NCBI RefSeq assembly: GCF_017515565.1
Contig: NZ_JAFWFN010000005.1
Location: 95,840-159,839, forward strand
Direction of reading: 5' to 3'
Length of the DNA stretch: 64,000 nucleotides
Source: Halomonas sp.
GTDB lineage: Bacteria; Pseudomonadota; Gammaproteobacteria; Pseudomonadales; Halomonadaceae
Made by a program: the position numbers and the translations under genes. Every line of letters begins with the position of its first letter. Position 1 is the stretch's first letter. The notes beneath the pieces were generated by a model. That model was not told the origin of the DNA. It worked only from the letters and a program-made list of their open reading frames with translations, and ran no database searches. Shown here one piece after another: positions 1 to 64,000 of this stretch.

Positions 1-282
1 AAAGCGTGCATTGTGTGCCACTAAACGCCCACTTCCCAGCCATTGGCGAAACTCAGCCGCTACCTGTTGAAACGAGGGGGCGTGAGTGAGCATGCCGTCC
101 TTAATTCCTGTCAGTTGGCTGATGCGCGCAGGGATTTTGCATCCAGGGTTAATCAAGCTGCTCCAGCGCTCAATGATGCTGCCGTCAACTACCTTCAGCG
201 CGGCCACTTCTGTGATGCGGTCACGGGTGGCTCGCGTGCCGGTGGTCTCAACATCAATGAAAATTAATGGTGCTTCGCTCAT
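1..282 (-). CDS. DnaQ-like 3'-5' exonuclease, N-terminal part
   Basis: The reverse-strand frame opens at an ATG and stays open for 94 codons to the window edge, so only the N-terminus is visible. Residues 8-15 read FIDVETTG, the Exo I motif of DEDD exonucleases, with Asp10 and Glu12 as expected metal ligands. At the edge the sequence reads LVAHNARF, matching the start of Exo II. The family removes nucleotides 3'-5' and includes the Pol III epsilon subunit, exonuclease X and DnaQ/GIY-YIG fusions. Which of these it is cannot be decided because the C-terminus is outside the window. It precedes the substrate-binding protein gene, on the same strand, by about 180 bases less than a typical operon gap would allow to exclude (gap 34 bp). 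Confidence 0.85.
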   Translation of the reverse strand, partial: MSEAPLIFIDVETTGTRATRDRITEVAALKVVDGSIIERWSSLINPGCKIPARISQLTGIKDGMLTHAPSFQQVAAEFRQWLGSGRLVAHNARF

Positions 283-316
283 ATCGCTCCAGCACAAATA
301 AATTCAGCTTACTAAG

Positions 317-1465
317 TTACATCGAATGGGGGTCGATCGCTAAGCGCGATACGGGCAGTGCTGCGTCGATAAGCTCAGCTTGCAGCAAAAAACTTTCGAA
401 CGCCGCATAGCGTCGCGTATCGAGGGCAGCTGGGCTCAAAGTCATCCGTCTCAGCAAATCTTCCCAGGCAGCGGCGTTAATGGTGTTATCAACGACCGGG
501 TAGGTTGTGGCTAAGAGCGACCAGGCAGCATCTGGGTTTTCGATAATCCAATAACTGGCTTCTTCAAGCGCGATTAAAAAGCGAGACCACGTGGGGGCGC
601 GGCGAGTAGCTGTGTCGCTATTAGCCAATATGATGAGCCCGTCATGACGGGGTATTTTTAAATCGTGGTACTGGATGACATGGGTTGCAATGCCTTCTGT
701 TGCAAGCTGAGGGGGTAAATAGTGAAAGAAACCATCCGCGATGGCATCCACTCTTCCTTCTCGTAGTGCCGCAGTGGTGGCAAAACGCACGCTCTCTGGT
801 CGCATGAAATCATCTATTTGCTGGACTGAGCGGGGCAGTAATTTTTGTAGTACCGCATCACGACCTTCACGGGTAGAAAAGCCATAGTGCAATTCCGCAA
901 GATGCATGTGGGGATCTTCGCCCTTGTTTGGGGCCCCGGACACAATAACCGCGGTAAGTGGCGTTTCAAAAAGGGTGCCAATACGGATAATCGGCGCACC
1001 GTCGTGGGCATGTAAATGCAGTAAGGGTTGTCGAGTTAGCGCAAGATCGACGTCGCCAGAAGCTAACAGCTTAATCGCGATGGTAGGGTCTGCGGGGGTT
1101 TGTAGTTCAATCTCAAGCCCCTGTGCTGCAAAAAGGCCTCGCTCTTGGGCGATAATTAGGGCTGCATGTTGAGGACTCAAGTACCAGTCCAGCATGAGCG
1201 TAAGCTGCTTTAAAGGGGGAGGGTCTAGCGGCGGCGGCGGGGTCAGCGCCATTGTTGGAACCTCCTCTTCGGCGCTTTCCTCAGCAATAGTCTGCCATAA
1301 CGCTTCTGGGACCTTTACCTCGCTTTCAAGGTGCAGCACTTCAACTTCTTCGACGCTTGCTTTATTTGCGTAAGCAACTGAATCTGAAAATAATAACAAC
1401 AGTGCTAATGCCAGCGGTGTGAATGCCAGCGCGACTAACCATCGGTGAGGCAAATGTTGCAACAT
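317..1465 (-). CDS. NMT1/THI5-family ABC substrate-binding protein
   Basis: A 382-residue periplasmic or membrane-tethered binding protein. Residues 9-33 form a signal peptide or N-terminal anchor. The binding domain starts near residue 87 with LTLMLDWYLSPQHAALIIAQ, typical of NMT1/THI5 proteins that bind thiamine-precursor pyrimidines, nitrate/sulfonate-type or related small ligands. Further family features are GLEIELQTP and KLLASGDVDLAL. I chose the ATG at 1465 because GGAG lies 9 nt upstream; the frame also continues to a TTG two codons earlier. An unusual acidic, proline-rich linker (about residues 35-86, including LTPPPPLDPPPL) separates the signal from the domain. No permease or ATPase gene is adjacent, so the ligand is unknown. 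Confidence 0.8.
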   Translation of the reverse strand: MLQHLPHRWLVALAFTPLALALLLLFSDSVAYANKASVEEVEVLHLESEVKVPEALWQTIAEESAEEEVPTMALTPPPPLDPPPLKQLTLMLDWYLSPQHAALIIAQERGLFAAQGLEIELQTPADPTIAIKLLASGDVDLALTRQPLLHLHAHDGAPIIRIGTLFETPLTAVIVSGAPNKGEDPHMHLAELHYGFSTREGRDAVLQKLLPRSVQQIDDFMRPESVRFATTAALREGRVDAIADGFFHYLPPQLATEGIATHVIQYHDLKIPRHDGLIILANSDTATRRAPTWSRFLIALEEASYWIIENPDAAWSLLATTYPVVDNTINAAAWEDLLRRMTLSPAALDTRRYAAFESFLLQAELIDAALPVSRLAIDPHSM

Positions 1466-1616
1466 AAACAATAACTCCAGACATCGTGACGGCGGAGTGT
1501 AGCCGTGAGGTTAAGCATCTGACCAGCCCCATCGCGAATCAACCCAGTAATATGTCACAGTAAATTCAACGGTGGCATGCAATAATAGACCGGCATTGAT
1601 GTAGAGACGGAGACAC

Positions 1617-3323
1617 ATGGACGCAATTTATACGTTCTTTTTAGTTGGTGGTTCGCTCATGGCGCTTAGCATTTTAGCGAGCCGCCTTTCATCAATGGTT
1701 GGCCTCCCGTTACTGCTTATCTTCCTTGGGCTTGGCATGCTGGCCGGTGAGGAGGGCGTGTTAGGCGTTGTATTCGACGATTATTCAATGGCCTTTACGA
1801 TTGGCCACTTGGCCCTGGCCATGATTTTGTTAGACGGCGGTTTACGCACCCGCCTGAAAACATTCCGTGTAGGCTTCAGGCCCGCGCTCTCTCTCGCAAC
1901 GTTCGGCGTTTTTATTACTAGCGCCATTGTTGGTTTGATTGCCATGTGGGTATTTGATCTAACGCTTATTCAAGGGCTATTGGTGGGGGCGATTGTTGGC
2001 TCCACCGATGCGGCAGCCGTTTTCTCAATGCTCAGCGGCCGTGGTGTCAACTTGAATGAGCGGGTGGGTGCAACCCTTGAAATTGAGTCGGGCACTAACG
2101 ACCCGATGGCAATTTTCCTAACGCTGATGCTGGTTGAGTTACTGGTCGGCGATATTGGCGGTTCGCTCGATACGCTATTTTTCTTTATTTCCCAGTTCGG
2201 TATTGGTTTGTTAATCGGCATAGGAGGGGGCTGGTTAAGCGCTAAGCTTTTGCGATGGCTAGACCTTGCTCCAGGGCTTTACGCAATGTTAGCGCTGGCG
2301 CTTGGGTTTAGCGTATTTGGTTTAACCAGCGTGCTAGGTGGAAGCGGTTTCTTAGCTATTTATTTAGCCGGTTTGATGATTGGCAACCAGCCAGGCCGCC
2401 ATCTCAACTTTATTTTGCCTGTGCACGATGGCTTGGCATGGTTAAGCCAAATAGGCCTTTTCCTGGTGCTGGGGCTGTTGGTTACCCCAAGCGAGCTCTG
2501 GGAAGTAGCATTGCCTGCTAGTTTAGTCGCATTGGCGCTAATTTTTATTGCTCGCCCTTTGGCCGTGCTGATTACGATCAAGCCCTTTTTCAAGTTTCGT
2601 TGGCGAGAAACCTGGTTTATTGCTTGGGTAGGATTGAGAGGGGCTGTTCCTATCGTACTGGCCATTTTTCCGGTGATTGGCGGCGTCGAAAACGCCTCGC
2701 TCTACTTTAATGTGGCATTTGCAGTGGTGTTAATGTCACTGCTCATTCAGGGCGGCTCACTCACTCTAATGGCACGGTGGTTAAAGGTAGAAGTGCCCGT
2801 AGGCGCTACTCCCAACCGCCGTGGGCCACTTGGCATACTGCCGGAAAATGATTTTGAAATGTTTGTCTATGTGGTCGAAAACCAAGACCTAGAAGATGTG
2901 CCTATTAGACTTTTACGCTTTCCGTCCGGCGCTCTGATTTCTGCTCTGTTTCGTGATCATGCCATGCTTCACCCCAAAGGTAGCACACGACTGAAGCTCA
3001 ATGACGTGATTTGTGTTATCGGGCGTTCAGAAGACCTGGTAGCGCTGAATCGGCTGTTTAATGGCGATGCTAAGCTTAAGCAAGAGCGCGCTTTCTTCGG
3101 TACCTTTACCCTGGATGGCAGCGCGCAGATGCAGGATGTCGCTCAGGCTTACGGCTTAACGTTAAGCCCAGGTGAGCAGGATATGACGTTGGCTGAATTT
3201 GTCTCGCTGCGGGTGGGTGGACATCCCGTCGTAGGTGATGACGTAGACTGGCATGGCATTCACTGGGTCGTCAGTGCTATGGAAGGCGGAAGCATTACCC
3301 GGGTCGGCTTAAGGTTGTACTAA
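1617..3323 (+). CDS. nhaP2: K+/H+ antiporter, NhaP2/CvrA type
   Basis: A 568-residue CPA1-type inner-membrane antiporter expected to exchange K+ (or Na+) for H+ and help control cell volume and pH. About 12 hydrophobic segments fill residues 1-395. The transport-site motif is visible as GSTDAAAVFSML and ESGTNDPMAIFLT. The C-terminal third is cytosolic: a TrkA-C/RCK-C-like domain around residues 405-485 (FEMFVYVVENQDLEDVPI) and a CorC/HlyC-like end, which is the layout of E. coli CvrA (578 aa). Gene name rests on this domain order and length. The start has GGAG 8 nt upstream. It ends 15 bp before the tRNA promoter. Confidence 0.93.
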   Translation: MDAIYTFFLVGGSLMALSILASRLSSMVGLPLLLIFLGLGMLAGEEGVLGVVFDDYSMAFTIGHLALAMILLDGGLRTRLKTFRVGFRPALSLATFGVFITSAIVGLIAMWVFDLTLIQGLLVGAIVGSTDAAAVFSMLSGRGVNLNERVGATLEIESGTNDPMAIFLTLMLVELLVGDIGGSLDTLFFFISQFGIGLLIGIGGGWLSAKLLRWLDLAPGLYAMLALALGFSVFGLTSVLGGSGFLAIYLAGLMIGNQPGRHLNFILPVHDGLAWLSQIGLFLVLGLLVTPSELWEVALPASLVALALIFIARPLAVLITIKPFFKFRWRETWFIAWVGLRGAVPIVLAIFPVIGGVENASLYFNVAFAVVLMSLLIQGGSLTLMARWLKVEVPVGATPNRRGPLGILPENDFEMFVYVVENQDLEDVPIRLLRFPSGALISALFRDHAMLHPKGSTRLKLNDVICVIGRSEDLVALNRLFNGDAKLKQERAFFGTFTLDGSAQMQDVAQAYGLTLSPGEQDMTLAEFVSLRVGGHPVVGDDVDWHGIHWVVSAMEGGSITRVGLRLY

Positions 3324-3338
3324 TTCACCCTAAAGGCA

Positions 3339-3366
3339 TTGACTTCCAAGGAAATACTGTTATTAT
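3339..3366 (+). promoter_or_regulatory. sigma70 promoter of tRNA-Ser
   Basis: TTGACT at 3339-3344 and TATTAT at 3361-3366 are 16 bp apart, and the mature tRNA begins 15 nt after the -10 box. The promoter is chromosomal, so it still drives the tRNA whose 3' part is now phage-derived. Confidence 0.65.
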
Positions 3367-3381
3367 ACGCACCCATAAGCC

Positions 3382-3472
3382 GGAGGGATGGCAGAGCGGT
3401 TGAATGCACCGGTCTTGAAAACCGGCATAGGTGAATAGCCTATCCAGGGTTCGAATCCCTGTCCCTCCGCCA
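3382..3472 (+). tRNA. tRNA-Ser(UGA)
   Basis: A complete 91-nt cloverleaf including encoded CCA. The acceptor stem pairs GGAGGGA (3382-3388) with TCCCTCC (3462-3468). The anticodon loop CTTGAAA carries UGA at 3416-3418. A long variable arm (class II) sits between the anticodon and T arms, and the T loop GGTTCGAATCC is intact. This identifies serine and codon UCA. The 3' 62 nt come from the integrated phage and restore the gene exactly. Confidence 0.97.
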
Positions 3473-3473
3473 A
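3411..3473 (+). repeat. attL: 63-bp direct repeat inside tRNA-Ser
   Basis: Bases 3411-3473 are identical to 42350-42412. The repeat runs from the anticodon arm (GGTCTTGAAAACC) through the CCA and one extra A. Bases flanking the repeat differ on both sides (C versus A on the left, C versus G on the right), which fixes its length. Confidence 0.96.
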
Positions 3474-3483
3474 CTTGATTATA

Positions 3484-3510
3484 AAGCCCCGTTTTTACGG
3501 GGCTTTTTTC
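3484..3510. terminator. Terminator after tRNA, facing integrase end
   Basis: Inverted repeat AAGCCCCGT / ACGGGGCTT around a TTTT loop, followed by a T run on the + strand and a T-containing tract on the other strand. It can end both the tRNA transcript and the leftward phage transcript that finishes with the integrase at 3515. Confidence 0.75.
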
Positions 3511-3514
3511 GTTT

Positions 3515-4657
3515 CTAGGCTCTGCGCTTCCTCCCTAGCAAGCCCTCTATTAACTGCACCGGTCTTTCACTGTGTCCAGATTGTGTCTGGGAATGTTCGA
3601 CCACTTCTGACGGTGTGCTTCGCCTCAGCCCATTGCCTAGCCGGTTAACCGCGTCGCGGGCGCGGTGGGGCGCGAGGTGTGCATACTTCTCTGTCATCTT
3701 CACAGTGGAGTGCCCCAGCACTTCTTTTACATCTAGCAGGGGAACGCCTTCACTAACCATCCAGCTCGCGCATGTGTGCCGAAGGTCATGGATGCGGAAG
3801 TTCTTAATCAGCGCTTTTTTGCACGCGCTCTTAAATCCTTCACGCAAGCACCCAAGTCGTTCGCCGTTCGATTTTGCAAATACCCATTCGCTGTGTGGGC
3901 AGATATTGGCAACCCATATCCAGCGTCGCTTTAATGCTGCTAGTGCCGCATCGTTCAGCGGTATCGAGCGCCGCTTTGCGCTCTTGGTGTCTTCACCTTC
4001 TAGGTGAAGTAGGGCATTATCGAAGTCGACCCGTGACCAGCTCATCCTCAGCAGCTCGTTCATTCGAGCGCCGGTGTTCAGGCCCAAAAGAATGAAGTCT
4101 GCAAGTCGCTCTCCGTTTCTCTGCGTTTTTGCTTTTGCTACTAGCCGATCTGCTTCTGCATGAGTGATCCATCTCACGAGTCCCTCTGGCTCCTTGAGCT
4201 TCCTGCCGCGAACAGGATTGCTCATGGGCCACTCTAATTGCTCAATGGCGTGATTGATCATCGCGCTGAGAATCGATAGTTCCCGGTTAATGGTCGCAGG
4301 CTTAACGCCGTCTGCTTGCCGAACTGCTATAAATTCCCGCACGTCCTTTCCCGCCATCTCTTCCATCACTACATCTGGCCCAAAGTGATCATACAGTCGG
4401 CCTGCTCGCCGCTGTATATCCTCAAATGTGCGCTTTTGCTGGCTGGCGCTCAGGAACTCGGCGGCGACCTCGGCAAAGGTATGCTCGGGCGATTTGCCCC
4501 AGGCGTTTTGCTGATACAGCTCTGACCGCCACTTTGCTTCCAGCGCCTTCGCTTCCCGATAGTCTACCGTCCCAGTAGAGCGTCTAACCGGCGTACCGCC
4601 TCCCGGCGGGGTGATTTTAGTCCACCAGAACGGTGAACCCTTACGTTTGTGGGGCAT
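3515..4657 (-). CDS. int: Tyrosine-recombinase phage integrase
   Basis: A 380-residue site-specific recombinase that joins phage attP to the tRNA-Ser attB. Residues about 55-145 form the SAM-like core-binding domain. The catalytic domain shows Arg198 (GARMNELLRM), Lys225 (EDTKSAKRR), His290 and Arg293 (HDLRHTCASW), His316 (GHSTVK) and the nucleophile Tyr325 (EKYAHL), so all active-site positions are present. AAGGAGAA lies 6 nt before the ATG, inside the excisionase gene, so the two genes overlap by 94 bp in different frames. It is the last gene of the leftward early operon and is next to attL, as expected. Confidence 0.97.
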   Translation of the reverse strand: MPHKRKGSPFWWTKITPPGGGTPVRRSTGTVDYREAKALEAKWRSELYQQNAWGKSPEHTFAEVAAEFLSASQQKRTFEDIQRRAGRLYDHFGPDVVMEEMAGKDVREFIAVRQADGVKPATINRELSILSAMINHAIEQLEWPMSNPVRGRKLKEPEGLVRWITHAEADRLVAKAKTQRNGERLADFILLGLNTGARMNELLRMSWSRVDFDNALLHLEGEDTKSAKRRSIPLNDAALAALKRRWIWVANICPHSEWVFAKSNGERLGCLREGFKSACKKALIKNFRIHDLRHTCASWMVSEGVPLLDVKEVLGHSTVKMTEKYAHLAPHRARDAVNRLGNGLRRSTPSEVVEHSQTQSGHSERPVQLIEGLLGRKRRA

Positions 4658-4872
4658 GGTGTTTCTCCTTTCACCACGCCGGGCGCTAGTTCAGTTTGCT
4701 GCCCAGCGCAGTCGGCGTCCAGTTTTTGCCGCAACCGCTCTGCGTGAATCATCCGGCGCTTACCCAGCATCACTACGGGCAGGGTGCCGTCGTCCATCCA
4801 GCGGTACACGGTGGCCACCGACACGCTCAGCGCTTTGGATGCCTCTTTTGGGGTGTAGGTAAGCACCGACAT
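4564..4872 (-). CDS. xis: Excisionase-like HTH protein
   Basis: A 102-residue DNA-binding protein. The N-terminus reads LTYTPKEASKALSVSVATVYRW followed by DGTLPVVMLGKRRMI, the MerR-like HTH_17 fold used by excisionases that bend att DNA and direct the integrase toward excision. (Motif here split at residue 20 of the run.) AGGAGA precedes the ATG at 4872 by 5 nt; an upstream in-frame ATG at 4908 has no such signal. The C-terminal 35 residues are basic. The stop lies 94 bp inside the integrase gene. Gene symbol is given by position and fold, not by close similarity to a known Xis. Confidence 0.8.
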   Translation of the reverse strand: MSVLTYTPKEASKALSVSVATVYRWMDDGTLPVVMLGKRRMIHAERLRQKLDADCAGQQTELAPGVVKGETPCPTNVRVHRSGGLKSPRREAVRRLDALLGR

Positions 4873-4873
4873 A

Positions 4874-5386
4874 TCAATCTCCTGTATACCGCTGGCCGCC
4901 AGGGCCAAAGCCTTTGCCGTTACGCCATTCTTGTTCCTGCCGCGCCGTGCTTTCGTCTATCGCTTGCTGGCGCTGCTGCTCGATGAGCGTTTGCACGCCT
5001 GGGTTGTTCGCAACCTGCCGCAGCTGGTTTAGTTCGGCTTGCTGGCGGTTGATAATGCCGGTGGCCACGGTGGCGAGTTCCCACATTTCTGCCACCGCTT
5101 CACCATCTATCATCACCTTTCCCAGCCCGTAACAATGTCCGCATGGATTGGCTTTATTGCCCTTAATGTGGTCGTGACCGGTACCCATACACACGGTGCA
5201 GTCATCGGGGGCAATTGAGCGCCAGTTCTGCCGCCAGTCCGTTTCGGTCGTAATGCTGCTAATGTCTTTATCGAGATCGTGATAAAACACCAGCATTTGT
5301 CCCTCCAAGGCGCCGCCGCCCATTTGCTCGCCAGTTTGTGTGAAGCGCCCACCGCTAGTGCGGTGAGTGTGGGTGGGCTGGGTCAT
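4874..5386 (-). CDS. Phage protein with DnaJ-like CxxC zinc motif
   Basis: A 170-residue cytosolic protein of unknown function in the early operon. The middle holds CTVCMGTG and CGHCYGLG about 18 residues apart, a two-CxxCxGxG pattern like half of the DnaJ zinc-binding region, so it probably binds one zinc ion. The C-terminal third is Gln/Glu-rich and probably helical (EQQRQQAIDESTARQEQEW). I chose the ATG at 5386, with AGGAGG 10 nt upstream and an ATGA overlap with the 26-aa gene before it; the frame stays open to 5497 but that stretch overlaps two upstream genes. It ends 1 bp before the excisionase start. Confidence 0.65.
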   Translation of the reverse strand: MTQPTHTHRTSGGRFTQTGEQMGGGALEGQMLVFYHDLDKDISSITTETDWRQNWRSIAPDDCTVCMGTGHDHIKGNKANPCGHCYGLGKVMIDGEAVAEMWELATVATGIINRQQAELNQLRQVANNPGVQTLIEQQRQQAIDESTARQEQEWRNGKGFGPGGQRYTGD

Positions 5387-5463
5387 AGCTCCATACCCTC
5401 CTGAATCAAAACTCGTGCCTCTGGCCATTTCACTATGTCGAAGCCAATTTGCTGGTAGCTCAC
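5383..5463 (-). CDS. 26-residue phage micro-protein
   Basis: A short reading frame with a GTG start that overlaps the stop of the preceding gene (GTGA) and whose own stop overlaps the next start (ATGA). It exactly fills the gap between two neighbours. The product begins SYQQIGFDIVKWPEARVLI after the start and ends in QEGMEL, a composition that looks like a folded small protein rather than noise. Function unknown. The tight start/stop overlaps on both sides, seen throughout this operon, are the main support. Confidence 0.5.
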   Translation of the reverse strand: MSYQQIGFDIVKWPEARVLIQEGMEL

Positions 5464-5753
5464 TGAACATCTCCAGCCATTTTGTGTGCGTCACCAATGT
5501 GCTTAAACGGTTTTGCTAATGGCGAACATTTCGCTAGCTCGATGTAGCGGTTGCGCTCTTCCAGCTCCAGGCGTTCTCGAACGGCATCACTAACACTGCC
5601 GCGCTTCTGATTGGCTACAAGCTGCATTCCACGCTTGCCTGCCAAGTAGCGGCTATACACGGTGCCTTTCGGTAGCTGGTAACGTTGAGCTAGTCTCACC
5701 AGTTGTATTTGCTCACCGGTGTTGGGGTCTGTAGTCATAATGGGTTCATGCAT
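5460..5753 (-). CDS. Small HTH-like phage protein
   Basis: A 97-residue hypothetical protein. Residues about 20-45 (LVRLAQRYQLPKGTVYSRYL) look like a helix-turn-helix, followed by a charged helix with RERLELEERNRY. A regulatory or DNA-binding role is plausible but not shown. The start overlaps the rdgC stop by 8 bp, and an in-frame ATG at 5738 is an alternative. It belongs to the early leftward operon. Confidence 0.6.
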   Translation of the reverse strand: MHEPIMTTDPNTGEQIQLVRLAQRYQLPKGTVYSRYLAGKRGMQLVANQKRGSVSDAVRERLELEERNRYIELAKCSPLAKPFKHIGDAHKMAGDVQ

Positions 5754-6690
5754 TGCCGTTGCCCTCGCTATTGCGCTTGGCTTCGCCGCCTAGCCATTCA
5801 ATGATTCGTTCCACGCTGTCGCGCAGACTGCCTGCCATGAGCACGAAGTCGGTTTCCAGGCGGGCTAGGGCGTCGTCGCCATCGTCGGTGGCGTCGGCTT
5901 CTTCGATGAGGGCGTCACCGAAGCGAATGGATTTAAGCGCGAGATCGTCATGCAGGGTGAAGGAGAGTTGGCCTTCAATGTTTAGCGCTAACTGAGTAGC
6001 CTGGCGCCCGCTTTCAAGCAGCTGCTGCATTTCATCGCTGTCGAGGTCTACTTGACGCCCACGCAGTACGCCATCATCGCCCTTGGCTTTCAGCACCACG
6101 CTATCGCCTATTTGCAGGTCGGCAGGGCGGCTGACTGTGTTGCCTAGCCATGTGGTCATGGCTCTTACGGGCAACGTTTGGGTAGCTAACGGCGTTACTT
6201 TTAGGCTACCCAAAGTTTCGCGTAGCAGATCCAGCACGTCTTCAGCGCGTGAGCGGCTGCTAGTGTTTACGCCGATCAGGTTGCGCTCAGTGTCCCACCA
6301 GAGGTCTATTTTCTGGCTGCGCACGAAGGCGCGGGGCAGTAGCTCTTCGGTGACCTGTTCCTTGAGCGCGGTTTTCTCTTTCCGCGTTACCTTGCGGGCC
6401 TCGGTGGCTTCGATCTCGGCTACCTTGTCGACCACTTCCTCAGCCACGACGGAGGCGGGTAGCAGTCGCTCTTGCCGGAGGGCGCTTATCAGGCGGTGGC
6501 CATCGTTCTGCAGAGTGTGTAGCAGTTGGCCACCACCCAGGCGACCTGCTGGCGCTGACCAGCCAATACGGCGGGCGTCGGCATTACCCAGCGGCTTACT
6601 GGCATGCTCGGCTAATAGCTCTGCTGTTTGCTCAGGGCTGAGTAGCTGCATGCCATGAAGGCGGTAGAGGTGTAGGTGTTTGAACCACAT
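5746..6690 (-). CDS. rdgC: Recombination-associated protein RdgC
   Basis: A 314-residue homologue of RdgC, the ring-shaped dsDNA-binding protein that limits RecA function and affects replication-linked recombination. Family hallmarks are the N-terminus MWFKHLHLYRL, the central RIGWSAPAG-like segment, LLPRAFVRSQKIDLWWD and the C-terminal acidic region. Length matches the chromosomal E. coli protein (303 aa). Its place in a phage early operon suggests control of host RecA or of phage recombination during replication. It overlaps the preceding 28-aa gene by one base (TAATG). Confidence 0.95.
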   Translation of the reverse strand: MWFKHLHLYRLHGMQLLSPEQTAELLAEHASKPLGNADARRIGWSAPAGRLGGGQLLHTLQNDGHRLISALRQERLLPASVVAEEVVDKVAEIEATEARKVTRKEKTALKEQVTEELLPRAFVRSQKIDLWWDTERNLIGVNTSSRSRAEDVLDLLRETLGSLKVTPLATQTLPVRAMTTWLGNTVSRPADLQIGDSVVLKAKGDDGVLRGRQVDLDSDEMQQLLESGRQATQLALNIEGQLSFTLHDDLALKSIRFGDALIEEADATDDGDDALARLETDFVLMAGSLRDSVERIIEWLGGEAKRNSEGNGNA

Positions 6691-6776
6691 TAGGCGTCTC
6701 CCTGCTTGGGCTTCTCGCCGCCCTTAGCGGGCGCTGGCTGTTTTAAAATTCGGTCGAATTGCTCATCAAAGGTCAT
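6690..6776 (-). CDS. 28-residue phage micro-protein
   Basis: A short frame starting with ATG at 6776, 8 nt after the stop of the zinc-finger-like gene, and ending in TAATG shared with the rdgC start. The product begins MTFDEQFDRILKQ and has a Pro/Ala/Lys/Gly-rich tail. Function unknown. Support is the exact fit between two genes and likely translational coupling to rdgC; a role only in coupling is possible. Confidence 0.45.
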   Translation of the reverse strand: MTFDEQFDRILKQPAPAKGGEKPKQGDA

Positions 6777-6783
6777 GCTTGGC

Positions 6784-7098
6784 TCACATACCGCCGACCA
6801 TTGCGCGTTGCGCTTCTTCGGTGGGGTAGTTGGGATTGTGGTAGCACCATTCGGATTTAATCCGGTGCGGGAAGTGGTAGCCGTCGCAGTAGCACGTCAG
6901 GTGCCGCCACCCGCGGTTATCGGCCCAGCTGTCGATCCGGAGCGAGTCAATGCTGCCGCAGCTTCTGCAACGAATAGGGCGCAGGTAATCGCTCGGGTGC
7001 TTGGCCTTCACTTGGCGTGCACCGCATGCCCGGCACCTGCAGTGGCGGCGGCGGTTGCCGACGGTCACGACTTGGCCGAACTTGTTGCGGACTATCAC
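6784..7098 (-). CDS. Cys-rich zinc-ribbon-like phage protein
   Basis: A 104-residue protein with at least seven cysteines arranged as CRCRAC (residues 20-25), CRSC (about 44-47) and CYC (about 69-71), plus histidines near the C-terminus, consistent with one or two structural zinc sites. The basic N-terminus (RNRRRH-like) could touch nucleic acid. Start is GTG at 7098, overlapping the upstream stop as GTGA. No family recognised; small zinc-ribbon proteins are common in phage early operons. Confidence 0.65.
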   Translation of the reverse strand: MIVRNKFGQVVTVGNRRRHCRCRACGARQVKAKHPSDYLRPIRCRSCGSIDSLRIDSWADNRGWRHLTCYCDGYHFPHRIKSEWCYHNPNYPTEEAQRAMVGGM

Positions 7099-7709
7099 GC
7101 GGCAGCCTGCTTAGCAGCGTCGTACTGCTGGATAGCCCACACGATGGCGTAGCAGCACCAGAGGTAGTGGCCTTTCCACTGCTTGAAATCCACTTCCCAG
7201 AAATCCTGAAACATCTCTTTGTCGTTGAAGCGGAATTCCAGAGCCGCAGTAATAGCGGTGTGTTCGTTGTCCGCTTCGCTCAGCACTTCGCTCTCTACCT
7301 CTTCCCAGGCTTCTTGCTTTGCGTTTTCGTCCCAGTCCACGGTGGCATCTTCGAACCATTCTTTAATCTCAAGCCGAAACTTGCTGGGCACCCACTCCCT
7401 GGTAATTTCGTCTGGCGCCACATGCGGCCCCGCCTGTAGCTTCTCTGCCCAGTAGCTTGGGTTGATGCCTAACTCATCGAACCTGAAGAACTTGAACATG
7501 TCCTCAATGCGCTGGAAGACGTAGCACCCCATATCACCGCTGATGCACAGGAAGCCCGGCCATGTGGTGATGTTGAAATAGCGGTCACTGCTCTGAGGGC
7601 GGGCGCAGCGCAGGTGACGGTGTAGGCCGTCCTCGTGAATGATCGTTAACTGGTGCTCGCCAATGGTTTCTTGGAATCGATCAAGGGGCGTTTTCTGTAA
7701 GGCGGTCAT
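7095..7709 (-). CDS. Conserved phage protein of unknown function
   Basis: About 204 residues, aromatic- and acid-rich, no membrane segment. The segment NITTWPGFLCISGDMGCYVF followed by EDMFKFFR is a pattern I recall from uncharacterised early proteins of temperate phages, but no function is known to me. The ATG at 7709 has GAGG 8 nt upstream; GTG 7718 and ATG 7715 are in frame but too near the same signal. The stop overlaps the next gene start by 4 bp. Confidence 0.7.
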   Translation of the reverse strand: MTALQKTPLDRFQETIGEHQLTIIHEDGLHRHLRCARPQSSDRYFNITTWPGFLCISGDMGCYVFQRIEDMFKFFRFDELGINPSYWAEKLQAGPHVAPDEITREWVPSKFRLEIKEWFEDATVDWDENAKQEAWEEVESEVLSEADNEHTAITAALEFRFNDKEMFQDFWEVDFKQWKGHYLWCCYAIVWAIQQYDAAKQAAA

Positions 7710-7719
7710 CGTCATCACC

Positions 7720-8043
7720 TCAAAACTGAACCAGTTGATGGACAGGCACGGTCTCGGGCATGGCGAGCTGTGCCGGAGCGGAGTAGTGGGGCTGAATGGC
7801 TGGCGCTGCGGGCTTCATGCTGGGGCACTGTTCTTCCGCAATGCCTTTGTAATCCGGCTGGCCGGTGCGCTCTGAAAGGTGGACGCCTCTGGCCTCTTCG
7901 GCTGCCCAGATTGCCGCGTCGGTGCAGTAGCTAGTGAGCCACTCGGCTTCCTCTTGGGCTTCGCCTTTGGAGAGGTAGCCCATCACCAGCACCGCCATGA
8001 CGAGAAACGCTGCGCATAGGGTCTTGATAGCTTGGGGGCTCAT
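7720..8043 (-). CDS. Small phage protein with N-terminal signal or TM segment
   Basis: A 107-residue protein with a hydrophobic segment at residues 7-24 (KTLCAAFLVMAVLVMGYL), then a soluble region containing two cysteines (about residues 40 and 74). Most likely exported or anchored in the inner membrane with a periplasmic domain. GGAGGTGCCCA precedes the ATG. No family recognised. Confidence 0.6.
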   Translation of the reverse strand: MSPQAIKTLCAAFLVMAVLVMGYLSKGEAQEEAEWLTSYCTDAAIWAAEEARGVHLSERTGQPDYKGIAEEQCPSMKPAAPAIQPHYSAPAQLAMPETVPVHQLVQF

Positions 8044-8315
8044 TGGGCACCTCCTTTGTTTTGGTAGGCGCGCAATTCACCCACCATTTGCTCCAAGCCG
8101 TTCAAGGCGCGCTCAGGCGTGGTGAGGGGCGGCAGCGAGGTGGAAAATAGCGTCTCTTCGTCGTCGTCATGCGCATCTTTCACCGACACGCCGCCGGGGG
8201 CGATGACCATGACGGCACAGCGCTGCTGCAGCACTTGCATATCCAGCACCATGTCGGCGAGGTCATGAACGCGGTTTCTCACTAGCTGTGCGGTGGTTTT
8301 TTCTACGATGCTCAT
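8040..8315 (-). CDS. Hypothetical early phage protein
   Basis: A 91-residue soluble protein, first half likely helical (RNRVHDLADMVLDMQVLQQR), with an acidic patch DAHDDDEE in the middle. The start overlaps the stop of the LuxR-type gene by 4 bp and the stop overlaps the next start by 4 bp, so it is tightly coupled in the early operon. No family recognised. Confidence 0.6.
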   Translation of the reverse strand: MSIVEKTTAQLVRNRVHDLADMVLDMQVLQQRCAVMVIAPGGVSVKDAHDDDEETLFSTSLPPLTTPERALNGLEQMVGELRAYQNKGGAQ

Positions 8316-8698
8316 GCGTACACACTCCCCGTATCGCGGCGTGCCACGGTGCGGCTGGCACTGACCTGCTGGCGCGTTCGTACAGGTGGCCGGTGACGCA
8401 TGGCTTCGGTTTCGGGATTGAGGCCGCTGACCATGAGCGCGACCAGTAGCGGGGCAATCCAGCCGCGGCGCATGGCTTCAGCTACGGCGCCAGCGGCTTT
8501 GTAAACGTGGAGCTTGTGATACGCTTTTTTAAGGCTGCCGTGCACGGTTTCCGGTGAGCGACCGGTGGCCTTGGCAATCTCTTTGTAGGTGTTGCCAGCC
8601 GCCAGTAGCATGAGATCCACCGCTTGTGTGCGGGTGAGACCTAAGCTGCCTCGCTCTGGGTTTATTTCTGCCTTCCAGTTGCCTTGTGTGATTTGCAT
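8312..8698 (-). CDS. LuxR/GerE-type HTH regulator, first gene of leftward operon
   Basis: A 128-residue protein. Residues 18-70 match the LuxR C-terminal HTH: LGLTRTQAVDLMLLAAGNTY, KEIAKATGRSPETV and KLHV then AVAEAMRRGWI. There is no receiver or ligand domain, so it is a stand-alone HTH protein. As the first gene under the repressor-controlled leftward promoter it could control later phage genes, a position where lambda-like phages keep early regulators. Its C-terminal 45 residues are basic and unstructured-looking. Confidence 0.75.
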   Translation of the reverse strand: MQITQGNWKAEINPERGSLGLTRTQAVDLMLLAAGNTYKEIAKATGRSPETVHGSLKKAYHKLHVYKAAGAVAEAMRRGWIAPLLVALMVSGLNPETEAMRHRPPVRTRQQVSASRTVARRDTGSVYA

Positions 8699-8731
8699 TT
8701 CATTAGCCCTTGCCTGTATTTCGATGCTCTA

Positions 8732-8760
8732 AATATAGGCAAACACATAATATAGGTCAA
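8732..8760 (-). promoter_or_regulatory. Leftward early promoter (PL-like)
   Basis: On the reverse strand TTGACC (8755-8760) and TATATT (8732-8737) are separated by exactly 17 bp, a near-ideal sigma70 promoter. It would start about 27 nt before the LuxR-type gene and drive the whole leftward operon to int. Two repressor-type operators overlap its two boxes. Confidence 0.8.
8734..8749. promoter_or_regulatory. Operator OL1-like, TATAGGCAAACACATA
   Basis: An imperfect dyad TATAGG-N4-CACATA, nearly the same as the operator at 11186-11201. It covers the -10 box and spacer of the leftward promoter, so binding would block transcription. Confidence 0.6.
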
Positions 8761-8774
8761 TAGGTATTCCTATA
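8759..8774. promoter_or_regulatory. Operator OL2-like, AATAGGTATTCCTATA
   Basis: Dyad ATAGG-N4-CCTAT with the same TATTCCTATA half as the operator at 11210-11225. It abuts the -35 box of the leftward promoter, centred 25 bp from the other operator. Confidence 0.65.
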
Positions 8775-8790
8775 TTTTGAATATAAGCAC

Positions 8791-8812
8791 AAAAAACCGC
8801 CTCGATGGGCGG
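8791..8812 (-). terminator. Terminator of the repressor operon
   Basis: On the reverse strand CCGCC-CATCGA-GGCGG is followed by TTTTTT. It lies directly after the 4-TM gene and before the leftward promoter, so it ends the cI transcript and separates it from the early operon. Confidence 0.75.
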
Positions 8813-8836
8813 CGTTTCACGATGAGAAAGAGAGGA

Positions 8837-9505
8837 CTACTGCTCTAGGGTATTTGAAGCCTCTGACTTTTTCATGCCTGTTAGGAGAGCTACTTGCTGG
8901 TCAGGTGGCTTATCTGCGTTGGCTTGATTTCCGCTAGGTGGGCGATGAATTCGGTATGAAAGGTAATAAAGCCCTAACATTGTTACAACAAATAGATGAG
9001 CAGAGGCTACTGAGTACAGCGCCACAAATAGTGCCCGGAGCCAGTAGGCCGCTTGGGCTGAAACCATTTCTGAAACGCCACTACTGATCAGGTTGGCGAA
9101 ACCGCCTGTAAAATAAAGACAAATTGATAATAAGGCCAAGTGGCCAAAAAGAAAGCAAAGAAAGGCCCGTCTTTTCAAGCTGACGGGCTTTTTCTCGCCT
9201 CTGCGTGTTTCATTCAAGATTGCAGGTGAGCCATCAAGCGGTTGCTCTAATGTTTCGCTTGGAAATGTCGCTACCGCAGCTAATGCAGCAATATAAAAAC
9301 CGGTCAGCATCTGCAAAAGGCCGGTGATCAAGCTCACGTAACCTTTGTCACCGAAAACAGGCGCATGTGGTCCAAGGGCAATTAGCACTCCAGCGACGCT
9401 CAATCCAAGAATCAAGGGAATTACAAAATCAATTTGATATTTAACCTTATTTTTGATTCTTAGGTATCTGAACGGCGTTAGAAGTTGTTTTATTTGAGTA
9501 CGCAT
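8837..9505 (-). CDS. 4-TM membrane protein in the cI operon (lysogeny cargo)
   Basis: A 222-residue protein with four clear hydrophobic segments at about residues 27-47, 56-80, 112-136 and 148-180, short polar ends and a charged loop (residues 85-110, RRGEKKPVSLKRR). The C-terminal 40 residues are soluble. It is the last gene of the repressor transcript (19 bp after the 316-aa gene, then a terminator), so it should be made in the lysogen. I recognise no family. Soluble partner plus 4-TM protein resembles the layout of anti-phage systems such as Kiwa (KwaA is a 4-TM protein), but I see no sequence match and the comparison is only architectural. Confidence 0.75.
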   Translation of the reverse strand: MRTQIKQLLTPFRYLRIKNKVKYQIDFVIPLILGLSVAGVLIALGPHAPVFGDKGYVSLITGLLQMLTGFYIAALAAVATFPSETLEQPLDGSPAILNETRRGEKKPVSLKRRAFLCFLFGHLALLSICLYFTGGFANLISSGVSEMVSAQAAYWLRALFVALYSVASAHLFVVTMLGLYYLSYRIHRPPSGNQANADKPPDQQVALLTGMKKSEASNTLEQ

Positions 9506-9524
9506 GGCCTCTCAACTATTCCAG

Positions 9525-10475
9525 CTACTGGTTGAGTAGCGAGAGCATTTTTCCTGCAAATGTTTGGTTAACCTCTGGCGCGCACTGATCAAGATTTACA
9601 TCTACAGAAATTAGCTCATCCTTTAACACCAAAACATCTCGAAGATCTTCTTCTGAAGTACCCATTATAACTGACTTCTGACGGCCCTCTTTCTTTTTAT
9701 ACCTAACACGCAACTCATCATAGCCGTTGTTCTTACCCCAAAGCCTTAGACCCAATAACTCGCCATCACCGATGTTCCATTTGGAATGACCTGGGCTTAG
9801 GCGAACTTTCATCACCTGAGACTCTTCATAAAAATAGCCTTCTTCATCGAGAGACTCAGCATTTTGGACTCTTTTAATGAGTTCCACGCCTGCTAGCTGT
9901 CCTTTCTCTAGCTCGTCGACAAAAGATTTCGATGGGGTCCCTAGCAGCTCAGTCGAAGGACGATAGGGCTTCAAGGCGCCTGCTGATTCGTCATGGTACT
10001 CAAAGAGACCCTCAGCGGCATCTTTGATCTGTTTTTTCAAGAAAGGGTCTACGTTGCTGCGACCAAGTCCAGGGACAACCTCAAGCAAAAATGGGTAAGT
10101 GTCTGGCTTTCCCTCTATAGGGGTAAGACCGATAACGGCATGCGCTGAAACTGCAACTCCTTCGCCTTGGAGTTTGGGTTCATGCCTTAGCTCTCCAGTT
10201 TGCAAGTCAGCAAAGACAGGGTCTGTCGCGTCTTGATCAGCGTATTGAAACAGCAAGACTAGGGCTTCAGGGTGCCCTTTTTGGCGATTCTGGGAGTAGT
10301 CCGTGATCCTATAAGCTGAACGCTCGTTATTTCTAAGCTGAAAGGCCTCACCATCATTAATAATTCTTTCTAAATGTGGAATGATATCTTTGAGCAATAT
10401 AGTTGGCGCGTCAGCTGGATCAGATTTCAACACTAGCTCATGAAATTGTACCCAGCGCTCCCTGATATGCAGCAT
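9525..10475 (-). CDS. 316-aa soluble protein in the cI operon (lysogeny cargo)
   Basis: A protein of unknown family, without signal or TM segment, starting at the ATG at 10475 with GAGGG 6 nt upstream (an ATG at 10481 is the alternative). It has a mixed alpha/beta look: an N-terminal helical region, a central segment with PFLLEVVPGLGRSNVDPF, and a C-terminal half rich in beta-type stretches (VRLSPGHSKW, LLGLRLWGKN, YDELRVRYKKKEGRQ, DVLVLKDELISVDVNL). It follows cI by about 30 bp and precedes the 4-TM gene, with no terminator between, so the three genes are one operon. Lysogenic expression suggests immunity or superinfection control; the activity itself cannot be read from the sequence. Confidence 0.75.
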   Translation of the reverse strand: MLHIRERWVQFHELVLKSDPADAPTILLKDIIPHLERIINDGEAFQLRNNERSAYRITDYSQNRQKGHPEALVLLFQYADQDATDPVFADLQTGELRHEPKLQGEGVAVSAHAVIGLTPIEGKPDTYPFLLEVVPGLGRSNVDPFLKKQIKDAAEGLFEYHDESAGALKPYRPSTELLGTPSKSFVDELEKGQLAGVELIKRVQNAESLDEEGYFYEESQVMKVRLSPGHSKWNIGDGELLGLRLWGKNNGYDELRVRYKKKEGRQKSVIMGTSEEDLRDVLVLKDELISVDVNLDQCAPEVNQTFAGKMLSLLNQ

Positions 10476-10506
10476 ACCCATCCCTCATAAATTTTTGATT
10501 TTTATA

Positions 10507-11175
10507 CTAAAGCTTAGTCTTAGCCTCCACCGCCACGCCCAGTATCCGGCAATTTCCGTTGATCGGTATGAGGGGATACGCAGGGTTGAGTGGTTTTAAA
10601 TATTTCTGTCCACTTTCAACGATATATTTCTTAAACGTAGCTTCGTTGCTTTCGTCTAGCTGGGCTACCACCAGTTTTCCTGGCGTCGCTTCAATGCCGG
10701 TATCCACCAGTACCAGCGTTCCCTCTGGAATGCTGGGCCTTACGCCTGCTGGTGCGGTCATTGAGTCGCCAGCCACTTCCAACCAAAAGGCTGGCCCTTT
10801 GGCACTGTAGTCTGTGGTTTCGTGCTGTTCTTCCATGCCTGCAGGATATGGCACTACACACTCTGCAAACTTGCCTGCCTGAACGCTAGAAATCACAGGG
10901 TAGCGATAGTAGCGCAGCGGTGTGGGTGCTATAGACACGTTGTTATTAGTGGCAGAGCTTACTGCGCCTGCAACCATTTCGCCTTTGCCAGTAGCAAGCC
11001 ATAAGGCGCTCACTCCTAGCTCATGAGCAATCTGGGTAGAGAATGATGTTGACTTAGATTTGCCGCGCTCTAAATCCGAGATGCTAGTTTGTTGCACGCC
11101 AATTTTTTTGGCGAGCTCTGCTTGATTAAGGCCAGCCAACTTCCTGGCTTTTTTAAGGCGGTCTTTGAATTCCAT
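10507..11175 (-). CDS. cI: CI-like S24 phage repressor
   Basis: A 222-residue lytic-gene repressor. Residues 4-60 are an XRE helix-turn-helix (AGLNQAELAKKIGVQQTSIS). The C-terminal half is a LexA/CI-type S24 self-cleaving domain with cleavage site Ala100-Gly101 (SVQAGKF), nucleophile Ser138 (VAGDSMTAPA) and general base Lys182/183 (ATFKKY); the end GQKYLKPLNPAYPLIP follows lambda CI closely. It should therefore be induced by RecA/SOS. I chose the ATG at 11175 because the predicted promoter would start the RNA only about 2 nt upstream, giving a leaderless message as for lambda cI; ATG 11181 is the alternative. It faces the divergent cro-like gene. Confidence 0.95.
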   Translation of the reverse strand: MEFKDRLKKARKLAGLNQAELAKKIGVQQTSISDLERGKSKSTSFSTQIAHELGVSALWLATGKGEMVAGAVSSATNNNVSIAPTPLRYYRYPVISSVQAGKFAECVVPYPAGMEEQHETTDYSAKGPAFWLEVAGDSMTAPAGVRPSIPEGTLVLVDTGIEATPGKLVVAQLDESNEATFKKYIVESGQKYLKPLNPAYPLIPINGNCRILGVAVEAKTKL

Positions 11176-11183
11176 AATCAATT

Positions 11184-11211
11184 TATATAGGCGAACCCAT
11201 ATGCTTGCAAA
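11184..11211 (-). promoter_or_regulatory. Repressor maintenance promoter (PRM-like)
   Basis: On the reverse strand TTTGCA (11206-11211) and TATATA (11184-11189) are 16 bp apart. Operator 11186-11201 covers the -10 region, so the repressor can shut off its own gene at high level, and operator 11210-11225 abuts the -35 box, where activation is possible. Confidence 0.55.
11186..11201. promoter_or_regulatory. Operator OR3-like, TATAGGCGAACCCATA
   Basis: Dyad TATAGG-N4-CCCATA over the -10 box of the repressor promoter. It is the counterpart of 8734-8749, from which it differs at two positions. Confidence 0.6.
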
Positions 11212-11233
11212 CGGGTATTCCTATACTTATTAT
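11205..11233 (+). promoter_or_regulatory. Rightward early promoter (PR-like)
   Basis: TTGCAA (11205-11210) and TATTAT (11228-11233) are 17 bp apart. Transcription would begin near 11240 and enter the cro-like gene and replication genes. One operator lies in its spacer and one at the start site. Confidence 0.75.
11210..11225. promoter_or_regulatory. Operator OR2-like, AACGGGTATTCCTATA
   Basis: Half-sites GGG and CCTATA around TATT, inside the spacer of the rightward promoter. Centre-to-centre it is 24 bp from the left operator and 23 bp from the right one. Confidence 0.6.
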
Positions 11234-11248
11234 ATGGGAATGCCTATT
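11233..11248. promoter_or_regulatory. Operator OR1-like, TATGGGAATGCCTATT
   Basis: Dyad ATGGG-N4-CCTAT over the predicted start site of the rightward promoter, ending 3 bp before the Shine-Dalgarno of the cro-like gene. Confidence 0.6.
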
Positions 11249-11263
11249 AAGGAGCACGCAAAG

Positions 11264-11500
11264 ATGAGTCAAACCTCTACCTTCCAAAGACTGGTGGGTT
11301 TCTTCGGCAATCAAATAAAAACAGCAGAACTGCTGAAAGTTGACCAAGCAACTGTTTCAGGGTGGGTGCGTGGAAAGCATGGCATGTCTCCTGCTGTTGC
11401 GCTGCGAGCGGAAAAGTTAACGAACGGCAAGTTTACTGCCGCCCAGCTGTGCCCTTCGGTTTTTGTTCAGCCGCCTGCTGAAAAGGTGGCGTCTCAATGA
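11264..11500 (+). CDS. cro: Cro-like HTH repressor
   Basis: A 78-residue protein of the YdaS/Cro-like type. The N-terminal 55 residues hold a helix-turn-helix (NQIKTAELLKVDQATVSGWV) followed by MSPAVALRAEKLTNGKF, the usual pattern of Cro-type regulators (CI/Cro pair). Start is the ATG at 11264, with AAGGAG 9 nt upstream; the open frame extends back into the operator region, which cannot be coding for this gene. It is first in the rightward operon, so it should antagonise the repressor at the shared operators. Confidence 0.9.
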   Translation: MSQTSTFQRLVGFFGNQIKTAELLKVDQATVSGWVRGKHGMSPAVALRAEKLTNGKFTAAQLCPSVFVQPPAEKVASQ

Positions 11501-11582
11501 TTCCAGTATATGAGCCAGCCCATATCAGGACAGCCCACACTGCTGGTCTGTTTGTGTGTACAGGTGTTTGGGAGGTGAGGGT

Positions 11583-11954
11583 ATGAGCAACCAGAGCCAG
11601 TTCAGCACGGCAGAGCTTCAGCGCCGCCTGGACTCACTCAAGCAGGGGCTTGGGCACATCGGGCCACCGCTCGAGGAAATGGAACAGTGGGAAGTTGAAA
11701 AAGCCTTGGGCGGGTTGATCGAAGGTATCCAGGAGAAATATCACAAGGCGGCTGGCCTGGAATGGAGCGCCAAGGCGCTTAGAGAAGAGGCTGATCAAAT
11801 GGCCGAAACGCTGGCGCTCTATCGCCAGCGCTTGGGGTTACCGCTTACGCAAGTTCCCAAAAAAGGGGCTAAGAGAGGCGAGCCTCAATATCAAACCACT
11901 CAGGAAGATAAGGCGTCCTCATCCGTATCACCTCACGCGCGTCGGGAGGGATAG
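11583..11954 (+). CDS. Hypothetical phage protein (after cro)
   Basis: A 123-residue soluble protein, mostly helical by composition (STAELQRRLDSLKQGLGHIG, EQWEVEKALGGLIEGIQEKY), with a polar, likely disordered tail after residue 95. GGGAGGTGAGGGT precedes the ATG at 11583. It lies where lambda has cII, but no HTH is visible. Its last 86 bp overlap the 3' end of a reverse-strand gene. Confidence 0.6.
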   Translation: MSNQSQFSTAELQRRLDSLKQGLGHIGPPLEEMEQWEVEKALGGLIEGIQEKYHKAAGLEWSAKALREEADQMAETLALYRQRLGLPLTQVPKKGAKRGEPQYQTTQEDKASSSVSPHARREG

Positions 11955-12267
11955 CCACATGCTCAAACTCTCCGGCCAACAAGATCAGCAAATCGTCGAC
12001 GTTCATTCCCTGGGTTTCGCTTGGATGCCAATGGTGGACCTCAGCGGCACGCGCTTGGAACAACTCAACACCTTCAAGGGCCAGCCCCAAGCTGCAATAG
12101 CGGCGGCTCAAGTGGTGCTCAAGAAATATGAGCATGAATTGCTTAAGCACTTCGCGCGTAACCTCCAGTTGATCGTCGACCAAACATTCATTTGGGTCGA
12201 TATGGCGTCTCTTAAATTCTTCACGCTCATGGGCATCCCAAAGGGCATCGTATTCGTTTTCAGCCAC
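11869..12267 (-). CDS. Hypothetical protein antisense in the replication operon
   Basis: A 132-residue acidic protein with a GTG start and AGAAGGA 8 nt upstream. The composition is protein-like, with conserved-looking segments such as EYDALWDAHEREEFKRRH and GMNVDDLLILLAGEFEHVA and an end PYLPEWFDIEARL. It runs against the rightward operon, so its transcript would oppose replication-gene transcription. A + strand frame (11959-12354) covers the same DNA and ends in the next start codon (ATGA); only one is likely to be real, and I prefer this strand on residue pattern and ribosome site. Confidence 0.5.
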   Translation of the reverse strand: MAENEYDALWDAHEREEFKRRHIDPNECLVDDQLEVTREVLKQFMLIFLEHHLSRRYCSLGLALEGVELFQARAAEVHHWHPSETQGMNVDDLLILLAGEFEHVAIPPDAREVIRMRTPYLPEWFDIEARLS

Positions 12268-12350
12268 GTCGTTTTCCTTCTATTAGTGGATGGTGTTGCA
12301 ACTGCCACCTTAGCGGGCTTCGGCGTGGCTTTCTATTTAGAGGGTGCCGC

Positions 12351-13352
12351 ATGAGCGATGAACGCGCCTTCCGTGGTGTTTGGATACCCGCCGAGATTTG
12401 GCTGAATCGTGAGCTATCGCTTCAAGAGAAGGTGATGCTGATTGAGATCGACAGCCTGCAGCACCCGCAAAAGGGCTGTTTCAAATCCAACAAAAAGCTT
12501 GCTGAGTTCTTTAGCCTGTCGCCTAACCGTGTTTCTGAGGTGATTAGTTCTCTCAAGAAAAAGGGCTGGGTGACGGTGAAGCAGGTGCGCCAGGGCAAGC
12601 AGATTGTTGAGCGCCGCATCTATATGAATCGCCCGTTGGATACCGCGCCTATGGGTACTCGGAAAACCGAACAGGGGTATTCGGAAAACAGTGAGAACCC
12701 TACTCGGAATCCCGAAGGGGGGTATTCGGAAAGCCGTGAGAACCCTAGTCGAGATCCCGAAGAGGGGTATTCGGAAAACCGTGAAGAGAGGGGTTCAGGT
12801 TTAGGGGTTCAGTTAGAGGGGTCCAGTAAGAGGGTTGCGCCTGGGGCTAGCCCAGCCGCGACCGGAGGTGAATTCCTTGGTGCTGACAAATCACAGGCGG
12901 AACTGGCTAGCGCGCAGGAATCCGCCGACGATTTGCTGGCGCGAATCCCTAGCGATATGCCTGGAACTCGGGACCCGCAAGCCAAGACGTTCAAGCCGTG
13001 GGCGAACTATGCCTGTGCCTACCGAGCGCGTTATAGCACATGGCCCGTGTGGAACCAGAAGGTGGCCGCGAATATGAGCCAACTGGTCGACCGGGTAGGC
13101 GCTGAGCGCGCCCCAGGAGTGGCCGCGCATTACGTGAAACTGAACAGCCAGTTTTACACCTCCCGTATGCACCCCGTGGGCCTGCTGCTGCAGGACTGCG
13201 AATCCATCGCAACGCAATTCGTCACTGGTCAGCAGGTTACCCAAACCAAAGCGCGCCAGCTGGACAGCACCCAATCAAACCTGAGTAACGCTGAGGAGGC
13301 CAAACGCATCATGGCCGCTCGCCGCCAACAGCAGGAGTCTTCGACATGCTAA
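12351..13352 (+). CDS. Phage replication initiator (lambda O-like role)
   Basis: A 333-residue protein. Residues 1-95 form a winged helix DNA-binding domain of the phage replication type (AFRGVWIPAEIWLNRELSLQ, then CFKSNKKLAEFFSLSPNRVS, VISSLKKKGWVTV). Residues 105-150 are three 15-residue repeats (GYSEN..EN P.R.PE) encoded by 45-bp DNA repeats that may be the origin. The C-terminal part (KPWANYACAYRARYSTWPVW) looks like a partner-binding domain. It should bind the origin and recruit the helicase or loader encoded next. GAGGG lies 6 nt before the ATG; the stop overlaps the next gene. Confidence 0.8.
   Translation: MSDERAFRGVWIPAEIWLNRELSLQEKVMLIEIDSLQHPQKGCFKSNKKLAEFFSLSPNRVSEVISSLKKKGWVTVKQVRQGKQIVERRIYMNRPLDTAPMGTRKTEQGYSENSENPTRNPEGGYSESRENPSRDPEEGYSENREERGSGLGVQLEGSSKRVAPGASPAATGGEFLGADKSQAELASAQESADDLLARIPSDMPGTRDPQAKTFKPWANYACAYRARYSTWPVWNQKVAANMSQLVDRVGAERAPGVAAHYVKLNSQFYTSRMHPVGLLLQDCESIATQFVTGQQVTQTKARQLDSTQSNLSNAEEAKRIMAARRQQQESSTC
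12653..12784 (+). repeat. Intragenic iterons, candidate phage origin
   Basis: GGGGTATTCGGAAA occurs at 12674, 12719 and 12764, an exact 45-bp period; the conserved part of each copy extends to GTGA (21 bp). A partial copy, GGGTACTCGGAAAACCGA, is at 12653-12670. A second block with GGGGTTCAG-type repeats follows at about 12790-12830. Lambda keeps its origin iterons inside gene O in the same way. Confidence 0.6.
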
Positions 13353-14074
13353 CTGCCCATGAGTCTGAACAAGTGGTTGAGCTGGTGTACGCCACTGCCG
13401 AGGTGCTGGGGCATGAGCTACGCCCCGCGGCCGCCGTGCTAATGGCCGATGATCTGGCTAGCTACCCGTTCGAAGAGATCCGCCGTGCGCTGGCGCGCTG
13501 CCGGGCAGAGCTTCACGGAAAGTTAACCTTAGCGGCGATTATCGACCGTTTGCCGAGTGCCAATGCGCACCTGTTGCCGAACGAGGCCTGGGCGCTGGCG
13601 CTGCGTAGCCTGGACGAACAGGAAACTGTGGTGTGGACGCCTCAGATTGCCCGGGCGCTTGGTGTGGCTAAACCGGTGCTGTCCGGAGGTGATCAGATTG
13701 GTGGCCGTATGGCGTTCCTGGCGGCGTATGAGCGTGAGCTGGAAGCGGCGAAGGCAGAAGGGTGCCAGCCCGAATGGCAGGTATCGCTCGGGCATGATCA
13801 GCAGCGCCGCGAAATCGTGCTAGGGGATGCTGTCAGTGCTGGCAAATTACCCGCGCCAAAGTTGAAGCACCTGCTGCCGCCACCCGATAAGCCGCTGACC
13901 GAATCAGGTAAGCGCCAGCGTAAACGCATGGTGAGTCAGCTTCGCGAGATCATCAACAAGCCAGCGGATGCCCACGCCCAAGCCCGCCGCGAAGCGCGTG
14001 ATCAGGAAGAAGCCCGCCGCCGTGAACTGCTGGCACAAGCAGACGCACCGCTGGCCGCGATGGGAGGGCGTTGA
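13346..14074 (+). CDS. Replication partner protein (lambda P-like position)
   Basis: A 242-residue soluble protein that starts 7 bp inside the end of the initiator gene (AGGAG 8 nt before the ATG). The N-terminal 90 residues (VVELVYATAEVLGHELRPAA, FEEIRRALARCRAELHG, LTLAAIIDRLPSANAHL) match a pattern I recall from phage replication P-type proteins that help load the host helicase. The C-terminus is a long charged helix (RRRELLAQADAPLAAMGGR). No ATPase motif is visible, so it is not DnaC-like. Role is inferred from position plus the N-terminal pattern. Confidence 0.65.
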   Translation: MLTAHESEQVVELVYATAEVLGHELRPAAAVLMADDLASYPFEEIRRALARCRAELHGKLTLAAIIDRLPSANAHLLPNEAWALALRSLDEQETVVWTPQIARALGVAKPVLSGGDQIGGRMAFLAAYERELEAAKAEGCQPEWQVSLGHDQQRREIVLGDAVSAGKLPAPKLKHLLPPPDKPLTESGKRQRKRMVSQLREIINKPADAHAQARREARDQEEARRRELLAQADAPLAAMGGR

Positions 14075-14076
14075 TC

Positions 14077-14235
14077 ATGCTGAGCCGTGTTTACCACCGC
14101 CCGAAATGCCCGCTGTGCCAGTACCGCAAAAGCGCGGCTGACTTTCGAGACCCAGGTACGGGTGAGCAGCTACCAGCGTGCAAGCACTGTATGCGCAAAT
14201 CCCAACGGGGTGGAGGTCAACGATGGATGGCATGA
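14077..14235 (+). CDS. 52-aa zinc-finger-like phage protein
   Basis: A small frame directly after the P-like gene (2 bp gap). The product has CPLC at residues 12-15 and CKHC at residues 36-39, a four-cysteine zinc-finger pattern spaced by 20 residues, and a basic C-terminus. Its 3' end overlaps the next small gene by 13 bp. Function unknown; similar short zinc proteins occur in phage NinX-type regions, where they act in recombination or late regulation. Confidence 0.6.
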   Translation: MLSRVYHRPKCPLCQYRKSAADFRDPGTGEQLPACKHCMRKSQRGGGQRWMA

Positions 14236-14351
14236 GCTGGTTTCTGTTGGGTGTGCTTACGGGCGTGTTCATCACCATTGCCTGTGCTGCAGCAGCTTTT
14301 TGCAAGAGTGTTGAGGGGCTTAACGAACAAGGGGAGCATGACGATGGGTGA
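14223..14351 (+). CDS. 42-aa single-TM phage protein
   Basis: A short frame whose product has one hydrophobic helix at about residues 5-27 (WFLLGVLTGVFITIACAAAA) and an acidic tail. It overlaps the preceding and following genes at both ends (stop TGA lies within the next start region). An internal ATG at 14232 could also be used. Function unknown; inner-membrane location likely. Confidence 0.45.
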   Translation: MDGMSWFLLGVLTGVFITIACAAAAFCKSVEGLNEQGEHDDG

Positions 14352-14655
14352 AGCATTGAAAGGTGGTCAGCAGGCCCGACGCGCAGCGTTATTGTGCCAA
14401 AACGTGCGTTTCGGTTTCTATCTCGATTGCCGCCGCCGTCAGGCAAAAGCGCTTGAACATTGGCAGCTTCCCGATGGAACCCATACCCCCGAGGACTGCG
14501 CTGATTTTATCCGTCACTCGTGTGGCATTCAAAGCCGTGCCGAGCTTGATCATAACGATAAGGCGTGGGCCATGCTGGAGCGGATCGTGGCCGATTATCA
14601 ACGTTGGGAGCGCCAGCAAAGAATGCTCGACCAGATAGCGGGGGGTATGGCGTGA
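14344..14655 (+). CDS. Hypothetical phage protein (NinX region)
   Basis: A 103-residue helical, charged protein with no recognised family. Visible blocks are ARRAALLCQNVRFGFYLDCR and DKAWAMLERIVADYQRWERQ. The ATG at 14344 has GGGGAG 7 nt upstream, better placed than the ATG at 14338. The stop overlaps the GTG start of the nuclease gene (GTGA), so the two are probably coupled. Confidence 0.6.
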   Translation: MGEALKGGQQARRAALLCQNVRFGFYLDCRRRQAKALEHWQLPDGTHTPEDCADFIRHSCGIQSRAELDHNDKAWAMLERIVADYQRWERQQRMLDQIAGGMA

Positions 14656-15161
14656 CGTTACGAATCCAGAAGCCTCGTCGTCCTCGAGCACTAACCAAAA
14701 GCGGCGCGCCCCGGGCAAAGCCGGTTGATTGGGAAGGGCAGGAGCAAGCCGTGCTTATCCGCTGGCTGTATGGCGAGAAGATGCGCGGCCATCCAGTAGG
14801 TGAGTTGTTTGATGCCACTTTTCATGTACCCAACGGTGGCCACCGCAATAATAAAACCGCAAGCGACCTAAAGCGCCAGGGGGTGAAGGCAGGCGTTAGC
14901 GATCTGCCTGTTCGGCAAGCCCGCGGCGGGTGGTTCGGCTTGTACCTGGAGTTTAAAGCGACACCACCCCGTGATGCTGCGCTGGCGCCCAGCCAATTTG
15001 ATTGGTTAGAAGGCAGCGAATACGAAGGCTACTGCGCAGTGCTGGCGCGTGGGCTAGATGAGGCGAAAGCGGTGTTGAGGGAGTACGCCAGTTGGCCACG
15101 TACGCAAATCGTGGGTGAACGGCTGGCGCTTGAGAGTGGTAGTGAATGGAGGAAGGGGTGA
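14652..15161 (+). CDS. VRR-NUC domain nuclease
   Basis: A 169-residue PD-(D/E)XK-type nuclease. The catalytic region reads VKAGVSDLPV then GLYLEFKA, giving the Asp and Glu-x-Lys active site, preceded by HVPNGGHRNN and followed by SQFDWLEGSEYEGYCAVLAR, all typical of stand-alone phage VRR-NUC proteins. These cut branched DNA and can replace RusA/RuvC-type resolvases in phages, so a role in resolving replication intermediates before packaging is likely. Start is GTG at 14652, overlapping the upstream TGA. Confidence 0.85.
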   Translation: MTLRIQKPRRPRALTKSGAPRAKPVDWEGQEQAVLIRWLYGEKMRGHPVGELFDATFHVPNGGHRNNKTASDLKRQGVKAGVSDLPVRQARGGWFGLYLEFKATPPRDAALAPSQFDWLEGSEYEGYCAVLARGLDEAKAVLREYASWPRTQIVGERLALESGSEWRKG

Positions 15162-15733
15162 TGGGCATGGCAGTTAAGAAAGAGGGACGCATGATGCGCG
15201 ATATGTTTGAGCGAATGCCAATGGCTAGGCTGCGTGAGATCGCAAGAGAATCACATGAAGACCATGATCCGGAGGCGGCACGGGTATTTGTAAATCGTGT
15301 ACTTGATATGGAAGTGGAGCGCCGCACGTGGTTTGCCCATGAAAACCTTGGGTACCAGCCGTTTAGTTCTACCGCCAAGCTAGGTGAATCCCCGGGAGGT
15401 GGCACTGCTAAAGCTGACCCTTTAGCCATGGCTTATGATCGTGGTATTCGCATCCACTCCGCCCACGAAGAAGCACGACAGTTCTTGGAATATGCGAGGC
15501 TTCGCCCTCGTAACTTGCTGGCGGCGCTGATCCAGGCCGCGAAGACTGATCGGCGGGTGAATGGGCCATGGGGGAAGAACTACGATCAGATAGCTGCACG
15601 CATAGGGTATTACGCCCAAATGCTGGGATGGCCACCAGGTATTGATGTATCGATTGAGTATAAAAAAGGACAAGCAATTCAAGATGCCGGAAAGCAGGCC
15701 CGCATAATGCTCATATTACTTGCAAAGCTTTGA
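15161..15733 (+). CDS. Unknown protein in the position of late antiterminator Q
   Basis: A 190-residue soluble protein starting at the ATG shared with the upstream stop (TGATG), with GGAAGGGG before it. The C-terminal half is the best-ordered part (RGIRIHSAHEEARQFLEY, GPWGKNYDQIAARIGYYAQM). It is the last gene of the rightward early operon and lies before the late promoter-terminator pair, exactly where lambda-like phages encode Q. I do not recognise a Q family, so an antitermination role is inference from position only. Confidence 0.6.
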   Translation: MGMAVKKEGRMMRDMFERMPMARLREIARESHEDHDPEAARVFVNRVLDMEVERRTWFAHENLGYQPFSSTAKLGESPGGGTAKADPLAMAYDRGIRIHSAHEEARQFLEYARLRPRNLLAALIQAAKTDRRVNGPWGKNYDQIAARIGYYAQMLGWPPGIDVSIEYKKGQAIQDAGKQARIMLILLAKL

Positions 15734-15745
15734 ATGTTTTTGGTT

Positions 15746-16678
15746 TTAGCCATCTTTAGAGGAGGTGGCTATTGCCATATTTTGTCTGTGTGGTTTGGGT
15801 AGGTAAATGTCGTGACCACAAGCGCACACTCTCCTCTTAAAAAAGCTTTCAAACATACCTACGTCAAACCTCCTTAATATTCTTATTTTTTTTGTATATA
15901 TTATAACTGACTTATCGTAACCAACTTGCCCATCAGAATTTTCGGTACCATTATTCAAAAAGGGGAAAAATGCATCAGAGTAGTCTGTTGTGATGTGAAG
16001 TTGTTGGAATTCCTTACAAAGCGAACCACTCATTATAGGTAGTATTGAAATAGCTCGCTCACTTGTTGCTTGTGCCGGGTCTGGTAGCTCAAGAACAAAA
16101 CCAATAAAGACCTTGCCATTGTCATCGCAAGTCATTATTGCACCTTCATCATCAAGCATCGCATCCAGTAAGAGTTCGTCAACTGGATTGCGGTCTAAAC
16201 TCGCTCTTTCAACCCATTGTGTATATTTCCAGCCTGTATATTGTAGCAACAGCCACAAAGCCTCAGCAGTTTTTACAAAGCTGTTTATAAAACGGTTTTT
16301 AAATCTTTTTTCGAGTTGCCTGTCAATCCAAGTTGCTTCAATGGCATATGATGACCAATATATAGGAAGTTGTAATATAAATAATAAACTGAACGATAGG
16401 CAGAGCGCTAAAAAGCCCGACCTTGTTAGTGAGTCAATTTCATCTTGAAAAGCATTTGGTACTAAGTTTAGGGTGTAATTAAAAAATGTGGAATCGCTAA
16501 ACTTATCTTGGAGGTGGTAAGAGATTATAAAAAAGATAAGACCCCACAATGCACTTTTCAAATATAAGTGCTGACCATTAGCTCTCGCTATTCTACCCCT
16601 GGTAAGCGTATAATTTGAAATGAAGGTGTAGCCAGCAATAAGTATTAGTACAACTAATAAAAACCTACTGCTAGCCAC
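15746..16678 (-). CDS. 310-aa membrane protein, reverse-strand cargo gene
   Basis: A low-G+C gene against the direction of its neighbours. The N-terminal 120 residues hold three hydrophobic segments (about 3-21, 45-58, 88-110); the rest is cytosolic. The soluble part contains GKVFIGFVLELPDP, ISILPIMSGS and LHITTDYSDAF, a pattern I recall from uncharacterised bacterial membrane proteins, function unknown. GTG start at 16678 with AAGG 9 nt upstream. It follows a 63-aa gene by 24 bp, making a two-gene unit with its own promoter region. Such insertions behind the Q position are typical morons (phage-borne cargo), often immunity or superinfection genes. Confidence 0.75.
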   Translation of the reverse strand: MASSRFLLVVLILIAGYTFISNYTLTRGRIARANGQHLYLKSALWGLIFFIISYHLQDKFSDSTFFNYTLNLVPNAFQDEIDSLTRSGFLALCLSFSLLFILQLPIYWSSYAIEATWIDRQLEKRFKNRFINSFVKTAEALWLLLQYTGWKYTQWVERASLDRNPVDELLLDAMLDDEGAIMTCDDNGKVFIGFVLELPDPAQATSERAISILPIMSGSLCKEFQQLHITTDYSDAFFPFLNNGTENSDGQVGYDKSVIIYTKKIRILRRFDVGMFESFFKRRVCACGHDIYLPKPHRQNMAIATSSKDG

Positions 16679-16702
16679 TTAGCACACCTTTTTAAATAAT
16701 TA

Positions 16703-16894
16703 TTAAGAAAAATCTAAGCTATCAATCTTTGTTCGATTGATTTTTCCAACAACATTCGTAACTTTTCGGGAAGACATCAAAGCCTTGGCATCTACAGAAG
16801 CAACCCCTGCGCCTCTTACTTTTACGCTGGTCACATTGCCCTGTTTTTTCTGCTCACGGAAGTTTAGGAGTTTTTCTTTTAGCTTATTAGTCAT
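16703..16894 (-). CDS. 63-aa basic protein paired with the 310-aa membrane protein
   Basis: A small lysine-rich protein (NKLKEKLLNFREQKKQGN at the start, GKINRTKIDSLDFS at the end) with no cysteine or TM segment. GGGAGGG lies 5 nt before the ATG. A TATAAT box on the same strand at 16951-16956 is a likely -10 element for the pair, although its -35 is weak. Function unknown; a regulator or partner of the membrane protein is plausible. Confidence 0.55.
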   Translation of the reverse strand: MTNKLKEKLLNFREQKKQGNVTSVKVRGAGVASVDAKALMSSRKVTNVVGKINRTKIDSLDFS

Positions 16895-17090
16895 TTCACC
16901 CTCCCTTATCCACAGCTTTTTAACAGACTTATCAACAGTTATGAGTGCTTATTATAAAGAAACTTTGCTGAGCATGTAAGTCTCTAGTCTTTTAAATCTA
17001 TTGGGTAAGGGACGAACATGCAAATACAGATACAAATAAATATTAGCCTATACCGTATGTAGTATTTTGATATTGGATATGGTCTATATG
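16895..17090. other. AT-rich intergenic region before the late promoter
   Basis: No convincing reading frame. The leftward TATAAT (16951-16956) serves the two-gene cargo unit, and motifs like TTATCCACAG (16906-16916) and TTATCAACAG near 16930 resemble DnaA boxes (TTATCCACA), which may be chance in AT-rich DNA. Confidence 0.4.
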
Positions 17091-17120
17091 TTGACATTCC
17101 CTCTATGGTTGATCTACAAT
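17091..17120 (+). promoter_or_regulatory. Late promoter (PR'-like)
   Basis: TTGACA (17091-17096) and TACAAT (17115-17120), 18 bp apart, a strong constitutive-looking sigma70 promoter directed at the lysis and structural genes. A terminator begins only about 40 nt after the expected start. Confidence 0.75.
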
Positions 17121-17165
17121 TTGTTTAAGCTGTAATAACCTTAGCTAACTAATAAATATACATTA

Positions 17166-17195
17166 AGCCCTGCCGTTCACCCGGCGGGGCTTTTT
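17166..17195 (+). terminator. Early terminator of the late operon (tR'-like)
   Basis: A 10-bp stem (AGCCCTGCCG / CGGCGGGGCT, one G-U pair), 6-nt loop, then TTTTT. It would stop late transcription unless an antiterminator acts, as lambda Q does at tR'. Confidence 0.8.
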
Positions 17196-17273
17196 GCTTT
17201 CTGTCGTTCCCATTGCATGCGCCTGGTGCGCCTTGCCCCGCCGTAAAGGGGCTTTCTTTCATCAAGTGACTCT

Positions 17274-17828
17274 ATGCCTGTTATCACTCCTGACCAAGCG
17301 GGCGGCGTCAACGTGTGCGCCTTTCTCGACATGCTGGCGTTTGCTGAGGTCGGCAAGCCCATGCTGAGCGACCCGCGTACCGATAACGGGTATCGGGTCA
17401 TCGTTGGTTCATTGCCCGGCAAGTTGATCCTGATGGATGGCTACATCGACCACCCGCGCAAGCTGGTAAAAATTCGAAAGGGCCTTAGCTCTACAGCAGC
17501 GGGGCGTTATCAGCAGCTAAGCCGCTACTGGAACCATTACCGAGATCAGTTGAGCCTGCCGGACTTTGGCCCATTGAGCCAAGACCGCTGCGCAATCCAG
17601 CAGATACGCGAGCAGAAGGCACTACCGCTCATTCAAGAGGGCCGCATTGCTGAGGCTATTCACCGCTGCCGGAATATCTGGGCGTCTTTGCCTGGGGCTG
17701 GTTATGGCCAACACGAATACTCGCTAGAGCGCCTGCTCTACGAATACAAGTGCGCCAAGGGTGTGCTGTGTGACGACGATAAAACGTGGTACGAGCGGGC
17801 ACTGCTGAAGCGCCGCCACTCAGATTGA
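17274..17828 (+). CDS. R: Endolysin, lambda R-like lytic transglycosylase
   Basis: A 184-residue muralytic enzyme that cleaves glycan strands to anhydromuramic ends. It follows lambda gpR along its length: AFLDMLAFAE near residue 16 with the catalytic Glu25, NGYRVIVGS, DHPRKLV, STAAGRYQQLSRYW, LPDFGPLSQD and NIWASLPGAGYG. Lambda R is 158 aa; the extra residues are at the ends. There is no signal peptide, so the enzyme needs the holin encoded next to reach the cell wall. It is the first late gene after the terminator. Confidence 0.95.
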   Translation: MPVITPDQAGGVNVCAFLDMLAFAEVGKPMLSDPRTDNGYRVIVGSLPGKLILMDGYIDHPRKLVKIRKGLSSTAAGRYQQLSRYWNHYRDQLSLPDFGPLSQDRCAIQQIREQKALPLIQEGRIAEAIHRCRNIWASLPGAGYGQHEYSLERLLYEYKCAKGVLCDDDKTWYERALLKRRHSD

Positions 17829-17856
17829 ACATCACAGACCGCCGAGGTGGTCACTC

Positions 17857-18219
17857 ATGAGCCCGAGACGAAAAGAGAATTGCCCAATGCCCAACCGCGA
17901 CCCGAGCAACTGGAAGTGGCTGGTGGACATGATGCCATGGCTACAGCTGACTGCCGCCACGTTCACTGTCGGCTTTATCACTGTGCTGCACAACGGTGGC
18001 CCTTGGACAAAAGCGCTGATGAGCGCAACGGTGGGCACGATTCTATCGCTCTCGCAGTATCCAGTGTTCTTGTGGCTAGCTGATTACTATGGATTACCGG
18101 ATGCGGTGGCTATCGCCCCCTGCGTGTTCCTATCGATTATGGGCGTTGAGTGGGTTCGTAACAAAGCAGACGCTCTCTATGAGGTGCTTCTGGCCTTCGT
18201 TAAGAAGTGGCTCAAATGA
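17857..18219 (+). CDS. Phage holin
   Basis: A 120-residue membrane protein with three hydrophobic segments (about residues 27-43, 50-75 and 82-100) and a basic C-terminal tail (RNKADALYEVLLAFVKKWLK), as in lambda-family class I holins. It should form the holes that release the endolysin and set lysis timing. GAGGTGG precedes the ATG at 17857; a second ATG at 17887 (MPNRDPSNW) gives a shorter product, reminiscent of dual-start holin/antiholin genes, though this is untested. It lies between endolysin and spanin genes, an order different from lambda S-R-Rz. Confidence 0.85.
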   Translation: MSPRRKENCPMPNRDPSNWKWLVDMMPWLQLTAATFTVGFITVLHNGGPWTKALMSATVGTILSLSQYPVFLWLADYYGLPDAVAIAPCVFLSIMGVEWVRNKADALYEVLLAFVKKWLK

Positions 18220-18632
18220 TGGCCGCGCTCAAGGGCAGGGCGATTACGTTGGCGGTGGGTGCCCTAACACTGGCAAGCGCCTACCTCTATTGGCAGTACG
18301 TCACCACCCAGCGGGATGCTTACCAAGCCGAAGCCGAGCGGCAGCGTGACCGCGCTGAGGTCCTGCAGGAACACCAGGTGTGGCAGCGCCAGCAGATAAA
18401 AGCGCTTAACGCGGCCATGGCTGAACGCGACCGTACATTGACGATCATCGCGGACGACATTCGCGCCAGCACAGTGGCGCTTCAACAGTTAGGAGAAACC
18501 GATGCTAAAGCGCGCGACTGGCTGGATAGCGATCTGCCTACTGGTATTGTTGACTGGGTGCGCCAGCTCCAACGGCCCAGTATCGGCGATGGTGTGCGAG
18601 TGCCCAACGGTGCCGAGCCACCTAACGAGTGA
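18216..18632 (+). CDS. Rz: i-spanin, Rz-like
   Basis: A 138-residue type II membrane protein: N-terminal TM helix (residues about 9-27, AITLAVGALTLASAYLYWQY) followed by a long periplasmic coiled coil (RDAYQAEAERQRDRAEVLQE...). This is the inner-membrane spanin subunit that, with the o-spanin, fuses inner and outer membranes at lysis. Start ATG at 18216 overlaps the holin stop (ATGA); a GTG at 18207 is also in frame. The o-spanin gene is embedded in its 3' part in another frame. Confidence 0.9.
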   Translation: MMAALKGRAITLAVGALTLASAYLYWQYVTTQRDAYQAEAERQRDRAEVLQEHQVWQRQQIKALNAAMAERDRTLTIIADDIRASTVALQQLGETDAKARDWLDSDLPTGIVDWVRQLQRPSIGDGVRVPNGAEPPNE

Positions 18633-18774
18633 GCTTTCGGCACCAGCGCTAATCCTCAATAGCAACCGAGGGCCTTTGTTGCTGTTGGCTGAGTATGAAT
18701 CGCTACGCCGTCGATTCAATGCTGATCGTGCGGCGGTGGTCGAGATACTGGCGGATGGTACAGGAGAGGATTAG
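18502..18774 (+). CDS. Rz1: o-spanin lipoprotein, Rz1-like
   Basis: A 90-residue outer-membrane lipoprotein. The signal peptide ends in the lipobox LLTGC (Cys19 lipidated), followed by Pro-containing mature sequence (PVSAMVCECPTVPSHLT). AGGAGA lies 5 nt before the ATG. The first 131 bp overlap the Rz frame out of phase, the classic Rz/Rz1 nesting. The mature protein is longer than lambda Rz1 (40 aa). Confidence 0.92.
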   Translation: MLKRATGWIAICLLVLLTGCASSNGPVSAMVCECPTVPSHLTSELSAPALILNSNRGPLLLLAEYESLRRRFNADRAAVVEILADGTGED

Positions 18775-18828
18775 TACCACTGTGGATAATGTGGGTTTAC
18801 CCTTGAGCCACAGGAGTTAGACGCAATG

Positions 18829-19452
18829 TTATTCCTCCCCATCATTGTTGAGGTCGAGTAAGGCTTTATTTCTCCTCATGTCTGTTGTGGATGAACCAAG
18901 AAGATAGATAAGAAACAGAACTAATGGTGTCGCAGTTGCAAACGCCGGCGTAATTACGGGGGTGGAATATCTGAAGCCTAGGTTCACTACCACTAGAATT
19001 ATCGCCCCTGCACCCCAGGATAACGTCAGCGTGACGCCCATTCTCACGACTGCTTTGATGTAAGACTCCTTTGGAGAAGCAAATATTCTACCTATGCCTG
19101 ATACCTTGCTTCGGAAGACGCCATTTCTGAACTCAATATCTCTACGTGATTTATGGAATGCTTCGAGGTTGTAGGGGAAGTCTTTCTTTGCAAGCAGGAA
19201 GGTAACTGCCTCTGCAGGCATCGGCCACCCAAACTTAGAGAAGATAGAATTCTCAAGATGGGCTCTCTCGGTGCTGTTTTTATCGTTCTTCTCTTTCAGG
19301 TTGTGGGCTTTAGTAATGATGTCATCAAACTGCTCTTTTTTGTTTTTCCACCTCACCCCGTAGCTTATTCGCTGTTTTAGGTGATGGGTGAGTGTGCTTA
19401 TGAGCACGGTAGATAAAGAAGCGGCTATACCGCTAACAAGTGCATTCATCAT
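18829..19452 (-). CDS. Membrane protein cargo gene between lysis and packaging modules
   Basis: A 207-residue protein on the opposite strand to the late operon. One hydrophobic segment at residues 3-22, a charged soluble stretch with NKKEQFDDIITKAHNLKEKN, and two hydrophobic segments near residues 137-158 and 168-188. AAGGAG precedes the ATG pair at 19452/19449. No family recognised. Its lower G+C and orientation mark it as a moron; membrane location suggests an effect on superinfection or host envelope, which is inference. Confidence 0.65.
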   Translation of the reverse strand: MMNALVSGIAASLSTVLISTLTHHLKQRISYGVRWKNKKEQFDDIITKAHNLKEKNDKNSTERAHLENSIFSKFGWPMPAEAVTFLLAKKDFPYNLEAFHKSRRDIEFRNGVFRSKVSGIGRIFASPKESYIKAVVRMGVTLTLSWGAGAIILVVVNLGFRYSTPVITPAFATATPLVLFLIYLLGSSTTDMRRNKALLDLNNDGEE

Positions 19453-19515
19453 TTACTCCTTAGGTTTCCATTACTTATCTCGGCAGTTTGTCGCATTACT
19501 TTAGATGGAGGTGAT

Positions 19516-19801
19516 ATGGCTTGTGCTCCACCACGCTCATGCCGCGCCCCCATGTGCACCGGCAAAACCAAACACAAGCACGGCTACTGCGATAAGCACG
19601 CAGACCCAGTGGTTGCCTAAAAGAAGTCGCCCACAGCTAAGCAAGATTGTGGCGGCAGGCAGTGGCGTCGCAAGCGTCAGCGCATCCCGCAACGCGATAA
19701 AGGCTTGTACCAGCCCTGCTTAAACCGGGGCTTTTTTCACGCCTGCATTTGAGGTTGATCACATCGTCAATATCGCCTCAGGCGGCACGCCGGGGGCGTA
19801 G
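19516..19801 (+). pseudogene. HNH endonuclease, broken
   Basis: The first frame reads MACAPPRSCRAPMCTGKTKH then YCDKHAD, the Cys/His start of a phage HNH nuclease, and hits a TAA at 19618-19620. After it the same frame continues GGRQWRRKRQRIPQRDKG, YQPCLNRG, then the frame with the active site EVDHIVNIASGG is reached only by dropping one base at a T6 run (19732-19737). A TAG at 19799-19801 follows soon after. Intact homologues sit just before the small terminase and help DNA packaging/cos cleavage in HK97-type phages. Two lesions make a sequencing error alone unlikely. Confidence 0.75.
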
Positions 19802-20149
19802 CGCGAAAGCCTGAGGGGCAGGGGGCAATTCCTCCAGCCTTTCGCCATCGAACGCCGCGTCATCTATTAAATTTTCTACCCGCGTGATCGGAACAGCAGG
19901 CCGCGCAAGGAAACAGCAATCAAACAGGGATCGCGGGACCCGCTTGGCAACACTTTGGTACAAAAAAACGCGGGTCCTTCTGGCGCTCAAACGGCGCGCC
20001 ACGGGGGCGCAGAGCCCCGGAATTCGACAAATTTTCGGCATTTCATGGTCGTCAGCAGCACCTCGCATAAACCCGCATGGTTGTCGTGTTTTAAGGTGCC
20101 GACGCTGCCGAAATCAATAGGGGTACGGTGCCGATAGGATGATAAGCGT
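19802..20149. other. Non-coding stretch before terminase, candidate cos region
   Basis: No supportable gene. It contains the palindrome GCGGGACCCGC (19933-19943) and its half GCGGGTCC (19970-19977), giving an 8-bp inverted repeat, and a G/C block with AGAGCCCCGGAATT near 20010. Cohesive-end sites of lambda/HK97-type phages lie in this position, upstream of the small terminase gene. No end sequence can be assigned. Confidence 0.35.
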
Positions 20150-20647
20150 GTGGCAGAGATCAATCGCCTTGAAGAGGCCTACAACTGGAACATCACCAGA
20201 CTGGCGGATGCGTTTGGTCTTCACCGCGATACGGTGCGCAAACGCCTAAAGGAGTCTGGTGTGGTGCCTGCTGGCGCCCGCAATGGCGCGAACGTCTATG
20301 CACTGAAAGATGCTGGCCCTGCGCTGTTCAGCGAGTCACGCCCTGGCACCGCGGCTGACCCTAATGACTACCACCCAACAGAGCGCAAAGACTGGTTTCA
20401 GTCCGAAGTTCTTCGCGTAAAGCTTGAAAAAGAAATGCGCCTGCTGGTGCCGGTTGAAGAAGCCCATCGGGAAATGTCGCGCCTTGCTAAAGCCGTGGCG
20501 AGCGGCCTGGATTCATTAGCCGACCTATTAGAGCGTGACGCAGGCCTGACGCCAGAAACCATTGAGCTTGTCGAGAAATCCACCGACGCGCTCCGTGAAA
20601 TGATGTACCAATCCATAATTGACGATGACGAGACGCTTGATGAGTAG
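20150..20647 (+). CDS. Terminase small subunit (DUF1441/Nu1-like)
   Basis: A 165-residue DNA-recognition subunit of the packaging motor. The N-terminus is a winged-HTH of the Nu1 kind (WNITRLADAFGLHRDTVRKR), followed by a helical linker and a C-terminal part likely to bind the large subunit (ETLDE end). Start is GTG at 20150. The gene precedes and overlaps the GpA-type large subunit, as expected for lambda-like packaging. Confidence 0.85.
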   Translation: MAEINRLEEAYNWNITRLADAFGLHRDTVRKRLKESGVVPAGARNGANVYALKDAGPALFSESRPGTAADPNDYHPTERKDWFQSEVLRVKLEKEMRLLVPVEEAHREMSRLAKAVASGLDSLADLLERDAGLTPETIELVEKSTDALREMMYQSIIDDDETLDE

Positions 20648-22712
20648 TTTAGCTAGCGCTGCTGCCATTCGTCGTGATGTTGCCGAATTGATACGCCCGC
20701 CGCGCCGTATACGCGCAAGCCAAGCCGCTGCTGAGCGCATGAAGGTGGTGGGTGGTGATGGCACGGTTAAGGACTGGTCGCCCGAGGCCACGCCCTACAT
20801 GGTCGAGCCGCTAGACTGCATGGGCAGCCGTTTATACGACGCCGTGATATTCGCAGGCCCAGCGCGAACGGGCAAAACTAATGCGCTAGTGGATGGCTAT
20901 GTTGCCTACAAGATCGACTGCGACCCCGGCGATGGCCTAATTGTGCAGATCTCGGAAGAGAAAGCCCGCGAGTTCAGCAAGAAGCGCATCGACCGCATGT
21001 TGCAGCACTCGCCCGCATTAGCGAAGCGCCTTAGCCCGCGTGGCCACGACAATAACGTTCACGATAAAACCTTTCGCGCCGGCAACTATCTCGGTATCAA
21101 ATGGCCGTCCAAGAACGTGCTCGCCAGCTCTGATTACCAGTTCGTACTGATTACCGACTTTGACCGGCTTGCCGAGAACATCGATGGCGAGGGTGACGCC
21201 TTCACGCTCGCAGGAAAGCGCACGCAGACATTCGGCTCCACCGGCATGACGCTAGCCGAATCTAGCCCAGGCCGTGAGATCACTGACCCCGACTGGATAC
21301 GCCCTGCGGACTCACCGCACATGGCGCCGCCCACCACGGGCATTCTGGATCTGTTCAACCAAGGCGACCGCCGCTTGTGGTACTGGCAGTGCCCAGAGCC
21401 AGCGTGCAGGCGCTGGTTCACGCCAACGATGGACAACTTCAACCAGGGGTCGAAATGCGCGTTCTGCCCGCATTGCGGCACCGAGATCGAGCCCAAGGCA
21501 AAACGCCAGCTCAACCTTGATGGTCGCTGGGTGCCCGAAGGCATGGAGCTGACGCTTGAAGGCGAGCTGATCGGCACGCGACGCCAAACCCGCATTGCAT
21601 CGTTTTGGATGGAAGGCCCAAGCGCCGCGTTCCAAAGCTGGACGAGTCTGGCGGAAAAACTCAAGCGCGCTGAAGAAACGTATGAGCAAACCGGCAGCCA
21701 AGAAACGCTCAAAACCGTTATCAACACCGACTGGGGCAGGCCATACCAATACCGGCGTGCTGCCACGCAACGCTCAAGCCAGCGGCTATTAGACCGCGCT
21801 GAGCAAGTGGAGCGCCGCACTGTTCCTCACGGCGTGCGCTTTCTTACCGCTGCAGTGGATGTGCAAGGCGGCAAGGATCGCCGGTTTGTAGTGCAGGTGC
21901 ATGGCTGGGGCCCAAACCGTGAAACATGGGTGGTTGACCGCTTCAATATCAAAGAAGATCGGGGCCCCAATAACGACGAGCCACCGCGCCCCATTAACCC
22001 CGCCACGCAGCCAGAGGACTGGGATCTACTGACCCGCGATGTACTGCAGCGCACCTATCGGCTAGCGGATGGCAGCGACCGGCGCATGCCGATTACCGCC
22101 ATGGCCGTGGATACCGGTGGCGAAGGCGAGGGCGAAGAGTCCGTTACTAGCCAGGCCTATGAATGGTACCGGCGTTTAGCGCGTGATGGCCTGCAAAGCC
22201 GCGCCTACCTAGTAAAAGGTGCCAGCAGCCGCACGCCCAGCCGTGTTCGCAAAACGCTACCCGACAACACAGGCCGCAAGAACAGAAAAAGCAGCGCCAA
22301 GGGCGACGTGCCGCTTTACATGCTAGGCACCGACACCCTGAAAGACACCGTGGCTGCAATGATGGACCGCGACAACCCAGGCGCAGGCTACCTGCACACG
22401 CCCGCATGGCTAGGCCGCTGGTGGTACGAAGAGCTGACCTACGAGGTGCGAGACCCGGCAAGCGGCAAATGGTCACGCCCAGGCAAGCGCCCCAATGAGG
22501 CGTTTGACCTCTGCGTGTACAACCTCACAGTGTTTATTTTGCTCAAGGGCGAAAAGATCAACTGGGACGCACCGCCGCCCTGGGCAGAACAGTGGGACGC
22601 CAACATGCTGGTATTCGCACCGAGCGCAGACAGCGCCACTGTGACCGAGCAGATGCGCAGTAAAGCGCCGCCAAAGAAACGCCGCCGGCGCGTCGTCAAG
22701 CCGCGCGGATAG
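20640..22712 (+). CDS. Terminase large subunit, GpA family
   Basis: A 690-residue packaging ATPase/nuclease. Near residue 73 the Walker A-type motif GPARTGKTN is present, with FVLITDFDRL further on as the Walker B region. A Cys cluster CPEPACRRWF...CPHC (about residues 255-285) is usual for GpA terminases, and the C-terminal nuclease domain holds ITAMAVDTGGEG. Lambda gpA is 641 aa. The ATG at 20640 overlaps the small-subunit stop; ATG 20619 is in frame and possible. It cuts the concatemer at cos and pumps DNA into the prohead. Confidence 0.95.
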   Translation: MSSLASAAAIRRDVAELIRPPRRIRASQAAAERMKVVGGDGTVKDWSPEATPYMVEPLDCMGSRLYDAVIFAGPARTGKTNALVDGYVAYKIDCDPGDGLIVQISEEKAREFSKKRIDRMLQHSPALAKRLSPRGHDNNVHDKTFRAGNYLGIKWPSKNVLASSDYQFVLITDFDRLAENIDGEGDAFTLAGKRTQTFGSTGMTLAESSPGREITDPDWIRPADSPHMAPPTTGILDLFNQGDRRLWYWQCPEPACRRWFTPTMDNFNQGSKCAFCPHCGTEIEPKAKRQLNLDGRWVPEGMELTLEGELIGTRRQTRIASFWMEGPSAAFQSWTSLAEKLKRAEETYEQTGSQETLKTVINTDWGRPYQYRRAATQRSSQRLLDRAEQVERRTVPHGVRFLTAAVDVQGGKDRRFVVQVHGWGPNRETWVVDRFNIKEDRGPNNDEPPRPINPATQPEDWDLLTRDVLQRTYRLADGSDRRMPITAMAVDTGGEGEGEESVTSQAYEWYRRLARDGLQSRAYLVKGASSRTPSRVRKTLPDNTGRKNRKSSAKGDVPLYMLGTDTLKDTVAAMMDRDNPGAGYLHTPAWLGRWWYEELTYEVRDPASGKWSRPGKRPNEAFDLCVYNLTVFILLKGEKINWDAPPPWAEQWDANMLVFAPSADSATVTEQMRSKAPPKKRRRRVVKPRG

Positions 22713-22731
22713 TATCTGACGAGACACACCA

Positions 22732-22755
22732 AGCCCGCCACCGTGCGGGCTTTTT
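22732..22755 (+). terminator. Hairpin terminator after terminase
   Basis: AGCCCGC-CACCGT-GCGGGCT followed by TTTTT between the terminase and gpW genes. Since late genes continue beyond it, it must be partial or be read through by an antiterminated polymerase. Confidence 0.7.
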
Positions 22756-22772
22756 CATGCCCGTTCGCCGGG
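22747..22772 (+). repeat. 26-bp repeat copy 1 (terminator tail)
   Basis: GGGCTTTTTCATGCCCGTTC and the following GCCGGG are repeated at 28487-28512 with one change. Both copies sit at the tail of a terminator and before a ribosome site. Confidence 0.7.
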
Positions 22773-22795
22773 TGCAGATTAACAGGAGCCACCTC

Positions 22796-23023
22796 ATGGC
22801 CTACACCGCCGACAACCTTGCCCAGGTGCGCCAGGCCATTCTCGATTTGGCGTCTGGGCAGCGCGTCACCCGCATTACCCATAACGGGCGCACCGTTGAC
22901 TACGGCCAAGCCGACATCGACAAGCTGCGCAGCCTAGAACGCTACATCGCTGCGGATGTTAGCGCGCAAAACCGCCAGCGCCGCTCTCGCACTCGGCAAG
23001 TAATCACCTCGAAGGGGCTATAA
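22796..23023 (+). CDS. Head-tail joining protein, gpW-like
   Basis: A 75-residue protein of the gpW/head completion family, which plugs the portal after DNA packaging and prepares the head for tail attachment. Typical pattern: LAQVRQAILDLASGQRV, then RVDYGQADIDKLRSLERYI-like (TVDYGQADIDKLRSL here) and a basic C-terminus. AGGAG lies 8 nt before the ATG at 22796. It is located between terminase and portal as in lambda (A-W-B). Confidence 0.88.
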   Translation: MAYTADNLAQVRQAILDLASGQRVTRITHNGRTVDYGQADIDKLRSLERYIAADVSAQNRQRRSRTRQVITSKGL

Positions 23024-23025
23024 GC

Positions 23026-24507
23026 ATGCTCAAAACGATCAAGCGCATGGCCTCAATGCTAGGGGTTAAAGCCCAATACGATGGCGCGAGCACCAAGCGC
23101 CGCATGGCGGGCAAAGGCAATACGATTACCGGCCCAAACGGCCCTATCGAGCGCAGCCTACCCATGCTGCAGGCGCGCAGCCACAACGCCATACGCAACA
23201 ACGCCTACGCCCGTAAAGCCAAAGAGGCCTACGTCGCTAATTTGGTCGGCACCGGCATTAAGCCGCAGTGGGGCAACGATGAAATCCAACAGCTGTGGGA
23301 TCGATGGGTAAACGAATGCGACGCCGATGGCGTTGATAATTTCTACGGCCTGCAGGCTCTGGCTGCTGGCGCGCAGTTTGAAGCAGGCGAGGCGCTTGGG
23401 CGCATTCGGTACCGCCGCGTGAGCGATGGCCTTGCCGTGCCCATGCAGCTGCAGGTGATTGAAGCCGAACACCTCGACCCTGCCTACAGCCGCGCCTTTG
23501 ATGGCCGCTTGATTCGCATGGGCATTGAGTTTGACGGTATCGGCCAGCGCCGCGCCTATCACCTCTGGCGGCACCACCCGCATGAAAAGCTCACCAGCGA
23601 GATGAACACCCGCGTTGCGGTGCCCGCTAGCAACATCATCCACATGTACCGCCGCACGCGCCCAGGGCAGTTACGTGGCGTGCCAGAGCTAACAAGCGTC
23701 ATCGTGCGGCTGTACGAAATAGACGAAATGCAGGACGCCACGCTCGCCCGCCAAAAGCTCGCCAACCTGTTCGGCGCGTTCGTGAAACGCAAAACGGATC
23801 ACGAGCCTGAAGACGACGGCCCGTTTTTTGGCACCCAGGTCACCATGCCGGGCGAAGGCGGCGAGGAGATGTCCGAGCTAACGCCCGGCGGCATCCATTA
23901 CCTGGAAGATGACGAGGACGTAACGTTTTCCGACCCACCCGACATAGGCGCGAATTACAACGAATGGCTGCGCACCGAGCTGCTCGCCGTAGCCGCTGGC
24001 GCAGGCATTACCTATGAGCAGCTAACGGGTGACCTGAAAGGCGTCAACTACTCAAGCATTCGCGCTGGCCTGCTGGAATTCCGCCGGCGGGCAGAAGCAC
24101 TGCAAGCACACTTGTTGGTGCATCAATGGTGCCGCCGCATCGCCGCGCAATGGCTCGATGTGGCCGTGACCAGTGGCGCGTTGAATATCCCCGATTACTG
24201 GCAGCGCCGCGCTGGCTACCTCGCCATTGACTGGATAGCTCCCAAGTGGGCCTGGGTAGACCCGCTGAAAGAAGTGACCGCCGACCTAATGGAAGTACGC
24301 GCCGGGTTCAAGCCGCGCTCAGAAGCCGCTGGCGAACGTGGCTGGTCGCTCGATCAACTCGATGCCGAGATCCAAAAAGGCAACGCCAGTGCCGACAAGC
24401 ACAAGCTGGTGCTGGATTCTGACCCCCGAATCACCGCTAAAAACGGCTCCCTGCAGGCAGCGCTTGAAGCGCTGGTGGCCGCCACCGAAGAAGAGGAAAA
24501 CAGCTAA
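23026..24507 (+). CDS. Portal protein, lambda gpB family
   Basis: A 493-residue dodecameric portal through which DNA enters and leaves the capsid. Family segments include RSHNAIRNNAYARKAKEAYV, VIEAEHLDP, NIIHMYRRTRPGQLRGVPEL and GITYEQLTGDLKGVNYSSIR. Length is near lambda gpB (533 aa). It starts 2 bp after gpW and its stop overlaps the start of the protease (TAATG). Confidence 0.95.
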   Translation: MLKTIKRMASMLGVKAQYDGASTKRRMAGKGNTITGPNGPIERSLPMLQARSHNAIRNNAYARKAKEAYVANLVGTGIKPQWGNDEIQQLWDRWVNECDADGVDNFYGLQALAAGAQFEAGEALGRIRYRRVSDGLAVPMQLQVIEAEHLDPAYSRAFDGRLIRMGIEFDGIGQRRAYHLWRHHPHEKLTSEMNTRVAVPASNIIHMYRRTRPGQLRGVPELTSVIVRLYEIDEMQDATLARQKLANLFGAFVKRKTDHEPEDDGPFFGTQVTMPGEGGEEMSELTPGGIHYLEDDEDVTFSDPPDIGANYNEWLRTELLAVAAGAGITYEQLTGDLKGVNYSSIRAGLLEFRRRAEALQAHLLVHQWCRRIAAQWLDVAVTSGALNIPDYWQRRAGYLAIDWIAPKWAWVDPLKEVTADLMEVRAGFKPRSEAAGERGWSLDQLDAEIQKGNASADKHKLVLDSDPRITAKNGSLQAALEALVAATEEEENS

Positions 24508-25652
24508 TGACATGGTTTAAAGCACAAGCTTTGGCGGATAACCCGCGTAAAGCCCTGGTATCGATTGATAAACCGATTGGCAGTGACTGGGCACCTGATT
24601 GGATTGCTGATTTTACCGGCGAGCAACCGGCCCGCGATTTTATCGCCGCCATCGATGCCCTTGGTGAACTGGACGAAATCACCGTGGAGCTAAACAGCCC
24701 CGGGGGTGACGTGGCTAGCGGCGTGCGGATCTACAACTACCTGCGCGACCACAGCGCCAAGGTTCATACCCGTGTGACCGGCACCGCCGCCAGCATTGCC
24801 ACCATCATTATGATGGCCGGTGATACGCGCTCCATGGCCATCGGCTCGACAATGATGACCCACCGAGCCAGCGGTTTGATGATGGGCTTTTTCAACGCCC
24901 AAGAGATGACCGATACCGCCCGCAACCTAGCGTCAATCGACGCCTCCATGGTCGACATCTACGTCAACGCCACCGGAAAGACCAAGGACGAGATCAACGC
25001 CTTGCTTGACCAGGGCGATACCTTTCTAGGTGCCGACGAATCCATCGAGTGGGGCTTTGCTACCGAAGCCGACGCCCAGCTAAAAGCCGTCGCCTGCGCT
25101 GATCCTAAGCTGTTTATGCGGCAGCTTGAGCAGCATAGCGAGATTGCCGCACTGAAAGCGCGTATAGCGAGCGGCGACAGCGCGACCATGAGCGCCGCCG
25201 ATGCCCTAGCACTGGCGTTCGATATGACGCCTGAAGAAGCCGAGGCCCAAGCCGCCGATCTGGGTGACCAGATTATCGCGCTAAGGCAGCAGGCACCCTC
25301 AGCGCTCGCAAAAATTGAAGACATTCCACAAGCGCTGCTTGATGAGATTAAGGCAGCGGGGCCGGGGAAAATTCAGATCGATAACTCGGCTCAAGAGGCG
25401 GTAGCCGCAGAGCGCACCCGCATTACCGCCATCGTCAAAGCCTGCCAAACCACTGGCCAAGCGCAGCTGATGGAAAAGCTGATTGCTAACGGCATGGATG
25501 ACCAACAGGCCAGCGAATACATATACGACGTAGCCGCCGCCAGCGGCAATAAAACCAGCATCCATAGCAGCCATTCGCCCGAAGGTGGGCACCGAGCGGC
25601 TATAGATCACAACAAGATCTATGCCCGCATCAACCGCAAGGCGCAGGCGTAA
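24507..25652 (+). CDS. Head maturation protease, ClpP-like, with scaffold tail
   Basis: A 381-residue S14/S49-type capsid protease. The fold is ClpP-like: ELNSPGGDVASGV, nucleophile Ser96 in TGTAASIATI, and His119 in MMTHRASG. The C-terminal ~170 residues, after residue 215, are helical and Ala/Glu/Gln-rich, like the scaffold domain (Nu3-like) fused to lambda gpC. It processes head proteins during prohead maturation. It lies between portal and decoration protein. Confidence 0.92.
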   Translation: MTWFKAQALADNPRKALVSIDKPIGSDWAPDWIADFTGEQPARDFIAAIDALGELDEITVELNSPGGDVASGVRIYNYLRDHSAKVHTRVTGTAASIATIIMMAGDTRSMAIGSTMMTHRASGLMMGFFNAQEMTDTARNLASIDASMVDIYVNATGKTKDEINALLDQGDTFLGADESIEWGFATEADAQLKAVACADPKLFMRQLEQHSEIAALKARIASGDSATMSAADALALAFDMTPEEAEAQAADLGDQIIALRQQAPSALAKIEDIPQALLDEIKAAGPGKIQIDNSAQEAVAAERTRITAIVKACQTTGQAQLMEKLIANGMDDQQASEYIYDVAAASGNKTSIHSSHSPEGGHRAAIDHNKIYARINRKAQA

Positions 25653-25706
25653 GCCTCGCCGCTTTCCGCGCCCCGCAACTACCTAGCCATAGAAGGAGGC
25701 TGACCC

Positions 25707-26072
25707 ATGGGCAGCAAAACATTTACCGAAGGCCGTCACACTGGCGAGCACATCGTATCCGAAGCCAACGGCGCACGCTCGCGTGAGCAAGGCACCTTGG
25801 CGGCTGGAAACCTAGCAGCGGGCACCGTGCTGGCGCTCAACGCCGCGGGCAACTACGTGCAGCTAGCGCCTGCCGCCGCAGACGGCACCGAAACCACCAA
25901 GGCCGTGCTTTACGCAAGCGTAGATGCCAGCGAAGCGCCCAAGCCCTGCGTGGTCCATGTTCGCGCCTGCGAGGTGCATGGCGAAGCGTTGACCTGGCCG
26001 GATGCCGCCACCGAAGAGCAGATCACGGCAGGCACCAACGATCTGATTGGCCTAGGCGTCATCATCCGCTAA
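25707..26072 (+). CDS. Capsid decoration protein, gpD-like
   Basis: A 121-residue head decoration protein (HDPD family) that binds the expanded capsid as trimers and stabilises it. The Gly/Ala-rich beta pattern LAAGNLAAGTVLALNAAG and the closing GTNDLIGLGVIIR are typical. AAGGAGG precedes the ATG by 8 nt. Lambda gpD is 110 aa and lies in the same place between C and E. Confidence 0.9.
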   Translation: MGSKTFTEGRHTGEHIVSEANGARSREQGTLAAGNLAAGTVLALNAAGNYVQLAPAAADGTETTKAVLYASVDASEAPKPCVVHVRACEVHGEALTWPDAATEEQITAGTNDLIGLGVIIR

Positions 26073-26151
26073 GCCGCGCTTAGCTTGCCTGTATCGAGTG
26101 CCCATCCGGGCAACCTGCATCCGTTACCCAATTTACTGAGAGAGGCCAACC

Positions 26152-27144
26152 ATGGGCATCTTTGATAACGATATTTTTACTCTGGCGTCACTAACCGCCG
26201 CCATCAACGACGTGGAATACCAGCCGCGCCGCCTCGCGGAAATGGGCATCTTCCAGGCAGAAGGCTCCCGCACCACCTCGATGGTGATTGAGAAATCAGG
26301 CCACCAGCTGGGCTTGGTGCCCGCTAAAGAGCGCGGTGCACCCGGTACCGTGGTGGGCGTTAAAAAGCGCACCGGCATTACCTTTACGGCACATCACCTG
26401 CCGACCACTGCCACTGTTCTGGCTGACGAAGTGCAGAACGTGCGCGCTTTCGGCACGGAAGACCAAGAGCAGGCGGTTCAGTCCGTGGTCAACGCACGCT
26501 TAGCCAAGATGGCGCAGCGCATTGACGTTACCCACGAATACCACCGCATTGGCGCGATCAAAGGCCAGATTATGGACGCGGACGGCACCACCGTGCTGGC
26601 AGACCTCTATAGCGCGTTTGGTATCACGCAAAAAACCATCGCGTTTGCGCTGAACACTGATACGACCGACGTTCAGATGAAGTGCCTGGACGTGCTAGAA
26701 GAGATCGAGAAAGGCTTGGGCGATCTGTTTTTCTCAGGCGCTACCGTGCTATGCGGCGCGAGCTTCTGGCGCAAGCTAGTGGCTCACCCCAAAGTGCGCG
26801 AAGCCTACATGTACCAGCAGTCTGAGCGCCTGCGTGCCGATGGCCGCGAGTCGTTCACGTTCGGCGGCCTGATGTTTGAGCGCTACCGTGGCCACGTTGG
26901 TGGCAAGGCGTTTATCCCAGAGACCGAAGCCTACGCTTTCCCAATGGGCACCGATGAGCTGTTTATCACCCGCTTCGCACCCGCTGACTACATGGATGCC
27001 GCCAACACGCTGGGCTTGCCGCTGTACAGCTCCAGCGAGCCGCTGTCACACAACAAGGGCGTCGAGCTTGAAGCGCAGTCTAACCCGCTGCACCTCTGCA
27101 CCCGCCCGCAGTCGGTCATTAAGCTGAAAGAAGCGGCTTCGTAA
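26152..27144 (+). CDS. Major capsid protein, gpE family
   Basis: A 330-residue HK97-fold coat protein of the lambda E family: start GIFDNDIFTLASLTAAIND, middle VLCGASFWRKLVAHPKVREA and FTFGGLMFERYRG, end NPLHLCTRPQSVIKLKEAAS. Length matches gpE (341 aa). GAGAGAGG lies 7 nt before the ATG. Likely the most abundant virion protein. Confidence 0.96.
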   Translation: MGIFDNDIFTLASLTAAINDVEYQPRRLAEMGIFQAEGSRTTSMVIEKSGHQLGLVPAKERGAPGTVVGVKKRTGITFTAHHLPTTATVLADEVQNVRAFGTEDQEQAVQSVVNARLAKMAQRIDVTHEYHRIGAIKGQIMDADGTTVLADLYSAFGITQKTIAFALNTDTTDVQMKCLDVLEEIEKGLGDLFFSGATVLCGASFWRKLVAHPKVREAYMYQQSERLRADGRESFTFGGLMFERYRGHVGGKAFIPETEAYAFPMGTDELFITRFAPADYMDAANTLGLPLYSSSEPLSHNKGVELEAQSNPLHLCTRPQSVIKLKEAAS

Positions 27145-27470
27145 TGAGCCGCTTTGGCAACCTGACTAACCGCCTCAATGAGGCGGTTATGACGCACCTC
27201 ACCGACAGCGACACCGCCACCTACACCCCTCACAACGGCACGCCCGTCACCGTAAGCGTAATACTCGACCGCGATGTAGAGCGAACGGTTGCGGGTATGC
27301 AGGGCGTGGTGATGGAATCCCGCACCGAGCTAACTGGCTACACCAGCGAGCTGGGCGAGGGTGGGCGGGGCGATGTGGTTACCGTTAACGGCACCGGCTG
27401 GCGGCTAGGCCAGAAGGCCAGCGATGACGGCTACCTAGTGACGTGGATCGTGACGCAGGAGCGCACATGA
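27144..27470 (+). CDS. Head-tail attachment protein, gpFII-like
   Basis: A 108-residue protein with the beta-rich pattern of lambda FII (117 aa), the last head part, to which the tail joins. Visible: DTATYTPHNGTPVTVSVILD, an extended loop GELGEGGRGDVVTVNGTGW-like region, and a closing VTWIVTQE. Start overlaps the capsid stop (TAATG) and stop overlaps the next start. Confidence 0.8.
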   Translation: MSRFGNLTNRLNEAVMTHLTDSDTATYTPHNGTPVTVSVILDRDVERTVAGMQGVVMESRTELTGYTSELGEGGRGDVVTVNGTGWRLGQKASDDGYLVTWIVTQERT

Positions 27471-28039
27471 GCCAAACCACCCCCATCAAAATCACGGTTG
27501 ATAAAGCAGCTATTAGGCGCATTGAGCAAGACCTGATGCACATCAAGAATGGCGCGCCGCGCGCCATGAGCAGCGCTATCAACCACACGCTAGGCGTCAC
27601 CCGCACCGAAGCCAGCAAAGAGATCCGCAAGCAGGTCAAGCTCAAAGCGGGCTACGTGCGCGACAAGCTGACCATCAAACGGGCGACGGTTGCCAAGCCC
27701 CAAGGCGCGATTCGCACGCCAGCACGCGGCACGCTGCTGACGCGCTATCCGCATCGTCAGTACAAGAAGGGCGATATTGGGGTGCAGGTGAAGCCGACTG
27801 GCGGCAAGAAGCGGATGCCTGGGGCGTTCTTTATCCGCTTTGGCAATGGCGTACAGGGTATTGCCATTCGCACGCAATATGGTCCCGGCCTTGGCCGCAG
27901 TGAAGGGCTGAAAGTGCTGTATGGCCCATCAACCAGTCAGGTATTCACCGATGTTAAAGACGACCTGCAGGCGCCCAGCGGCAACCGCTTAATGCAGCGT
28001 ATGGGCTATGAGGCAGAGCGACTACTAAAACGGCAGTGA
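27467..28039 (+). CDS. Minor tail protein Z-like
   Basis: A 190-residue basic protein of the lambda gpZ family, which acts at the head-proximal end of the tail so that it can join heads. Features: MSSAINHTLGVTRTEASKEI, a basic middle (RTPARGTLLTRYPHRQYKKG), and VFTDVKDDLQ near the end. ATG at 27467 overlaps the stop of the FII-like gene (ATGA). Confidence 0.82.
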   Translation: MSQTTPIKITVDKAAIRRIEQDLMHIKNGAPRAMSSAINHTLGVTRTEASKEIRKQVKLKAGYVRDKLTIKRATVAKPQGAIRTPARGTLLTRYPHRQYKKGDIGVQVKPTGGKKRMPGAFFIRFGNGVQGIAIRTQYGPGLGRSEGLKVLYGPSTSQVFTDVKDDLQAPSGNRLMQRMGYEAERLLKRQ

Positions 28040-28040
28040 T

Positions 28041-28451
28041 ATGACCCCGATAAGAGAGCAAATCATCGCAGCGCTGGCAGCGCGGCTTAACGCTGAGCGT
28101 GCCAATAGCATCATCGACACGTTGCCAGCCCGCAGCATTTGGGACGGCAGCGACGGCAACGTTGAGCGAAGCCGTTACGGCGGGGTAAGCGTCACCACCG
28201 AAGTGACGGTGGAAACCGTGCACCAGGCTGACCGCGACCACCGCCAATGGAGTACCCAAGGCAACGCCATTCTGGCCGAGCTAATTACCACCGCAACGGG
28301 CAGCGACCGCACGCTAGGTGGGCTGGCTGAGGACGTGGCCTACGCCGGCGGCACGATTTATTACCCCGAAGAAGGCAGCGACATTATCGGCGTCGACCTG
28401 GTGCTTGCCGTGCGTTGGTCGCACCGTATCGGTGACCCCTACAGCCAATAG
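28041..28451 (+). CDS. Tail terminator protein, gpU-like
   Basis: A 136-residue protein expected to form the hexameric ring that stops tail-tube growth. The opening TPIREQIIAALAARLNAERA and closing GVDLVLAVRWSHRIGDPY resemble the U family (131 aa in lambda). The call depends largely on position between Z and the tail tube gene V. Followed by a hairpin terminator. Confidence 0.75.
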   Translation: MTPIREQIIAALAARLNAERANSIIDTLPARSIWDGSDGNVERSRYGGVSVTTEVTVETVHQADRDHRQWSTQGNAILAELITTATGSDRTLGGLAEDVAYAGGTIYYPEEGSDIIGVDLVLAVRWSHRIGDPYSQ

Positions 28452-28470
28452 CTATCTGCATTTTGATATT

Positions 28471-28496
28471 GCTCAGCCACCTCGCTGGGCTTTTTT
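28471..28496 (+). terminator. Hairpin terminator before the tail-tube gene
   Basis: GCTCAGC-CACCTC-GCTGGGC, 7-bp stem with one G-U pair, followed by TTTTTT. It separates head and tail modules and, like the one at 22732, must be leaky or antiterminated. Confidence 0.7.
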
Positions 28497-28512
28497 ATGC
28501 CCGTTCGCCGGG
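28487..28512 (+). repeat. 26-bp repeat copy 2 (terminator tail)
   Basis: Same as 22747-22772 except for one base in the T run. The shared core is ATGCCCGTTCGCCGGG. Confidence 0.7.
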
Positions 28513-28542
28513 CTTTTGATCACATAGAACAGGAGAACGCCC

Positions 28543-29532
28543 GTGGCGATCACCGAAAACCCTAAATTGGAATACGAGTCCGGCCAATCCTTTAACGATT
28601 GGGAGCACATGAGCGACACCGGCGATAGCGTAGTGTTTGAAGCCACGTTTGCGCCATGGAGCGCCCGCGCTGGCTTTGATGCTGAGGTTCGCCCATGGGG
28701 TTTGGCAACCGGTGGGCAGGTGCGTGCTGGTAGCGGTAACGACAACGTGACGGTATCCGCACTCAGTGCCTACATGCCTACGGCGGCGGGTGCTCAGTCA
28801 GATGGGCTGGTTAATGTGGCCAGCGGTGATGTAGCGGTTGAGCGCGCCACCACAGCCACCCACCTGATCACTAGCGTTACCGTTGATGCTAGCGGCGGGC
28901 TAGTTGCAGTGGCGGGCACAGAAGGTAGCGCGTTTACGGAAGAGCGCGGGGAAGCGGGTGGCCCTCCGTTCATCCCGGTGGATAGCATTGAGATCGGCCA
29001 AGTGCGGCTCAATGGCGCGGATGCTGGCCCGGTCTCAGACACTGAGATTATGCAGGTGGTGGGGCTCCACCAGGAGCGCTACGACAGCCCGGTATTCCAA
29101 ATCGATCCGGCGGTGGGCGAGGTGCATTTTGCCGCTGAGCTACCCAAGATTCACACAGGCAGCCTACCCAAGCGCGTTAGCCTGCGTGGCTATACGCCTA
29201 TTTTTGCAGAAATCCCGCGTGCCAGCGCCTGGGTGCCTGCTGAAACCTCGCACTCGGTTAACAGCACCGAGATTTACAACGGCACGCTGGGTAGCGTATC
29301 CAAGTCGCTTGGCCAGGCATCGTTCACTTACTACGGCGAAGGCAACGCTAACGACCCGCTAGTGAAGCTGAAAAACGAGCGCCTCTGGTTCCGTTGGTAC
29401 CAAGACCGCAACCGCAGCCCGCACTCGCTAACGCAGGGTATCTTGGGCATTGGGCGCACTTACCCGGCGGGCGATCACGTCAACATCGCGTGCACTGTTT
29501 CCGCTGAACAAGAAACCGCCGATTTCGAGTAA
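28543..29532 (+). CDS. Major tail tube protein, gpV-like
   Basis: A 329-residue tail tube protein by position (after U, before G/GT) and by beta-rich sequence such as TGDSVVFEATFAPWSARAGF and YDSPVFQIDPAVGEVHFAAE. Start is GTG with CAGGAGAACGCCC before it. Residues about 75-130 look like an inserted Ig-like or surface domain (DVAVERATTATHLITSVTVD). Lambda gpV is 246 aa. Family membership beyond position is not certain. Confidence 0.75.
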   Translation: MAITENPKLEYESGQSFNDWEHMSDTGDSVVFEATFAPWSARAGFDAEVRPWGLATGGQVRAGSGNDNVTVSALSAYMPTAAGAQSDGLVNVASGDVAVERATTATHLITSVTVDASGGLVAVAGTEGSAFTEERGEAGGPPFIPVDSIEIGQVRLNGADAGPVSDTEIMQVVGLHQERYDSPVFQIDPAVGEVHFAAELPKIHTGSLPKRVSLRGYTPIFAEIPRASAWVPAETSHSVNSTEIYNGTLGSVSKSLGQASFTYYGEGNANDPLVKLKNERLWFRWYQDRNRSPHSLTQGILGIGRTYPAGDHVNIACTVSAEQETADFE

Positions 29533-29585
29533 CCGATAATTTGACAGCCCCGGCAGTTGTGCTCGGGCTGTCATAGGAGAACGCT

Positions 29586-30062
29586 ATGGAATTTGATGCC
29601 AACCGCTTCACCAGCACCGCGTTTAAGCGCCGCGAAGAAGATGTGCCGGTGAAAGATTTGCGCGACTGGTTCAAAGGCGCGAAAAAAGACGAAGGGCCGG
29701 TGTGGCGGGTACGTGGCTTAACCGGTGAAGAGCTGGCCCGCGTTAATGAAGCCCAGGCACGCAACCGCAATAAAAACGCCGTGATTGATGCGCTTAGCTC
29801 TGATAAGTCAGAAAAGATGACGGACGCCATCAAAGAGCTAATCGGCACCGGCAGCAGTGTGCCCGACGACCTAGCGCGCCGCATTGAAATGCTGACCATC
29901 GGCAGCGTTGCGCCTGAGTGCACGCACCAAGTGGCCGTCAAATTGGCTGAGGCGTTTCCGGTAGAGTTTTATGAGCTGACGACCAAAATCACCCAATTAA
30001 CGGGGCTAGGCAGCGAGCCGGGAAAGCCCAAGCGCTCTTCAAACGCGCAGACATCCAGCTAG
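29586..30062 (+). CDS. Tail assembly chaperone, gpG-like
   Basis: The in-frame product is 158 residues, starting MEFDANRFTSTAFKRREEDV, acidic and helical, as for lambda gpG, which coats the tape measure during tail assembly. AGGAGAACGCT precedes the ATG. The slippery GGGAAAG at 30020-30026 lies 36 bp before the stop and feeds the G-T fusion described next. Confidence 0.88.
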   Translation: MEFDANRFTSTAFKRREEDVPVKDLRDWFKGAKKDEGPVWRVRGLTGEELARVNEAQARNRNKNAVIDALSSDKSEKMTDAIKELIGTGSSVPDDLARRIEMLTIGSVAPECTHQVAVKLAEAFPVEFYELTTKITQLTGLGSEPGKPKRSSNAQTSS

Positions 30063-30193
30063 CCCTTCAACTCTGCGACCTGAAGGGCGAATTTTTGTTT
30101 CGTGTACGCCCTGATCTATTCCCCCTCGCTATGCTGACCGAGCTTGAGTGCGACCTATGGGGGCTGTACTTCGACCAACGGAATAGCAAATAA
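29586..30193 (+). CDS. Tail assembly chaperone fusion, gpGT-like (-1 frameshift)
   Basis: A 202-residue product if the ribosome slips -1 on G_GGA_AAG: 147 residues of the G frame plus 55 in the -1 frame. The extension starts AQALFKRADIQLALQLCDLK and ends in LWGLYFDQRNSK, which looks like the conserved T domain that binds the tail tube protein. The -1 frame has no start codon of its own at the junction and is open across it, so frameshifting is the only economical way to make it. Confidence 0.85.
30020..30026 (+). other. Programmed -1 frameshift site GGGAAAG
   Basis: The heptamer is in the right phase (G GGA AAG) and is identical to the lambda G/T slippery sequence. The T-domain frame opens immediately after it. 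Confidence 0.85.
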
Positions 30194-30230
30194 TGCTAAG
30201 CTGAATGAGGGATTGTTCAGGGAGAAGGTT

Positions 30231-31040
30231 ATGCAGGGGTTGAAGGCGGCTGTTTTGCTGGCGGTAGTGGTGTTGCCAGCGGTAGCGCAGGGGCAGATAT
30301 TTAAATGTGTGGATGAGGCTGGGCGGGTGGGGTATCAAGACACCAATTGCCCAATGGGAATTGAAGAAATACTGTTCAGCTATAGGTTAGGCAGGCTAGA
30401 GGCGCCGTGGGAGCGCTCGGTAAGTGACGTAAACGAAGACCAGGAGGCAGAAGTTCTCGCACAGCTCCGTCTTTCGCGCGTTACGCCTTTTTTGGAGAGC
30501 AATGACGGCAATTGGGAATCAGCGGTTAATGCACCACGATTGGATCCTGGTACAGTGATTTTTATCACTGGTATTGAGGGGGCAGGCAACGATGCTTGGT
30601 TTGCTGCGTTTAGAGTAGTGAACGACGAGCGTGACTTTGGCGTGATTAATTCCGTTGCGATTATGGGGCAAGACGAGTCATTGCCTTTAATCGACTGGCC
30701 CAATGCGCTCGCTAAAACTGATCAGGCAAAGACAGCGGCGGCTATGTCGGACAACTTTAGCGCATTGCCTGGCTACGATATTGAGGCTTACTGCGATGAT
30801 TATGCTAGTGGAATGGAAGAGCTTGGAGTGGAGCCGGACAGTGCTCGTGAGCGCTGCTTATCTGCTGAGCATGACGCACAGAACGCTTTAAGCACCCAGT
30901 ATCAAGAGCTGCCTTTTATCATCAGTCAAACATGCACCATTGAATCTCTTGCTAGTAGTGAAGGCTCTTACGAAGACCTGCAGCGATGCGTAGAAATTAA
31001 AGAGATGTTCTCTGGCGATGCTCTAACGTTCCCTGGATAA
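30231..31040 (+). CDS. Exported DUF4124-type protein within tail module
   Basis: A 269-residue exported protein. Signal peptide at residues 1-23 (GLKAAVLLAVVVLPAVAQG), then IFKCVDEAGRVGYQDTNCP, the DUF4124 signature found in periplasmic proteins of gammaproteobacteria. The rest contains paired cysteines suited to disulfides (YCDDY, ERCLSAEH, QTCTIES, QRCVEI). GGGAGAAGG precedes the ATG at 30231. It is inserted between the tail chaperone and the tape measure and followed by a terminator, so it is likely a cargo gene rather than a tail part. Confidence 0.72.
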   Translation: MQGLKAAVLLAVVVLPAVAQGQIFKCVDEAGRVGYQDTNCPMGIEEILFSYRLGRLEAPWERSVSDVNEDQEAEVLAQLRLSRVTPFLESNDGNWESAVNAPRLDPGTVIFITGIEGAGNDAWFAAFRVVNDERDFGVINSVAIMGQDESLPLIDWPNALAKTDQAKTAAAMSDNFSALPGYDIEAYCDDYASGMEELGVEPDSARERCLSAEHDAQNALSTQYQELPFIISQTCTIESLASSEGSYEDLQRCVEIKEMFSGDALTFPG

Positions 31041-31070
31041 ACCCTGTTTAGTTGAAAGATATTTAACTTG

Positions 31071-31093
31071 ACCCGCCACTCAGCGGGTTTTTT
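31071..31093 (+). terminator. Hairpin terminator before the tape measure gene
   Basis: ACCCGC-CACTCA-GCGGGT followed by a TTTTTT run at 31088-31093. It closes the inserted DUF4124 gene. Confidence 0.7.
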
Positions 31094-31118
31094 ATTGCCT
31101 GACGTTTAGAGGTGGCCC

Positions 31119-33935
31119 ATGGCCGATCTTGAAAAATCCGTTGCCATTATCTTCGAAGGCGTCGACCAAATGGGCGCTGGCGTGGACAGTGCCACCAAGC
31201 GCATGAATGGGATTGTTAGCTCTGCCCAGGGCGTGGTTGACCCTATCGCCAACGCGACCATGGGCGTGCTGAAATTTGAGGCCGCGCTGCTGGCTACCGG
31301 CGTGGCAGTAACCAGCCTTGCGGTAAAAATGGCGGGGGATTTTGACAGCGGCTTTCGTGAAATATCAACACTGGTGGATGCGTCGGGTGAAAACCTAGAC
31401 CGCTTGCGCGGCGATATTTTGGCCTACGCAACGGATAGCACGCAGTCGCTTGAGCAAATTAACGCATCGGTATATGGGGCCATTTCAGCGGGCGTTGACT
31501 ATACCCGCTCGCTAGAAGCGGTAACCCAGGCCGAGCGCTTGGCGGTGGCGGGCAAGGGCGATCTGGATAGCTCGCTGACCGTACTGGTCTCAACGCTTAA
31601 TGCCTACGGCGATGGTATGGACGACGCGGAGCGCTATAGCGATCTGCTGTTCCAAACGGTGCGCAGTGGGCAAACCACGCTGCCAGAGCTAAGCGCCTCC
31701 CTGTCACAGGCTACCAGTACCGCTGCCGCAGGCGGCGTTGAGTTTGATGTGCTGTCTGCCGCGATTGCCACCGTCACTGCAGGCGGTGCGCCGACAAGCT
31801 CTGCCATGACGCAGATTCGCGGGGCGATTGCCTCCATCATTAACCCGACGCAGGGTGCACGGCAGGTAGCTGAAGAACTTGGTATCCAGTTTGATGCGAC
31901 GGCGCTGCGCAGCCAGGGGCTTGAGGGTGTGCTGCGTGAGGTCGAGCGCGCCACCGGCGGCAACGTCGATGAAATGGCCAAGCTCTTCACCAACAGCGAA
32001 GCCCTTAACGGCGTGCTGGCGCTGACCGGCACGAATGCTGAGCGTTTTGCAGGCAACTTGGAGGCGATGGAAAACAGCGCCGGCGCCACGGAAGCAGCCT
32101 TTGAGAAGATGGCCGGTAGCGTCGAAAACGGCAACCAGCGTATCGCCAATGCTTTCAGAGTAATGATGGTGGGCATCGGCGCGCCATTGCTAGACGAGTT
32201 CGGCGGTATTCAAAAAGCCATTGCCGCGATCTTTAACGCCATTGGCGCTAGCGTAACGGGTGGCCAGCTTCAGCAGTTTGTGGGGCTGATTGAAGGCGTC
32301 ATGCAGTCGCTAGAGCAAACGCTGAGAGACGTGGCCACCAACCTCCCTGAAGCGCTAGAAGCCGCCGATATGACCGGCTTCGTGTGCGGCTTTGAAGCGG
32401 TGCGCGACGCCATTAGCGGCATGTTCGATAATGCGGATATTACCACCGTGGAAGGGTTGGCCAGCGTTATTGCCACGCTGGGAACGGGTGTAGAGCTACT
32501 GGGCGAGTTTACCGCCGGAACCATTACCGCCATCGGCCCCTTTATTGAAAAGCTCACAGAGCTAGCCGCTGTGGTGCTAAAGATTGACCCGGCCTGGGTT
32601 GCCATGTTGGGCGCCATAGGTGGCTCTGCAATCGTTATCAGTACAGTACTGAGCGGCTTTGCCAGCTTGCTAGCCGTGGTGCTGGCGCTTGGCGGCTCTA
32701 GCGGCGCGGTGCCCGTAGCAACCAAGGCGATAGGCAGCTTCGTGACGGTTTTAGGCCGCATCGCAGGCCCAGCGGGGGCCGCTTATCTCGCCTATGAAGC
32801 TATCAATAACCTGCAAAACAAAGTTAAAGACTTTAATGATGAGCCAATCACGCTTGCAGAAAAGGTTGAGCGAGACTTAAACGACGTTGAAAACATCACC
32901 GGGCGTGAGTTCTCGCTGTTTAACGTCGATAACCTGCTTGCGGGGTATGAGTCGCTACGCCAGCACTTTGGCTGGGGTGAAGAGGCAGAAGCGGATTTTG
33001 TTCAGCTTTCCGATGCGGCGGTAGCCGCTGCCATTGAGGTGGCCACCGCTGCGGGCAGCATTGGCGGGAAAAGCGCAGATGACGTGAAGCGGATTAGTGG
33101 TGCCGCAATTGAGGCCGCGCTGGAAGTGGCCAGTGCAGGTGACCAGCTGCGAAATGGGCTTACAGCAATCGATAGCCCGCTGGTGGATCAGATTGTTGGC
33201 CTACCCGGCACGTTATCAGAAGCAGCTGCAGCGCTTAGCGGCGGCACAGCCTCTATTGTTGCTACCAGTGATGAGATACGCGAAGCGCTGAGTCGCGTGG
33301 AAAATGCTTTTAACAGCGGTGAGATTAACGAGCAGCAGTACCTCGATATGACCGCTGCGCTGCTCGAAATGAAAGACGGCACTGAGGCGGCCGCACAAAG
33401 CCAGGGCGTTTTGGCGGGTGAAGTGCTTAGCAGCGAGGACGCAATACTCAAAGCCCGCCAAGCGGTGCTTGATCAAACGCTGGCGCTGGAAGAGCTCGCT
33501 AGCAACGAGCGCATCAAGAACATGGAGTTCGCGGTTGATTTTAAGATTGCTCAAATGGAAGCGGACACCAAAAAAGTCGAGGCCATCTTAAACGCTACCA
33601 GCGAAACCATCAGCTCAACCGCAGACGCCGCCGCTAGCATGTTCGATACGCTGGGCGGCGGTGGGCTGAACTTTGGCGATAGGTGGCTAGCACGCGATGC
33701 GATTGAGCAGCAGCTAGAGATTCAGCAGCAGGCGGCTGATCAGCAGGAAAAACTCATCGACGCGCAAATCAAAAGCCTCAACGCTCGCACCCAGGCGCTA
33801 CAAAACGGTGACGGCTTAATCAAAATCGAGAGCGATGGCTTAGAGCCAGCGCTGGAAATGATCATGTGGAACGTCATTGAGAAAGTGCAGCTACGCGCCA
33901 ATGCCGAAGGCGCTGAATTCCTGTTGGGCCTCTAA
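31119..33935 (+). CDS. Tail tape measure protein (TP901-type)
   Basis: A 938-residue tape measure that sets tail length; at about 0.15 nm per residue the tail would be near 140 nm (inference). The TP901-type core spans about residues 70-400 (MAGDFDSGFREISTLVDASG, VAGKGDLDSSLTVLVSTLNA, GGAPTSSAMTQIRGAIASII). Hydrophobic segments near 450-560 are typical of the part that enters the host membrane. The C-terminus is a coiled coil (QQAADQQEKLIDAQIKSLNA). Confidence 0.93.
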   Translation: MADLEKSVAIIFEGVDQMGAGVDSATKRMNGIVSSAQGVVDPIANATMGVLKFEAALLATGVAVTSLAVKMAGDFDSGFREISTLVDASGENLDRLRGDILAYATDSTQSLEQINASVYGAISAGVDYTRSLEAVTQAERLAVAGKGDLDSSLTVLVSTLNAYGDGMDDAERYSDLLFQTVRSGQTTLPELSASLSQATSTAAAGGVEFDVLSAAIATVTAGGAPTSSAMTQIRGAIASIINPTQGARQVAEELGIQFDATALRSQGLEGVLREVERATGGNVDEMAKLFTNSEALNGVLALTGTNAERFAGNLEAMENSAGATEAAFEKMAGSVENGNQRIANAFRVMMVGIGAPLLDEFGGIQKAIAAIFNAIGASVTGGQLQQFVGLIEGVMQSLEQTLRDVATNLPEALEAADMTGFVCGFEAVRDAISGMFDNADITTVEGLASVIATLGTGVELLGEFTAGTITAIGPFIEKLTELAAVVLKIDPAWVAMLGAIGGSAIVISTVLSGFASLLAVVLALGGSSGAVPVATKAIGSFVTVLGRIAGPAGAAYLAYEAINNLQNKVKDFNDEPITLAEKVERDLNDVENITGREFSLFNVDNLLAGYESLRQHFGWGEEAEADFVQLSDAAVAAAIEVATAAGSIGGKSADDVKRISGAAIEAALEVASAGDQLRNGLTAIDSPLVDQIVGLPGTLSEAAAALSGGTASIVATSDEIREALSRVENAFNSGEINEQQYLDMTAALLEMKDGTEAAAQSQGVLAGEVLSSEDAILKARQAVLDQTLALEELASNERIKNMEFAVDFKIAQMEADTKKVEAILNATSETISSTADAAASMFDTLGGGGLNFGDRWLARDAIEQQLEIQQQAADQQEKLIDAQIKSLNARTQALQNGDGLIKIESDGLEPALEMIMWNVIEKVQLRANAEGAEFLLGL

Positions 33936-33970
33936 CCCCACCCGCGTTACCCCTTAGCGAGAACCCTCTT

Positions 33971-34315
33971 ATGTATCTAATCGGATTAGCCGCACGGGGC
34001 TACGACCCGCGTGGAGCGTTGCTGTTGCCGCACCGCGACGGCACGACCCTGGGCGACGTTAACCGCCGGGTGAGCCGTGTGCGCACGCTAGATGGCGGGG
34101 TAGCGGTCACCAACCGAGGCCATAGCCCCGGTGACCGCACCATTACCCTGTCGTTTTCCGGCATGCCGCGTGAGGTGGTCGACCAGGCACGCCGCATGGT
34201 TCGCCTACATGCCTTTGTGACCGTCTCCATTCCTGACGGCTGTTTTGTAGGCGTGCCGAGCGAGTACGCCGAGCAGCAAGAAGCGTTAACCATTTTAATC
34301 ACCGAGGAGACGTGA
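33971..34315 (+). CDS. Putative tail-tip protein (114 aa)
   Basis: A small beta-rich protein with DGGVAVTNRGHSPGDRTITL and a closing EALTILITEE. It directly follows the tape measure, so it is probably a distal tail component, but it resembles none of lambda M, L, K or I. Its stop lies 1 bp from the next start. Confidence 0.65.
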   Translation: MYLIGLAARGYDPRGALLLPHRDGTTLGDVNRRVSRVRTLDGGVAVTNRGHSPGDRTITLSFSGMPREVVDQARRMVRLHAFVTVSIPDGCFVGVPSEYAEQQEALTILITEET

Positions 34316-34316
34316 C

Positions 34317-35888
34317 ATGCGCTTTGAATTTTTAAACAACTTCGCCACGCAGATCGCCGCCCCGGTAGCCGAGCCTGACACCACGATTGAGCTAAGTACC
34401 GGTGCCGACCTTATCGCAGCAGCCCTGCAAGACGCTGATGCGGTGGCCTTGACCGACAGTCAGGGCAATGAAACCAAACGCGAAGTCGTGTACGTCACGG
34501 CGGTCTCCGCTGGCGTGGTAACAGTTGAGCGCGGGCAGGAGGGCGCGACCCCACAGACGTTTAACCCTGGTGATGGGGCAGAGGCGCGGCTGACGGCGGC
34601 TTCATTAGCAAACATGGAGCAAGGATTATCTGGGCTTGTGCCGGCCTCAGCTAGAGGGGCGATAGCGTTGGGGGTCGAGGTAACACAAGAGGGCGAGGCT
34701 TTCCCGCGCGCGCAGGCTGTGGCAGAGGGGGCGCTGGCTTTCGGCGCCGACGCTAGCGCAACAGGCACTGGCTCCGTTGCGCTAGGTTCAGGGTTTAACG
34801 CTAGCCTGACGTGGAATGGTGACCTGATTTTGTCACAGGGGGCCAAAGCTAACGGCACCGGGGCTGTCGCCATAGGGGCGGGCGCCCAGGCCAATACAGG
34901 CAGAGCAGTGGCGATAGGGTCAGGGTCTGATAGTAGCGGCCTAGCGTCATTTGCGCTTGCTGGCGGCGGCTCCTATGGTACGAGAACAGTTGCTATTGGT
35001 GAGGGCGCGCAGGCGTATGGAGACGACACGCTGGCGTTAGGGGAAGGCGCCTATACAGGAGGTAATAAGGCTTTTGCTTTGTTTGGTTACACCACGGAAG
35101 ACTATTCGCTGTCTATCGGGGAAGGGAGCAACGTTAGTGGTAGTGAGTCCGTTGCTGTGGGGCGTAACGCTCAGGTCAATGCTCCGGCGGCGATAGCGTT
35201 AGGGCTTGGCGCAACTGTAAACGCGGAAGGCGGAACTGCCGTAGGGCGTAACACCGATGTCAGCAGCCCTAAATCCTCTGCTTTTGGTGACGGTGCAACC
35301 GCCCAGCCGCCAGGGGTTACAGTTGTTGGCGCAGGCGCGGCTGGGCGGAACGTGAACGTAGTCGCAGTAGGTACAGCGTCTGAAGGACAAGGCGCATACA
35401 GCGTAGCTCTAGGTAGTTACGCTGTAGCAGGTGTTTCGGGCGGCATGGCAGTGAACGCTTTGAGTTACTTACCTGCTGAGTACGTACACACTGCTGAGTA
35501 CGGTGCTCCACCACCGACCGCCACCCGCCAAGCAGCCATGCAGGTAGTGGTCGGCACTGCAGCCCTTGATCTTACGGACGAAACCGGCTCTGTTACGGTT
35601 GAGATGCCTCCAAATACCCTGTTTCTACCAGACACCTTCGACGTTGTTGTTGTAGACGCTGATGGGGCAGGCGGCTTGCCTGAGATTCAGATTGGTCCCG
35701 ATGGCTCAAGCCCCGCCGAATATCTTGCCGCCACGCCCGTTACCAAAACCGCTGTTGGTGGGCGCGAAACCCACACGCCATTAGTCACGGACGGCGTTAC
35801 AACGCTGCGCGTGTCGGTTGCCTCAGCAGGCACCGGCACTGCGTACCAGGTCAAAATCATTGTGCGCGGCTATGTGATGGAGATTTAA
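34317..35888 (+). CDS. Tail protein with YadA-head-like repeats
   Basis: A 523-residue virion protein. Residues 1-95 are a virion-anchoring domain. From about 111 to 375 the sequence is a run of 13-16-residue repeats of the type SVALGSG, AVAIGAGAQANTG, TVAIGEGAQAYG, SVAVGRNAQVNAP, AIALGLGATVNAEG, that is the left-handed beta-roll of YadA/Hep_Hag trimeric autotransporter heads. A C-terminal beta domain (VVVGTAALDLTDETGSVTVE) follows. It should be a trimeric, surface-exposed tail fibre or host-binding element. No signal peptide or autotransporter anchor is present, so this is a phage part and not a host adhesin. Confidence 0.8.
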   Translation: MRFEFLNNFATQIAAPVAEPDTTIELSTGADLIAAALQDADAVALTDSQGNETKREVVYVTAVSAGVVTVERGQEGATPQTFNPGDGAEARLTAASLANMEQGLSGLVPASARGAIALGVEVTQEGEAFPRAQAVAEGALAFGADASATGTGSVALGSGFNASLTWNGDLILSQGAKANGTGAVAIGAGAQANTGRAVAIGSGSDSSGLASFALAGGGSYGTRTVAIGEGAQAYGDDTLALGEGAYTGGNKAFALFGYTTEDYSLSIGEGSNVSGSESVAVGRNAQVNAPAAIALGLGATVNAEGGTAVGRNTDVSSPKSSAFGDGATAQPPGVTVVGAGAAGRNVNVVAVGTASEGQGAYSVALGSYAVAGVSGGMAVNALSYLPAEYVHTAEYGAPPPTATRQAAMQVVVGTAALDLTDETGSVTVEMPPNTLFLPDTFDVVVVDADGAGGLPEIQIGPDGSSPAEYLAATPVTKTAVGGRETHTPLVTDGVTTLRVSVASAGTGTAYQVKIIVRGYVMEI

Positions 35889-35889
35889 C

Positions 35890-36609
35890 ATGCTAAATAC
35901 TGACCCGCTTAACAGCCGAGCGCTGGGTACGGCGCTGCCGCCAGCGGGCGGTATTGACTGCATCCCCATTGTTAAGCGCCTACCCGGCAGCGTACTAAAT
36001 AGCTCGCCGCTGGGGAGCTGGGCGCTGAACGCCAACGGCGGCACGCTGGTCATCGGCTGCGACGATGGCCCGCAAGGGGCGCTGTTTGACCCATTAGAAC
36101 GGGTGGAAGTATACCTGCTGCAAATTGGCGATCTGCGCGTGCCTATGTCGTCGTTTCAAGCCACCATGCGCCTAAAGGGTCAGTCATTCCTGCAAGCCAT
36201 CGTGCCCGCTGGCGATGCCGTGCTACCAGCGCTGGAGTACGACACGCCGATGCAAGTGCAGCTTGGCTACTACTATCCCAGTGCCGATGAGTTCAGCGAT
36301 TTAGAAACCATTGCCCAAGCCCCGTTAGAGCAAATTCGCAGCGACGAGGGCGCTACACGCTACACGCTAACACTCAGCGGCTACGGCGACCTGCCAAAGG
36401 CCGACCCCCGGCAGCGCGTATTGCACGGCATTCAGACCCGCTCCATTAACCAAGGCGTTCGTCGCATCCGCTGCAGCGTCGACCTGCTGCTACGCCCCGG
36501 CAACTACGCGATAGATGGCGATGGCGCGACGTTTGAAGTTGGGCAAATCCAGTATTTTGTGAACGCCACCAGCGCGGCGATGGAAGTGTACGAGGTGGGT
36601 GATGGGTAA
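35890..36609 (+). CDS. Distal tail / baseplate protein (239 aa)
   Basis: A beta-rich soluble protein (VEVYLLQIGDLRVPMSSFQA, DTPMQVQLGYYYPSADEF) located between the repeat fibre and the coiled-coil tail protein. It probably belongs to the tail tip. No family recognised with confidence. The stop overlaps the next start by 8 bp. Confidence 0.6.
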   Translation: MLNTDPLNSRALGTALPPAGGIDCIPIVKRLPGSVLNSSPLGSWALNANGGTLVIGCDDGPQGALFDPLERVEVYLLQIGDLRVPMSSFQATMRLKGQSFLQAIVPAGDAVLPALEYDTPMQVQLGYYYPSADEFSDLETIAQAPLEQIRSDEGATRYTLTLSGYGDLPKADPRQRVLHGIQTRSINQGVRRIRCSVDLLLRPGNYAIDGDGATFEVGQIQYFVNATSAAMEVYEVGDG

Positions 36610-38413
36610 AGCACGCATACTGGAGGCTCACGGCGATGGGCGCTATACGATTGAGATTATTGAAGCCCGCGAGCGCGCTGAGTCTGCCAAGCAGCAGGCC
36701 GAAACGCGCATCCAAACGCTAACTGCCGAGGTAAATCAGCTAGACGCGAAAATTCAAGCTGCGCAGCAGGCGGTAGACCAAGCCGCTATTGAGCAAAATG
36801 CCGCCATTGAACAGTGGCAGCAAGAGGTGGCTGAACAGGGTGGCTCTAGCGTCGAACTTGATGCGTTTGCGCGCAAGCTATTGGAAGCGGCAGGCAAGCG
36901 GGACGCGCTACGTTCAGAAAAGCGCTCAAAGGAACTTCGCATTGCTGCCGATCAAGCCCTTGTGGCGCGCATAAACGCGCTACCGCCGTTGCGGCAAATT
37001 CAGGCATGGTGCGCAGACTACACCGACGATCTAACCGGCGAGGTGGCCACCGCCGAAGTGCCTGGGGAGATTGGCGGCGTTATCATCAAGCCTGGGTTTG
37101 AGGGCACGAACCAGTGGAGCGCTAGCTCAGACGGTGCGATGCAGCCCGCGTTAGCCGGTACGCCCGCCAGCGTGTTTTATAACCTCGCTATGAAACCGGG
37201 CTGGCAAAAATGGAGGCCCACGTACCGCACTGCGACCATCACCAGTATTGATGGTGATACTTGCTCTATCGCCCTGGATGCCGCCAGTAGCAGCCAGCAG
37301 GGGCTAAACGTCAACGCGCAATCTAGCTACAGCGGCGTGCCGATTCTTTACATGGATTGCGATGGCAACGCTTTTGAGGAAGGTGACCGCGTGCTTGTGG
37401 CGTTCGCGGGCAATGTAGAAAGACCGACGGTTGTCGGGTTTGAGAGTGGGCCGAGGATGTGTAACTCGGATGGCTTTTATTCATTGTTTTCAGGTCTGCA
37501 GGACGGTGTGATACCTACTGACATACACGCACCATACACCACGAACACGGAAAACCTTGTATTCCGGGCAACCGGTCAGACATGCGTGATTGGTGGCTGG
37601 CTTGTGGAACAGCGGAATGCACAAGTTATAAGCAAGACCTTCACTGGTTCCACAAACTTTTTCAATGAAAACATAAGCATGCTGCACGTCGTGCCGGGAG
37701 ACGATCACGAATGGCAATCACACAACGCTATCCCTGGTGCCCACTCAACAGCTGACATGAAATTGTCCTACGGGAAAAATTTCAGCGGCCATTTAAGCCT
37801 GTCTGCCAGTGGTGCAAGGGGGTGTAATCCATCGCCGCTTGTTCTGTCTCTCAGCCACGCTGTGGCTAGCGCACATGAAATTTTGTTCCAAATCGACCTG
37901 CCAAAAGAAGGCGCTGTCAGGCGCACCGTAAAAGGTACATACAGCGGGGAGGGGCAAGACCCTTATTCCTCGGGAGTCGAATCTGACTACTACTGGTCGC
38001 TTAACGTAGCTTTAGACCCGGTTGAGCAAGATGCTAGCGACGTACTTGATTTTTGTGGCCTGCAGATAAATATGACTGAGGTGCTGCAGTACAACAACCC
38101 GAGTACCGCTTACACAAGAGCTGCAGAGGTAGGACCGCTTTTGCATGGCTTTTTTGAGGTATTAATCAAGTACAACGCTGAAGATGACGGGTACACGGCA
38201 GACGCTGTAATGCTAGCCGCGCAGCCTTTGTTCGCGAGTTCTTTAGTACGTATAAACGCCATTGGGGTTAAAAAAACACTAGAGGGTGTTTGGGTCAGGA
38301 GCAGTGTTAGCACCAGTCTTCTATCCGAAGCCGAGCGTCGTTCTTTGTTTGGTCAGTACCTCACCATTTCTCTCACCACAACAACCACAATAATACCAGT
38401 AGAGATAGGGTAA
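36602..38413 (+). CDS. Tail-tip / receptor-binding candidate with coiled coil
   Basis: A 603-residue protein in three parts: a short N-terminal beta domain (RILEAHGDGRYTIEI), a coiled coil at residues 20-120 (AKQQAETRIQTLTAEVNQLD), a middle virion domain (PSVFYNLAMKPGWQKWRPTY-like, with DGNAFEEGDRVLVAFAGN), and from about residue 285 a C-terminal half of different, lower G+C. The change at about base 37,450 suggests exchange of a receptor-binding module. ATG at 36602 with GAGG 6 nt upstream; a GTG at 36599 is in frame. Confidence 0.65.
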   Translation: MGKARILEAHGDGRYTIEIIEARERAESAKQQAETRIQTLTAEVNQLDAKIQAAQQAVDQAAIEQNAAIEQWQQEVAEQGGSSVELDAFARKLLEAAGKRDALRSEKRSKELRIAADQALVARINALPPLRQIQAWCADYTDDLTGEVATAEVPGEIGGVIIKPGFEGTNQWSASSDGAMQPALAGTPASVFYNLAMKPGWQKWRPTYRTATITSIDGDTCSIALDAASSSQQGLNVNAQSSYSGVPILYMDCDGNAFEEGDRVLVAFAGNVERPTVVGFESGPRMCNSDGFYSLFSGLQDGVIPTDIHAPYTTNTENLVFRATGQTCVIGGWLVEQRNAQVISKTFTGSTNFFNENISMLHVVPGDDHEWQSHNAIPGAHSTADMKLSYGKNFSGHLSLSASGARGCNPSPLVLSLSHAVASAHEILFQIDLPKEGAVRRTVKGTYSGEGQDPYSSGVESDYYWSLNVALDPVEQDASDVLDFCGLQINMTEVLQYNNPSTAYTRAAEVGPLLHGFFEVLIKYNAEDDGYTADAVMLAAQPLFASSLVRINAIGVKKTLEGVWVRSSVSTSLLSEAERRSLFGQYLTISLTTTTTIIPVEIG

Positions 38414-38440
38414 TCTTTAAACAGTTATTGAGCTGTCCGT

Positions 38441-38484
38441 GTAAGCAATTTCTTACAACATTATCAGCAATCTCCTACATCCAA
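38441..38484 (+). repeat. Imperfect 44-bp repeat, copy 1
   Basis: Starts GTAAGCAATTTCTTAC (a small stem GTAAG/CTTAC) and ends CAATCTCCTACATCCAA. A related copy lies at 38905-38949, on the other side of the 108-aa exported-protein gene. Confidence 0.65.
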
Positions 38485-38555
38485 ACTTCGCCTAAACCGC
38501 TAACGTAGTCGGCACAACGTCTGGATCGACGTTTCTCTTTGATCTGAGGGACATA

Positions 38556-38882
38556 ATGAAACGACTAATATTGGCGGCTGCGCTCTGCAGCGCTGCTTTT
38601 TCAATGGCTGCGCAGGCCAATGACGCTGAATACCCGATTTTTAGTATTGAAGACGCCTGCGGGTGGTCTGAACTAGCAGCTGGAAACCAATCGGAGAGTG
38701 AATTTATCACTTGCGTAGAAGAGCAGCGTAAGGCGGGTAGCCGAGTTGGCAATATATGGTACGACTACCCTGAAGAAAAGCGCCGTGAGTGTTTTCACGA
38801 AGCCTATCGCGGCGCCTCCGGTGGCGACTACGGTGTTGATGGGGGTTATAAGAAAGCCGAAGCATGCCTGCTGGATTCGTAG
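38556..38882 (+). CDS. Exported small protein, flanked by repeats
   Basis: A 108-residue protein with a signal peptide (residues 1-21, ILAAALCSAAFSMAAQA) and four cysteines in the mature part (DACGW, ITCVEE, RECFHE, EACLLD), so a disulfide-bonded periplasmic or secreted protein. GAGGG lies 7 nt before the ATG. It sits after the tail genes in the cargo end of the prophage. Function unknown. Confidence 0.65.
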   Translation: MKRLILAAALCSAAFSMAAQANDAEYPIFSIEDACGWSELAAGNQSESEFITCVEEQRKAGSRVGNIWYDYPEEKRRECFHEAYRGASGGDYGVDGGYKKAEACLLDS

Positions 38883-38904
38883 CTAAATAACCCATATTTG
38901 CGCT

Positions 38905-38949
38905 GTAAGCCTTTTCTTACAAAAACTGTCGCTGATCTCCTACATTCAA
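38905..38949 (+). repeat. Imperfect 44-bp repeat, copy 2
   Basis: GTAAGCCTTTTCTTAC... to GATCTCCTACATTCAA. About 75% identical to 38441-38484 with one extra base; the GTAAG/CTTAC stem and TCTCCTACAT are conserved. Confidence 0.65.
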
Positions 38950-39073
38950 TGCGGAGTATCACAGCTAATATTTAAAGTGTAACGCCAGGGACGCCGCTTT
39001 ATCATGTCGGATGCGTCACAGCAGGGATGCCAAGGAGTGTGAAAGGATTCACGTTTGCCAGGGACGGCATACT

Positions 39074-39256
39074 CTAAGTTGTAACGACTGCTAGTTCTTC
39101 CCACTTGGTGGTATACCTTGGAGTGCGATGTTCGCACCTCAATTCCCACGCATTGATCTTCCTTGGTATCCCCGGTTTTACTATATTTTTGCCATGCTCC
39201 CGGTTCAGCTTATCCAGTTTGGCCATCAGCTTTTCATTTTTCCCGCTTCTCACCAC
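39074..39256 (-). pseudogene. UmuC C-terminal (DUF4113) fragment
   Basis: A 60-codon frame whose product includes KLMAKLDKLNREHG and ends HRTPRYTTKWEELAVVTT. This matches the C-terminal DUF4113 tail of UmuC-type Pol V subunits (LM..LD.IN...G....SPRYTT.W..LPVV). Stop codons lie directly upstream and no polymerase domain is found, so it is a remnant of a phage- or plasmid-type umuC, or less likely a stand-alone DUF4113 protein. Confidence 0.6.
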
Positions 39257-39348
39257 TCATTTTCAGCAGCTCATTGGGCGGTGGCTAGTTAAAACATTAA
39301 GAACCAAGCTGCACTAGTTGACGTTAGTAGAGTTAATGATGCTTTTTA

Positions 39349-40029
39349 TTATCGTCCTGATAAAATTGTGTACACTATAGATATGATAAAGACTATCCAA
39401 ACGAAGTAAAAAATTCCACTTAAAGAAGGCCCACGATGTAGGTCTTTTAATTTTGCCTCTTTCAGTGACTCAATTCTGCTTTCCAAAGCACGTTCGCTGT
39501 CTAAGATTTTTTGAGAGTTGCTTGTGTAGCTGACTTTTTGAATAAGAGCAGGCGTTGACTTATAGCAGTGTATAGTGAATTTGTGGCCACCAAAATTGCC
39601 TCTGTTTGAAATTTCTGACCCTGTTCTTCTTGTCCGCTGAACATGAAGTAGTGAGTTAAAACCATAAACTTTAGCCTGAGTAATCATGTAATTATAAGCT
39701 TCATCAGGATCCCGTGACTCAGAATAGAGAGGAGGGCCTTTGAATACCACTTCATAATTATCACCAAAGCTATTAGACCTATTGATAAAGAATTTACCTT
39801 TTTCAGTAGGTAAATAGATTTTTTCCAAGCCTTGGGCTAAGTATATTTTTTTGGCCGCCATTCCTTTAGGGGTAGGAACATCATCAAAGGATACTATTTG
39901 GCCTGCTTTAGGAGCAGATGTTTTATCATTCAAATCATTGAAGTGAAAAAAATAACTCTCACCATGCTCTGATTGAATGAACCCATATTTTTTTTCGTTT
40001 GAGTATGACTTGATTGTCCCTGTGAGCAT
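39349..40029 (-). CDS. Cold-shock-domain protein with C-terminal TM helix
   Basis: A 226-residue protein. Residues 1-65 are a cold-shock (OB) domain with the RNA-binding motifs KKYGFIQSE (RNP1-like KGFGFI) and SYFFHFNDL (RNP2-like VFVH). The middle (about 75-165) is a basic, Asn/Ser/Thr-rich domain of unknown fold, and residues about 203-222 form one TM helix (IFYFVWIVFIISIVYTIL). It looks like a membrane-tethered nucleic-acid binder. AT-rich and reverse-strand, hence a cargo gene. No known system recognised. Confidence 0.75.
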   Translation of the reverse strand: MLTGTIKSYSNEKKYGFIQSEHGESYFFHFNDLNDKTSAPKAGQIVSFDDVPTPKGMAAKKIYLAQGLEKIYLPTEKGKFFINRSNSFGDNYEVVFKGPPLYSESRDPDEAYNYMITQAKVYGFNSLLHVQRTRRTGSEISNRGNFGGHKFTIHCYKSTPALIQKVSYTSNSQKILDSERALESRIESLKEAKLKDLHRGPSLSGIFYFVWIVFIISIVYTILSGR

Positions 40030-40217
40030 TGCTTTCTTTTCCCCTGTTATCGATGGCCTTTTTTTATCATTCTTTGCTAATCAAGTGAAGCAACATCCGA
40101 CGTTTGATTAGATCTCATGAAAATCCGGAGCGATTTACACAGAGCATTTAGTGGAGAGCAGGCGAGTTTGATGTACTAGAGCTTGACTGGACGAGGGAGC
40201 ATGGCTAGATAGGTGGA

Positions 40218-40526
40218 ATGGACATAATGATCTACACACATATTCCCCTAAGTTGCGCTATTGTTTTAGGTGGCGCACTGGTAGGTATTAATCCGTGGAG
40301 GCCTTGGCTCGCAATGGCAGCCCTCTGGACTGGCCGCGAATGGACGCAGGCGGAATACCGCTGGATAGAATCGCTAGGTGACGGAACGCGAGCAAGCATG
40401 CCGTGGTGGGGTGGCTTTGATCCAAGAGTGTGGGATTTTAAGTCGTTTACTATGGATATGATACTGCCAGCCCTGGTGAGCGGGGTGCTAGCTTGGATGC
40501 TCGTAACTTACTTTAATAAGGGCTAA
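40218..40526 (+). CDS. Small phage membrane protein
   Basis: A 102-residue protein with hydrophobic segments at about residues 10-24 (SCAIVLGGALVGINPW) and 80-97 (ILPALVSGVLAWMLVTYF). Between them lies a Trp-rich loop with GREWTQAEYRWIESLGDG and PWWGGFDPRVWDFKS, a pattern I recall from phage proteins of unknown function. Start is ATG 40218 or ATG 40227. Confidence 0.65.
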   Translation: MDIMIYTHIPLSCAIVLGGALVGINPWRPWLAMAALWTGREWTQAEYRWIESLGDGTRASMPWWGGFDPRVWDFKSFTMDMILPALVSGVLAWMLVTYFNKG

Positions 40527-40858
40527 GTTTTTTCGTGATCTTCGCTGCTTTGAGCGGTTTTGTGCCTGTGGTGAGGCCTCGGTAACAGCGGGGCATAGCT
40601 TGGTCGCAGACTGAGCGCGACCAGTGAGCTTTATGTAAATATATAGAAGCGGTGAGTTGCTGTTTTTGACAGGGTAGTTCGTGAAAACTGGTGCAGGCGA
40701 GCAGTCTAAACAGAATACATTAACTGAAAACTAGCGTGTAACCCGTTGATATTTATAGAGCGAATTGGCCATATTGGCTGGCGCTAAAATGATAAGGTAT
40801 CTATTCATAATCAATGGGTTACTGTGATAGCCGCGTGAAAATGAGGTTGCACCGCGAC
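40527..40858. other. Non-coding stretch with a 13-bp inverted repeat
   Basis: No supportable gene. GTAACCCGTTGAT (40738-40750) and ATCAATGGGTTAC (40810-40822) form an inverted repeat with one mismatch and a 59-bp spacer. It lies just after the EVE-HNH stop. Its role is unknown; it may be a relic of a mobile end or a processing structure. Confidence 0.4.
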
Positions 40859-41791
40859 TCATGGTAAATATATCTCTTTACGGTGATATGCCATATATTT
40901 TGCTTGCTCTGGATTGAATGATTGGGGTTGTAGGTTCGAGAGAATTTGCCAGGTCGAAACCACATCTTGAGGCAGCTGAGGACTGATTAGAATGGAGCCG
41001 TCATCACTAAATGAGATGAAGCCTTTATCGAAAAGCAGGTCAACGTGTGGGCTTAGGAAAAGGCCGTTATTACCATCTAGCCTTTCGAAATTATCGCTAT
41101 GGGCCCATGGCTTGATGTGACTGGCTCGAAGAAAGCGGGGGTCATTTACCCCAGTAATACGGCACTTTTCTTCTAGCTGTGCTACACGCATGCGAAATAT
41201 GCTTTGACCAACACGGATCTTTACTATTTTTTCACTATCAGTAGATACGGGGGGTAGGGACGTGTTCGAGAACTTATTTTTTTCTGATTGGTTCTCGGAT
41301 AGCCGAGCTTGATTCATATATGCATAGAGTACTTCTTCAACCTGGTCATCCAGAAGCTCTATAAGTGCTTGAGCAAGGCCTAGCGGTACGGGAGCGAGAT
41401 AAACGCTTTGCAAACCATTTCCGTTGGCTTGAAGTGGTGAATACTTAGATGGGAGAAGTGGCCTTAAGAAATCAATATGATCTTTTGGGCGAATTGGGTG
41501 ATTGAGTTCACTATAATCTACTCGAACTAACCAGCCTTCATTGTCCCAATTGGCTCCAGCTGTACCAAATTCTTCTGGCTTTGGGTGGAGCTGACACTCT
41601 TCAACAACTACCCCTATAGCTTGTATTTGAGTATTTCGAAATGAGAAAACCAAATCACCTACAGCAGTCTCTGTCATCGCATCGTAGAAACGATTTCTAG
41701 CACCATTTGCATTTTTTGTTGGTGACCATAGATAACCGCCCAGGATTTCTTGCTTATATGTCTGATTTTGATTTACCCACCAATATTTCAT
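40859..41791 (-). CDS. EVE-HNH endonuclease (type IV restriction-like)
   Basis: A 310-residue protein with an N-terminal EVE/PUA-like modified-base reader (KYWWVNQNQTYKQE, GGYLWSPTKN, GDLVFSF, IQAIGVV; residues 1-150) and a C-terminal HNH_2 nuclease (CRITGVNDPRFLRASHIKPW, then GLFLSPHVDLLFDKGFISFS; residues 205-275). EVE-HNH enzymes are known to cut DNA carrying modified cytosines. It would protect the lysogen from phages with modified DNA. GAGG precedes the ATG at 41791. The gene is divergent from, and overlaps at the 5' end with, a Nudix hydrolase gene. Confidence 0.88.
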   Translation of the reverse strand: MKYWWVNQNQTYKQEILGGYLWSPTKNANGARNRFYDAMTETAVGDLVFSFRNTQIQAIGVVVEECQLHPKPEEFGTAGANWDNEGWLVRVDYSELNHPIRPKDHIDFLRPLLPSKYSPLQANGNGLQSVYLAPVPLGLAQALIELLDDQVEEVLYAYMNQARLSENQSEKNKFSNTSLPPVSTDSEKIVKIRVGQSIFRMRVAQLEEKCRITGVNDPRFLRASHIKPWAHSDNFERLDGNNGLFLSPHVDLLFDKGFISFSDDGSILISPQLPQDVVSTWQILSNLQPQSFNPEQAKYMAYHRKEIYLP

Positions 41792-42189
41792 GCAATGCCT
41801 CGCTCCAAGAGATCTATGTTGTAGCTGCTGTTATTTATTATGAAGGTCGAATATTAGCAGCTAAGCGGCAGATGGGGGGAGTAGCAGATGGTTTATGGGA
41901 GTTCCCAGGCGGCAAGGTTGAGCAGGGGGAAAGTCCTGAAGAGGCGATCGTTCGAGAGATAGAGGAGGAGCTAGGGCTCTCTATTCAGATAGAAATGGAT
42001 ATGGGATTTTTCAAAACTCGCGTAGGTAACCAGTATATTTTTTTGCATAGTTTCAAGTGTATTTGTTTGACGGATCAGGTATCACTATTCGTCCATACTG
42101 AGGTCAAGTGGTGTAAGCCTGAAGACCTACCCACTCTCGATTGGTCATCACCAGATCTGCCAATAATTGATGCAATTCTCTCAAGCTAA
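41758..42189 (+). CDS. MutT-like Nudix hydrolase
   Basis: A 143-residue enzyme with the complete Nudix box GGKVEQGESPEEAIVREIEE-ELG (residues about 51-73), preceded by LWEFPGG as in MutT and CTP pyrophosphohydrolases. It should hydrolyse a nucleoside diphosphate linked to X, most likely an oxidised or modified dNTP. The closest ATG is 41758, within the first 34 bp of the opposite EVE-HNH gene; frames farther upstream also exist (ATG 41707). It is the last phage gene before attR. Pairing with EVE-HNH suggests a modified-nucleotide theme, which is inference. Confidence 0.85.
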   Translation: MSDFDLPTNISCNASLQEIYVVAAVIYYEGRILAAKRQMGGVADGLWEFPGGKVEQGESPEEAIVREIEEELGLSIQIEMDMGFFKTRVGNQYIFLHSFKCICLTDQVSLFVHTEVKWCKPEDLPTLDWSSPDLPIIDAILSS

Positions 42190-42349
42190 GTGGATCAACA
42201 TTGCAATGTGTCCATATTGTGCTCGGGATATTCAAACCAGTGTGTACATATGCCTAAAAATGAGAATTCATGGCTGTAGGTACACAGTGCGCCCAGCGTG
42301 AATTTATATATTTTTCAGCTACTTATATTGTAGCTCTGGCTAATTGATA

Positions 42350-42412
42350 GGTCTTGAAAACCGGCATAGGTGAATAGCCTATCCAGGGTTCGAATCCCTG
42401 TCCCTCCGCCAA
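42350..42412 (+). repeat. attR: 63-bp repeat of tRNA-Ser 3' part
   Basis: Identical to 3411-3473. Only the 3' part of the tRNA is present; upstream sequence is phage (AATTGATA), so this is not a functional tRNA. Confidence 0.96.
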
Positions 42413-42424
42413 GTATTACGAATA

Positions 42425-42449
42425 AGCCGCTGATTTCAGCGGCTTTTTT
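42425..42449 (+). terminator. Original tRNA-Ser terminator, displaced by prophage
   Basis: AGCCGCTG-ATTT-CAGCGGCT followed by TTTTTT directly after attR. Before integration this would have ended the tRNA transcript; the phage brought its own terminator at attL. Confidence 0.8.
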
Positions 42450-42903
42450 GTGTCTGTAATTCTGCCCATGTTTTTTATTTTGGTTCTCTTTATACCAAGC
42501 TAAACGATTTTGGACGTTACCTTCTCTTCCCGCTGGTTTGTAGTTTCTTGTCCTCAGAAAAGACTTCAATAACCCTTTCACCTATGCATGCTTGCAAGGT
42601 ATGACAGGGCGTTAGCTGGCGGAAGGGCCGTCGAAGATTGTAATTAGCGCCAGGCGCTCAATTGCGATGTTTTCCAAGGTTAGTTTCTCCCTCACTTGAT
42701 ACCCCTTCTTCCCCCCATTTCAGCTGATTAGTATACGCAAGCTAAATTTCACCTTTTTGTATTAACCTTTACCTATGACAATTTTTTCATAGTTAATCGG
42801 TAATCATAATTGCCATTTTTATGTAAGAAGTAATATCTTTGTGTCGAATAACTTGTACAAGAATAGTACTCCTATAAATCATCCGTACATAAAGGTAACC
42901 ATC
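42450..42903. other. Intergenic region before the Aer-like receptor
   Basis: No supportable gene. AT-rich toward the right end (TTTTTTCATAGTTAATC near 42783), where the promoter of the receptor gene is expected. A GTG at 42841 is in frame with that gene. Confidence 0.4.
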
Positions 42904-44643
42904 ATGCGCAACAACGGACCGGTGACTCAGCGGGAGTACGTTCTTGAAGACGGCGACGTTCTAATTTCAAAAACCGATAGCCAAAGCCACATTCTGTACG
43001 CCAACCAGGCGTTTATTGATGCAAGTGGGTTCAGCTATGAAGAGCTGTACTCCTCCCCGCACAATATTGTTCGCCATCCGGATATGCCCGAAGTGGTATT
43101 CCAAGATATGTGGCAAGATTTGCAAGCGGGCAAGTACTGGTCGGGTTTGGTAAAAAATCGGCGTAAAAACGGCGATCACTACTGGGTTCGAGCCAACGTG
43201 GTTCCCATCCGCGAAGGTAATAAAGTCACTGGTTTTTGCTCTATTCGTATTAAACCTGACAGCCAAGAAGTGGCGCACGCTGAAGAGGTGTACCGAGATA
43301 TTCGCGAGCAAGGCCGACGCTATGAAGTCAAACATGGTGTTGCTTATCGCCGCTCGATGCGTCGACTTATGCCGCTTAATTTTAAAAGCATGCGTGTAAA
43401 ATCGGCTTTTTCAGCCATCGCTGGATTTGGTCTTTTCAGCGGCTTTGGCATTGCCGCTTCCATCACCCTTAACCAGCTTGCACCGCAAAGTAGTGCGGAT
43501 ATGGCGTTTCTTGGTATGGGTTTGGTGGGCGGCTTATGTGTTGGGGCATGGCAGTTGTTTAATGGCCTGCGCAACCGGCATTTTATGTACAAAACTAACG
43601 ATTTTGCGCTCCAGCTAGCGGCGGGCAACTTAGAAGCTACTATCCCCCGCATAGGTAAACGGGAAATGGATAATACTTTAGGCACCATGAACTTTATGCG
43701 TCGCTCGCTTGAGGCGTTAATTGGTGATCTCAACCAACGCGTCACCCGTATTCGGCCTGCCGTGGAAAGTATCTCGGAGGGCAATGACGCCATGGCCTCA
43801 CGCCTAGAGCAGCAAGCATCGGCTGTGCAGCAAACCGCCGCAAGCGCCGAAGAGATATCATCTACTGTGGCGCAAAGTGCTGATAATGCCACCCAGGCCA
43901 GTCATGCCTCCGTTGGCAACGTAAAAGAGGTTGACCACACCAGCCAAATAATGGCCAATCTAGCCAGTGCTATGGAAGATATTACTCAACACGCCGATAA
44001 CATGGCTGGCATTGTCAGTACGATCGATACCATTGCTTTTCAAACCAATATTTTGGCGCTCAACGCTTCCGTCGAGGCCGCTCGCGCAGGCGAGCACGGA
44101 CGGGGGTTTGCGGTTGTGGCTGAAGAAGTGCGCAAACTTGCCAGCCAATCTGCAGAGGCAGCAAAGCAAGTCCAAAGCTTGATTGACGAAGCGCGCAAAA
44201 GCATTCACGGCGGCCAAGCGCAAGCGCACGAAGCGACCAATGCAATGGAAAAAATTCGCTCGGCGAGCCACCGAGTGAACGATCTGATGGGCGAAATTAC
44301 CGCGGCGACTCACGAGCAAAGCCAAGGCATTCGCCAGATCAGCAGTGCCATTAACGATATCGATCACAGTACACAATCCAGTGCCGCAAGTATGGGCACT
44401 TACAAAGAGGCCACTGTCGAGCTTGCTGAACAGATTCGTGGACTCTCACACAGTGCCATGGCATTTTTGAACGAACATGAGCGCTTGGCTTACACCCAAA
44501 CGCTGCCCAGTGCCAACGCGCAGGCATCAAAACGAACAATTACCGATATGCTAGCCCAGGTAAGCCGTCCTACTCATGAGATACCGCCGCCATCGCAGCG
44601 CTTGGCCCGGGAGATTTCAGAATCCGAATGGGCCGAGTTCTAA
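42904..44643 (+). CDS. Aer-like PAS methyl-accepting chemotaxis protein
   Basis: A 579-residue energy/redox taxis transducer. Residues 1-120 are a PAS domain of the Aer type ([53 protein letters not shown]), expected to bind FAD. Two close TM segments follow (about 165-210), a HAMP-like linker, then the signalling domain with the conserved tip [20 protein letters not shown] and [15 protein letters not shown]. The C-terminus EWAEF fits the xWxxF pentapeptide that tethers CheR/CheB. AAAGGTAA precedes the ATG at 42904; GTG 42841 would add 21 residues. Confidence 0.93.
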
Positions 44644-44900
44644 CTCGTGAAAAAGTAACGTGTCGTCGTAATACTGCACCACGAAAGGTTTAAGTAGTGC
44701 CTTTTGACAGGTGGATATGCCCCATCAGTTAGCCACCTTAGCTCTTATACACAGTAAAAGCTTCGAGCGTGCAGAGCTTCTTAAAGCCTGCTCAGGGTTG
44801 CTAGCAGCGGTATTCGGCTTCTGCCCAGTGTCAGGCTAAGTTCTAGCCACCTGACAGGAGTGAATATACAGCGCACAAATATTGATGAGAGTAATACGGT

Positions 44901-47114
44901 ATGGACAAAACATGTTCGGGGGTTGAAAACACTTATAGTGATGAGCTGTTAGCCACAGCGGTTAACGGCATTATTGTGTCTGATAAGTGTGGTCTCATTT
45001 TGCAGGCCAATCAGGCGGCGGAGATGATGTTTCGTTATGCGCCGGGTACCCTGGTGGGTCATTCCATCACTGTTTTGATGCCCAACCCTGAACGTTGTCG
45101 CCACTCAAACCATGTGGCGGCCTACTTTGAGCACGGCTCACGTTACATGGTAGGTGCTACGCGGGAAGTAGAGGGCATCGATTACTTTGGTAACAAGCTA
45201 ACTTTATTGATATCGGTGAGCACTTTTATTGAAAACGGCGAGCCTCGCTTTGCTGCTTTTCTTCAGGATTTCAGTGAACGCAAGCACGAGGAGCGGTTAC
45301 TGAAAAACGTCAACGCCGAGCTTGAGAAACGGGTGCTTGAACGCACGGCGCAATTAGAGAAGGAAGTCGCAAGCCATCAGCGAACAATTAACAACCTCGA
45401 ACTTGTCAACCGAGTTATAGAACGTGCCACTCATGCAGTCGCTATCACTGATGCCGATAATCGCATTCTCTATGTCAATCCAGCCTATGAGAAAATGACG
45501 GGATACAAGCTCAAGAGTGTCATCGGTAAAAAACCATCGATTTCCAAATCTGGTCGACATGGCCCCGAGTTCTACCGGAAGATGTGGGCCGCTTTAAATG
45601 AAGAACTGCACTGGGAAGGCGAGATATGGGATCGCAGTGAGGATGGTGCTGTATTTCCTAAGCTAATGAGCATTGACCGGCTGGTCGATGAAGAGGGTAA
45701 AACCCGCAACTTCGTTGCAATGTTTCACGATCTTTCTGAGCAAAAAGCGTCGGAAGAGGAAATCGAGCGGTTGCAGTATTATGATTCGCTCACCACGCTG
45801 CCTAACCGTTCGCTTTTTCGCCATCGCCTTCAGCATGAATTCGAAGTTTCCCGACGTCAAAAAACATGTGTTGGCGTTATGCTAATCAATATCGACCGCT
45901 TTAAACAGGCCAATGATACGTTCGGCTTTCCTGCTGGAGATCAACTGCTGGTGGAAGTAGCTGAGCGCTTGGCGATCGCAGTGCGCCGAACTGATCTTGT
46001 CGCGCGGCAGGAAAGTCGTCGTGAACGCCATCCTGATATCGTCTCCCGTGTGGGGGGTGACGACTTCGCTGTTATTCTCAATGATCTTAAACAACCTGAA
46101 AATGCCACCGTCGTTGCAGCGCGAATACTGGAAGCGATGAATAAGCCTTTCACGATTCAAAACAAGACGGAGACAATCGAAGACATCTTTCTTCAGGCCA
46201 GTATCGGTATTGGCATTTATCCCGATAATGCCCATAACATTGATGAGCTTGTACGGGTGGCAGAGACCGCCCTGCTAGAGGCCAAATCATATGGGGGCGG
46301 GGAGTTTCGTTTCTTCTCCGACAGTATGAATCGGAACAGTGCCGCACGGGCGCGCCTAGAAAGCGATTCGCGCCGGGCCGTGGTGGAAGACGCTTTTACC
46401 CTGTACTACCAGCCTAAATTAGACCTAACTACCAACCGCTTCTCTAGCATGGAGGCGCTCATCCGCTGGCCTCGTGATGACGGCATGGTGCCGCCTAGCG
46501 ATTTCATTCCCCTGGCAGAAGAAACCAATCTGATTGTGCCGCTAGGTGCTTGGGTTTTGCGCCGCGCCTGCCAAGATACCATGACACTAAGCGAACGTAT
46601 TGGCTGGGTGTCGGGCATTGCAATTAATCTCTCCGCTCGTCAATTCCGGCAGCCAGGGCTTATTGATGCCGTGCGTGTCGCTATTGAAGAGAGTGGTATA
46701 CCGCCTGAAAAAATAGAGCTGGAAATTACCGAAGGCATGGTGATGGATGATGTGGAGGCCGCCATTGAGACCATGCGAGCGCTGCGTGATCTCGGTGTAC
46801 AACTGGCTATTGATGACTTTGGAACAGGCTACTCGTCGCTGAGCTATCTCAAACGCTTCCCGGTTAATACACTAAAGCTTGATCGTGCTTTTATCCGCGA
46901 CCTGCCCCAGGGAGCAGAAGATGCGGCCATCACGGAGGCCGTCATTGCGCTTGCCAAGGCGCTGAAACTGCATGTAGTGGCGGAGGGCGTGGAAACTAGG
47001 GATCAGTTAATCTTTCTCAGTACACGACACTGCGCTTATGTTCAGGGCTTTCTTTTAGCCCGACCAGGGCCGCTTGAAAACATGCCGACGGTTTTTTCCA
47101 GCGATTTCATCTAA
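44901..47114 (+). CDS. PAS-PAS-GGDEF-EAL cyclic-di-GMP protein
   Basis: A 737-residue soluble sensor. Two PAS domains (residues about 10-130, with PNPERCRHSNHVAAYF, and 165-290, with ITDADNRILYVNPAYEKMTG), separated by a coiled coil (NAELEKRVLERTAQLEKEVA). A GGDEF domain (295-465) has VGGDDF at about residue 384 instead of GGDEF, so cyclase activity may be changed. The EAL phosphodiesterase domain (480-737) has EALIRW near 517, ELEITEGMVM and DDFGTGYSSLSYLKRF, intact, so c-di-GMP hydrolysis is likely the main output. It lies downstream of the Aer-like gene, both affecting motility. Confidence 0.95.
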   Translation: MDKTCSGVENTYSDELLATAVNGIIVSDKCGLILQANQAAEMMFRYAPGTLVGHSITVLMPNPERCRHSNHVAAYFEHGSRYMVGATREVEGIDYFGNKLTLLISVSTFIENGEPRFAAFLQDFSERKHEERLLKNVNAELEKRVLERTAQLEKEVASHQRTINNLELVNRVIERATHAVAITDADNRILYVNPAYEKMTGYKLKSVIGKKPSISKSGRHGPEFYRKMWAALNEELHWEGEIWDRSEDGAVFPKLMSIDRLVDEEGKTRNFVAMFHDLSEQKASEEEIERLQYYDSLTTLPNRSLFRHRLQHEFEVSRRQKTCVGVMLINIDRFKQANDTFGFPAGDQLLVEVAERLAIAVRRTDLVARQESRRERHPDIVSRVGGDDFAVILNDLKQPENATVVAARILEAMNKPFTIQNKTETIEDIFLQASIGIGIYPDNAHNIDELVRVAETALLEAKSYGGGEFRFFSDSMNRNSAARARLESDSRRAVVEDAFTLYYQPKLDLTTNRFSSMEALIRWPRDDGMVPPSDFIPLAEETNLIVPLGAWVLRRACQDTMTLSERIGWVSGIAINLSARQFRQPGLIDAVRVAIEESGIPPEKIELEITEGMVMDDVEAAIETMRALRDLGVQLAIDDFGTGYSSLSYLKRFPVNTLKLDRAFIRDLPQGAEDAAITEAVIALAKALKLHVVAEGVETRDQLIFLSTRHCAYVQGFLLARPGPLENMPTVFSSDFI

Positions 47115-47421
47115 ACAGCAATCAATAACGACAGAAGTAAATCAGGGAGGTTTCATGCAGGAGCGGAATATATGTGGCTCCTCGAAAGCGCAATGGAGTT
47201 GTTGTTCCATGCCGTTATTATCACCAAGCCTATTTTTGATCTTACCGAGCCAAAGATTGCCTATGCTATTACGGCATTGACATGCGTGTGTGGCTATTCC
47301 TGAGAGGAGCTTTTGGGCACGCACCAATCGCTGCGAGTGGCTGTTTTACCGACGTTTCCCCCCTAAGTTGTCAGGGGCTTTTTAAACTTTCACAGACCTC
47401 CCTACGTTACACTCTGTTGCT
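47115..47421. other. Intergenic region, no convincing gene
   Basis: A 43-codon frame (ATG near 47172, ending GYS) has no clear ribosome site context and no recognisable motif. Nothing else supportable is seen. Confidence 0.35.
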
Positions 47422-48217
47422 ATGTGCTTGTTTGATGTAGCTCGCACGCCAAATGGCAGTGTTAAAGAATATGTTGAAACCATCGACTACGCTCCTGTGC
47501 TGACAAGCTGTTTACTGTCGCTAACTAATAGTGCTTTTACGCCCAGTGCCCCACCTTTTAGTAGCTGTCAGGAAGCTGTAACGCGAGTAGGCCTAGATGC
47601 CACCTTAGCGGCTGTGCTGAGCTTTAGCCTGTTTAGGCAGAAAGACTTATCTGCATATCTTCAGCGTCTTTAGTACCGTTCGCTGATGGCTGCCCGCAAC
47701 CTTGCCGACAAGCTGTGTCCTGCCAAGCCTGGCAGATATTTTGCAAATAACGGCTCCTCAGGACCCTGATGACGATGCGTTATTGGCCGAAGCTCAACAG
47801 CTTCTATTTGAGCAAACATTGCTCCTGAACGCTCGATTAGACCTGCAGCAAGAAGGGCTGGCAGAGTTACGATGACGTCAGACGATTTGAAAATACGCAG
47901 CCATACAGATGCCCTTACCAACTTGGCAAATCGAGGGTGGCTTGAGGAGCAGTTAAAAAAGCGTTTTAATCAAAGTAGGGAGCAGGGCGGAACACTCTCA
48001 GTGGTCTTCATCGACCTTGATCATAGATCGTTGCTTAAGTGAGAAGCCGCTGGCTTGGGCAAATGACACCCCTATTTATGTTACGGTTTTTATTGATATT
48101 GCTTGTATGTCTGATGGGGGCTTTGCCGGTAGCCAAGAGCTTCTCAATGCTGCTGATAAAAGCATGTGCTTTATAAAACGCAGTGGTCGTAGCGGTATTG
48201 CGGTATATGGTCATTAA
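47422..48217 (+). pseudogene. Decayed HDOD-GGDEF signalling protein
   Basis: Four pieces in different frames keep the order of one gene. 47422-47673 encodes an HDOD part (YAPVLTSCLLSLTNSAF, EAVTRVGLDATLAAVLSF). About 47730-47875 encodes LADILQITAPQDPDD and a helical linker. From ATG 47872 HTDALTNLANRGWLEEQL and LSVVFIDLDH are the start of a GGDEF domain, which then stops. Up to 48217 IYVTVFIDIACMSDGGF and ELLNAADKSM, RSGR are its C-terminal end. The segment between, including the GGDEF motif, is deleted. The gene cannot make a cyclase. Confidence 0.75.
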
Positions 48218-48232
48218 GGTTGGAGAGAGCGA

Positions 48233-48415
48233 ATGGATCGTATATATGCGTGGGATGATCGCAAAGAGCGGGTTGTTTATCGTATACCGGGGCATACCTT
48301 TGACGATGGCCGAGAAGACAGCGACTTGTCTCCAGTGTGGATACCCGCCGATGAAGCAGACTTGCCTGATGAGGTAAACGTTGACGATTTGCACAAAGTT
48401 ATGGTGAAAAAATAA
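48233..48415 (+). CDS. 60-aa conserved-looking hypothetical protein
   Basis: A small acidic protein (MDRIYAWDDRKERVVYRIPG, then DDGREDSDLSPVWIPADEAD). GGAGAG lies 6 nt before the ATG. It follows the pseudogene by 15 bp but has its own intact start and stop. No family recognised. Confidence 0.55.
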   Translation: MDRIYAWDDRKERVVYRIPGHTFDDGREDSDLSPVWIPADEADLPDEVNVDDLHKVMVKK

Positions 48416-48580
48416 TACCCACTGACTGTTGTTTTTAATGTGGAGGCCAAGAGATAAGCCGACTAAGTGGCATGCTGTAGGCTCAGATCAAACGCATTTC
48501 ATTTGGTCGTTGATTTCTGTGGGGGTTGGGCTATTATCCGACTATGCGTAGATTTTGTTAGCCCACTAAGGAAAATCGCC

Positions 48581-48748
48581 ATGTTGAAAGGTCTTGTGCT
48601 CTGCTTTGCAGTATTATTTGCGCAGTTGGCGGTTTTGAACGTGCTTGATGCCCGGTTATACAATGCTCAGGATGCTCGACAAGCGGCGACACCTGCAGCT
48701 ACACCCCACAGGGAAGATGACGTGGGGGAAGAAGCTGAGCAGAGTTAA
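48581..48748 (+). CDS. 55-aa single-TM protein
   Basis: One hydrophobic helix at residues 3-20 (KGLVLCFAVLFAQLAVLNVL), then a polar tail with Ala/Thr/Pro and an acidic end. AAGGAAAA precedes the ATG at 48581; the open frame upstream lacks a ribosome site. Function unknown. Confidence 0.5.
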   Translation: MLKGLVLCFAVLFAQLAVLNVLDARLYNAQDARQAATPAATPHREDDVGEEAEQS

Positions 48749-49283
48749 TGTGAGTGAATAGTAACGCTGGTTGAGAGATTTAGGCGCGTCAAGTAACAGT
48801 GGTCCTAGGCCACTGTTAAAACAAGCTCATGAATCGGTCTGCACCTCAGCCACTGGATAAATGTTTCCCATGAACGCTCGTGGGCATGCTGGCCGTTCCT
48901 CTCTGCTCCCAGCATATCGCCTCGCGGGCGCTTGTCATTCTCTAGGCCGTCTCAAATTACAACGCTTCCTTTGGCTTAGTCACCTGCTGAAACAAAGTAG
49001 CCCTTGAAAGCTTCCCCATCTACTTCATAGGCAATGCCTTTCTCTGTAGGGGGCAAGTCCTAGGCAGATTAGGTCGGAACAGAAAAGCCAAAAAAGCAAA
49101 CGAAAGCAGGGATTTTTTGGCGCATTTATCGTGTCCAATCAATCGATGAAATGTAAGCATCGCCAATGTCTATTAAGGAGTGGCCGTATTAAGCGAGGTA
49201 GCGTGGAAGACAAATACTTGCGTCTGGAACTTGGTAACGGCATCCTTGTCCGTTGTTAGTATTATCATTAGGGAGCAAGAACG
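48749..49283. other. Intergenic region with gene debris
   Basis: Contains a 9-bp perfect inverted repeat TAACAGTGG / CCACTGTTA (48794-48818) without a T run and the dienelactone hydrolase fragment listed separately. The rest shows no gene. The promoter of the Bax-inhibitor-type gene should lie near its right end. Confidence 0.4.
48976..49059 (-). pseudogene. Dienelactone hydrolase fragment
   Basis: The reverse-strand frame reads PPTEKGIAYEVDGEAFKGY then FVSAGD and a stop. This is the typical beginning of dienelactone-hydrolase-family proteins (IEYEVDGKAFEGYLV). Only about 27 codons remain, without a start codon. Confidence 0.4.
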
Positions 49284-49964
49284 ATGGCTTTTAACGATTC
49301 TCACGTGGCAAGATCGCAAACAGGTAGTGCGGTTAGCAGTGCTCAAGCAAACAAGGTGCTACGTAGTACCTACGCCTTGCTTGCCATGACGTTGCTATTT
49401 TCGGCGGTGATGGCTGGCGCTTCAGTTGCGATGGGTATTGAGCGAATGAACATTTTTGTGTTCTTCATCGGTGCCTACGGTTTGATGTTTTTGGTGCACA
49501 AAACGGCTAATTCGGCCGTTGGTTTATTGTCAACGTTCGCGTTCACAGGCTTTATGGGTTTTACCCTTGGGCCAATCATCTCAGCCTACCTAACCCTGCC
49601 TAACGGCGGTGCTCTGATTATGAACGCGCTGGCAATGACCGGCCTGACGTTCATTGGCCTTTCTGCGGTAGCACTCACCACTAAGAAAGACTTCAGCTTC
49701 TTAGGTAATTTCCTGATGGCTGGCGCTATCGTCCTCATCTTGGCAATGGTGGCGGGCTTGATTTTCAATATCCCGGCCCTCTCGCTAATGGTTTCCGCTG
49801 GTTTCGTATTGTTTGCTTCGGCGGCGATTCTTTACCAAACCAGTGAGATCGTGCACCGCGCCGGTGAGACTAACTATATTCTCGCAACCGTAACGCTGTA
49901 TGTCTCTATCTACAATCTGTTCGTCAGTCTGCTCGCTATTCTTGGTATTATGAGCAACGACTGA
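49284..49964 (+). CDS. yccA: Bax inhibitor-1/YccA family membrane protein
   Basis: A 226-residue inner-membrane protein with seven TM segments, family UPF0005/BI-1. The E. coli members YccA (an FtsH modulator) and YbhL are close in length. Features: N-terminal cytosolic stretch with LRSTYALLAMTLLFSAVMAG, FTGFMGFTLGPIIS, and the closing TNYILATVTLYVSIYNLFVS with the family's C-terminal aspartate. GGGAGCAAGAACG precedes the ATG. It lies immediately upstream of the tus operon, as in many gammaproteobacteria; the symbol is given for that reason. Confidence 0.9.
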   Translation: MAFNDSHVARSQTGSAVSSAQANKVLRSTYALLAMTLLFSAVMAGASVAMGIERMNIFVFFIGAYGLMFLVHKTANSAVGLLSTFAFTGFMGFTLGPIISAYLTLPNGGALIMNALAMTGLTFIGLSAVALTTKKDFSFLGNFLMAGAIVLILAMVAGLIFNIPALSLMVSAGFVLFASAAILYQTSEIVHRAGETNYILATVTLYVSIYNLFVSLLAILGIMSND

Positions 49965-50006
49965 TAGTCACTGCAGCCTCGAACTGTCTGTAGTAATCTT
50001 TTTATG

Positions 50007-50032
50007 GGCCCTACCTAGTAGGGTCTTTTTTT
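50007..50032 (+). terminator. Terminator between yccA and tusD
   Basis: GGCCCTAC-CTA-GTAGGGTC (one G-U pair) followed by a seven-T run. Confidence 0.75.
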
Positions 50033-50056
50033 GTGCGACAATCGGATGAGGTAGCG

Positions 50057-50446
50057 ATGGAGTACGGTTTGTTAGTCATGGGGGCGCCTTATACCAGCGC
50101 AGCGCCGCATTCAGCGCTGCGCTTTGCCCGTGCAGTCCTTAGCAAAGGCCATCGTATTGCTGGTGTTTTTTTCTACCAGGATGGCGTGCACAATGCCTCG
50201 CAGCTAATGTCACCTCCTCAGGACGAGCTCAATATGCGCGAAGCCTGGATAGCACTACATCGCGATCATAATGTAGCGTTGGATGTATGTATTGCGGCAG
50301 CGCTTCGACGTGGCGTCATGAGTACGGCAGAAGCGAAACGCCATGGTCTGCTAAACCATAATCTGGAAGCACCCTTTGAACTAACGGGTTTAGGGCAGCT
50401 GCTGGAGTTGCAGCAGCGCTGTGATCGATTTATTACCTTTGCATAG
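50057..50446 (+). CDS. tusD: Sulfur relay protein TusD
   Basis: A 129-residue DsrE-family subunit of the TusBCD complex, which takes sulfur from TusA and passes it to TusE for 2-thiolation of tRNA wobble uridine by MnmA. It has GAPYTSAAPHSALRFARAVL at the start and the active Cys in LDVCIAAALRRGV. GAGG precedes the ATG at 50057; the frame is open to 50033 without a signal. First gene of tusDCBE. Confidence 0.92.
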   Translation: MEYGLLVMGAPYTSAAPHSALRFARAVLSKGHRIAGVFFYQDGVHNASQLMSPPQDELNMREAWIALHRDHNVALDVCIAAALRRGVMSTAEAKRHGLLNHNLEAPFELTGLGQLLELQQRCDRFITFA

Positions 50447-50456
50447 GGAGAAGAGC

Positions 50457-50822
50457 ATGACGGCACCAAATGAACGGCTAGTCGTTATTCGTCATGCCCC
50501 GCATAGCTCTAATTCACTGCGTGAAGGCCTGGATACAGCATTAGTAGCCGCTGCGTTTGGCCAGCAGGTGAGCTTGCTTTTTATGGGGCAGGGGATTTTT
50601 GCGCTCTTAAAAGATCAAACCGTAGGAGCGCCTGGGCAAAAAGCCACGCTACCGACGATTGATATGCTGGAAATGTACGATATTGATCAACTGTTTATAC
50701 CTGTTGAGTCCCTTAAATCGTTGAATATTAACGCTGATATGTTGGTTGAGAGGGTGACGTTGCTGCCGTCAGAAGAGCTGCCAAGTTTATTCAATCGCTA
50801 TTCTCATATTTTAAATTTTTAA
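50457..50822 (+). CDS. tusC: Sulfur relay protein TusC
   Basis: A 121-residue DsrF-like subunit of TusBCD: VVIRHAPHSSNSLREGLDTA, SLLFMGQGIFALL and a C-terminal beta-rich end. ATG at 50457 with GGGAGAAGAGC before it. TusC is a structural partner that lacks the relay cysteine, as here. It follows tusD by 10 bp. Confidence 0.92.
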   Translation: MTAPNERLVVIRHAPHSSNSLREGLDTALVAAAFGQQVSLLFMGQGIFALLKDQTVGAPGQKATLPTIDMLEMYDIDQLFIPVESLKSLNINADMLVERVTLLPSEELPSLFNRYSHILNF

Positions 50823-50835
50823 GAGGACGGCGAAA

Positions 50836-51123
50836 ATGTTACATATTCTAAATAAAGCACCTCACAGCGATACGGCCCAGCAAATGTTACACGCTGTTAG
50901 TGAAGAAGACGTGCTGCTATTGATTGAAGAAGCCGTGCAGGCAGCTTTGTACCCTAATTGGGACGGGTGGCATTCAGGAGTCTCGTCTATCTTTTTGCTA
51001 GCAGAAGATTTATCTGCCCGGGGGCTTCATCAGATAGCGGTCACAAACGGGTTGCCCATCGTTGAAATGGATGAGTTTATTGTACTAACTGAGCAGAATG
51101 AGCAAATTGTCACATGGCACTAA
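50836..51123 (+). CDS. tusB: Sulfur relay protein TusB
   Basis: A 95-residue DsrH-like subunit: MLHILNKAPHSDTAQQML, EDVLLLIEEAVQAAL, LLAEDLSARGL and a Trp near the C-terminus. AAGAGGACGGCGAAA precedes the ATG. Length matches E. coli TusB (95 aa). It lies 13 bp after tusC. Confidence 0.9.
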   Translation: MLHILNKAPHSDTAQQMLHAVSEEDVLLLIEEAVQAALYPNWDGWHSGVSSIFLLAEDLSARGLHQIAVTNGLPIVEMDEFIVLTEQNEQIVTWH

Positions 51124-51124
51124 T

Positions 51125-51475
51125 ATGGTAGAACAATATTTATACCGTTATCTTGATGCGGAGAAAAAAATTGAACTAGACCCGGAAGGGTATCTTGTTA
51201 ATCATAAGCAATGGGATGAGCGTGTAGCTCGTTTATTAGCCGATACTGAAGGTGTTGAGTTAAGCGCCGAGCATTGGGAAATTATTAGTGTTGTCCGTGA
51301 TTTCTATGCGCGTTATGAAATGGCACCGGCTATGCGTCCACTCGTAAAAGCAGTGCAGCAGGCGCTAGGCGATGAAAAAGGGCGCTCGGTTTATCTGATG
51401 ATGCTGTTTCCCGGAAGTCCAGCTAAACGCATTGCGCGCTTGGCTGGCTTACCTAAGCCAACTAACTGTCTATAA
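51125..51475 (+). CDS. tusE: Sulfur relay protein TusE
   Basis: A 116-residue DsrC-family sulfur carrier. Typical features: LDPEGYLVNHKQWDERVARL, SAEHWEIISVVRDFYARYEM, and the C-terminal PKPTNCL with the sulfur-carrying penultimate Cys. ATG at 51125 directly follows the tusB stop. The C-terminal Pro-x-x-x-Cys matches TusE rather than the two-cysteine DsrC of sulfur oxidisers. Confidence 0.94.
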   Translation: MVEQYLYRYLDAEKKIELDPEGYLVNHKQWDERVARLLADTEGVELSAEHWEIISVVRDFYARYEMAPAMRPLVKAVQQALGDEKGRSVYLMMLFPGSPAKRIARLAGLPKPTNCL

Positions 51476-51519
51476 GAAGTAAGGTCGGTTTGGGGAAAAC
51501 TGGGATAATCTAAATATGG

Positions 51520-52152
51520 TTAAACAATATCCCCGTGGGTACATACCGATAGCACTATCGCATCATCAGTGCTGGTTGACACCAGCGCATGCCCCATATC
51601 GCTATCAAAGTAGATACTGTCGCCTTCGGCCAATACTAAGGGCGCGTAAAATTCGGTGTAAAGTATAATATCGCCGTGTAAAACCATCAGAAATTCTTCC
51701 CCGTCGTGACGAACCCATTGCTGATACTCTTCAAAATCCCGCGCACGTACGATGGTTTTAAACGGGATCATGCGCTTTTGAGCCAGCTGGTGTCCTAGCA
51801 GTTCATGTTCGTATGTAGGAGTAGGGTGCAGTTGGCCTTTACCTTTACGCGTGAGATCTCTGCGTCCCATGGTGTAGCGCTCACGCTTTGGTGGCGTAAA
51901 CAGCTGGGGTAGATCAATGTTCAAGCCTGTGATGAGCTTTTGGACCACGCTAAAAGTGGGAGAGACTTGATCGTTCTCGATTTTCGAGAGCGTTGAGCGT
52001 GCCAGCCCCGTACGCTGGCTAACGTCTTCTAGCGTCCATTGATTAGCAAGGCGAATTTGCTTGAGCCGTTCTCCAAGACGCAAGGGTTCAACAAAGGGTT
52101 TTCGCCCAGATGCAATACGCAGCGCTGCATGCTCTTCAGAAGTCGCGGTCAT
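51520..52152 (-). CDS. XRE-cupin transcriptional regulator
   Basis: A 210-residue regulator with an N-terminal HTH (ERLKQIRLANQWTLEDVSQR, TGLARSTLSKIENDQVSPTF) and a C-terminal cupin_2 barrel (FEEYQQWVRHDGEEFLMVLH, LAEGDSIYFDSDMGHALVS). Members such as PuuR respond to small metabolites. It is convergent with tusE and next to the deacetylase-like gene on the same strand (90-bp gap), so it may control that gene. Start ATG 52152 is preferred over GTG 52161, neither with a clear ribosome site. Confidence 0.88.
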   Translation of the reverse strand: MTATSEEHAALRIASGRKPFVEPLRLGERLKQIRLANQWTLEDVSQRTGLARSTLSKIENDQVSPTFSVVQKLITGLNIDLPQLFTPPKRERYTMGRRDLTRKGKGQLHPTPTYEHELLGHQLAQKRMIPFKTIVRARDFEEYQQWVRHDGEEFLMVLHGDIILYTEFYAPLVLAEGDSIYFDSDMGHALVSTSTDDAIVLSVCTHGDIV

Positions 52153-52251
52153 AAAAGTCACGTTGGGAAGACGTCAATAAAACCGCATGGTACCACATAC
52201 TATTTGCTCTACGCTGACAGGCGCCGCTCTTATAAATCGGGTAATGCAGCG

Positions 52252-53193
52252 TTAGGGCGCAGTGCTGAAAGGTAAACCCAACAGCGCTTTTAAATGCGCT
52301 TCAACGCCACTCGCCAGAGTTTTAAGGTTGTACCCTCCTTCTAGTACAGACACCACACGGTTCTCTGCATAAAGAGCGGCAATTTCCATGGCTAAGTGAG
52401 TTACCCAGTAAAAATCCTCGTCCTCAAGGCAAACATCACCCATAGGATCGTCTCGGTGGGCATCAAACCCCGCCGACAGCATTACCAAGTCTGGTTTGAA
52501 AGCATGCAGCGCAGGTAGCCAGCGCCGTTCTACCACACGCCTAAATTCGACACTATCGGTACCTACTTCTAGGGGGGTATTGATCACATTTTGCCATTCG
52601 CTGCGCAGATAGCGCCACGGGTAAAACGGATACTGAAAGCTAGTACAAATCAATATTCCCGGATCGTTCTTAAAGATATCAATGGTGCCATTGCATTGGT
52701 GAACATCAAAATCAAGAATGGCAATGCGTTTAGCGCCATATTTAGCGCGCGCATGAGCAGCACCTACTGCTACATTATTATAAAAACAGAAGCCCATTGC
52801 ATCAGAAGCTTCTGCATGGTGTCCAGGAGGGCGGACAGCACAAAAAACGTTATCGGCTTGGCGTTTGAATACTTGATCCACCCCGCGCACCACCGCGCCA
52901 GCAGCCACGCGCGCAGCATGTAAACTGTCAGGGTTCATCATGGTGTCGCTGTCAAGGGTAATAATGCCCTCTGGCGGCACGCACTTTTCTAACGCCCGTA
53001 AATGCCTTGCGGGGTGCACTCTAGCGAGTGCCTCTTCGCTAGCGCCCTGTGCATCGGCCTGCATGGTTTGCTGAAGTAGGCCAGCAAGGGATAAACGTGC
53101 CCGTATGGCTTCCAGACGCATTGGGCTTTCAGGATGTTCAGGACCCATGTGGTGCAATGAACAGTCAGGATGGGTAAGGTAGGCAGTAATCAT
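52252..53193 (-). CDS. Histone-deacetylase-superfamily hydrolase
   Basis: A 313-residue class II HDAC-like amidohydrolase. Zinc and catalytic features: RPPGHHAEASDAMGFCFYNN (charge-relay histidines), ILDFDVHQCNGT (Asp and His zinc ligands, with Gln-Cys in place of the usual His-Gly), MLSAGFDAHRDDP (second Asp) and EGGYN with the transition-state residue Tyr. Such enzymes deacetylate lysines or acetylpolyamines. The gene is divergent from a Pat-type protein acetyltransferase, with 99 bp between starts, so the two may act on the same targets. GGAGCG precedes the ATG. Confidence 0.93.
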   Translation of the reverse strand: MITAYLTHPDCSLHHMGPEHPESPMRLEAIRARLSLAGLLQQTMQADAQGASEEALARVHPARHLRALEKCVPPEGIITLDSDTMMNPDSLHAARVAAGAVVRGVDQVFKRQADNVFCAVRPPGHHAEASDAMGFCFYNNVAVGAAHARAKYGAKRIAILDFDVHQCNGTIDIFKNDPGILICTSFQYPFYPWRYLRSEWQNVINTPLEVGTDSVEFRRVVERRWLPALHAFKPDLVMLSAGFDAHRDDPMGDVCLEDEDFYWVTHLAMEIAALYAENRVVSVLEGGYNLKTLASGVEAHLKALLGLPFSTAP

Positions 53194-53292
53194 GCAAGCG
53201 CTCCGTTATTATTGTAGCTACCATAATCGCCACGGGTGCTTGCGCGACAGTCTCAATAAGTCGTACACAGTGCTTATCCACCCCAGGGAGAC

Positions 53293-56046
53293 ATGTCTGT
53301 GAGCACACGCTTTTTACATCATTTTTTTGAGCCTCGAACGATAGCGGTGTTTGGTGCTTCTGAGAAACCAGCTTCACTTGGCGGTTTGGTGCTCAATAAC
53401 CTTCAAGAAAGTGGTTTTAAAGGAAAGATCTGGGCAGTCAACCTGAAAGGTTATAACTCTGTATTTGGCGCTGATTGTGTGCGTACTGTCAGTGAGTTAC
53501 CTGAAGTTCCTGACTTAGCCGTTATTTGCTCGCCCATAGAAGGTGTCGCGAATTTAATCAGAAATCTCGGCCATTTCGGCGTTAAAGCAGCACTTGTACT
53601 TTCTGGTGGTGCCTATTTAGATCGTGAGAAAGGCAATAAAGGCTCTATTCGTCAGCGTATGCTGCAAGCAGCTAGGGAGTCCGGAATACGGGTGCTTGGG
53701 CCTGAGTGTATGGGGCTAATTGTGCCTGGCAAAAATCTCAATGCATCTTACGCCAGCCAGCCAGTAAAAGCCGGTAGAGTGGCTTATTTAGGGCAGTCAG
53801 GGATGCTAGCCAATGCCATGATTGACTGGGCAGCAGGTCGAGAAGTGGGGTTTTCTCATCTAATAACGGTCGGTGACAGTGTCGATGTTCTGTTGCCAGA
53901 CTTGATCGACTACGTTAATCAATTCTCGCCTGCTCAGGCAATTCTCTTACACCTTGAGCGTGTCACTGATGCCCAGCATTTTATGACCTCAGTGCGCGAT
54001 GCCTCACGTAACCGGCTTGTGCTGGCCATTAAAAGTGGTCGTACTCCCCAGTCAGATATTTCAGGCATGGCGCCGACCCCAGGCATTGCCAATCGTGACG
54101 TGGTGTTTGACGCCGCTTTTGCCCGCGCCGGCGTGGTGAGGGTAAACGACTCGGATGAATTATTAGATGCTCTTGAGACGCTATCACGAATGAAACCGCT
54201 GCGCGGTGATCGGTTGGCAGTCGTATCTAATGGGTTAGGCCCCGCCATGCTCGCTATTGATAAGCTGATTAGCGCGGGTGGAAAGCTGGCTGAATTCACT
54301 GAGGAAACGCAGGCGGCACTACATAAAAGCCACGTAGATATGAGCAAGCCTGGCGAAAATCCTGTGGATTTAGGCGGTAACGCGACACCTGAGCGCTTTG
54401 TTGAGGCACTGAACATCGTCACCAACGATGCTAATGTGGATGCCGTCTTAGTGGTGCACGCACCTACCCGTTTAGCGCCTTCGGTTGTTACTGCTAATGC
54501 ATTGATTGATAACCGTAAATCTTTTAAACGTAATCTATTAACCAGTTGGATGGGTCTAAAAGAAGCATTACATGCTCGCCACGAGTGCAACGTGGCAGGT
54601 ATCCCCACCTACACATCGCCAGAAAAAGCGGTTAAGGCGTTTATGCATATGGTGGATTACCAGCGAGTGCAGGCGCTTCTTCAAGAAATACCACCTAGCT
54701 TACCATTCTCTACCAGCCCGGCCATTCGTGCGGAGTGCCGCGCACTCATTACTCAAGCCAAAGAGCAGGGTAGACAAACGCTTACTCATTCTGAAACAGC
54801 GCAGGTGCTGGAAGCGTATGGCATACCCGCGGCCCCAAGCGTTTATCTATCCAGCCCAGACGATGCTTTGGCATTATCAGACAACTTTCCGGGCCCCAAA
54901 GCACTAAAAGTCATTCATGAAGGTAACTGTCGACCTTATCGCTACCGCAAGCACCCTCACAAAATATCTGCGGGCTTAATGCAGGATTTAGAAACCCCTG
55001 AGCAAGTAGCGGAGGGCGTACGCCAGCTAGGCGACAAGGTGCGCGAAAAATTTCCTGAATACGCTATTCGTGAATACTGTTTGCAGCCGATGCAGCGGGG
55101 TAAACACTCGATGCAGATTTGCGCGGGTATTACCCGGGATCCCGTTTTTGGGCCGCTTATCGTCTTCGGTATTGGCGGTTACAAAGTCAATGTCTTGGCA
55201 GACCGTCAAATAGCCTTGCCCCCGCTTAATATGAGTCTGGCTGCCGATGTGGTGGGGAGAACCCATGCTGCCTCATTAATTCGTGAACACTCGGCTGACC
55301 CTGAACGGGACATTCAGCACTTATGCCAGCTGTTGGTAAAACTGTCGCAAATGGCGTCTGATTTAGTTGATTTACGCGGACTGGAGCTTAACCCATTGCT
55401 GTTAAACCGTGACGGGATGCTAGCCGTAGATTTCGCCATGGATCTTGGGCCGCCCGCTCGCTTTGCCATCATGCCTTACCCAGAAGAACTTCGTGAGTGG
55501 GTAACGCTAAAAAATGGTTGGCAGGTGGAGGTCAGGCCAATTCGAGCGGAAGACGCACCGCTGATTACAACGTTTCACCGGCAGTTATCGGAAGAGAGCA
55601 TCCGGTTTCGCTATTTTCATCATAAATCCAACCTGACCCAGCGAGATTTATCGATCCTTTCGCATATTAACTACGACCGACAAATGGCTTTCATTGCCGA
55701 GCATCAACATGATGATGGTAGTAAAGAGATGCTGGGTGTCGTGCGGGTGTGGAATGATCCAGATAATATTCGTACTGAATTCTCGGTGATCATTCGCGAT
55801 GACTTACAGGGGCTGGGCATTGGTAGTCTTCTGATGAAGAAAATGATCGACTACTGCACCAGCATTGGCACCCTCGAGATGATTGGGAAAATAATGGTCG
55901 ACAACCACCCGATGCGGGCTTTGATGAAGCACTTGGGCTTCAAGTGCCGCTACAATATGGAAGAGCAGGTGGTTGATGCCGTTTTGCGCTTAAACGAACC
56001 TGAGAGTGAGTGGCAGTTGCACCGGTTGGAGAGCCAGCCTGACTAG
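53293..56046 (+). CDS. Pat/YfiQ-type protein lysine acetyltransferase
   Basis: A 917-residue protein with an N-terminal NDP-forming acyl-CoA synthetase-like region (residues 1-700; SVSTRFLHHFFEPRTIAVFG, GPECMGLIVPG, YLGQSGMLANAMIDWA, ATP-grasp part to 690) and a C-terminal GNAT domain (730-890; RVWNDPDNIRTEFSVIIRDD, QGLGIGSLLMKKMIDYC). This is the layout of E. coli PatZ/YfiQ and Salmonella Pat, which acetylate acetyl-CoA synthetase and other proteins. The synthetase part is probably regulatory. GGGAGAC precedes the ATG. Confidence 0.93.
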   Translation: MSVSTRFLHHFFEPRTIAVFGASEKPASLGGLVLNNLQESGFKGKIWAVNLKGYNSVFGADCVRTVSELPEVPDLAVICSPIEGVANLIRNLGHFGVKAALVLSGGAYLDREKGNKGSIRQRMLQAARESGIRVLGPECMGLIVPGKNLNASYASQPVKAGRVAYLGQSGMLANAMIDWAAGREVGFSHLITVGDSVDVLLPDLIDYVNQFSPAQAILLHLERVTDAQHFMTSVRDASRNRLVLAIKSGRTPQSDISGMAPTPGIANRDVVFDAAFARAGVVRVNDSDELLDALETLSRMKPLRGDRLAVVSNGLGPAMLAIDKLISAGGKLAEFTEETQAALHKSHVDMSKPGENPVDLGGNATPERFVEALNIVTNDANVDAVLVVHAPTRLAPSVVTANALIDNRKSFKRNLLTSWMGLKEALHARHECNVAGIPTYTSPEKAVKAFMHMVDYQRVQALLQEIPPSLPFSTSPAIRAECRALITQAKEQGRQTLTHSETAQVLEAYGIPAAPSVYLSSPDDALALSDNFPGPKALKVIHEGNCRPYRYRKHPHKISAGLMQDLETPEQVAEGVRQLGDKVREKFPEYAIREYCLQPMQRGKHSMQICAGITRDPVFGPLIVFGIGGYKVNVLADRQIALPPLNMSLAADVVGRTHAASLIREHSADPERDIQHLCQLLVKLSQMASDLVDLRGLELNPLLLNRDGMLAVDFAMDLGPPARFAIMPYPEELREWVTLKNGWQVEVRPIRAEDAPLITTFHRQLSEESIRFRYFHHKSNLTQRDLSILSHINYDRQMAFIAEHQHDDGSKEMLGVVRVWNDPDNIRTEFSVIIRDDLQGLGIGSLLMKKMIDYCTSIGTLEMIGKIMVDNHPMRALMKHLGFKCRYNMEEQVVDAVLRLNEPESEWQLHRLESQPD

Positions 56047-56052
56047 TAGCAT

Positions 56053-56079
56053 CAGGCCTACATCAAACATGTAGGCCTG
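56053..56079. terminator. Hairpin between convergent pat-type gene and pdxH
   Basis: CAGGCCTACAT-CAAAC-ATGTAGGCCTG, a perfect 11-bp stem. The T run is weak on both strands, so terminator function is likely from position rather than certain. Confidence 0.6.
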
Positions 56080-56104
56080 GTTAAGAACTATTTGTTTTTA
56101 GCCG

Positions 56105-56749
56105 CTAGGGGGCGAGGCGGAAACGACTCCACGCGCCACCGTCACGCCGCTCGAAACGCAGGCGATCATGAAGGCGGCTGGGTTGTCCCTGCCAGAATTC
56201 AATCATTTCAGGTGTGACCCGATACCCACCCCAATGAATGGGTCGAGGAATATCTTGTCCATCGTACGCTTGTTCAAAGCGCTTTTGGCGCTCTACAATC
56301 CAGTTGCGATCAGGTATCACCACACTTTGGGTGGCAATCCAAGCACCTAGCTGGCTGCCCCGCGGTCGGCTTGAGAAGTACTCATCGGACTCGTCCGCTG
56401 CTACTTGTTCGACCGGCCCTTCAATACGTACCTGGCGTGAGAGCGATGGCCACCAAAACGTCATGGCTGCGAAAGGCACATTGCTTAATTCGCTGCCTTT
56501 ATGGCTATGATAGTTGGTAAAGAAAACCATGCCGCGTTCATCAAACCCTTTCAGCAACACTACTCGTGCATGGGGGCGGCCTTGGCTATCCACCGTTGAA
56601 AGGGTCATGGCGTTGCCGTCTTTCCCCTCGTTCTCCAAGGCGAGGCTGAACCATTCGTCAAATAGCACGAATGGGTTGTCGGGGGTTTGCGCCTCATCTA
56701 GGCGGCCGCCTTCATAATCACGCCTAATATCGGCTATGTTACGCGTCAT
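56105..56749 (-). CDS. pdxH: Pyridoxamine 5'-phosphate oxidase
   Basis: A 214-residue FMN enzyme that oxidises pyridoxine/pyridoxamine phosphate to pyridoxal phosphate. Family marks: NAMTLSTVDSQGRPHARVVL, FFTNYHSHKGSEL, RQVRIEGPVEQV, SRPRGSQLGAWIATQS, and the C-terminal PEMIEFWQGQPSRLHDR. Length equals E. coli PdxH (218 aa). AGGGAG lies 9 nt before the ATG. Confidence 0.97.
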   Translation of the reverse strand: MTRNIADIRRDYEGGRLDEAQTPDNPFVLFDEWFSLALENEGKDGNAMTLSTVDSQGRPHARVVLLKGFDERGMVFFTNYHSHKGSELSNVPFAAMTFWWPSLSRQVRIEGPVEQVAADESDEYFSSRPRGSQLGAWIATQSVVIPDRNWIVERQKRFEQAYDGQDIPRPIHWGGYRVTPEMIEFWQGQPSRLHDRLRFERRDGGAWSRFRLAP

Positions 56750-56913
56750 TGAATGGTGCTCCCTTGCGGTAAAGTTGAACTTTGCTTTCCATGTTCGCTG
56801 GTCTGCCGTTAAAGCTCAAGTATTGATCAGAAAGCGGTGCACTAGGTGTTTTGTTCTAGGAGTCACTGCGGATTAATGAGAAACTCTCTCAGCATGACAA
56901 TAGAGGACTGTAA

Positions 56914-57600
56914 ATGCTCCGTAATACACAGCGCGTATTGGTATGGGATGGGCTAGTACGCTTATTTCATTGGGGACTGCTAGTGGCAGTCGCTTTTTCG
57001 TACTACACCACCAAAACAGACGGGGCTCCTTTTTTATTCCCCATCGAAGTACATGCGCAAGCAGGTTACATCATTATAGGCTTGCTGGTCTTTCGCGTTA
57101 TTTGGGGCTTTGTAGGCAGTGTTTATGCACGTTTTAGTACTTTTTTATACCCTCCTCACAAGACGGCTGCTTATACGAAAGCCCTTCTGAGCCGCCGTGC
57201 TCCCCCTTATGCCAGTCATAACCCGCTAGGTGGCTGGATGGTGATTTTGATGCTGCTGTCACTAGCTTTTCAGTCAGTAAGCGGTCTTTTTTTAAGCGAT
57301 GATATTTTCTTTCAGGGGCCGCTTTATGGCCTTGTAGGTCGTGATATTAGCCGAGAGATTGCGAGTTTGCATGCTCTCAACAGCGACTTTTTACTCATGT
57401 TAATTGGTTTGCATGTGGTGGCATTGGTTGCTCATAAACTGCTTGGAGAGAGCTTGGTGTCGGCAATGGTGACAGGAGCTAAACGCTTTCAGCAGCCACC
57501 TGTAGACTTAGTGTTGGCGAGTATTCGCATTCGGCGGGTACAAGCGGGGGCAGCGCTGATGATTGCGCTAGGCGTCACTGGTTGGCTGTGGTTCTATTAG
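56914..57600 (+). CDS. Cytochrome b561-type membrane protein
   Basis: A 228-residue integral membrane di-heme cytochrome with a start VWDGLVRLFHWGLLVAVAFS, EVHAQAGYIIIGLLVFRVIW, LHALNSDFLLMLIGLHVVAL. His residues in helices 1, 2 and 4 would bind heme b. Four to five TM segments. The family (COG3658) transfers electrons across the inner membrane to or from quinone; a soluble partner is not adjacent. Confidence 0.88.
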   Translation: MLRNTQRVLVWDGLVRLFHWGLLVAVAFSYYTTKTDGAPFLFPIEVHAQAGYIIIGLLVFRVIWGFVGSVYARFSTFLYPPHKTAAYTKALLSRRAPPYASHNPLGGWMVILMLLSLAFQSVSGLFLSDDIFFQGPLYGLVGRDISREIASLHALNSDFLLMLIGLHVVALVAHKLLGESLVSAMVTGAKRFQQPPVDLVLASIRIRRVQAGAALMIALGVTGWLWFY

Positions 57601-57712
57601 TAGGGTCTTGAAAGACAAGCTGGTAGTAGACACTGGAGAGTAATAAGACATGTGGAGGTGTGGGCGATGGCCTTGGTAGCAGCGTAAACGCCAAGGCCAT
57701 GACCATAAAAGC

Positions 57713-58779
<1,067 letters not shown>

Positions 58780-58787
58780 TTATCCCT

Positions 58788-59258
58788 CTATGGTACCAGA
58801 GCTACCTGATAGTCAGGAGCGTTGGAAAATAATTGGCCAAGGGTTGGCAGCCGGACATACACCCAGGCAGTTGATCCATCGGCCAAGGTTTGTTTTATCC
58901 GCTCATAGCGTATGCCCAAGCGCTCATAGCGGTCTAAACGAGCCAACTGAGCTGGCGTAACCTCAAGTAGCAAGCCTTCAACCCGTTCGTTTTTATTTGG
59001 GGCTAAATCCAAGTTATTGCGCTCAAAACCCTCAAGAACAGCTTGTCGTGGGTTTCCCGATGCGCGCATCACCACCCAACGAACAGGCGCGTAGCGTAGC
59101 GTGCCGTAGACAAACACCTGGTGAGAGCGCTGCTCAATATCAGCCACATGATCAGGGCGATCATAAAGCCACGGGCTAAGCATGGTTAACCATAACCAAC
59201 CGGCAATGCCTATTGCCAATACCAAGCTTCCTATCAACAACTGTTTAACCAAAGACAT
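58788..59258 (-). CDS. Membrane-anchored GGCT/AIG2-like protein
   Basis: A 156-residue protein with an N-terminal signal-anchor (residues 5-28, LLIGSLVLAIGIAGWLWLTM) followed by a gamma-glutamylcyclotransferase-like domain: VFVYGTLRYAPVRWVVM, RVEGLLLEVTPAQLARLDRY-E, YVRLP. The YGTLR motif is the substrate loop and the Glu in DRYE is the usual acid/base residue. The anchor is unusual for the family, which is mostly cytosolic. Substrate unknown. Confidence 0.82.
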   Translation of the reverse strand: MSLVKQLLIGSLVLAIGIAGWLWLTMLSPWLYDRPDHVADIEQRSHQVFVYGTLRYAPVRWVVMRASGNPRQAVLEGFERNNLDLAPNKNERVEGLLLEVTPAQLARLDRYERLGIRYERIKQTLADGSTAWVYVRLPTLGQLFSNAPDYQVALVP

Positions 59259-59395
59259 GCTTTTTCCTATTTAGTGCGCTAAAAGTAAAGCTTGGCTCGC
59301 CAACTAAATGAACACAAGTCTTAAGCAATTCCTACGGGTTTGCTAGGATAAACAGGAGATGCTTTAGGCATTCGACCCTACCGGAGGAGCCTGCT

Positions 59396-59986
59396 ATGAA
59401 CCAGCCACTTCGTGATGAAATGGACTTCCGTGCGTTTATTGGTGATGTAAAGCCTCTTCCCAAGCGGAATAGAGCTGATACGGGCTTCCAGCGACAGCGT
59501 CCCTCTGAGGCTCAGCTAGCCCGGCGTGAAAGTGCTGAAGAGCAACTGAATGAACGCAACTTTTTATCAGACGACTTTGTGGATCTTCTGCCTCCATTTG
59601 ACCCCATTGAGTATCGCCGGGAGGGGATACAGCAAGGGGTGGTCGATAAGCTAAAGCACGGAGGCTACAACGTACAGGCGCAGCTGCATCTATTGCGACG
59701 GCCTCTGGCTGAGTGCCGGAGGATGCTTTTTCCTTTTATTCAAGACGCCTATGCTCACGATCTTCGCTCTGTGCTGATTGTGCATGGAAGAGGCCGGGAA
59801 CTAGATAGCCCCGCCAACGTATTGCGCTCGTACCTAGCTAAATGGCTATGCCAGTTTGAGGAAGTTCAGGCCTATGTCTCTGCCCAGCCTTCGGAAGGTG
59901 GGCTTGGTGCCACCTGGGTCATGCTACGCAAAAGTGACCGTGCCAAGGCCAATAACCGTGAGCGCCAGCAAAAACGGCGAGGGTAA
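59396..59986 (+). CDS. smrA: Smr-domain endonuclease SmrA
   Basis: A 196-residue protein. The basic N-terminal 80 residues lead to a Smr domain (residues 100-185): QAQLHLLRRPLAECRRMLFP corresponds to the LDLHG segment, and SVLIVHGRGRELDSPANVLR to the HGxG catalytic region. Smr proteins nick DNA or cleave RNA. Length and layout match SmrA/YdaL. AGGAGCCTGCT precedes the ATG. Confidence 0.9.
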   Translation: MNQPLRDEMDFRAFIGDVKPLPKRNRADTGFQRQRPSEAQLARRESAEEQLNERNFLSDDFVDLLPPFDPIEYRREGIQQGVVDKLKHGGYNVQAQLHLLRRPLAECRRMLFPFIQDAYAHDLRSVLIVHGRGRELDSPANVLRSYLAKWLCQFEEVQAYVSAQPSEGGLGATWVMLRKSDRAKANNRERQQKRRG

Positions 59987-60166
59987 AGGTACTGCCTAAC
60001 GCCATTGGTAGTTTCGTGCATTATAAAGTGCAAAAAAAGATACTTTAGATGCTTTTATTGTTAATAATGTCCTTTTTTATGAACTTAATTGAAACTTAAA
60101 ACATAATGTTCTGTTTTTGGCACTTAAAGTCGTATAATAACCTCTGTGAGCCACTGAGGGTACTTT

Positions 60167-60496
60167 ATGAGTATTAAAGATAAGGCGCCCGCTGCTATTG
60201 CAGAAGAGTTAGGAACACGCTTGAAGCACGCGCGCCTCAATAGTGATATGACGCAAACAGAGGTTGCTGAACGCGCCGGTGTCTCACGAAAAATCGTGTT
60301 AAATGCTGAAAAGGGACGCGTCCAATTAGAAGCACTAATAGCCATTATGCAGGCATTAGATTTAACGTCACAGCTAGATCGTTTTTTGCCACCACCCGCC
60401 ATCTCACCGCTACAGTTGTCCAAGCTGCAGGGTAAGCAGCGTCAACGGGCCTCGGGGCAACGAAAAGCACAAGATGAGGGTGGGCTTGAATGGTAA
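60167..60496 (+). CDS. hipB: HipB-like XRE antitoxin (orphan)
   Basis: A 109-residue DNA-binding protein with HTH at residues 15-75 (GTRLKHARLNSDMTQTEVAE, RAGVSRKIVLNAEKGRVQLE) and the typical ending DRFLPPPAISPLQLSKLQGK of HipB proteins paired with HipA kinases. An AT-rich promoter region upstream contains TTATAAAGTGC-type sequence that may be its operator. The stop overlaps the start of a truncated hipA (TAATG), so the partner toxin is lost. Confidence 0.85.
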   Translation: MSIKDKAPAAIAEELGTRLKHARLNSDMTQTEVAERAGVSRKIVLNAEKGRVQLEALIAIMQALDLTSQLDRFLPPPAISPLQLSKLQGKQRQRASGQRKAQDEGGLEW

Positions 60497-60585
60497 TGGA
60501 GGTTATCGATGTAAATTACCTGGGGCGCTATGTGGGTGCGGTCAGTTTTGACAGCGCATATGGCCATGGCGCGGGCGCCAGCTAG
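60496..60585 (+). pseudogene. hipA: hipA remnant, 29 codons
   Basis: Starts at the ATG overlapping the hipB stop and reads MEVIDVNYLGRYVGAVSFDS, then ends at TAG. This matches only the first beta strands of HipA (V.D.YLG..VG.LSFD). No kinase motif remains in the next 100 bp, which lead to a terminator. Confidence 0.75.
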
Positions 60586-60653
60586 CAAAGGAGCACGAGG
60601 TGCCTGCTTTTCTAGTTGGTGAAGTGGCGAACAATCTCCGTTTGTCACTATAG

Positions 60654-60683
60654 CCGACAAAGGCAAATGCCTTTGTCGGTTTT
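60654..60683. terminator. Strong bidirectional terminator
   Basis: CCGACAAAGGC-AAAT-GCCTTTGTCGG, an 11-bp perfect stem, followed by TTTT; the reverse strand has less of a T tract. It separates the hip remnant from the convergent cys genes. Confidence 0.85.
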
Positions 60684-60698
60684 AAAAATAGCGATTTA

Positions 60699-61244
60699 TT
60701 ATTGGCCAGCGGTTAAGCGGCGCTCAAACAGTGCCTGACGCTCTTCTACATCGGTTTGGTAGCGTACGCTGAACGCATTGAGCGCACGAATAGCATCATC
60801 AGGGTGCTGGTCATCACGCAGAGCCATGGCGGTAAAGCCACAGCGGCGCATGTAGTCCAGCTGATCGACTAGTACATCGCCTACCGCGCGAACTTCACCG
60901 GTATAGCCATAACGCTCACGCAGCAAACGCGCAATGGTGTAACCGCGGCCATCAGTAAATGCCGGAAAATCAACCGCAAGAGTATCAGTGGCGCTAAATT
61001 GCTGAACAAGTTCAGCGGTTAACTCAGTGTTGCTGGCAAGCAACGGCGCTAGCTCTATATCATCTTGATTTGCCTGCCATAGCACTAGGGGTACAAACGC
61101 CGGACGCTGCTCAGGGAGTATCTCCTCATCGTAGGAGACACACCAAGCGTTCTCTGGGGCGAGTTCACCATCAGCAATCAGGTGATCAACATGCACCGGC
61201 GCAAGCGCTGTTGCGTCATTCTGAGTATCACTGTTACTGGGCAT
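60699..61244 (-). CDS. DUF934 protein, sulfite-reduction accessory
   Basis: A 181-residue protein of the DUF934 family: PLVLWQANQDDIELAPLLAS, LAVDFPAFTDGRGYTIARLL, and GEVRAVGDVLVDQLDYMRRC. In proteobacteria this gene travels with hemoprotein sulfite reductase and is thought to take part in electron supply or assembly. AAGGAG lies 8 nt before the ATG; it overlaps the cysI end by 11 bp. Confidence 0.92.
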   Translation of the reverse strand: MPSNSDTQNDATALAPVHVDHLIADGELAPENAWCVSYDEEILPEQRPAFVPLVLWQANQDDIELAPLLASNTELTAELVQQFSATDTLAVDFPAFTDGRGYTIARLLRERYGYTGEVRAVGDVLVDQLDYMRRCGFTAMALRDDQHPDDAIRALNAFSVRYQTDVEERQALFERRLTAGQ

Positions 61245-62889
61245 AAACGCGCTCCTTAAACGGTTTCAAGCCAATGCGGCGGTAAGTGTCCAAGAATCGT
61301 TCGTCTTCGTAACGCTCGGCTACATAAACGTCCAAGACCTTTTCGACCACACTGGGCACGTCTTCACGGAAGAAAGAAGGGCCGAGAATTTTGCCCAGCG
61401 ACGCATCATCAGTTGAGTTACCACCAATTGAGATCTGGTAATACTCTTCGCCTTTTTTATCGACCCCCAAAATGCCGATATGCCCCACATGGTGGTGCCC
61501 GCAAGCGTTCATGCAGCCAGAAATATTAAGATCCAGCGGGCCTAGGTCGTAAAGGAAATCCAAATCCTCGAAGCGTTCTTGTAGCGCTTGCGCAATTGGA
61601 ATAGAGACCGCATTCGCCAAACCACAGTAGTCGCCGCCAGGGCAGCAGATAATATCGTTAAGCGTACCCACCGTTGGATTAGCCATACCCAGAGTATCAA
61701 GCTCTTTCCAGAGTGCTTCCAATTCATCGACAGGGACGTCTGAGAGCACCAAGTTCTGCTCGTGGGTTACCCGTACCTCGCCAAAGCTATAGCGATCTGC
61801 CAAATCGGCCACGGCGTCCATTTGGTCGGCAGTAACATCGCCGGGGGCATGTTCGCGGCGTTTCAGGGAAAGCGTTACCGCTTTATAGCCAGGTACTTTG
61901 TGGTCAGTGACGTTATTGGTCACAAAACGGGCCAGGCTGCGATTCTCACTACGCAGCTTTTCAAAATCTGCGACAGCACTCTCGGCGACCGGGCGACGCT
62001 CAGGTTCAGGGAAGTGACGCTTGGCGGCATCAACCGCTGCCTGATTTAGCGTCTGAGGGCCATCTTTTAGGTGGGCCCACTCTTCGTCAACGCGGCGGCG
62101 GAACTCTTCAATGCCTAGCGCTTTAACCAAAATTTTGATGCGTGCCTTGAACTTGTTGTCGCGGCGACCAAACTGGTTGTAAACACGCACACAGGCTTCA
62201 AGGTACGTTAGCAGGTGCTGCCAGGGGAGATCCTCGCGCACTACGTCGGCAATCATTGGGGTGCGGCCAAGGCCACCGCCTGCCAACACTTTAATACGCA
62301 GTTCGCCATCGGCGTTATGCCATAGGCGCAGGCCAATATCGTGAACCTGAATAGCGGCACGGTCCTGTGCAGCGCCACTCACCGCTATTTTAAATTTGCG
62401 GGGCAGGTAGGCGAATTCAGGGTGCAGCGTCGACCACTGGCGGATTAACTCACACCAAGGGCGCGGGTCTTCAACTTCATCGCCCGCGATGCCAGCAAAC
62501 TGATCGCTCGTTGTATTACGAATACAATTACCGCTGGTCTGAATGGCATGCATTTGTACTTTGGCGAGTTCACCCAAAATATCGGGCACGTCTTCCAACG
62601 CTGGCCAGTTTAGCTGCAGGTTTTGCCGAGTCGTGAAGTGGCCGTAGCCCCGGTCATAGCGCCGGGTGATGTCCGCCAGTGCACGCAGTTGATTACCTGC
62701 CAGCATGCCGTAAGGAATGGCAATGCGCAGCATGGGTGCATGCTTTTGAATATACAGGCCGTTTTGCAGCCGCAGTGGGCGAAACTCTTCTTCTCCCAAA
62801 CGCCCAGCCTGGTAGCGTTCCATTTGGTCACGAAACTGAGCAACGCGCTCGTCAACCAAGGTTTGGTCATGAATATCATAACGGTACAT
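61234..62889 (-). CDS. cysI: Sulfite reductase hemoprotein (nitrite/sulfite reductase)
   Basis: A 551-residue siroheme/4Fe-4S enzyme for assimilatory sulfite-to-sulfide reduction. Siroheme domain features: RRYDRGYGHFTTRQNLQLNW, GNCIRNTTSDQFAG, GRRDNKFKARIKILVKALG. Cluster ligands: ICCPGGDYC near residue 418 and GCMNACGHHHVGHIGILGVD near 458. The ATG at 62889 follows AGGAT; the frame is open 26 codons farther without a signal. Coupled with DUF934. An assimilatory nitrite-reductase role is an alternative but the DUF934 neighbour argues for sulfite. Confidence 0.93.
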   Translation of the reverse strand: MYRYDIHDQTLVDERVAQFRDQMERYQAGRLGEEEFRPLRLQNGLYIQKHAPMLRIAIPYGMLAGNQLRALADITRRYDRGYGHFTTRQNLQLNWPALEDVPDILGELAKVQMHAIQTSGNCIRNTTSDQFAGIAGDEVEDPRPWCELIRQWSTLHPEFAYLPRKFKIAVSGAAQDRAAIQVHDIGLRLWHNADGELRIKVLAGGGLGRTPMIADVVREDLPWQHLLTYLEACVRVYNQFGRRDNKFKARIKILVKALGIEEFRRRVDEEWAHLKDGPQTLNQAAVDAAKRHFPEPERRPVAESAVADFEKLRSENRSLARFVTNNVTDHKVPGYKAVTLSLKRREHAPGDVTADQMDAVADLADRYSFGEVRVTHEQNLVLSDVPVDELEALWKELDTLGMANPTVGTLNDIICCPGGDYCGLANAVSIPIAQALQERFEDLDFLYDLGPLDLNISGCMNACGHHHVGHIGILGVDKKGEEYYQISIGGNSTDDASLGKILGPSFFREDVPSVVEKVLDVYVAERYEDERFLDTYRRIGLKPFKERVYAQ

Positions 62890-63026
62890 GTGGCACGATC
62901 CTGCTAAAAGCGAAGTGGTCACGTCGAAACGGACGGCAATGTGCCGCCACCTTAACGCGGGGATCATATTCTACAAAAGAATATATAATTATCTTTTTAT
63001 CGCTAAATGATATTTGAATGCTTGAG

Positions 63027-64000
63027 TCAACATGTTTGAGTTAACCAACGTCGTCGCTGCCATACCCATAAGAAGCTGCCTGAATTTAGAAGGCGATAAA
63101 ATAGCTGCACAAGCCATACCCCGAGCAACCCGTACTCCATGCCAATGCCTACCCACCAGGCCAGCGGTAGAAATACTAACCACTGCATGCTTAAAGTAAG
63201 CAGCATCACTGTTCGCTGGGCGCCAGCGCCCATTAATGCCTGGGCCAGTACGAGTGCGGCAGCATCTAGCACAATCATAAAGCCGGTAATTTGTAGCGGT
63301 AGGGTGCCGAGCTGTATCAATTCATGATCAGTAAAGAAAATGGCTAGCACAGCAGTAGGAAACAGCAGCATGGGCAGTGCCAAAACGGTAAGCAGCATAC
63401 CGGCAACGCTGAGCGCATCGATACCCCAGCGGTGGGCAGCCTGCTGGTCGTCGCGACCCAGCGCTTCCCCGACCAGGCTCATCGCCGCTATGCCCACCCC
63501 AACGCCCGGCAAAATCAGCAGCAGTGATAAATTAACTAACACATGGCCCACCGCGACGCTCTCTGTTCCCATCCTACCCAATAGCCAAAACAGTACAACG
63601 TAGCCTGCTGCAAACCAGAGTTGCTGCATAGAGTGGGGGAAAGCGAGATAAAGCGTTGACCGAAGGGCACTTAAACAAGGCAGCCGATAACCCAAAGGTC
63701 GGTTGTTTTTGACTGTGACACTGGCCCATATGACTAGCCCGAGCAGCAACGAAAGCGTGGTGCCAATGCCAGCGCCGTTGGCACCCAGCTTGGGCAAGCC
63801 AGCAACACCGTAAATGAGCCCAGCACTAACCAGTACATTAAACACGTGCACGATCACAATAATGCGTAAATAAAGATGCGTATGTTGTAGGCCATTCCAA
63901 TATCCGCGAAAGCACAGCGTTAGCGCAATGGCTGTCAATCCAATAACCCGCCAGCGGAAGTACTCCACCGCAATGCGCGATACGTCATCCGCGGGCGCCA
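63027..64000 (-). CDS. MATE-family exporter, C-terminal part
   Basis: The reverse frame is open to the right edge (the N-terminus lies outside), with about 324 visible codons and at least nine TM segments. MATE features: GYWNGLQHTHLYLRIIVIVH, GANGAGIGTTLSLLLGLVIW, and the second-half PGVGVGIAAMSLVGEALGRD. MATE proteins expel cationic drugs or metabolites in exchange for Na+ or H+. Visible part covers roughly the last three quarters of a typical 450-residue protein. Confidence 0.9.
   Translation of the reverse strand, partial: APADDVSRIAVEYFRWRVIGLTAIALTLCFRGYWNGLQHTHLYLRIIVIVHVFNVLVSAGLIYGVAGLPKLGANGAGIGTTLSLLLGLVIWASVTVKNNRPLGYRLPCLSALRSTLYLAFPHSMQQLWFAAGYVVLFWLLGRMGTESVAVGHVLVNLSLLLILPGVGVGIAAMSLVGEALGRDDQQAAHRWGIDALSVAGMLLTVLALPMLLFPTAVLAIFFTDHELIQLGTLPLQITGFMIVLDAAALVLAQALMGAGAQRTVMLLTLSMQWLVFLPLAWWVGIGMEYGLLGVWLVQLFYRLLNSGSFLWVWQRRRWLTQTC

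Follow-up and report, generated by a model that had tools for sequence, protein, structure and literature searches.

A RexAB-type gene pair, putatively for abortive infection, behind the repressor of a Halomonas prophage

Gene order in the immunity region

The window, that is the whole 64,000-nucleotide stretch of Halomonas sp. DNA analysed here, carries a prophage with an integrase, an O-like replication gene and genes for terminase, portal, head protease, capsid and tape measure. The integrase (3515-4657) is convergent with the tRNA-Ser gene that it adjoins (3382-3472), and the stretch 3382-4657 is likely the attachment end of the element.

Three genes follow one another on the minus strand. 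The first gene of the presumed transcript encodes a cI-type repressor (10507-11175; HTH_3 7e-13 and Peptidase_S24 1.5e-23), whose start was read as ATG, with a TTG at 11181 likewise in frame. It is followed by gene A (9525-10475), encoding a soluble RexA-type putative sensor of 316 aa (318 aa if the ATG at 10481 is used), and by gene B (8837-9505), encoding a 222-aa RexB-type putative effector with four predicted transmembrane (TM) segments; both were assigned from PADLOC matches (PDC-M53A and PDC-M53B families), homology to the locus L228 and AlphaFold2 models. The sequence-only reading had described these three genes on one strand, and the coordinates, the repressor domains and the AlphaFold model agree with it. 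Of the two gaps that it had put at about 30 bp each, the cI-A gap measures 31 bp and the A-B gap 19 bp. Two features of RexAB-type systems are present here: the four-TM partner lies directly downstream of the soluble gene, and the pair is tied to a phage repressor, with cI immediately upstream.

As had been claimed, neither intergenic gap contains a terminator-like match, while the coding sequence of B itself has a single weak one (9180-9165). Past the end of B, also on the minus strand, an intrinsic-terminator-like hairpin (8796-8813; 6-bp stem with five G-C pairs, then a T-run) precedes a sigma-70-like, pL-like promoter (8760-8732; TTGACC-17-TATATT, 10 of 12 consensus positions). The earlier picture had a clear terminator ahead of a leftward promoter; in the scanned region, terminator-like sites (10 versus 9.4 in shuffles, sd 3.6) and promoter-like sites (3 versus 4.2, sd 2.2) were not above chance, so that both elements are argued from position.

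The promoter forms part of an OL/pL-like region (8732-8774) with operator-like half-sites at 8734-8774. On the other side of cI, an OR-like region (11176-11248) contains further half-sites (11186-11248) and a pRM-like promoter (TTGCAA-17-TATAAA, 9 of 12 positions), and separates cI from a divergent cro-like gene on the plus strand (11264-11500, with the start codon chosen by us). Scanned as the query 11198-11497, the latter matched YdaS_toxin (1.5e-9) and, with a score below Pfam's cut-off, P22_Cro (3e-5). The two clusters hold 7 of the 15 half-site matches (at most two mismatches) found within 64 kb, and the perfect half-site TATAGGAATACC occurs once in each cluster, with no further perfect copy in the 64 kb. 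Since the clusters flank the pair, A and B lie between OL-like and OR-like regions, as rexA and rexB do in the lambda annotation, and the proposed placement at the lambda rexAB position was borne out. The -10 element of the pRM-like promoter ends only 6 nt 5' of the cI ATG, which points to a possibly leaderless cI message; no Shine-Dalgarno sequence was seen at the cI start (11176-11200).

The first gene past the pL-like promoter (8312-8698, minus strand) encodes a protein of 128 aa with a LuxR/GerE-type HTH just below Pfam's cut-off. Two other loci of the family, L001 and L228, also have, by eye, a similar protein downstream of their pairs.

Family membership and the Pseudomonas putida relative

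Protein A matched the PADLOC model PDLC04696 of PDC-M53A (E 1.5e-31) and three more M53A models, and protein B matched PDLC04699 of PDC-M53B (E 7e-44); in the 2023 version of PADLOC-DB used here, PDC-M53 is an unverified candidate defence system. Both proteins fall in PHROGs families of unknown function, neither matched Pfam or NCBIfam above cut-offs, and single-protein and profile searches of the sequences of solved structures gave weak, unrelated matches only. Among 83 A and 94 B proteins of the family, no match at E<=0.05 was obtained to Pfam RexA (PF15969), RexB (PF15968), DUF4747 (PF15931) or RdgC (PF04381), and no other Pfam family was matched by more than one or two of these proteins. 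Two other PADLOC candidates, PDC-M63AB and PDC-S04, gave no defence on testing, according to the accessible part of PMC12409345. The name PDC-M53 was not found in the open-licence PMC papers searched.

Both proteins are homologous to those of L228, with 25% identity over 262 aa for A (blastp E 5e-16) and 30% over 189 aa for B (E 4e-20), the E-values being those of a two-sequence comparison. The L228 pair itself matched the PDC-M53 models far more strongly than the window pair (A 8e-157, B 3e-72). It lies on contig 637000222_000004, whose IMG number we take to be that of P. putida KT2440. From this number, six of seven published residues, the mass of A and the neighbouring genes, we identify L228 as prophage P1 of P. 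putida KT2440 and its genes as PP_5643/PP_5644, the pair named RexABpp.

The particulars were compared with the accessible part of the RexABpp report (PMC12894663). Read from a fixed start, L228 B carries the published RexBpp wild-type letters W25, F35, L55, S145, G153 and Y181; at the seventh position, T103, it has D, with T at 102. L228 A has a mass of 36.6 kDa, or 37.7 kDa with the tag, and the published value is 37.5. Its neighbours, named by eye, are an HTH-type repressor gene upstream and hicAB-like genes downstream, in agreement with P1. With a free start, the residue fingerprint was not discriminating among the 155 loci of the survey below (viral loci being the best 80 of 127), the best score being 5 of 7 and reached also at some shifted positions; the identification therefore uses just the fixed-start comparison of L228, with its 6 of 7.

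The window pair shares with RexABpp the homology of both proteins, the order of soluble and four-TM genes, a CI-type repressor ahead of them and the PADLOC family. It differs in that identity is only 25-30% and that it directly follows cI, whereas RexABpp follows two further genes (PMC12894663, accessible part). Charge differs as well: window A is net acidic (38 K+R, 52 D+E) and L228 A net basic (43 and 37).

The accessible part of the same report describes how the P. putida pair behaves. Deleting either gene reduces phage resistance, both being required; RexBpp is a growth-suppressing effector that becomes toxic once RexApp is raised; and RexApp binds DNA, an activity less well supported for window A in view of its acidity. 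Contact between RexApp and RexBpp was not seen by two-hybrid, depolarisation was not seen with RexABpp, and RexApp supplied in trans failed to restore defence, which together leave a channel step uncertain (PMC12894663).

The pair had been put forward as an undescribed system. It is not: it stands in PADLOC-DB 2023 as PDC-M53A/B, and a homologous pair was tested in 2026 (PMC12894663, accessible part). What is new here is the sequence-based assignment of PDC-M53 to the RexABpp type, together with the breadth of the family; no printed link between PDC-M53 and RexABpp was found in open-licence PMC papers, among which PMC11990801 contains both RexAB and PADLOC. The link gives a PADLOC candidate a tested relative and adds natural variants (82 clustered A proteins among the matches listed, gp50/gp49 of phage SfII and two Vibrio Vinavirales records), and by such comparison the old Rex question, what the trigger is and how the membrane protein acts, becomes approachable.

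Pairing, placement and conserved positions

We assembled 155 loci, overlapping and near-identical records included: 66 from genomes and the best 80 of 127 viral matches (both from B searches), one match to A, four from the genus and four named phages. In 150 of the 155 (viral loci again being the best 80 of 127), B is preceded on its own strand by A, whole or in pieces. The misses are L032 and L043, which are without A, L037, which retains a C-terminal piece of A, and two loci cut off by a contig end, which leaves a piece of A there in L072 and B itself in L116. Some other loci have a partial A at the contig edge. A is split in two frames at L098, L132 and L145, and the A of genome G060 (L003) contains an in-frame TAG. 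These four loci look decayed, with A broken while B reads through.

Clustering at 80% identity left 82 A proteins among the matches listed. In these 82 pairs, counted without redundancy, A and B lie a median of 3 bp apart and overlap in 29. A same-strand gene lies upstream in 57 of the 82; two of these ran off the contig, and among the 55 scanned (genes called by a longest-ORF rule) HTH_3 was found in 9 and Peptidase_S24 in 7. Placement behind a repressor therefore recurs but is not the rule, so that the survey of repressor-linked pairs proposed by the sequence-only reading upheld the constancy of the pair and showed it mostly not directly behind a repressor.

Elsewhere the pair occupies varied places. 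In Shigella phage SfII (gp50/gp49) its neighbours are Q on one side and the lysis genes on the other, with the pair on the opposite strand; in Salmonella phage F1055 it is found before the holins, and in two Vibrio records (L007, L008) near one end. This variety makes the pair a portable cassette, and the classing of the two Vibrio records as Vinavirales, not Caudoviricetes, means that it also occurs outside the tailed phages. The pair is sparse within the genus and the class: of 82 genomes of the genus, four, including the window's own, carry A, with B adjoining in all four, and among 369 genomes of the class a search begun from A recovered it from the window's own genome alone. The same-genus loci L002-L004 resemble the named Halomonas loci L059, L061 and L052 in lengths and scores.

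In an alignment of 95 B proteins, G69, F70, I72, A73 and L75 in TM2 are invariant, as is R113 at the start of TM3, where R112 is found in 86 and F115 in 90 of the 95. An acidic residue in the loop, E87 in the window, is D in 90 of the proteins. Among the positions of the RexBpp suppressor mutations in the accessible part of PMC12894663, Y181 is Y in 80 and F in 15 (Y181 in the window), W25 is partly kept (W in 61; F27 in the window), and the rest are not conserved among the 95. Changes in the central cytoplasmic loop of Sbash gp31 destroy defence, according to the accessible part of PMC6426596, which makes the conserved stretch of B from the loop to the start of TM3 a good place to look.

Likeness to Rex systems and competing readings

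AlphaFold models were confident for both proteins. That of B (mean pLDDT 91.3) consists of four long helices and a hairpin. That of A (pLDDT 91.8), whose longest helix has 16 residues, has an N part rich in strands with a helix at 139-154, then a beta-alpha-beta unit (167-202). Next come one strand with its helix (219-249) and further strands (254-272); confidence is low at 271-280, and the chain closes with another strand and the C-terminal helix (304-314). This order, compared by eye, agrees with the published layout of RexA, with globular parts at 1-139 and 248-279, a dimerisation domain at 143-234 and a swivel loop at 235-247 (PMC11077077). Foldseek gave no PDB match at E<=0.001 for A or B, and RexA (8twq) was absent from the best 50 of 651 PDB matches. 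Against BFVD, A matched four phage proteins that are uncharacterised (5e-12 to 6e-9). The match ranked sixth was to a phage 'recombination associated protein' (E 1.4e-3, probability 0.92, with a TM-score of only 0.26), which we read as RdgC; RexA is itself RdgC-like (PMC11077077).

Direct similarity of the pair to lambda RexA/RexB appears weak in profile comparisons, with a best P of 2e-4, for B. A against RexA (hhalign) gave P 0.021 and a probability of 2% (score 23 versus 16-17 reversed), over the corresponding C-terminal part. B against the RexB profile gave P 0.0021, and against a merged profile of RexB and DUF4747 partners P 2e-4 over 33 columns (score 34 versus 13 reversed); RexB against the DUF4747 partners gave P 3.7e-4 and a score of 31.5, yet reversed controls scored 22. 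For A, comparisons with RexA, DUF4747, actinophage, Butters/Toast, RdgC and KwaB profiles were all weak (P 0.02 to 0.5), and merging RexA with DUF4747 (P 0.22) or Butters/Toast (P 0.11) brought no gain.

The likeness to lambda therefore lies in the order of cI, soluble gene and four-TM gene between OL and OR, in a similar predicted element order and in this weak resemblance of profiles, which peaks at TM2 of B. The differences are that A and B match neither the Pfam nor the PADLOC models of RexA/RexB and that window B, at 222 aa, is longer than lambda RexB (144 aa) and has a central loop that contains a hairpin. The actinophage pairs CarolAnn gp44/43, Sbash gp30/31 and Butters gp30/31 are likewise soluble plus four-TM prophage defence pairs, that of CarolAnn being on the repressor transcript (PMC6426606, PMC6426596 and PMC7542560, accessible parts), and in CarolAnn and Sbash both genes are needed (PMC7542560, accessible part). 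They differ from the window pair in showing no clear profile similarity (best P 0.041 for A; no match of B to the actinophage membrane protein profiles).

DUF4747 loci offer a further comparison, with no PF15931 match for the window proteins and no DUF4747 relatives in viral contigs, plasmids or phages. In the six such loci read, a TM-rich gene came next downstream in all six. One of them (L188, 282-2602, minus strand) has an S24-type repressor (by eye), a DUF4747 protein and a TM-rich protein in the lambda cI-rexA-rexB order.

Taken together, the homology of both proteins to the L228 pair, the constancy of the pair, the predicted TM layout and the position in the immunity region indicate that A and B are probably a RexAB-type abortive-infection (superinfection-exclusion) pair behind the prophage repressor. 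In the lysogen, the cI promoter would make repressor, A and B together. A would be a dimer with a RexA/RdgC-like split fold, idle until another phage infects and then triggered by nucleoprotein or replication intermediates of the invader or by some early protein. Activated A would turn on B, a multimeric four-TM inner-membrane protein, probably through the cytoplasmic ends and central loop of B, and B would harm or permeabilise the membrane and halt growth, so that the invader is not multiplied. The need for both genes, B as effector and excess A as trigger were shown in relatives (PMC12894663, accessible part); expression, trigger, A-B contact and defence in the window pair we infer by analogy.

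A different role, which we consider unlikely, is that of a lysogeny-switch module. The main task of A would then be to adjust the CI-Cro switch, as is known for lambda RexA, with B holding A in check and exclusion arising as a side effect. The position of the pair between OL-like and OR-like sites, adjoining cI, would suit such a role, but the family lies mostly away from repressors (the 9 and 7 of 55 upstream genes scanned, among the matches listed), the SfII and Vinavirales placements do not fit it, and P. putida becomes less resistant to phage when either gene is deleted (PMC12894663, accessible part). Less likely still is an arrangement with A as the antiviral effector and B as the membrane partner that sequesters it there. 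This has been published for a Rex-like pair, Butters gp30/gp31 (PMC7542560, accessible part), but the roles are reversed in the nearest tested relative, where RexBpp suppresses growth (PMC12894663, accessible part), and Butters/Toast profiles match the family weakly at best (P 0.049 for A, 0.16 for B). The Kiwa-like identity that the sequence-only reading had offered beside the RexA/RexB-like one was rejected as highly improbable: sizes are comparable and Kiwa loci (L156-L166) have a TM-rich partner gene, but no sequence relation was found (no KwaA/KwaB match at E<=1 with HMMs, hhalign probability 0.1-0.2% and no match in the profile comparison that included RexA/RexB), and the TM gene precedes KwaB, the reverse of the window order. 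Of that double suggestion, the RexAB-type half is the best reading, through L228, and the profile, structure and defence-database searches proposed with it led to PDC-M53A/B, with no RexA/RexB or KwaA/KwaB model and no PDB match at E<=0.001.

Beyond the RexAB-type reading of this locus, PDC-M53/RexABpp, lambda RexAB, the DUF4747 plus TM pairs and the actinophage pairs could be branches of one old superfamily, a tentative idea that we rate just short of an even chance. An RdgC-fold DNA clamp would have become a sensor of infection, and behind it would come a four-TM protein that stops growth, with a TM2 motif in common. Phages of Proteobacteria and of Actinobacteria, tailed or not, would carry this portable cassette, and lambda RexAB would be a rare side branch.

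The prophage also carries an RdgC gene of its own at 5746-6690 on the minus strand (phrog_724, E 2.7e-89; Pfam RdgC above the cut-off), a second copy beside the other RdgC of the same genome, on contig C59. As the RexA fold is RdgC-like, this phage encodes a RexA-type protein as well as a true RdgC, both on its minus strand, and L001 shows, by eye, the same arrangement.
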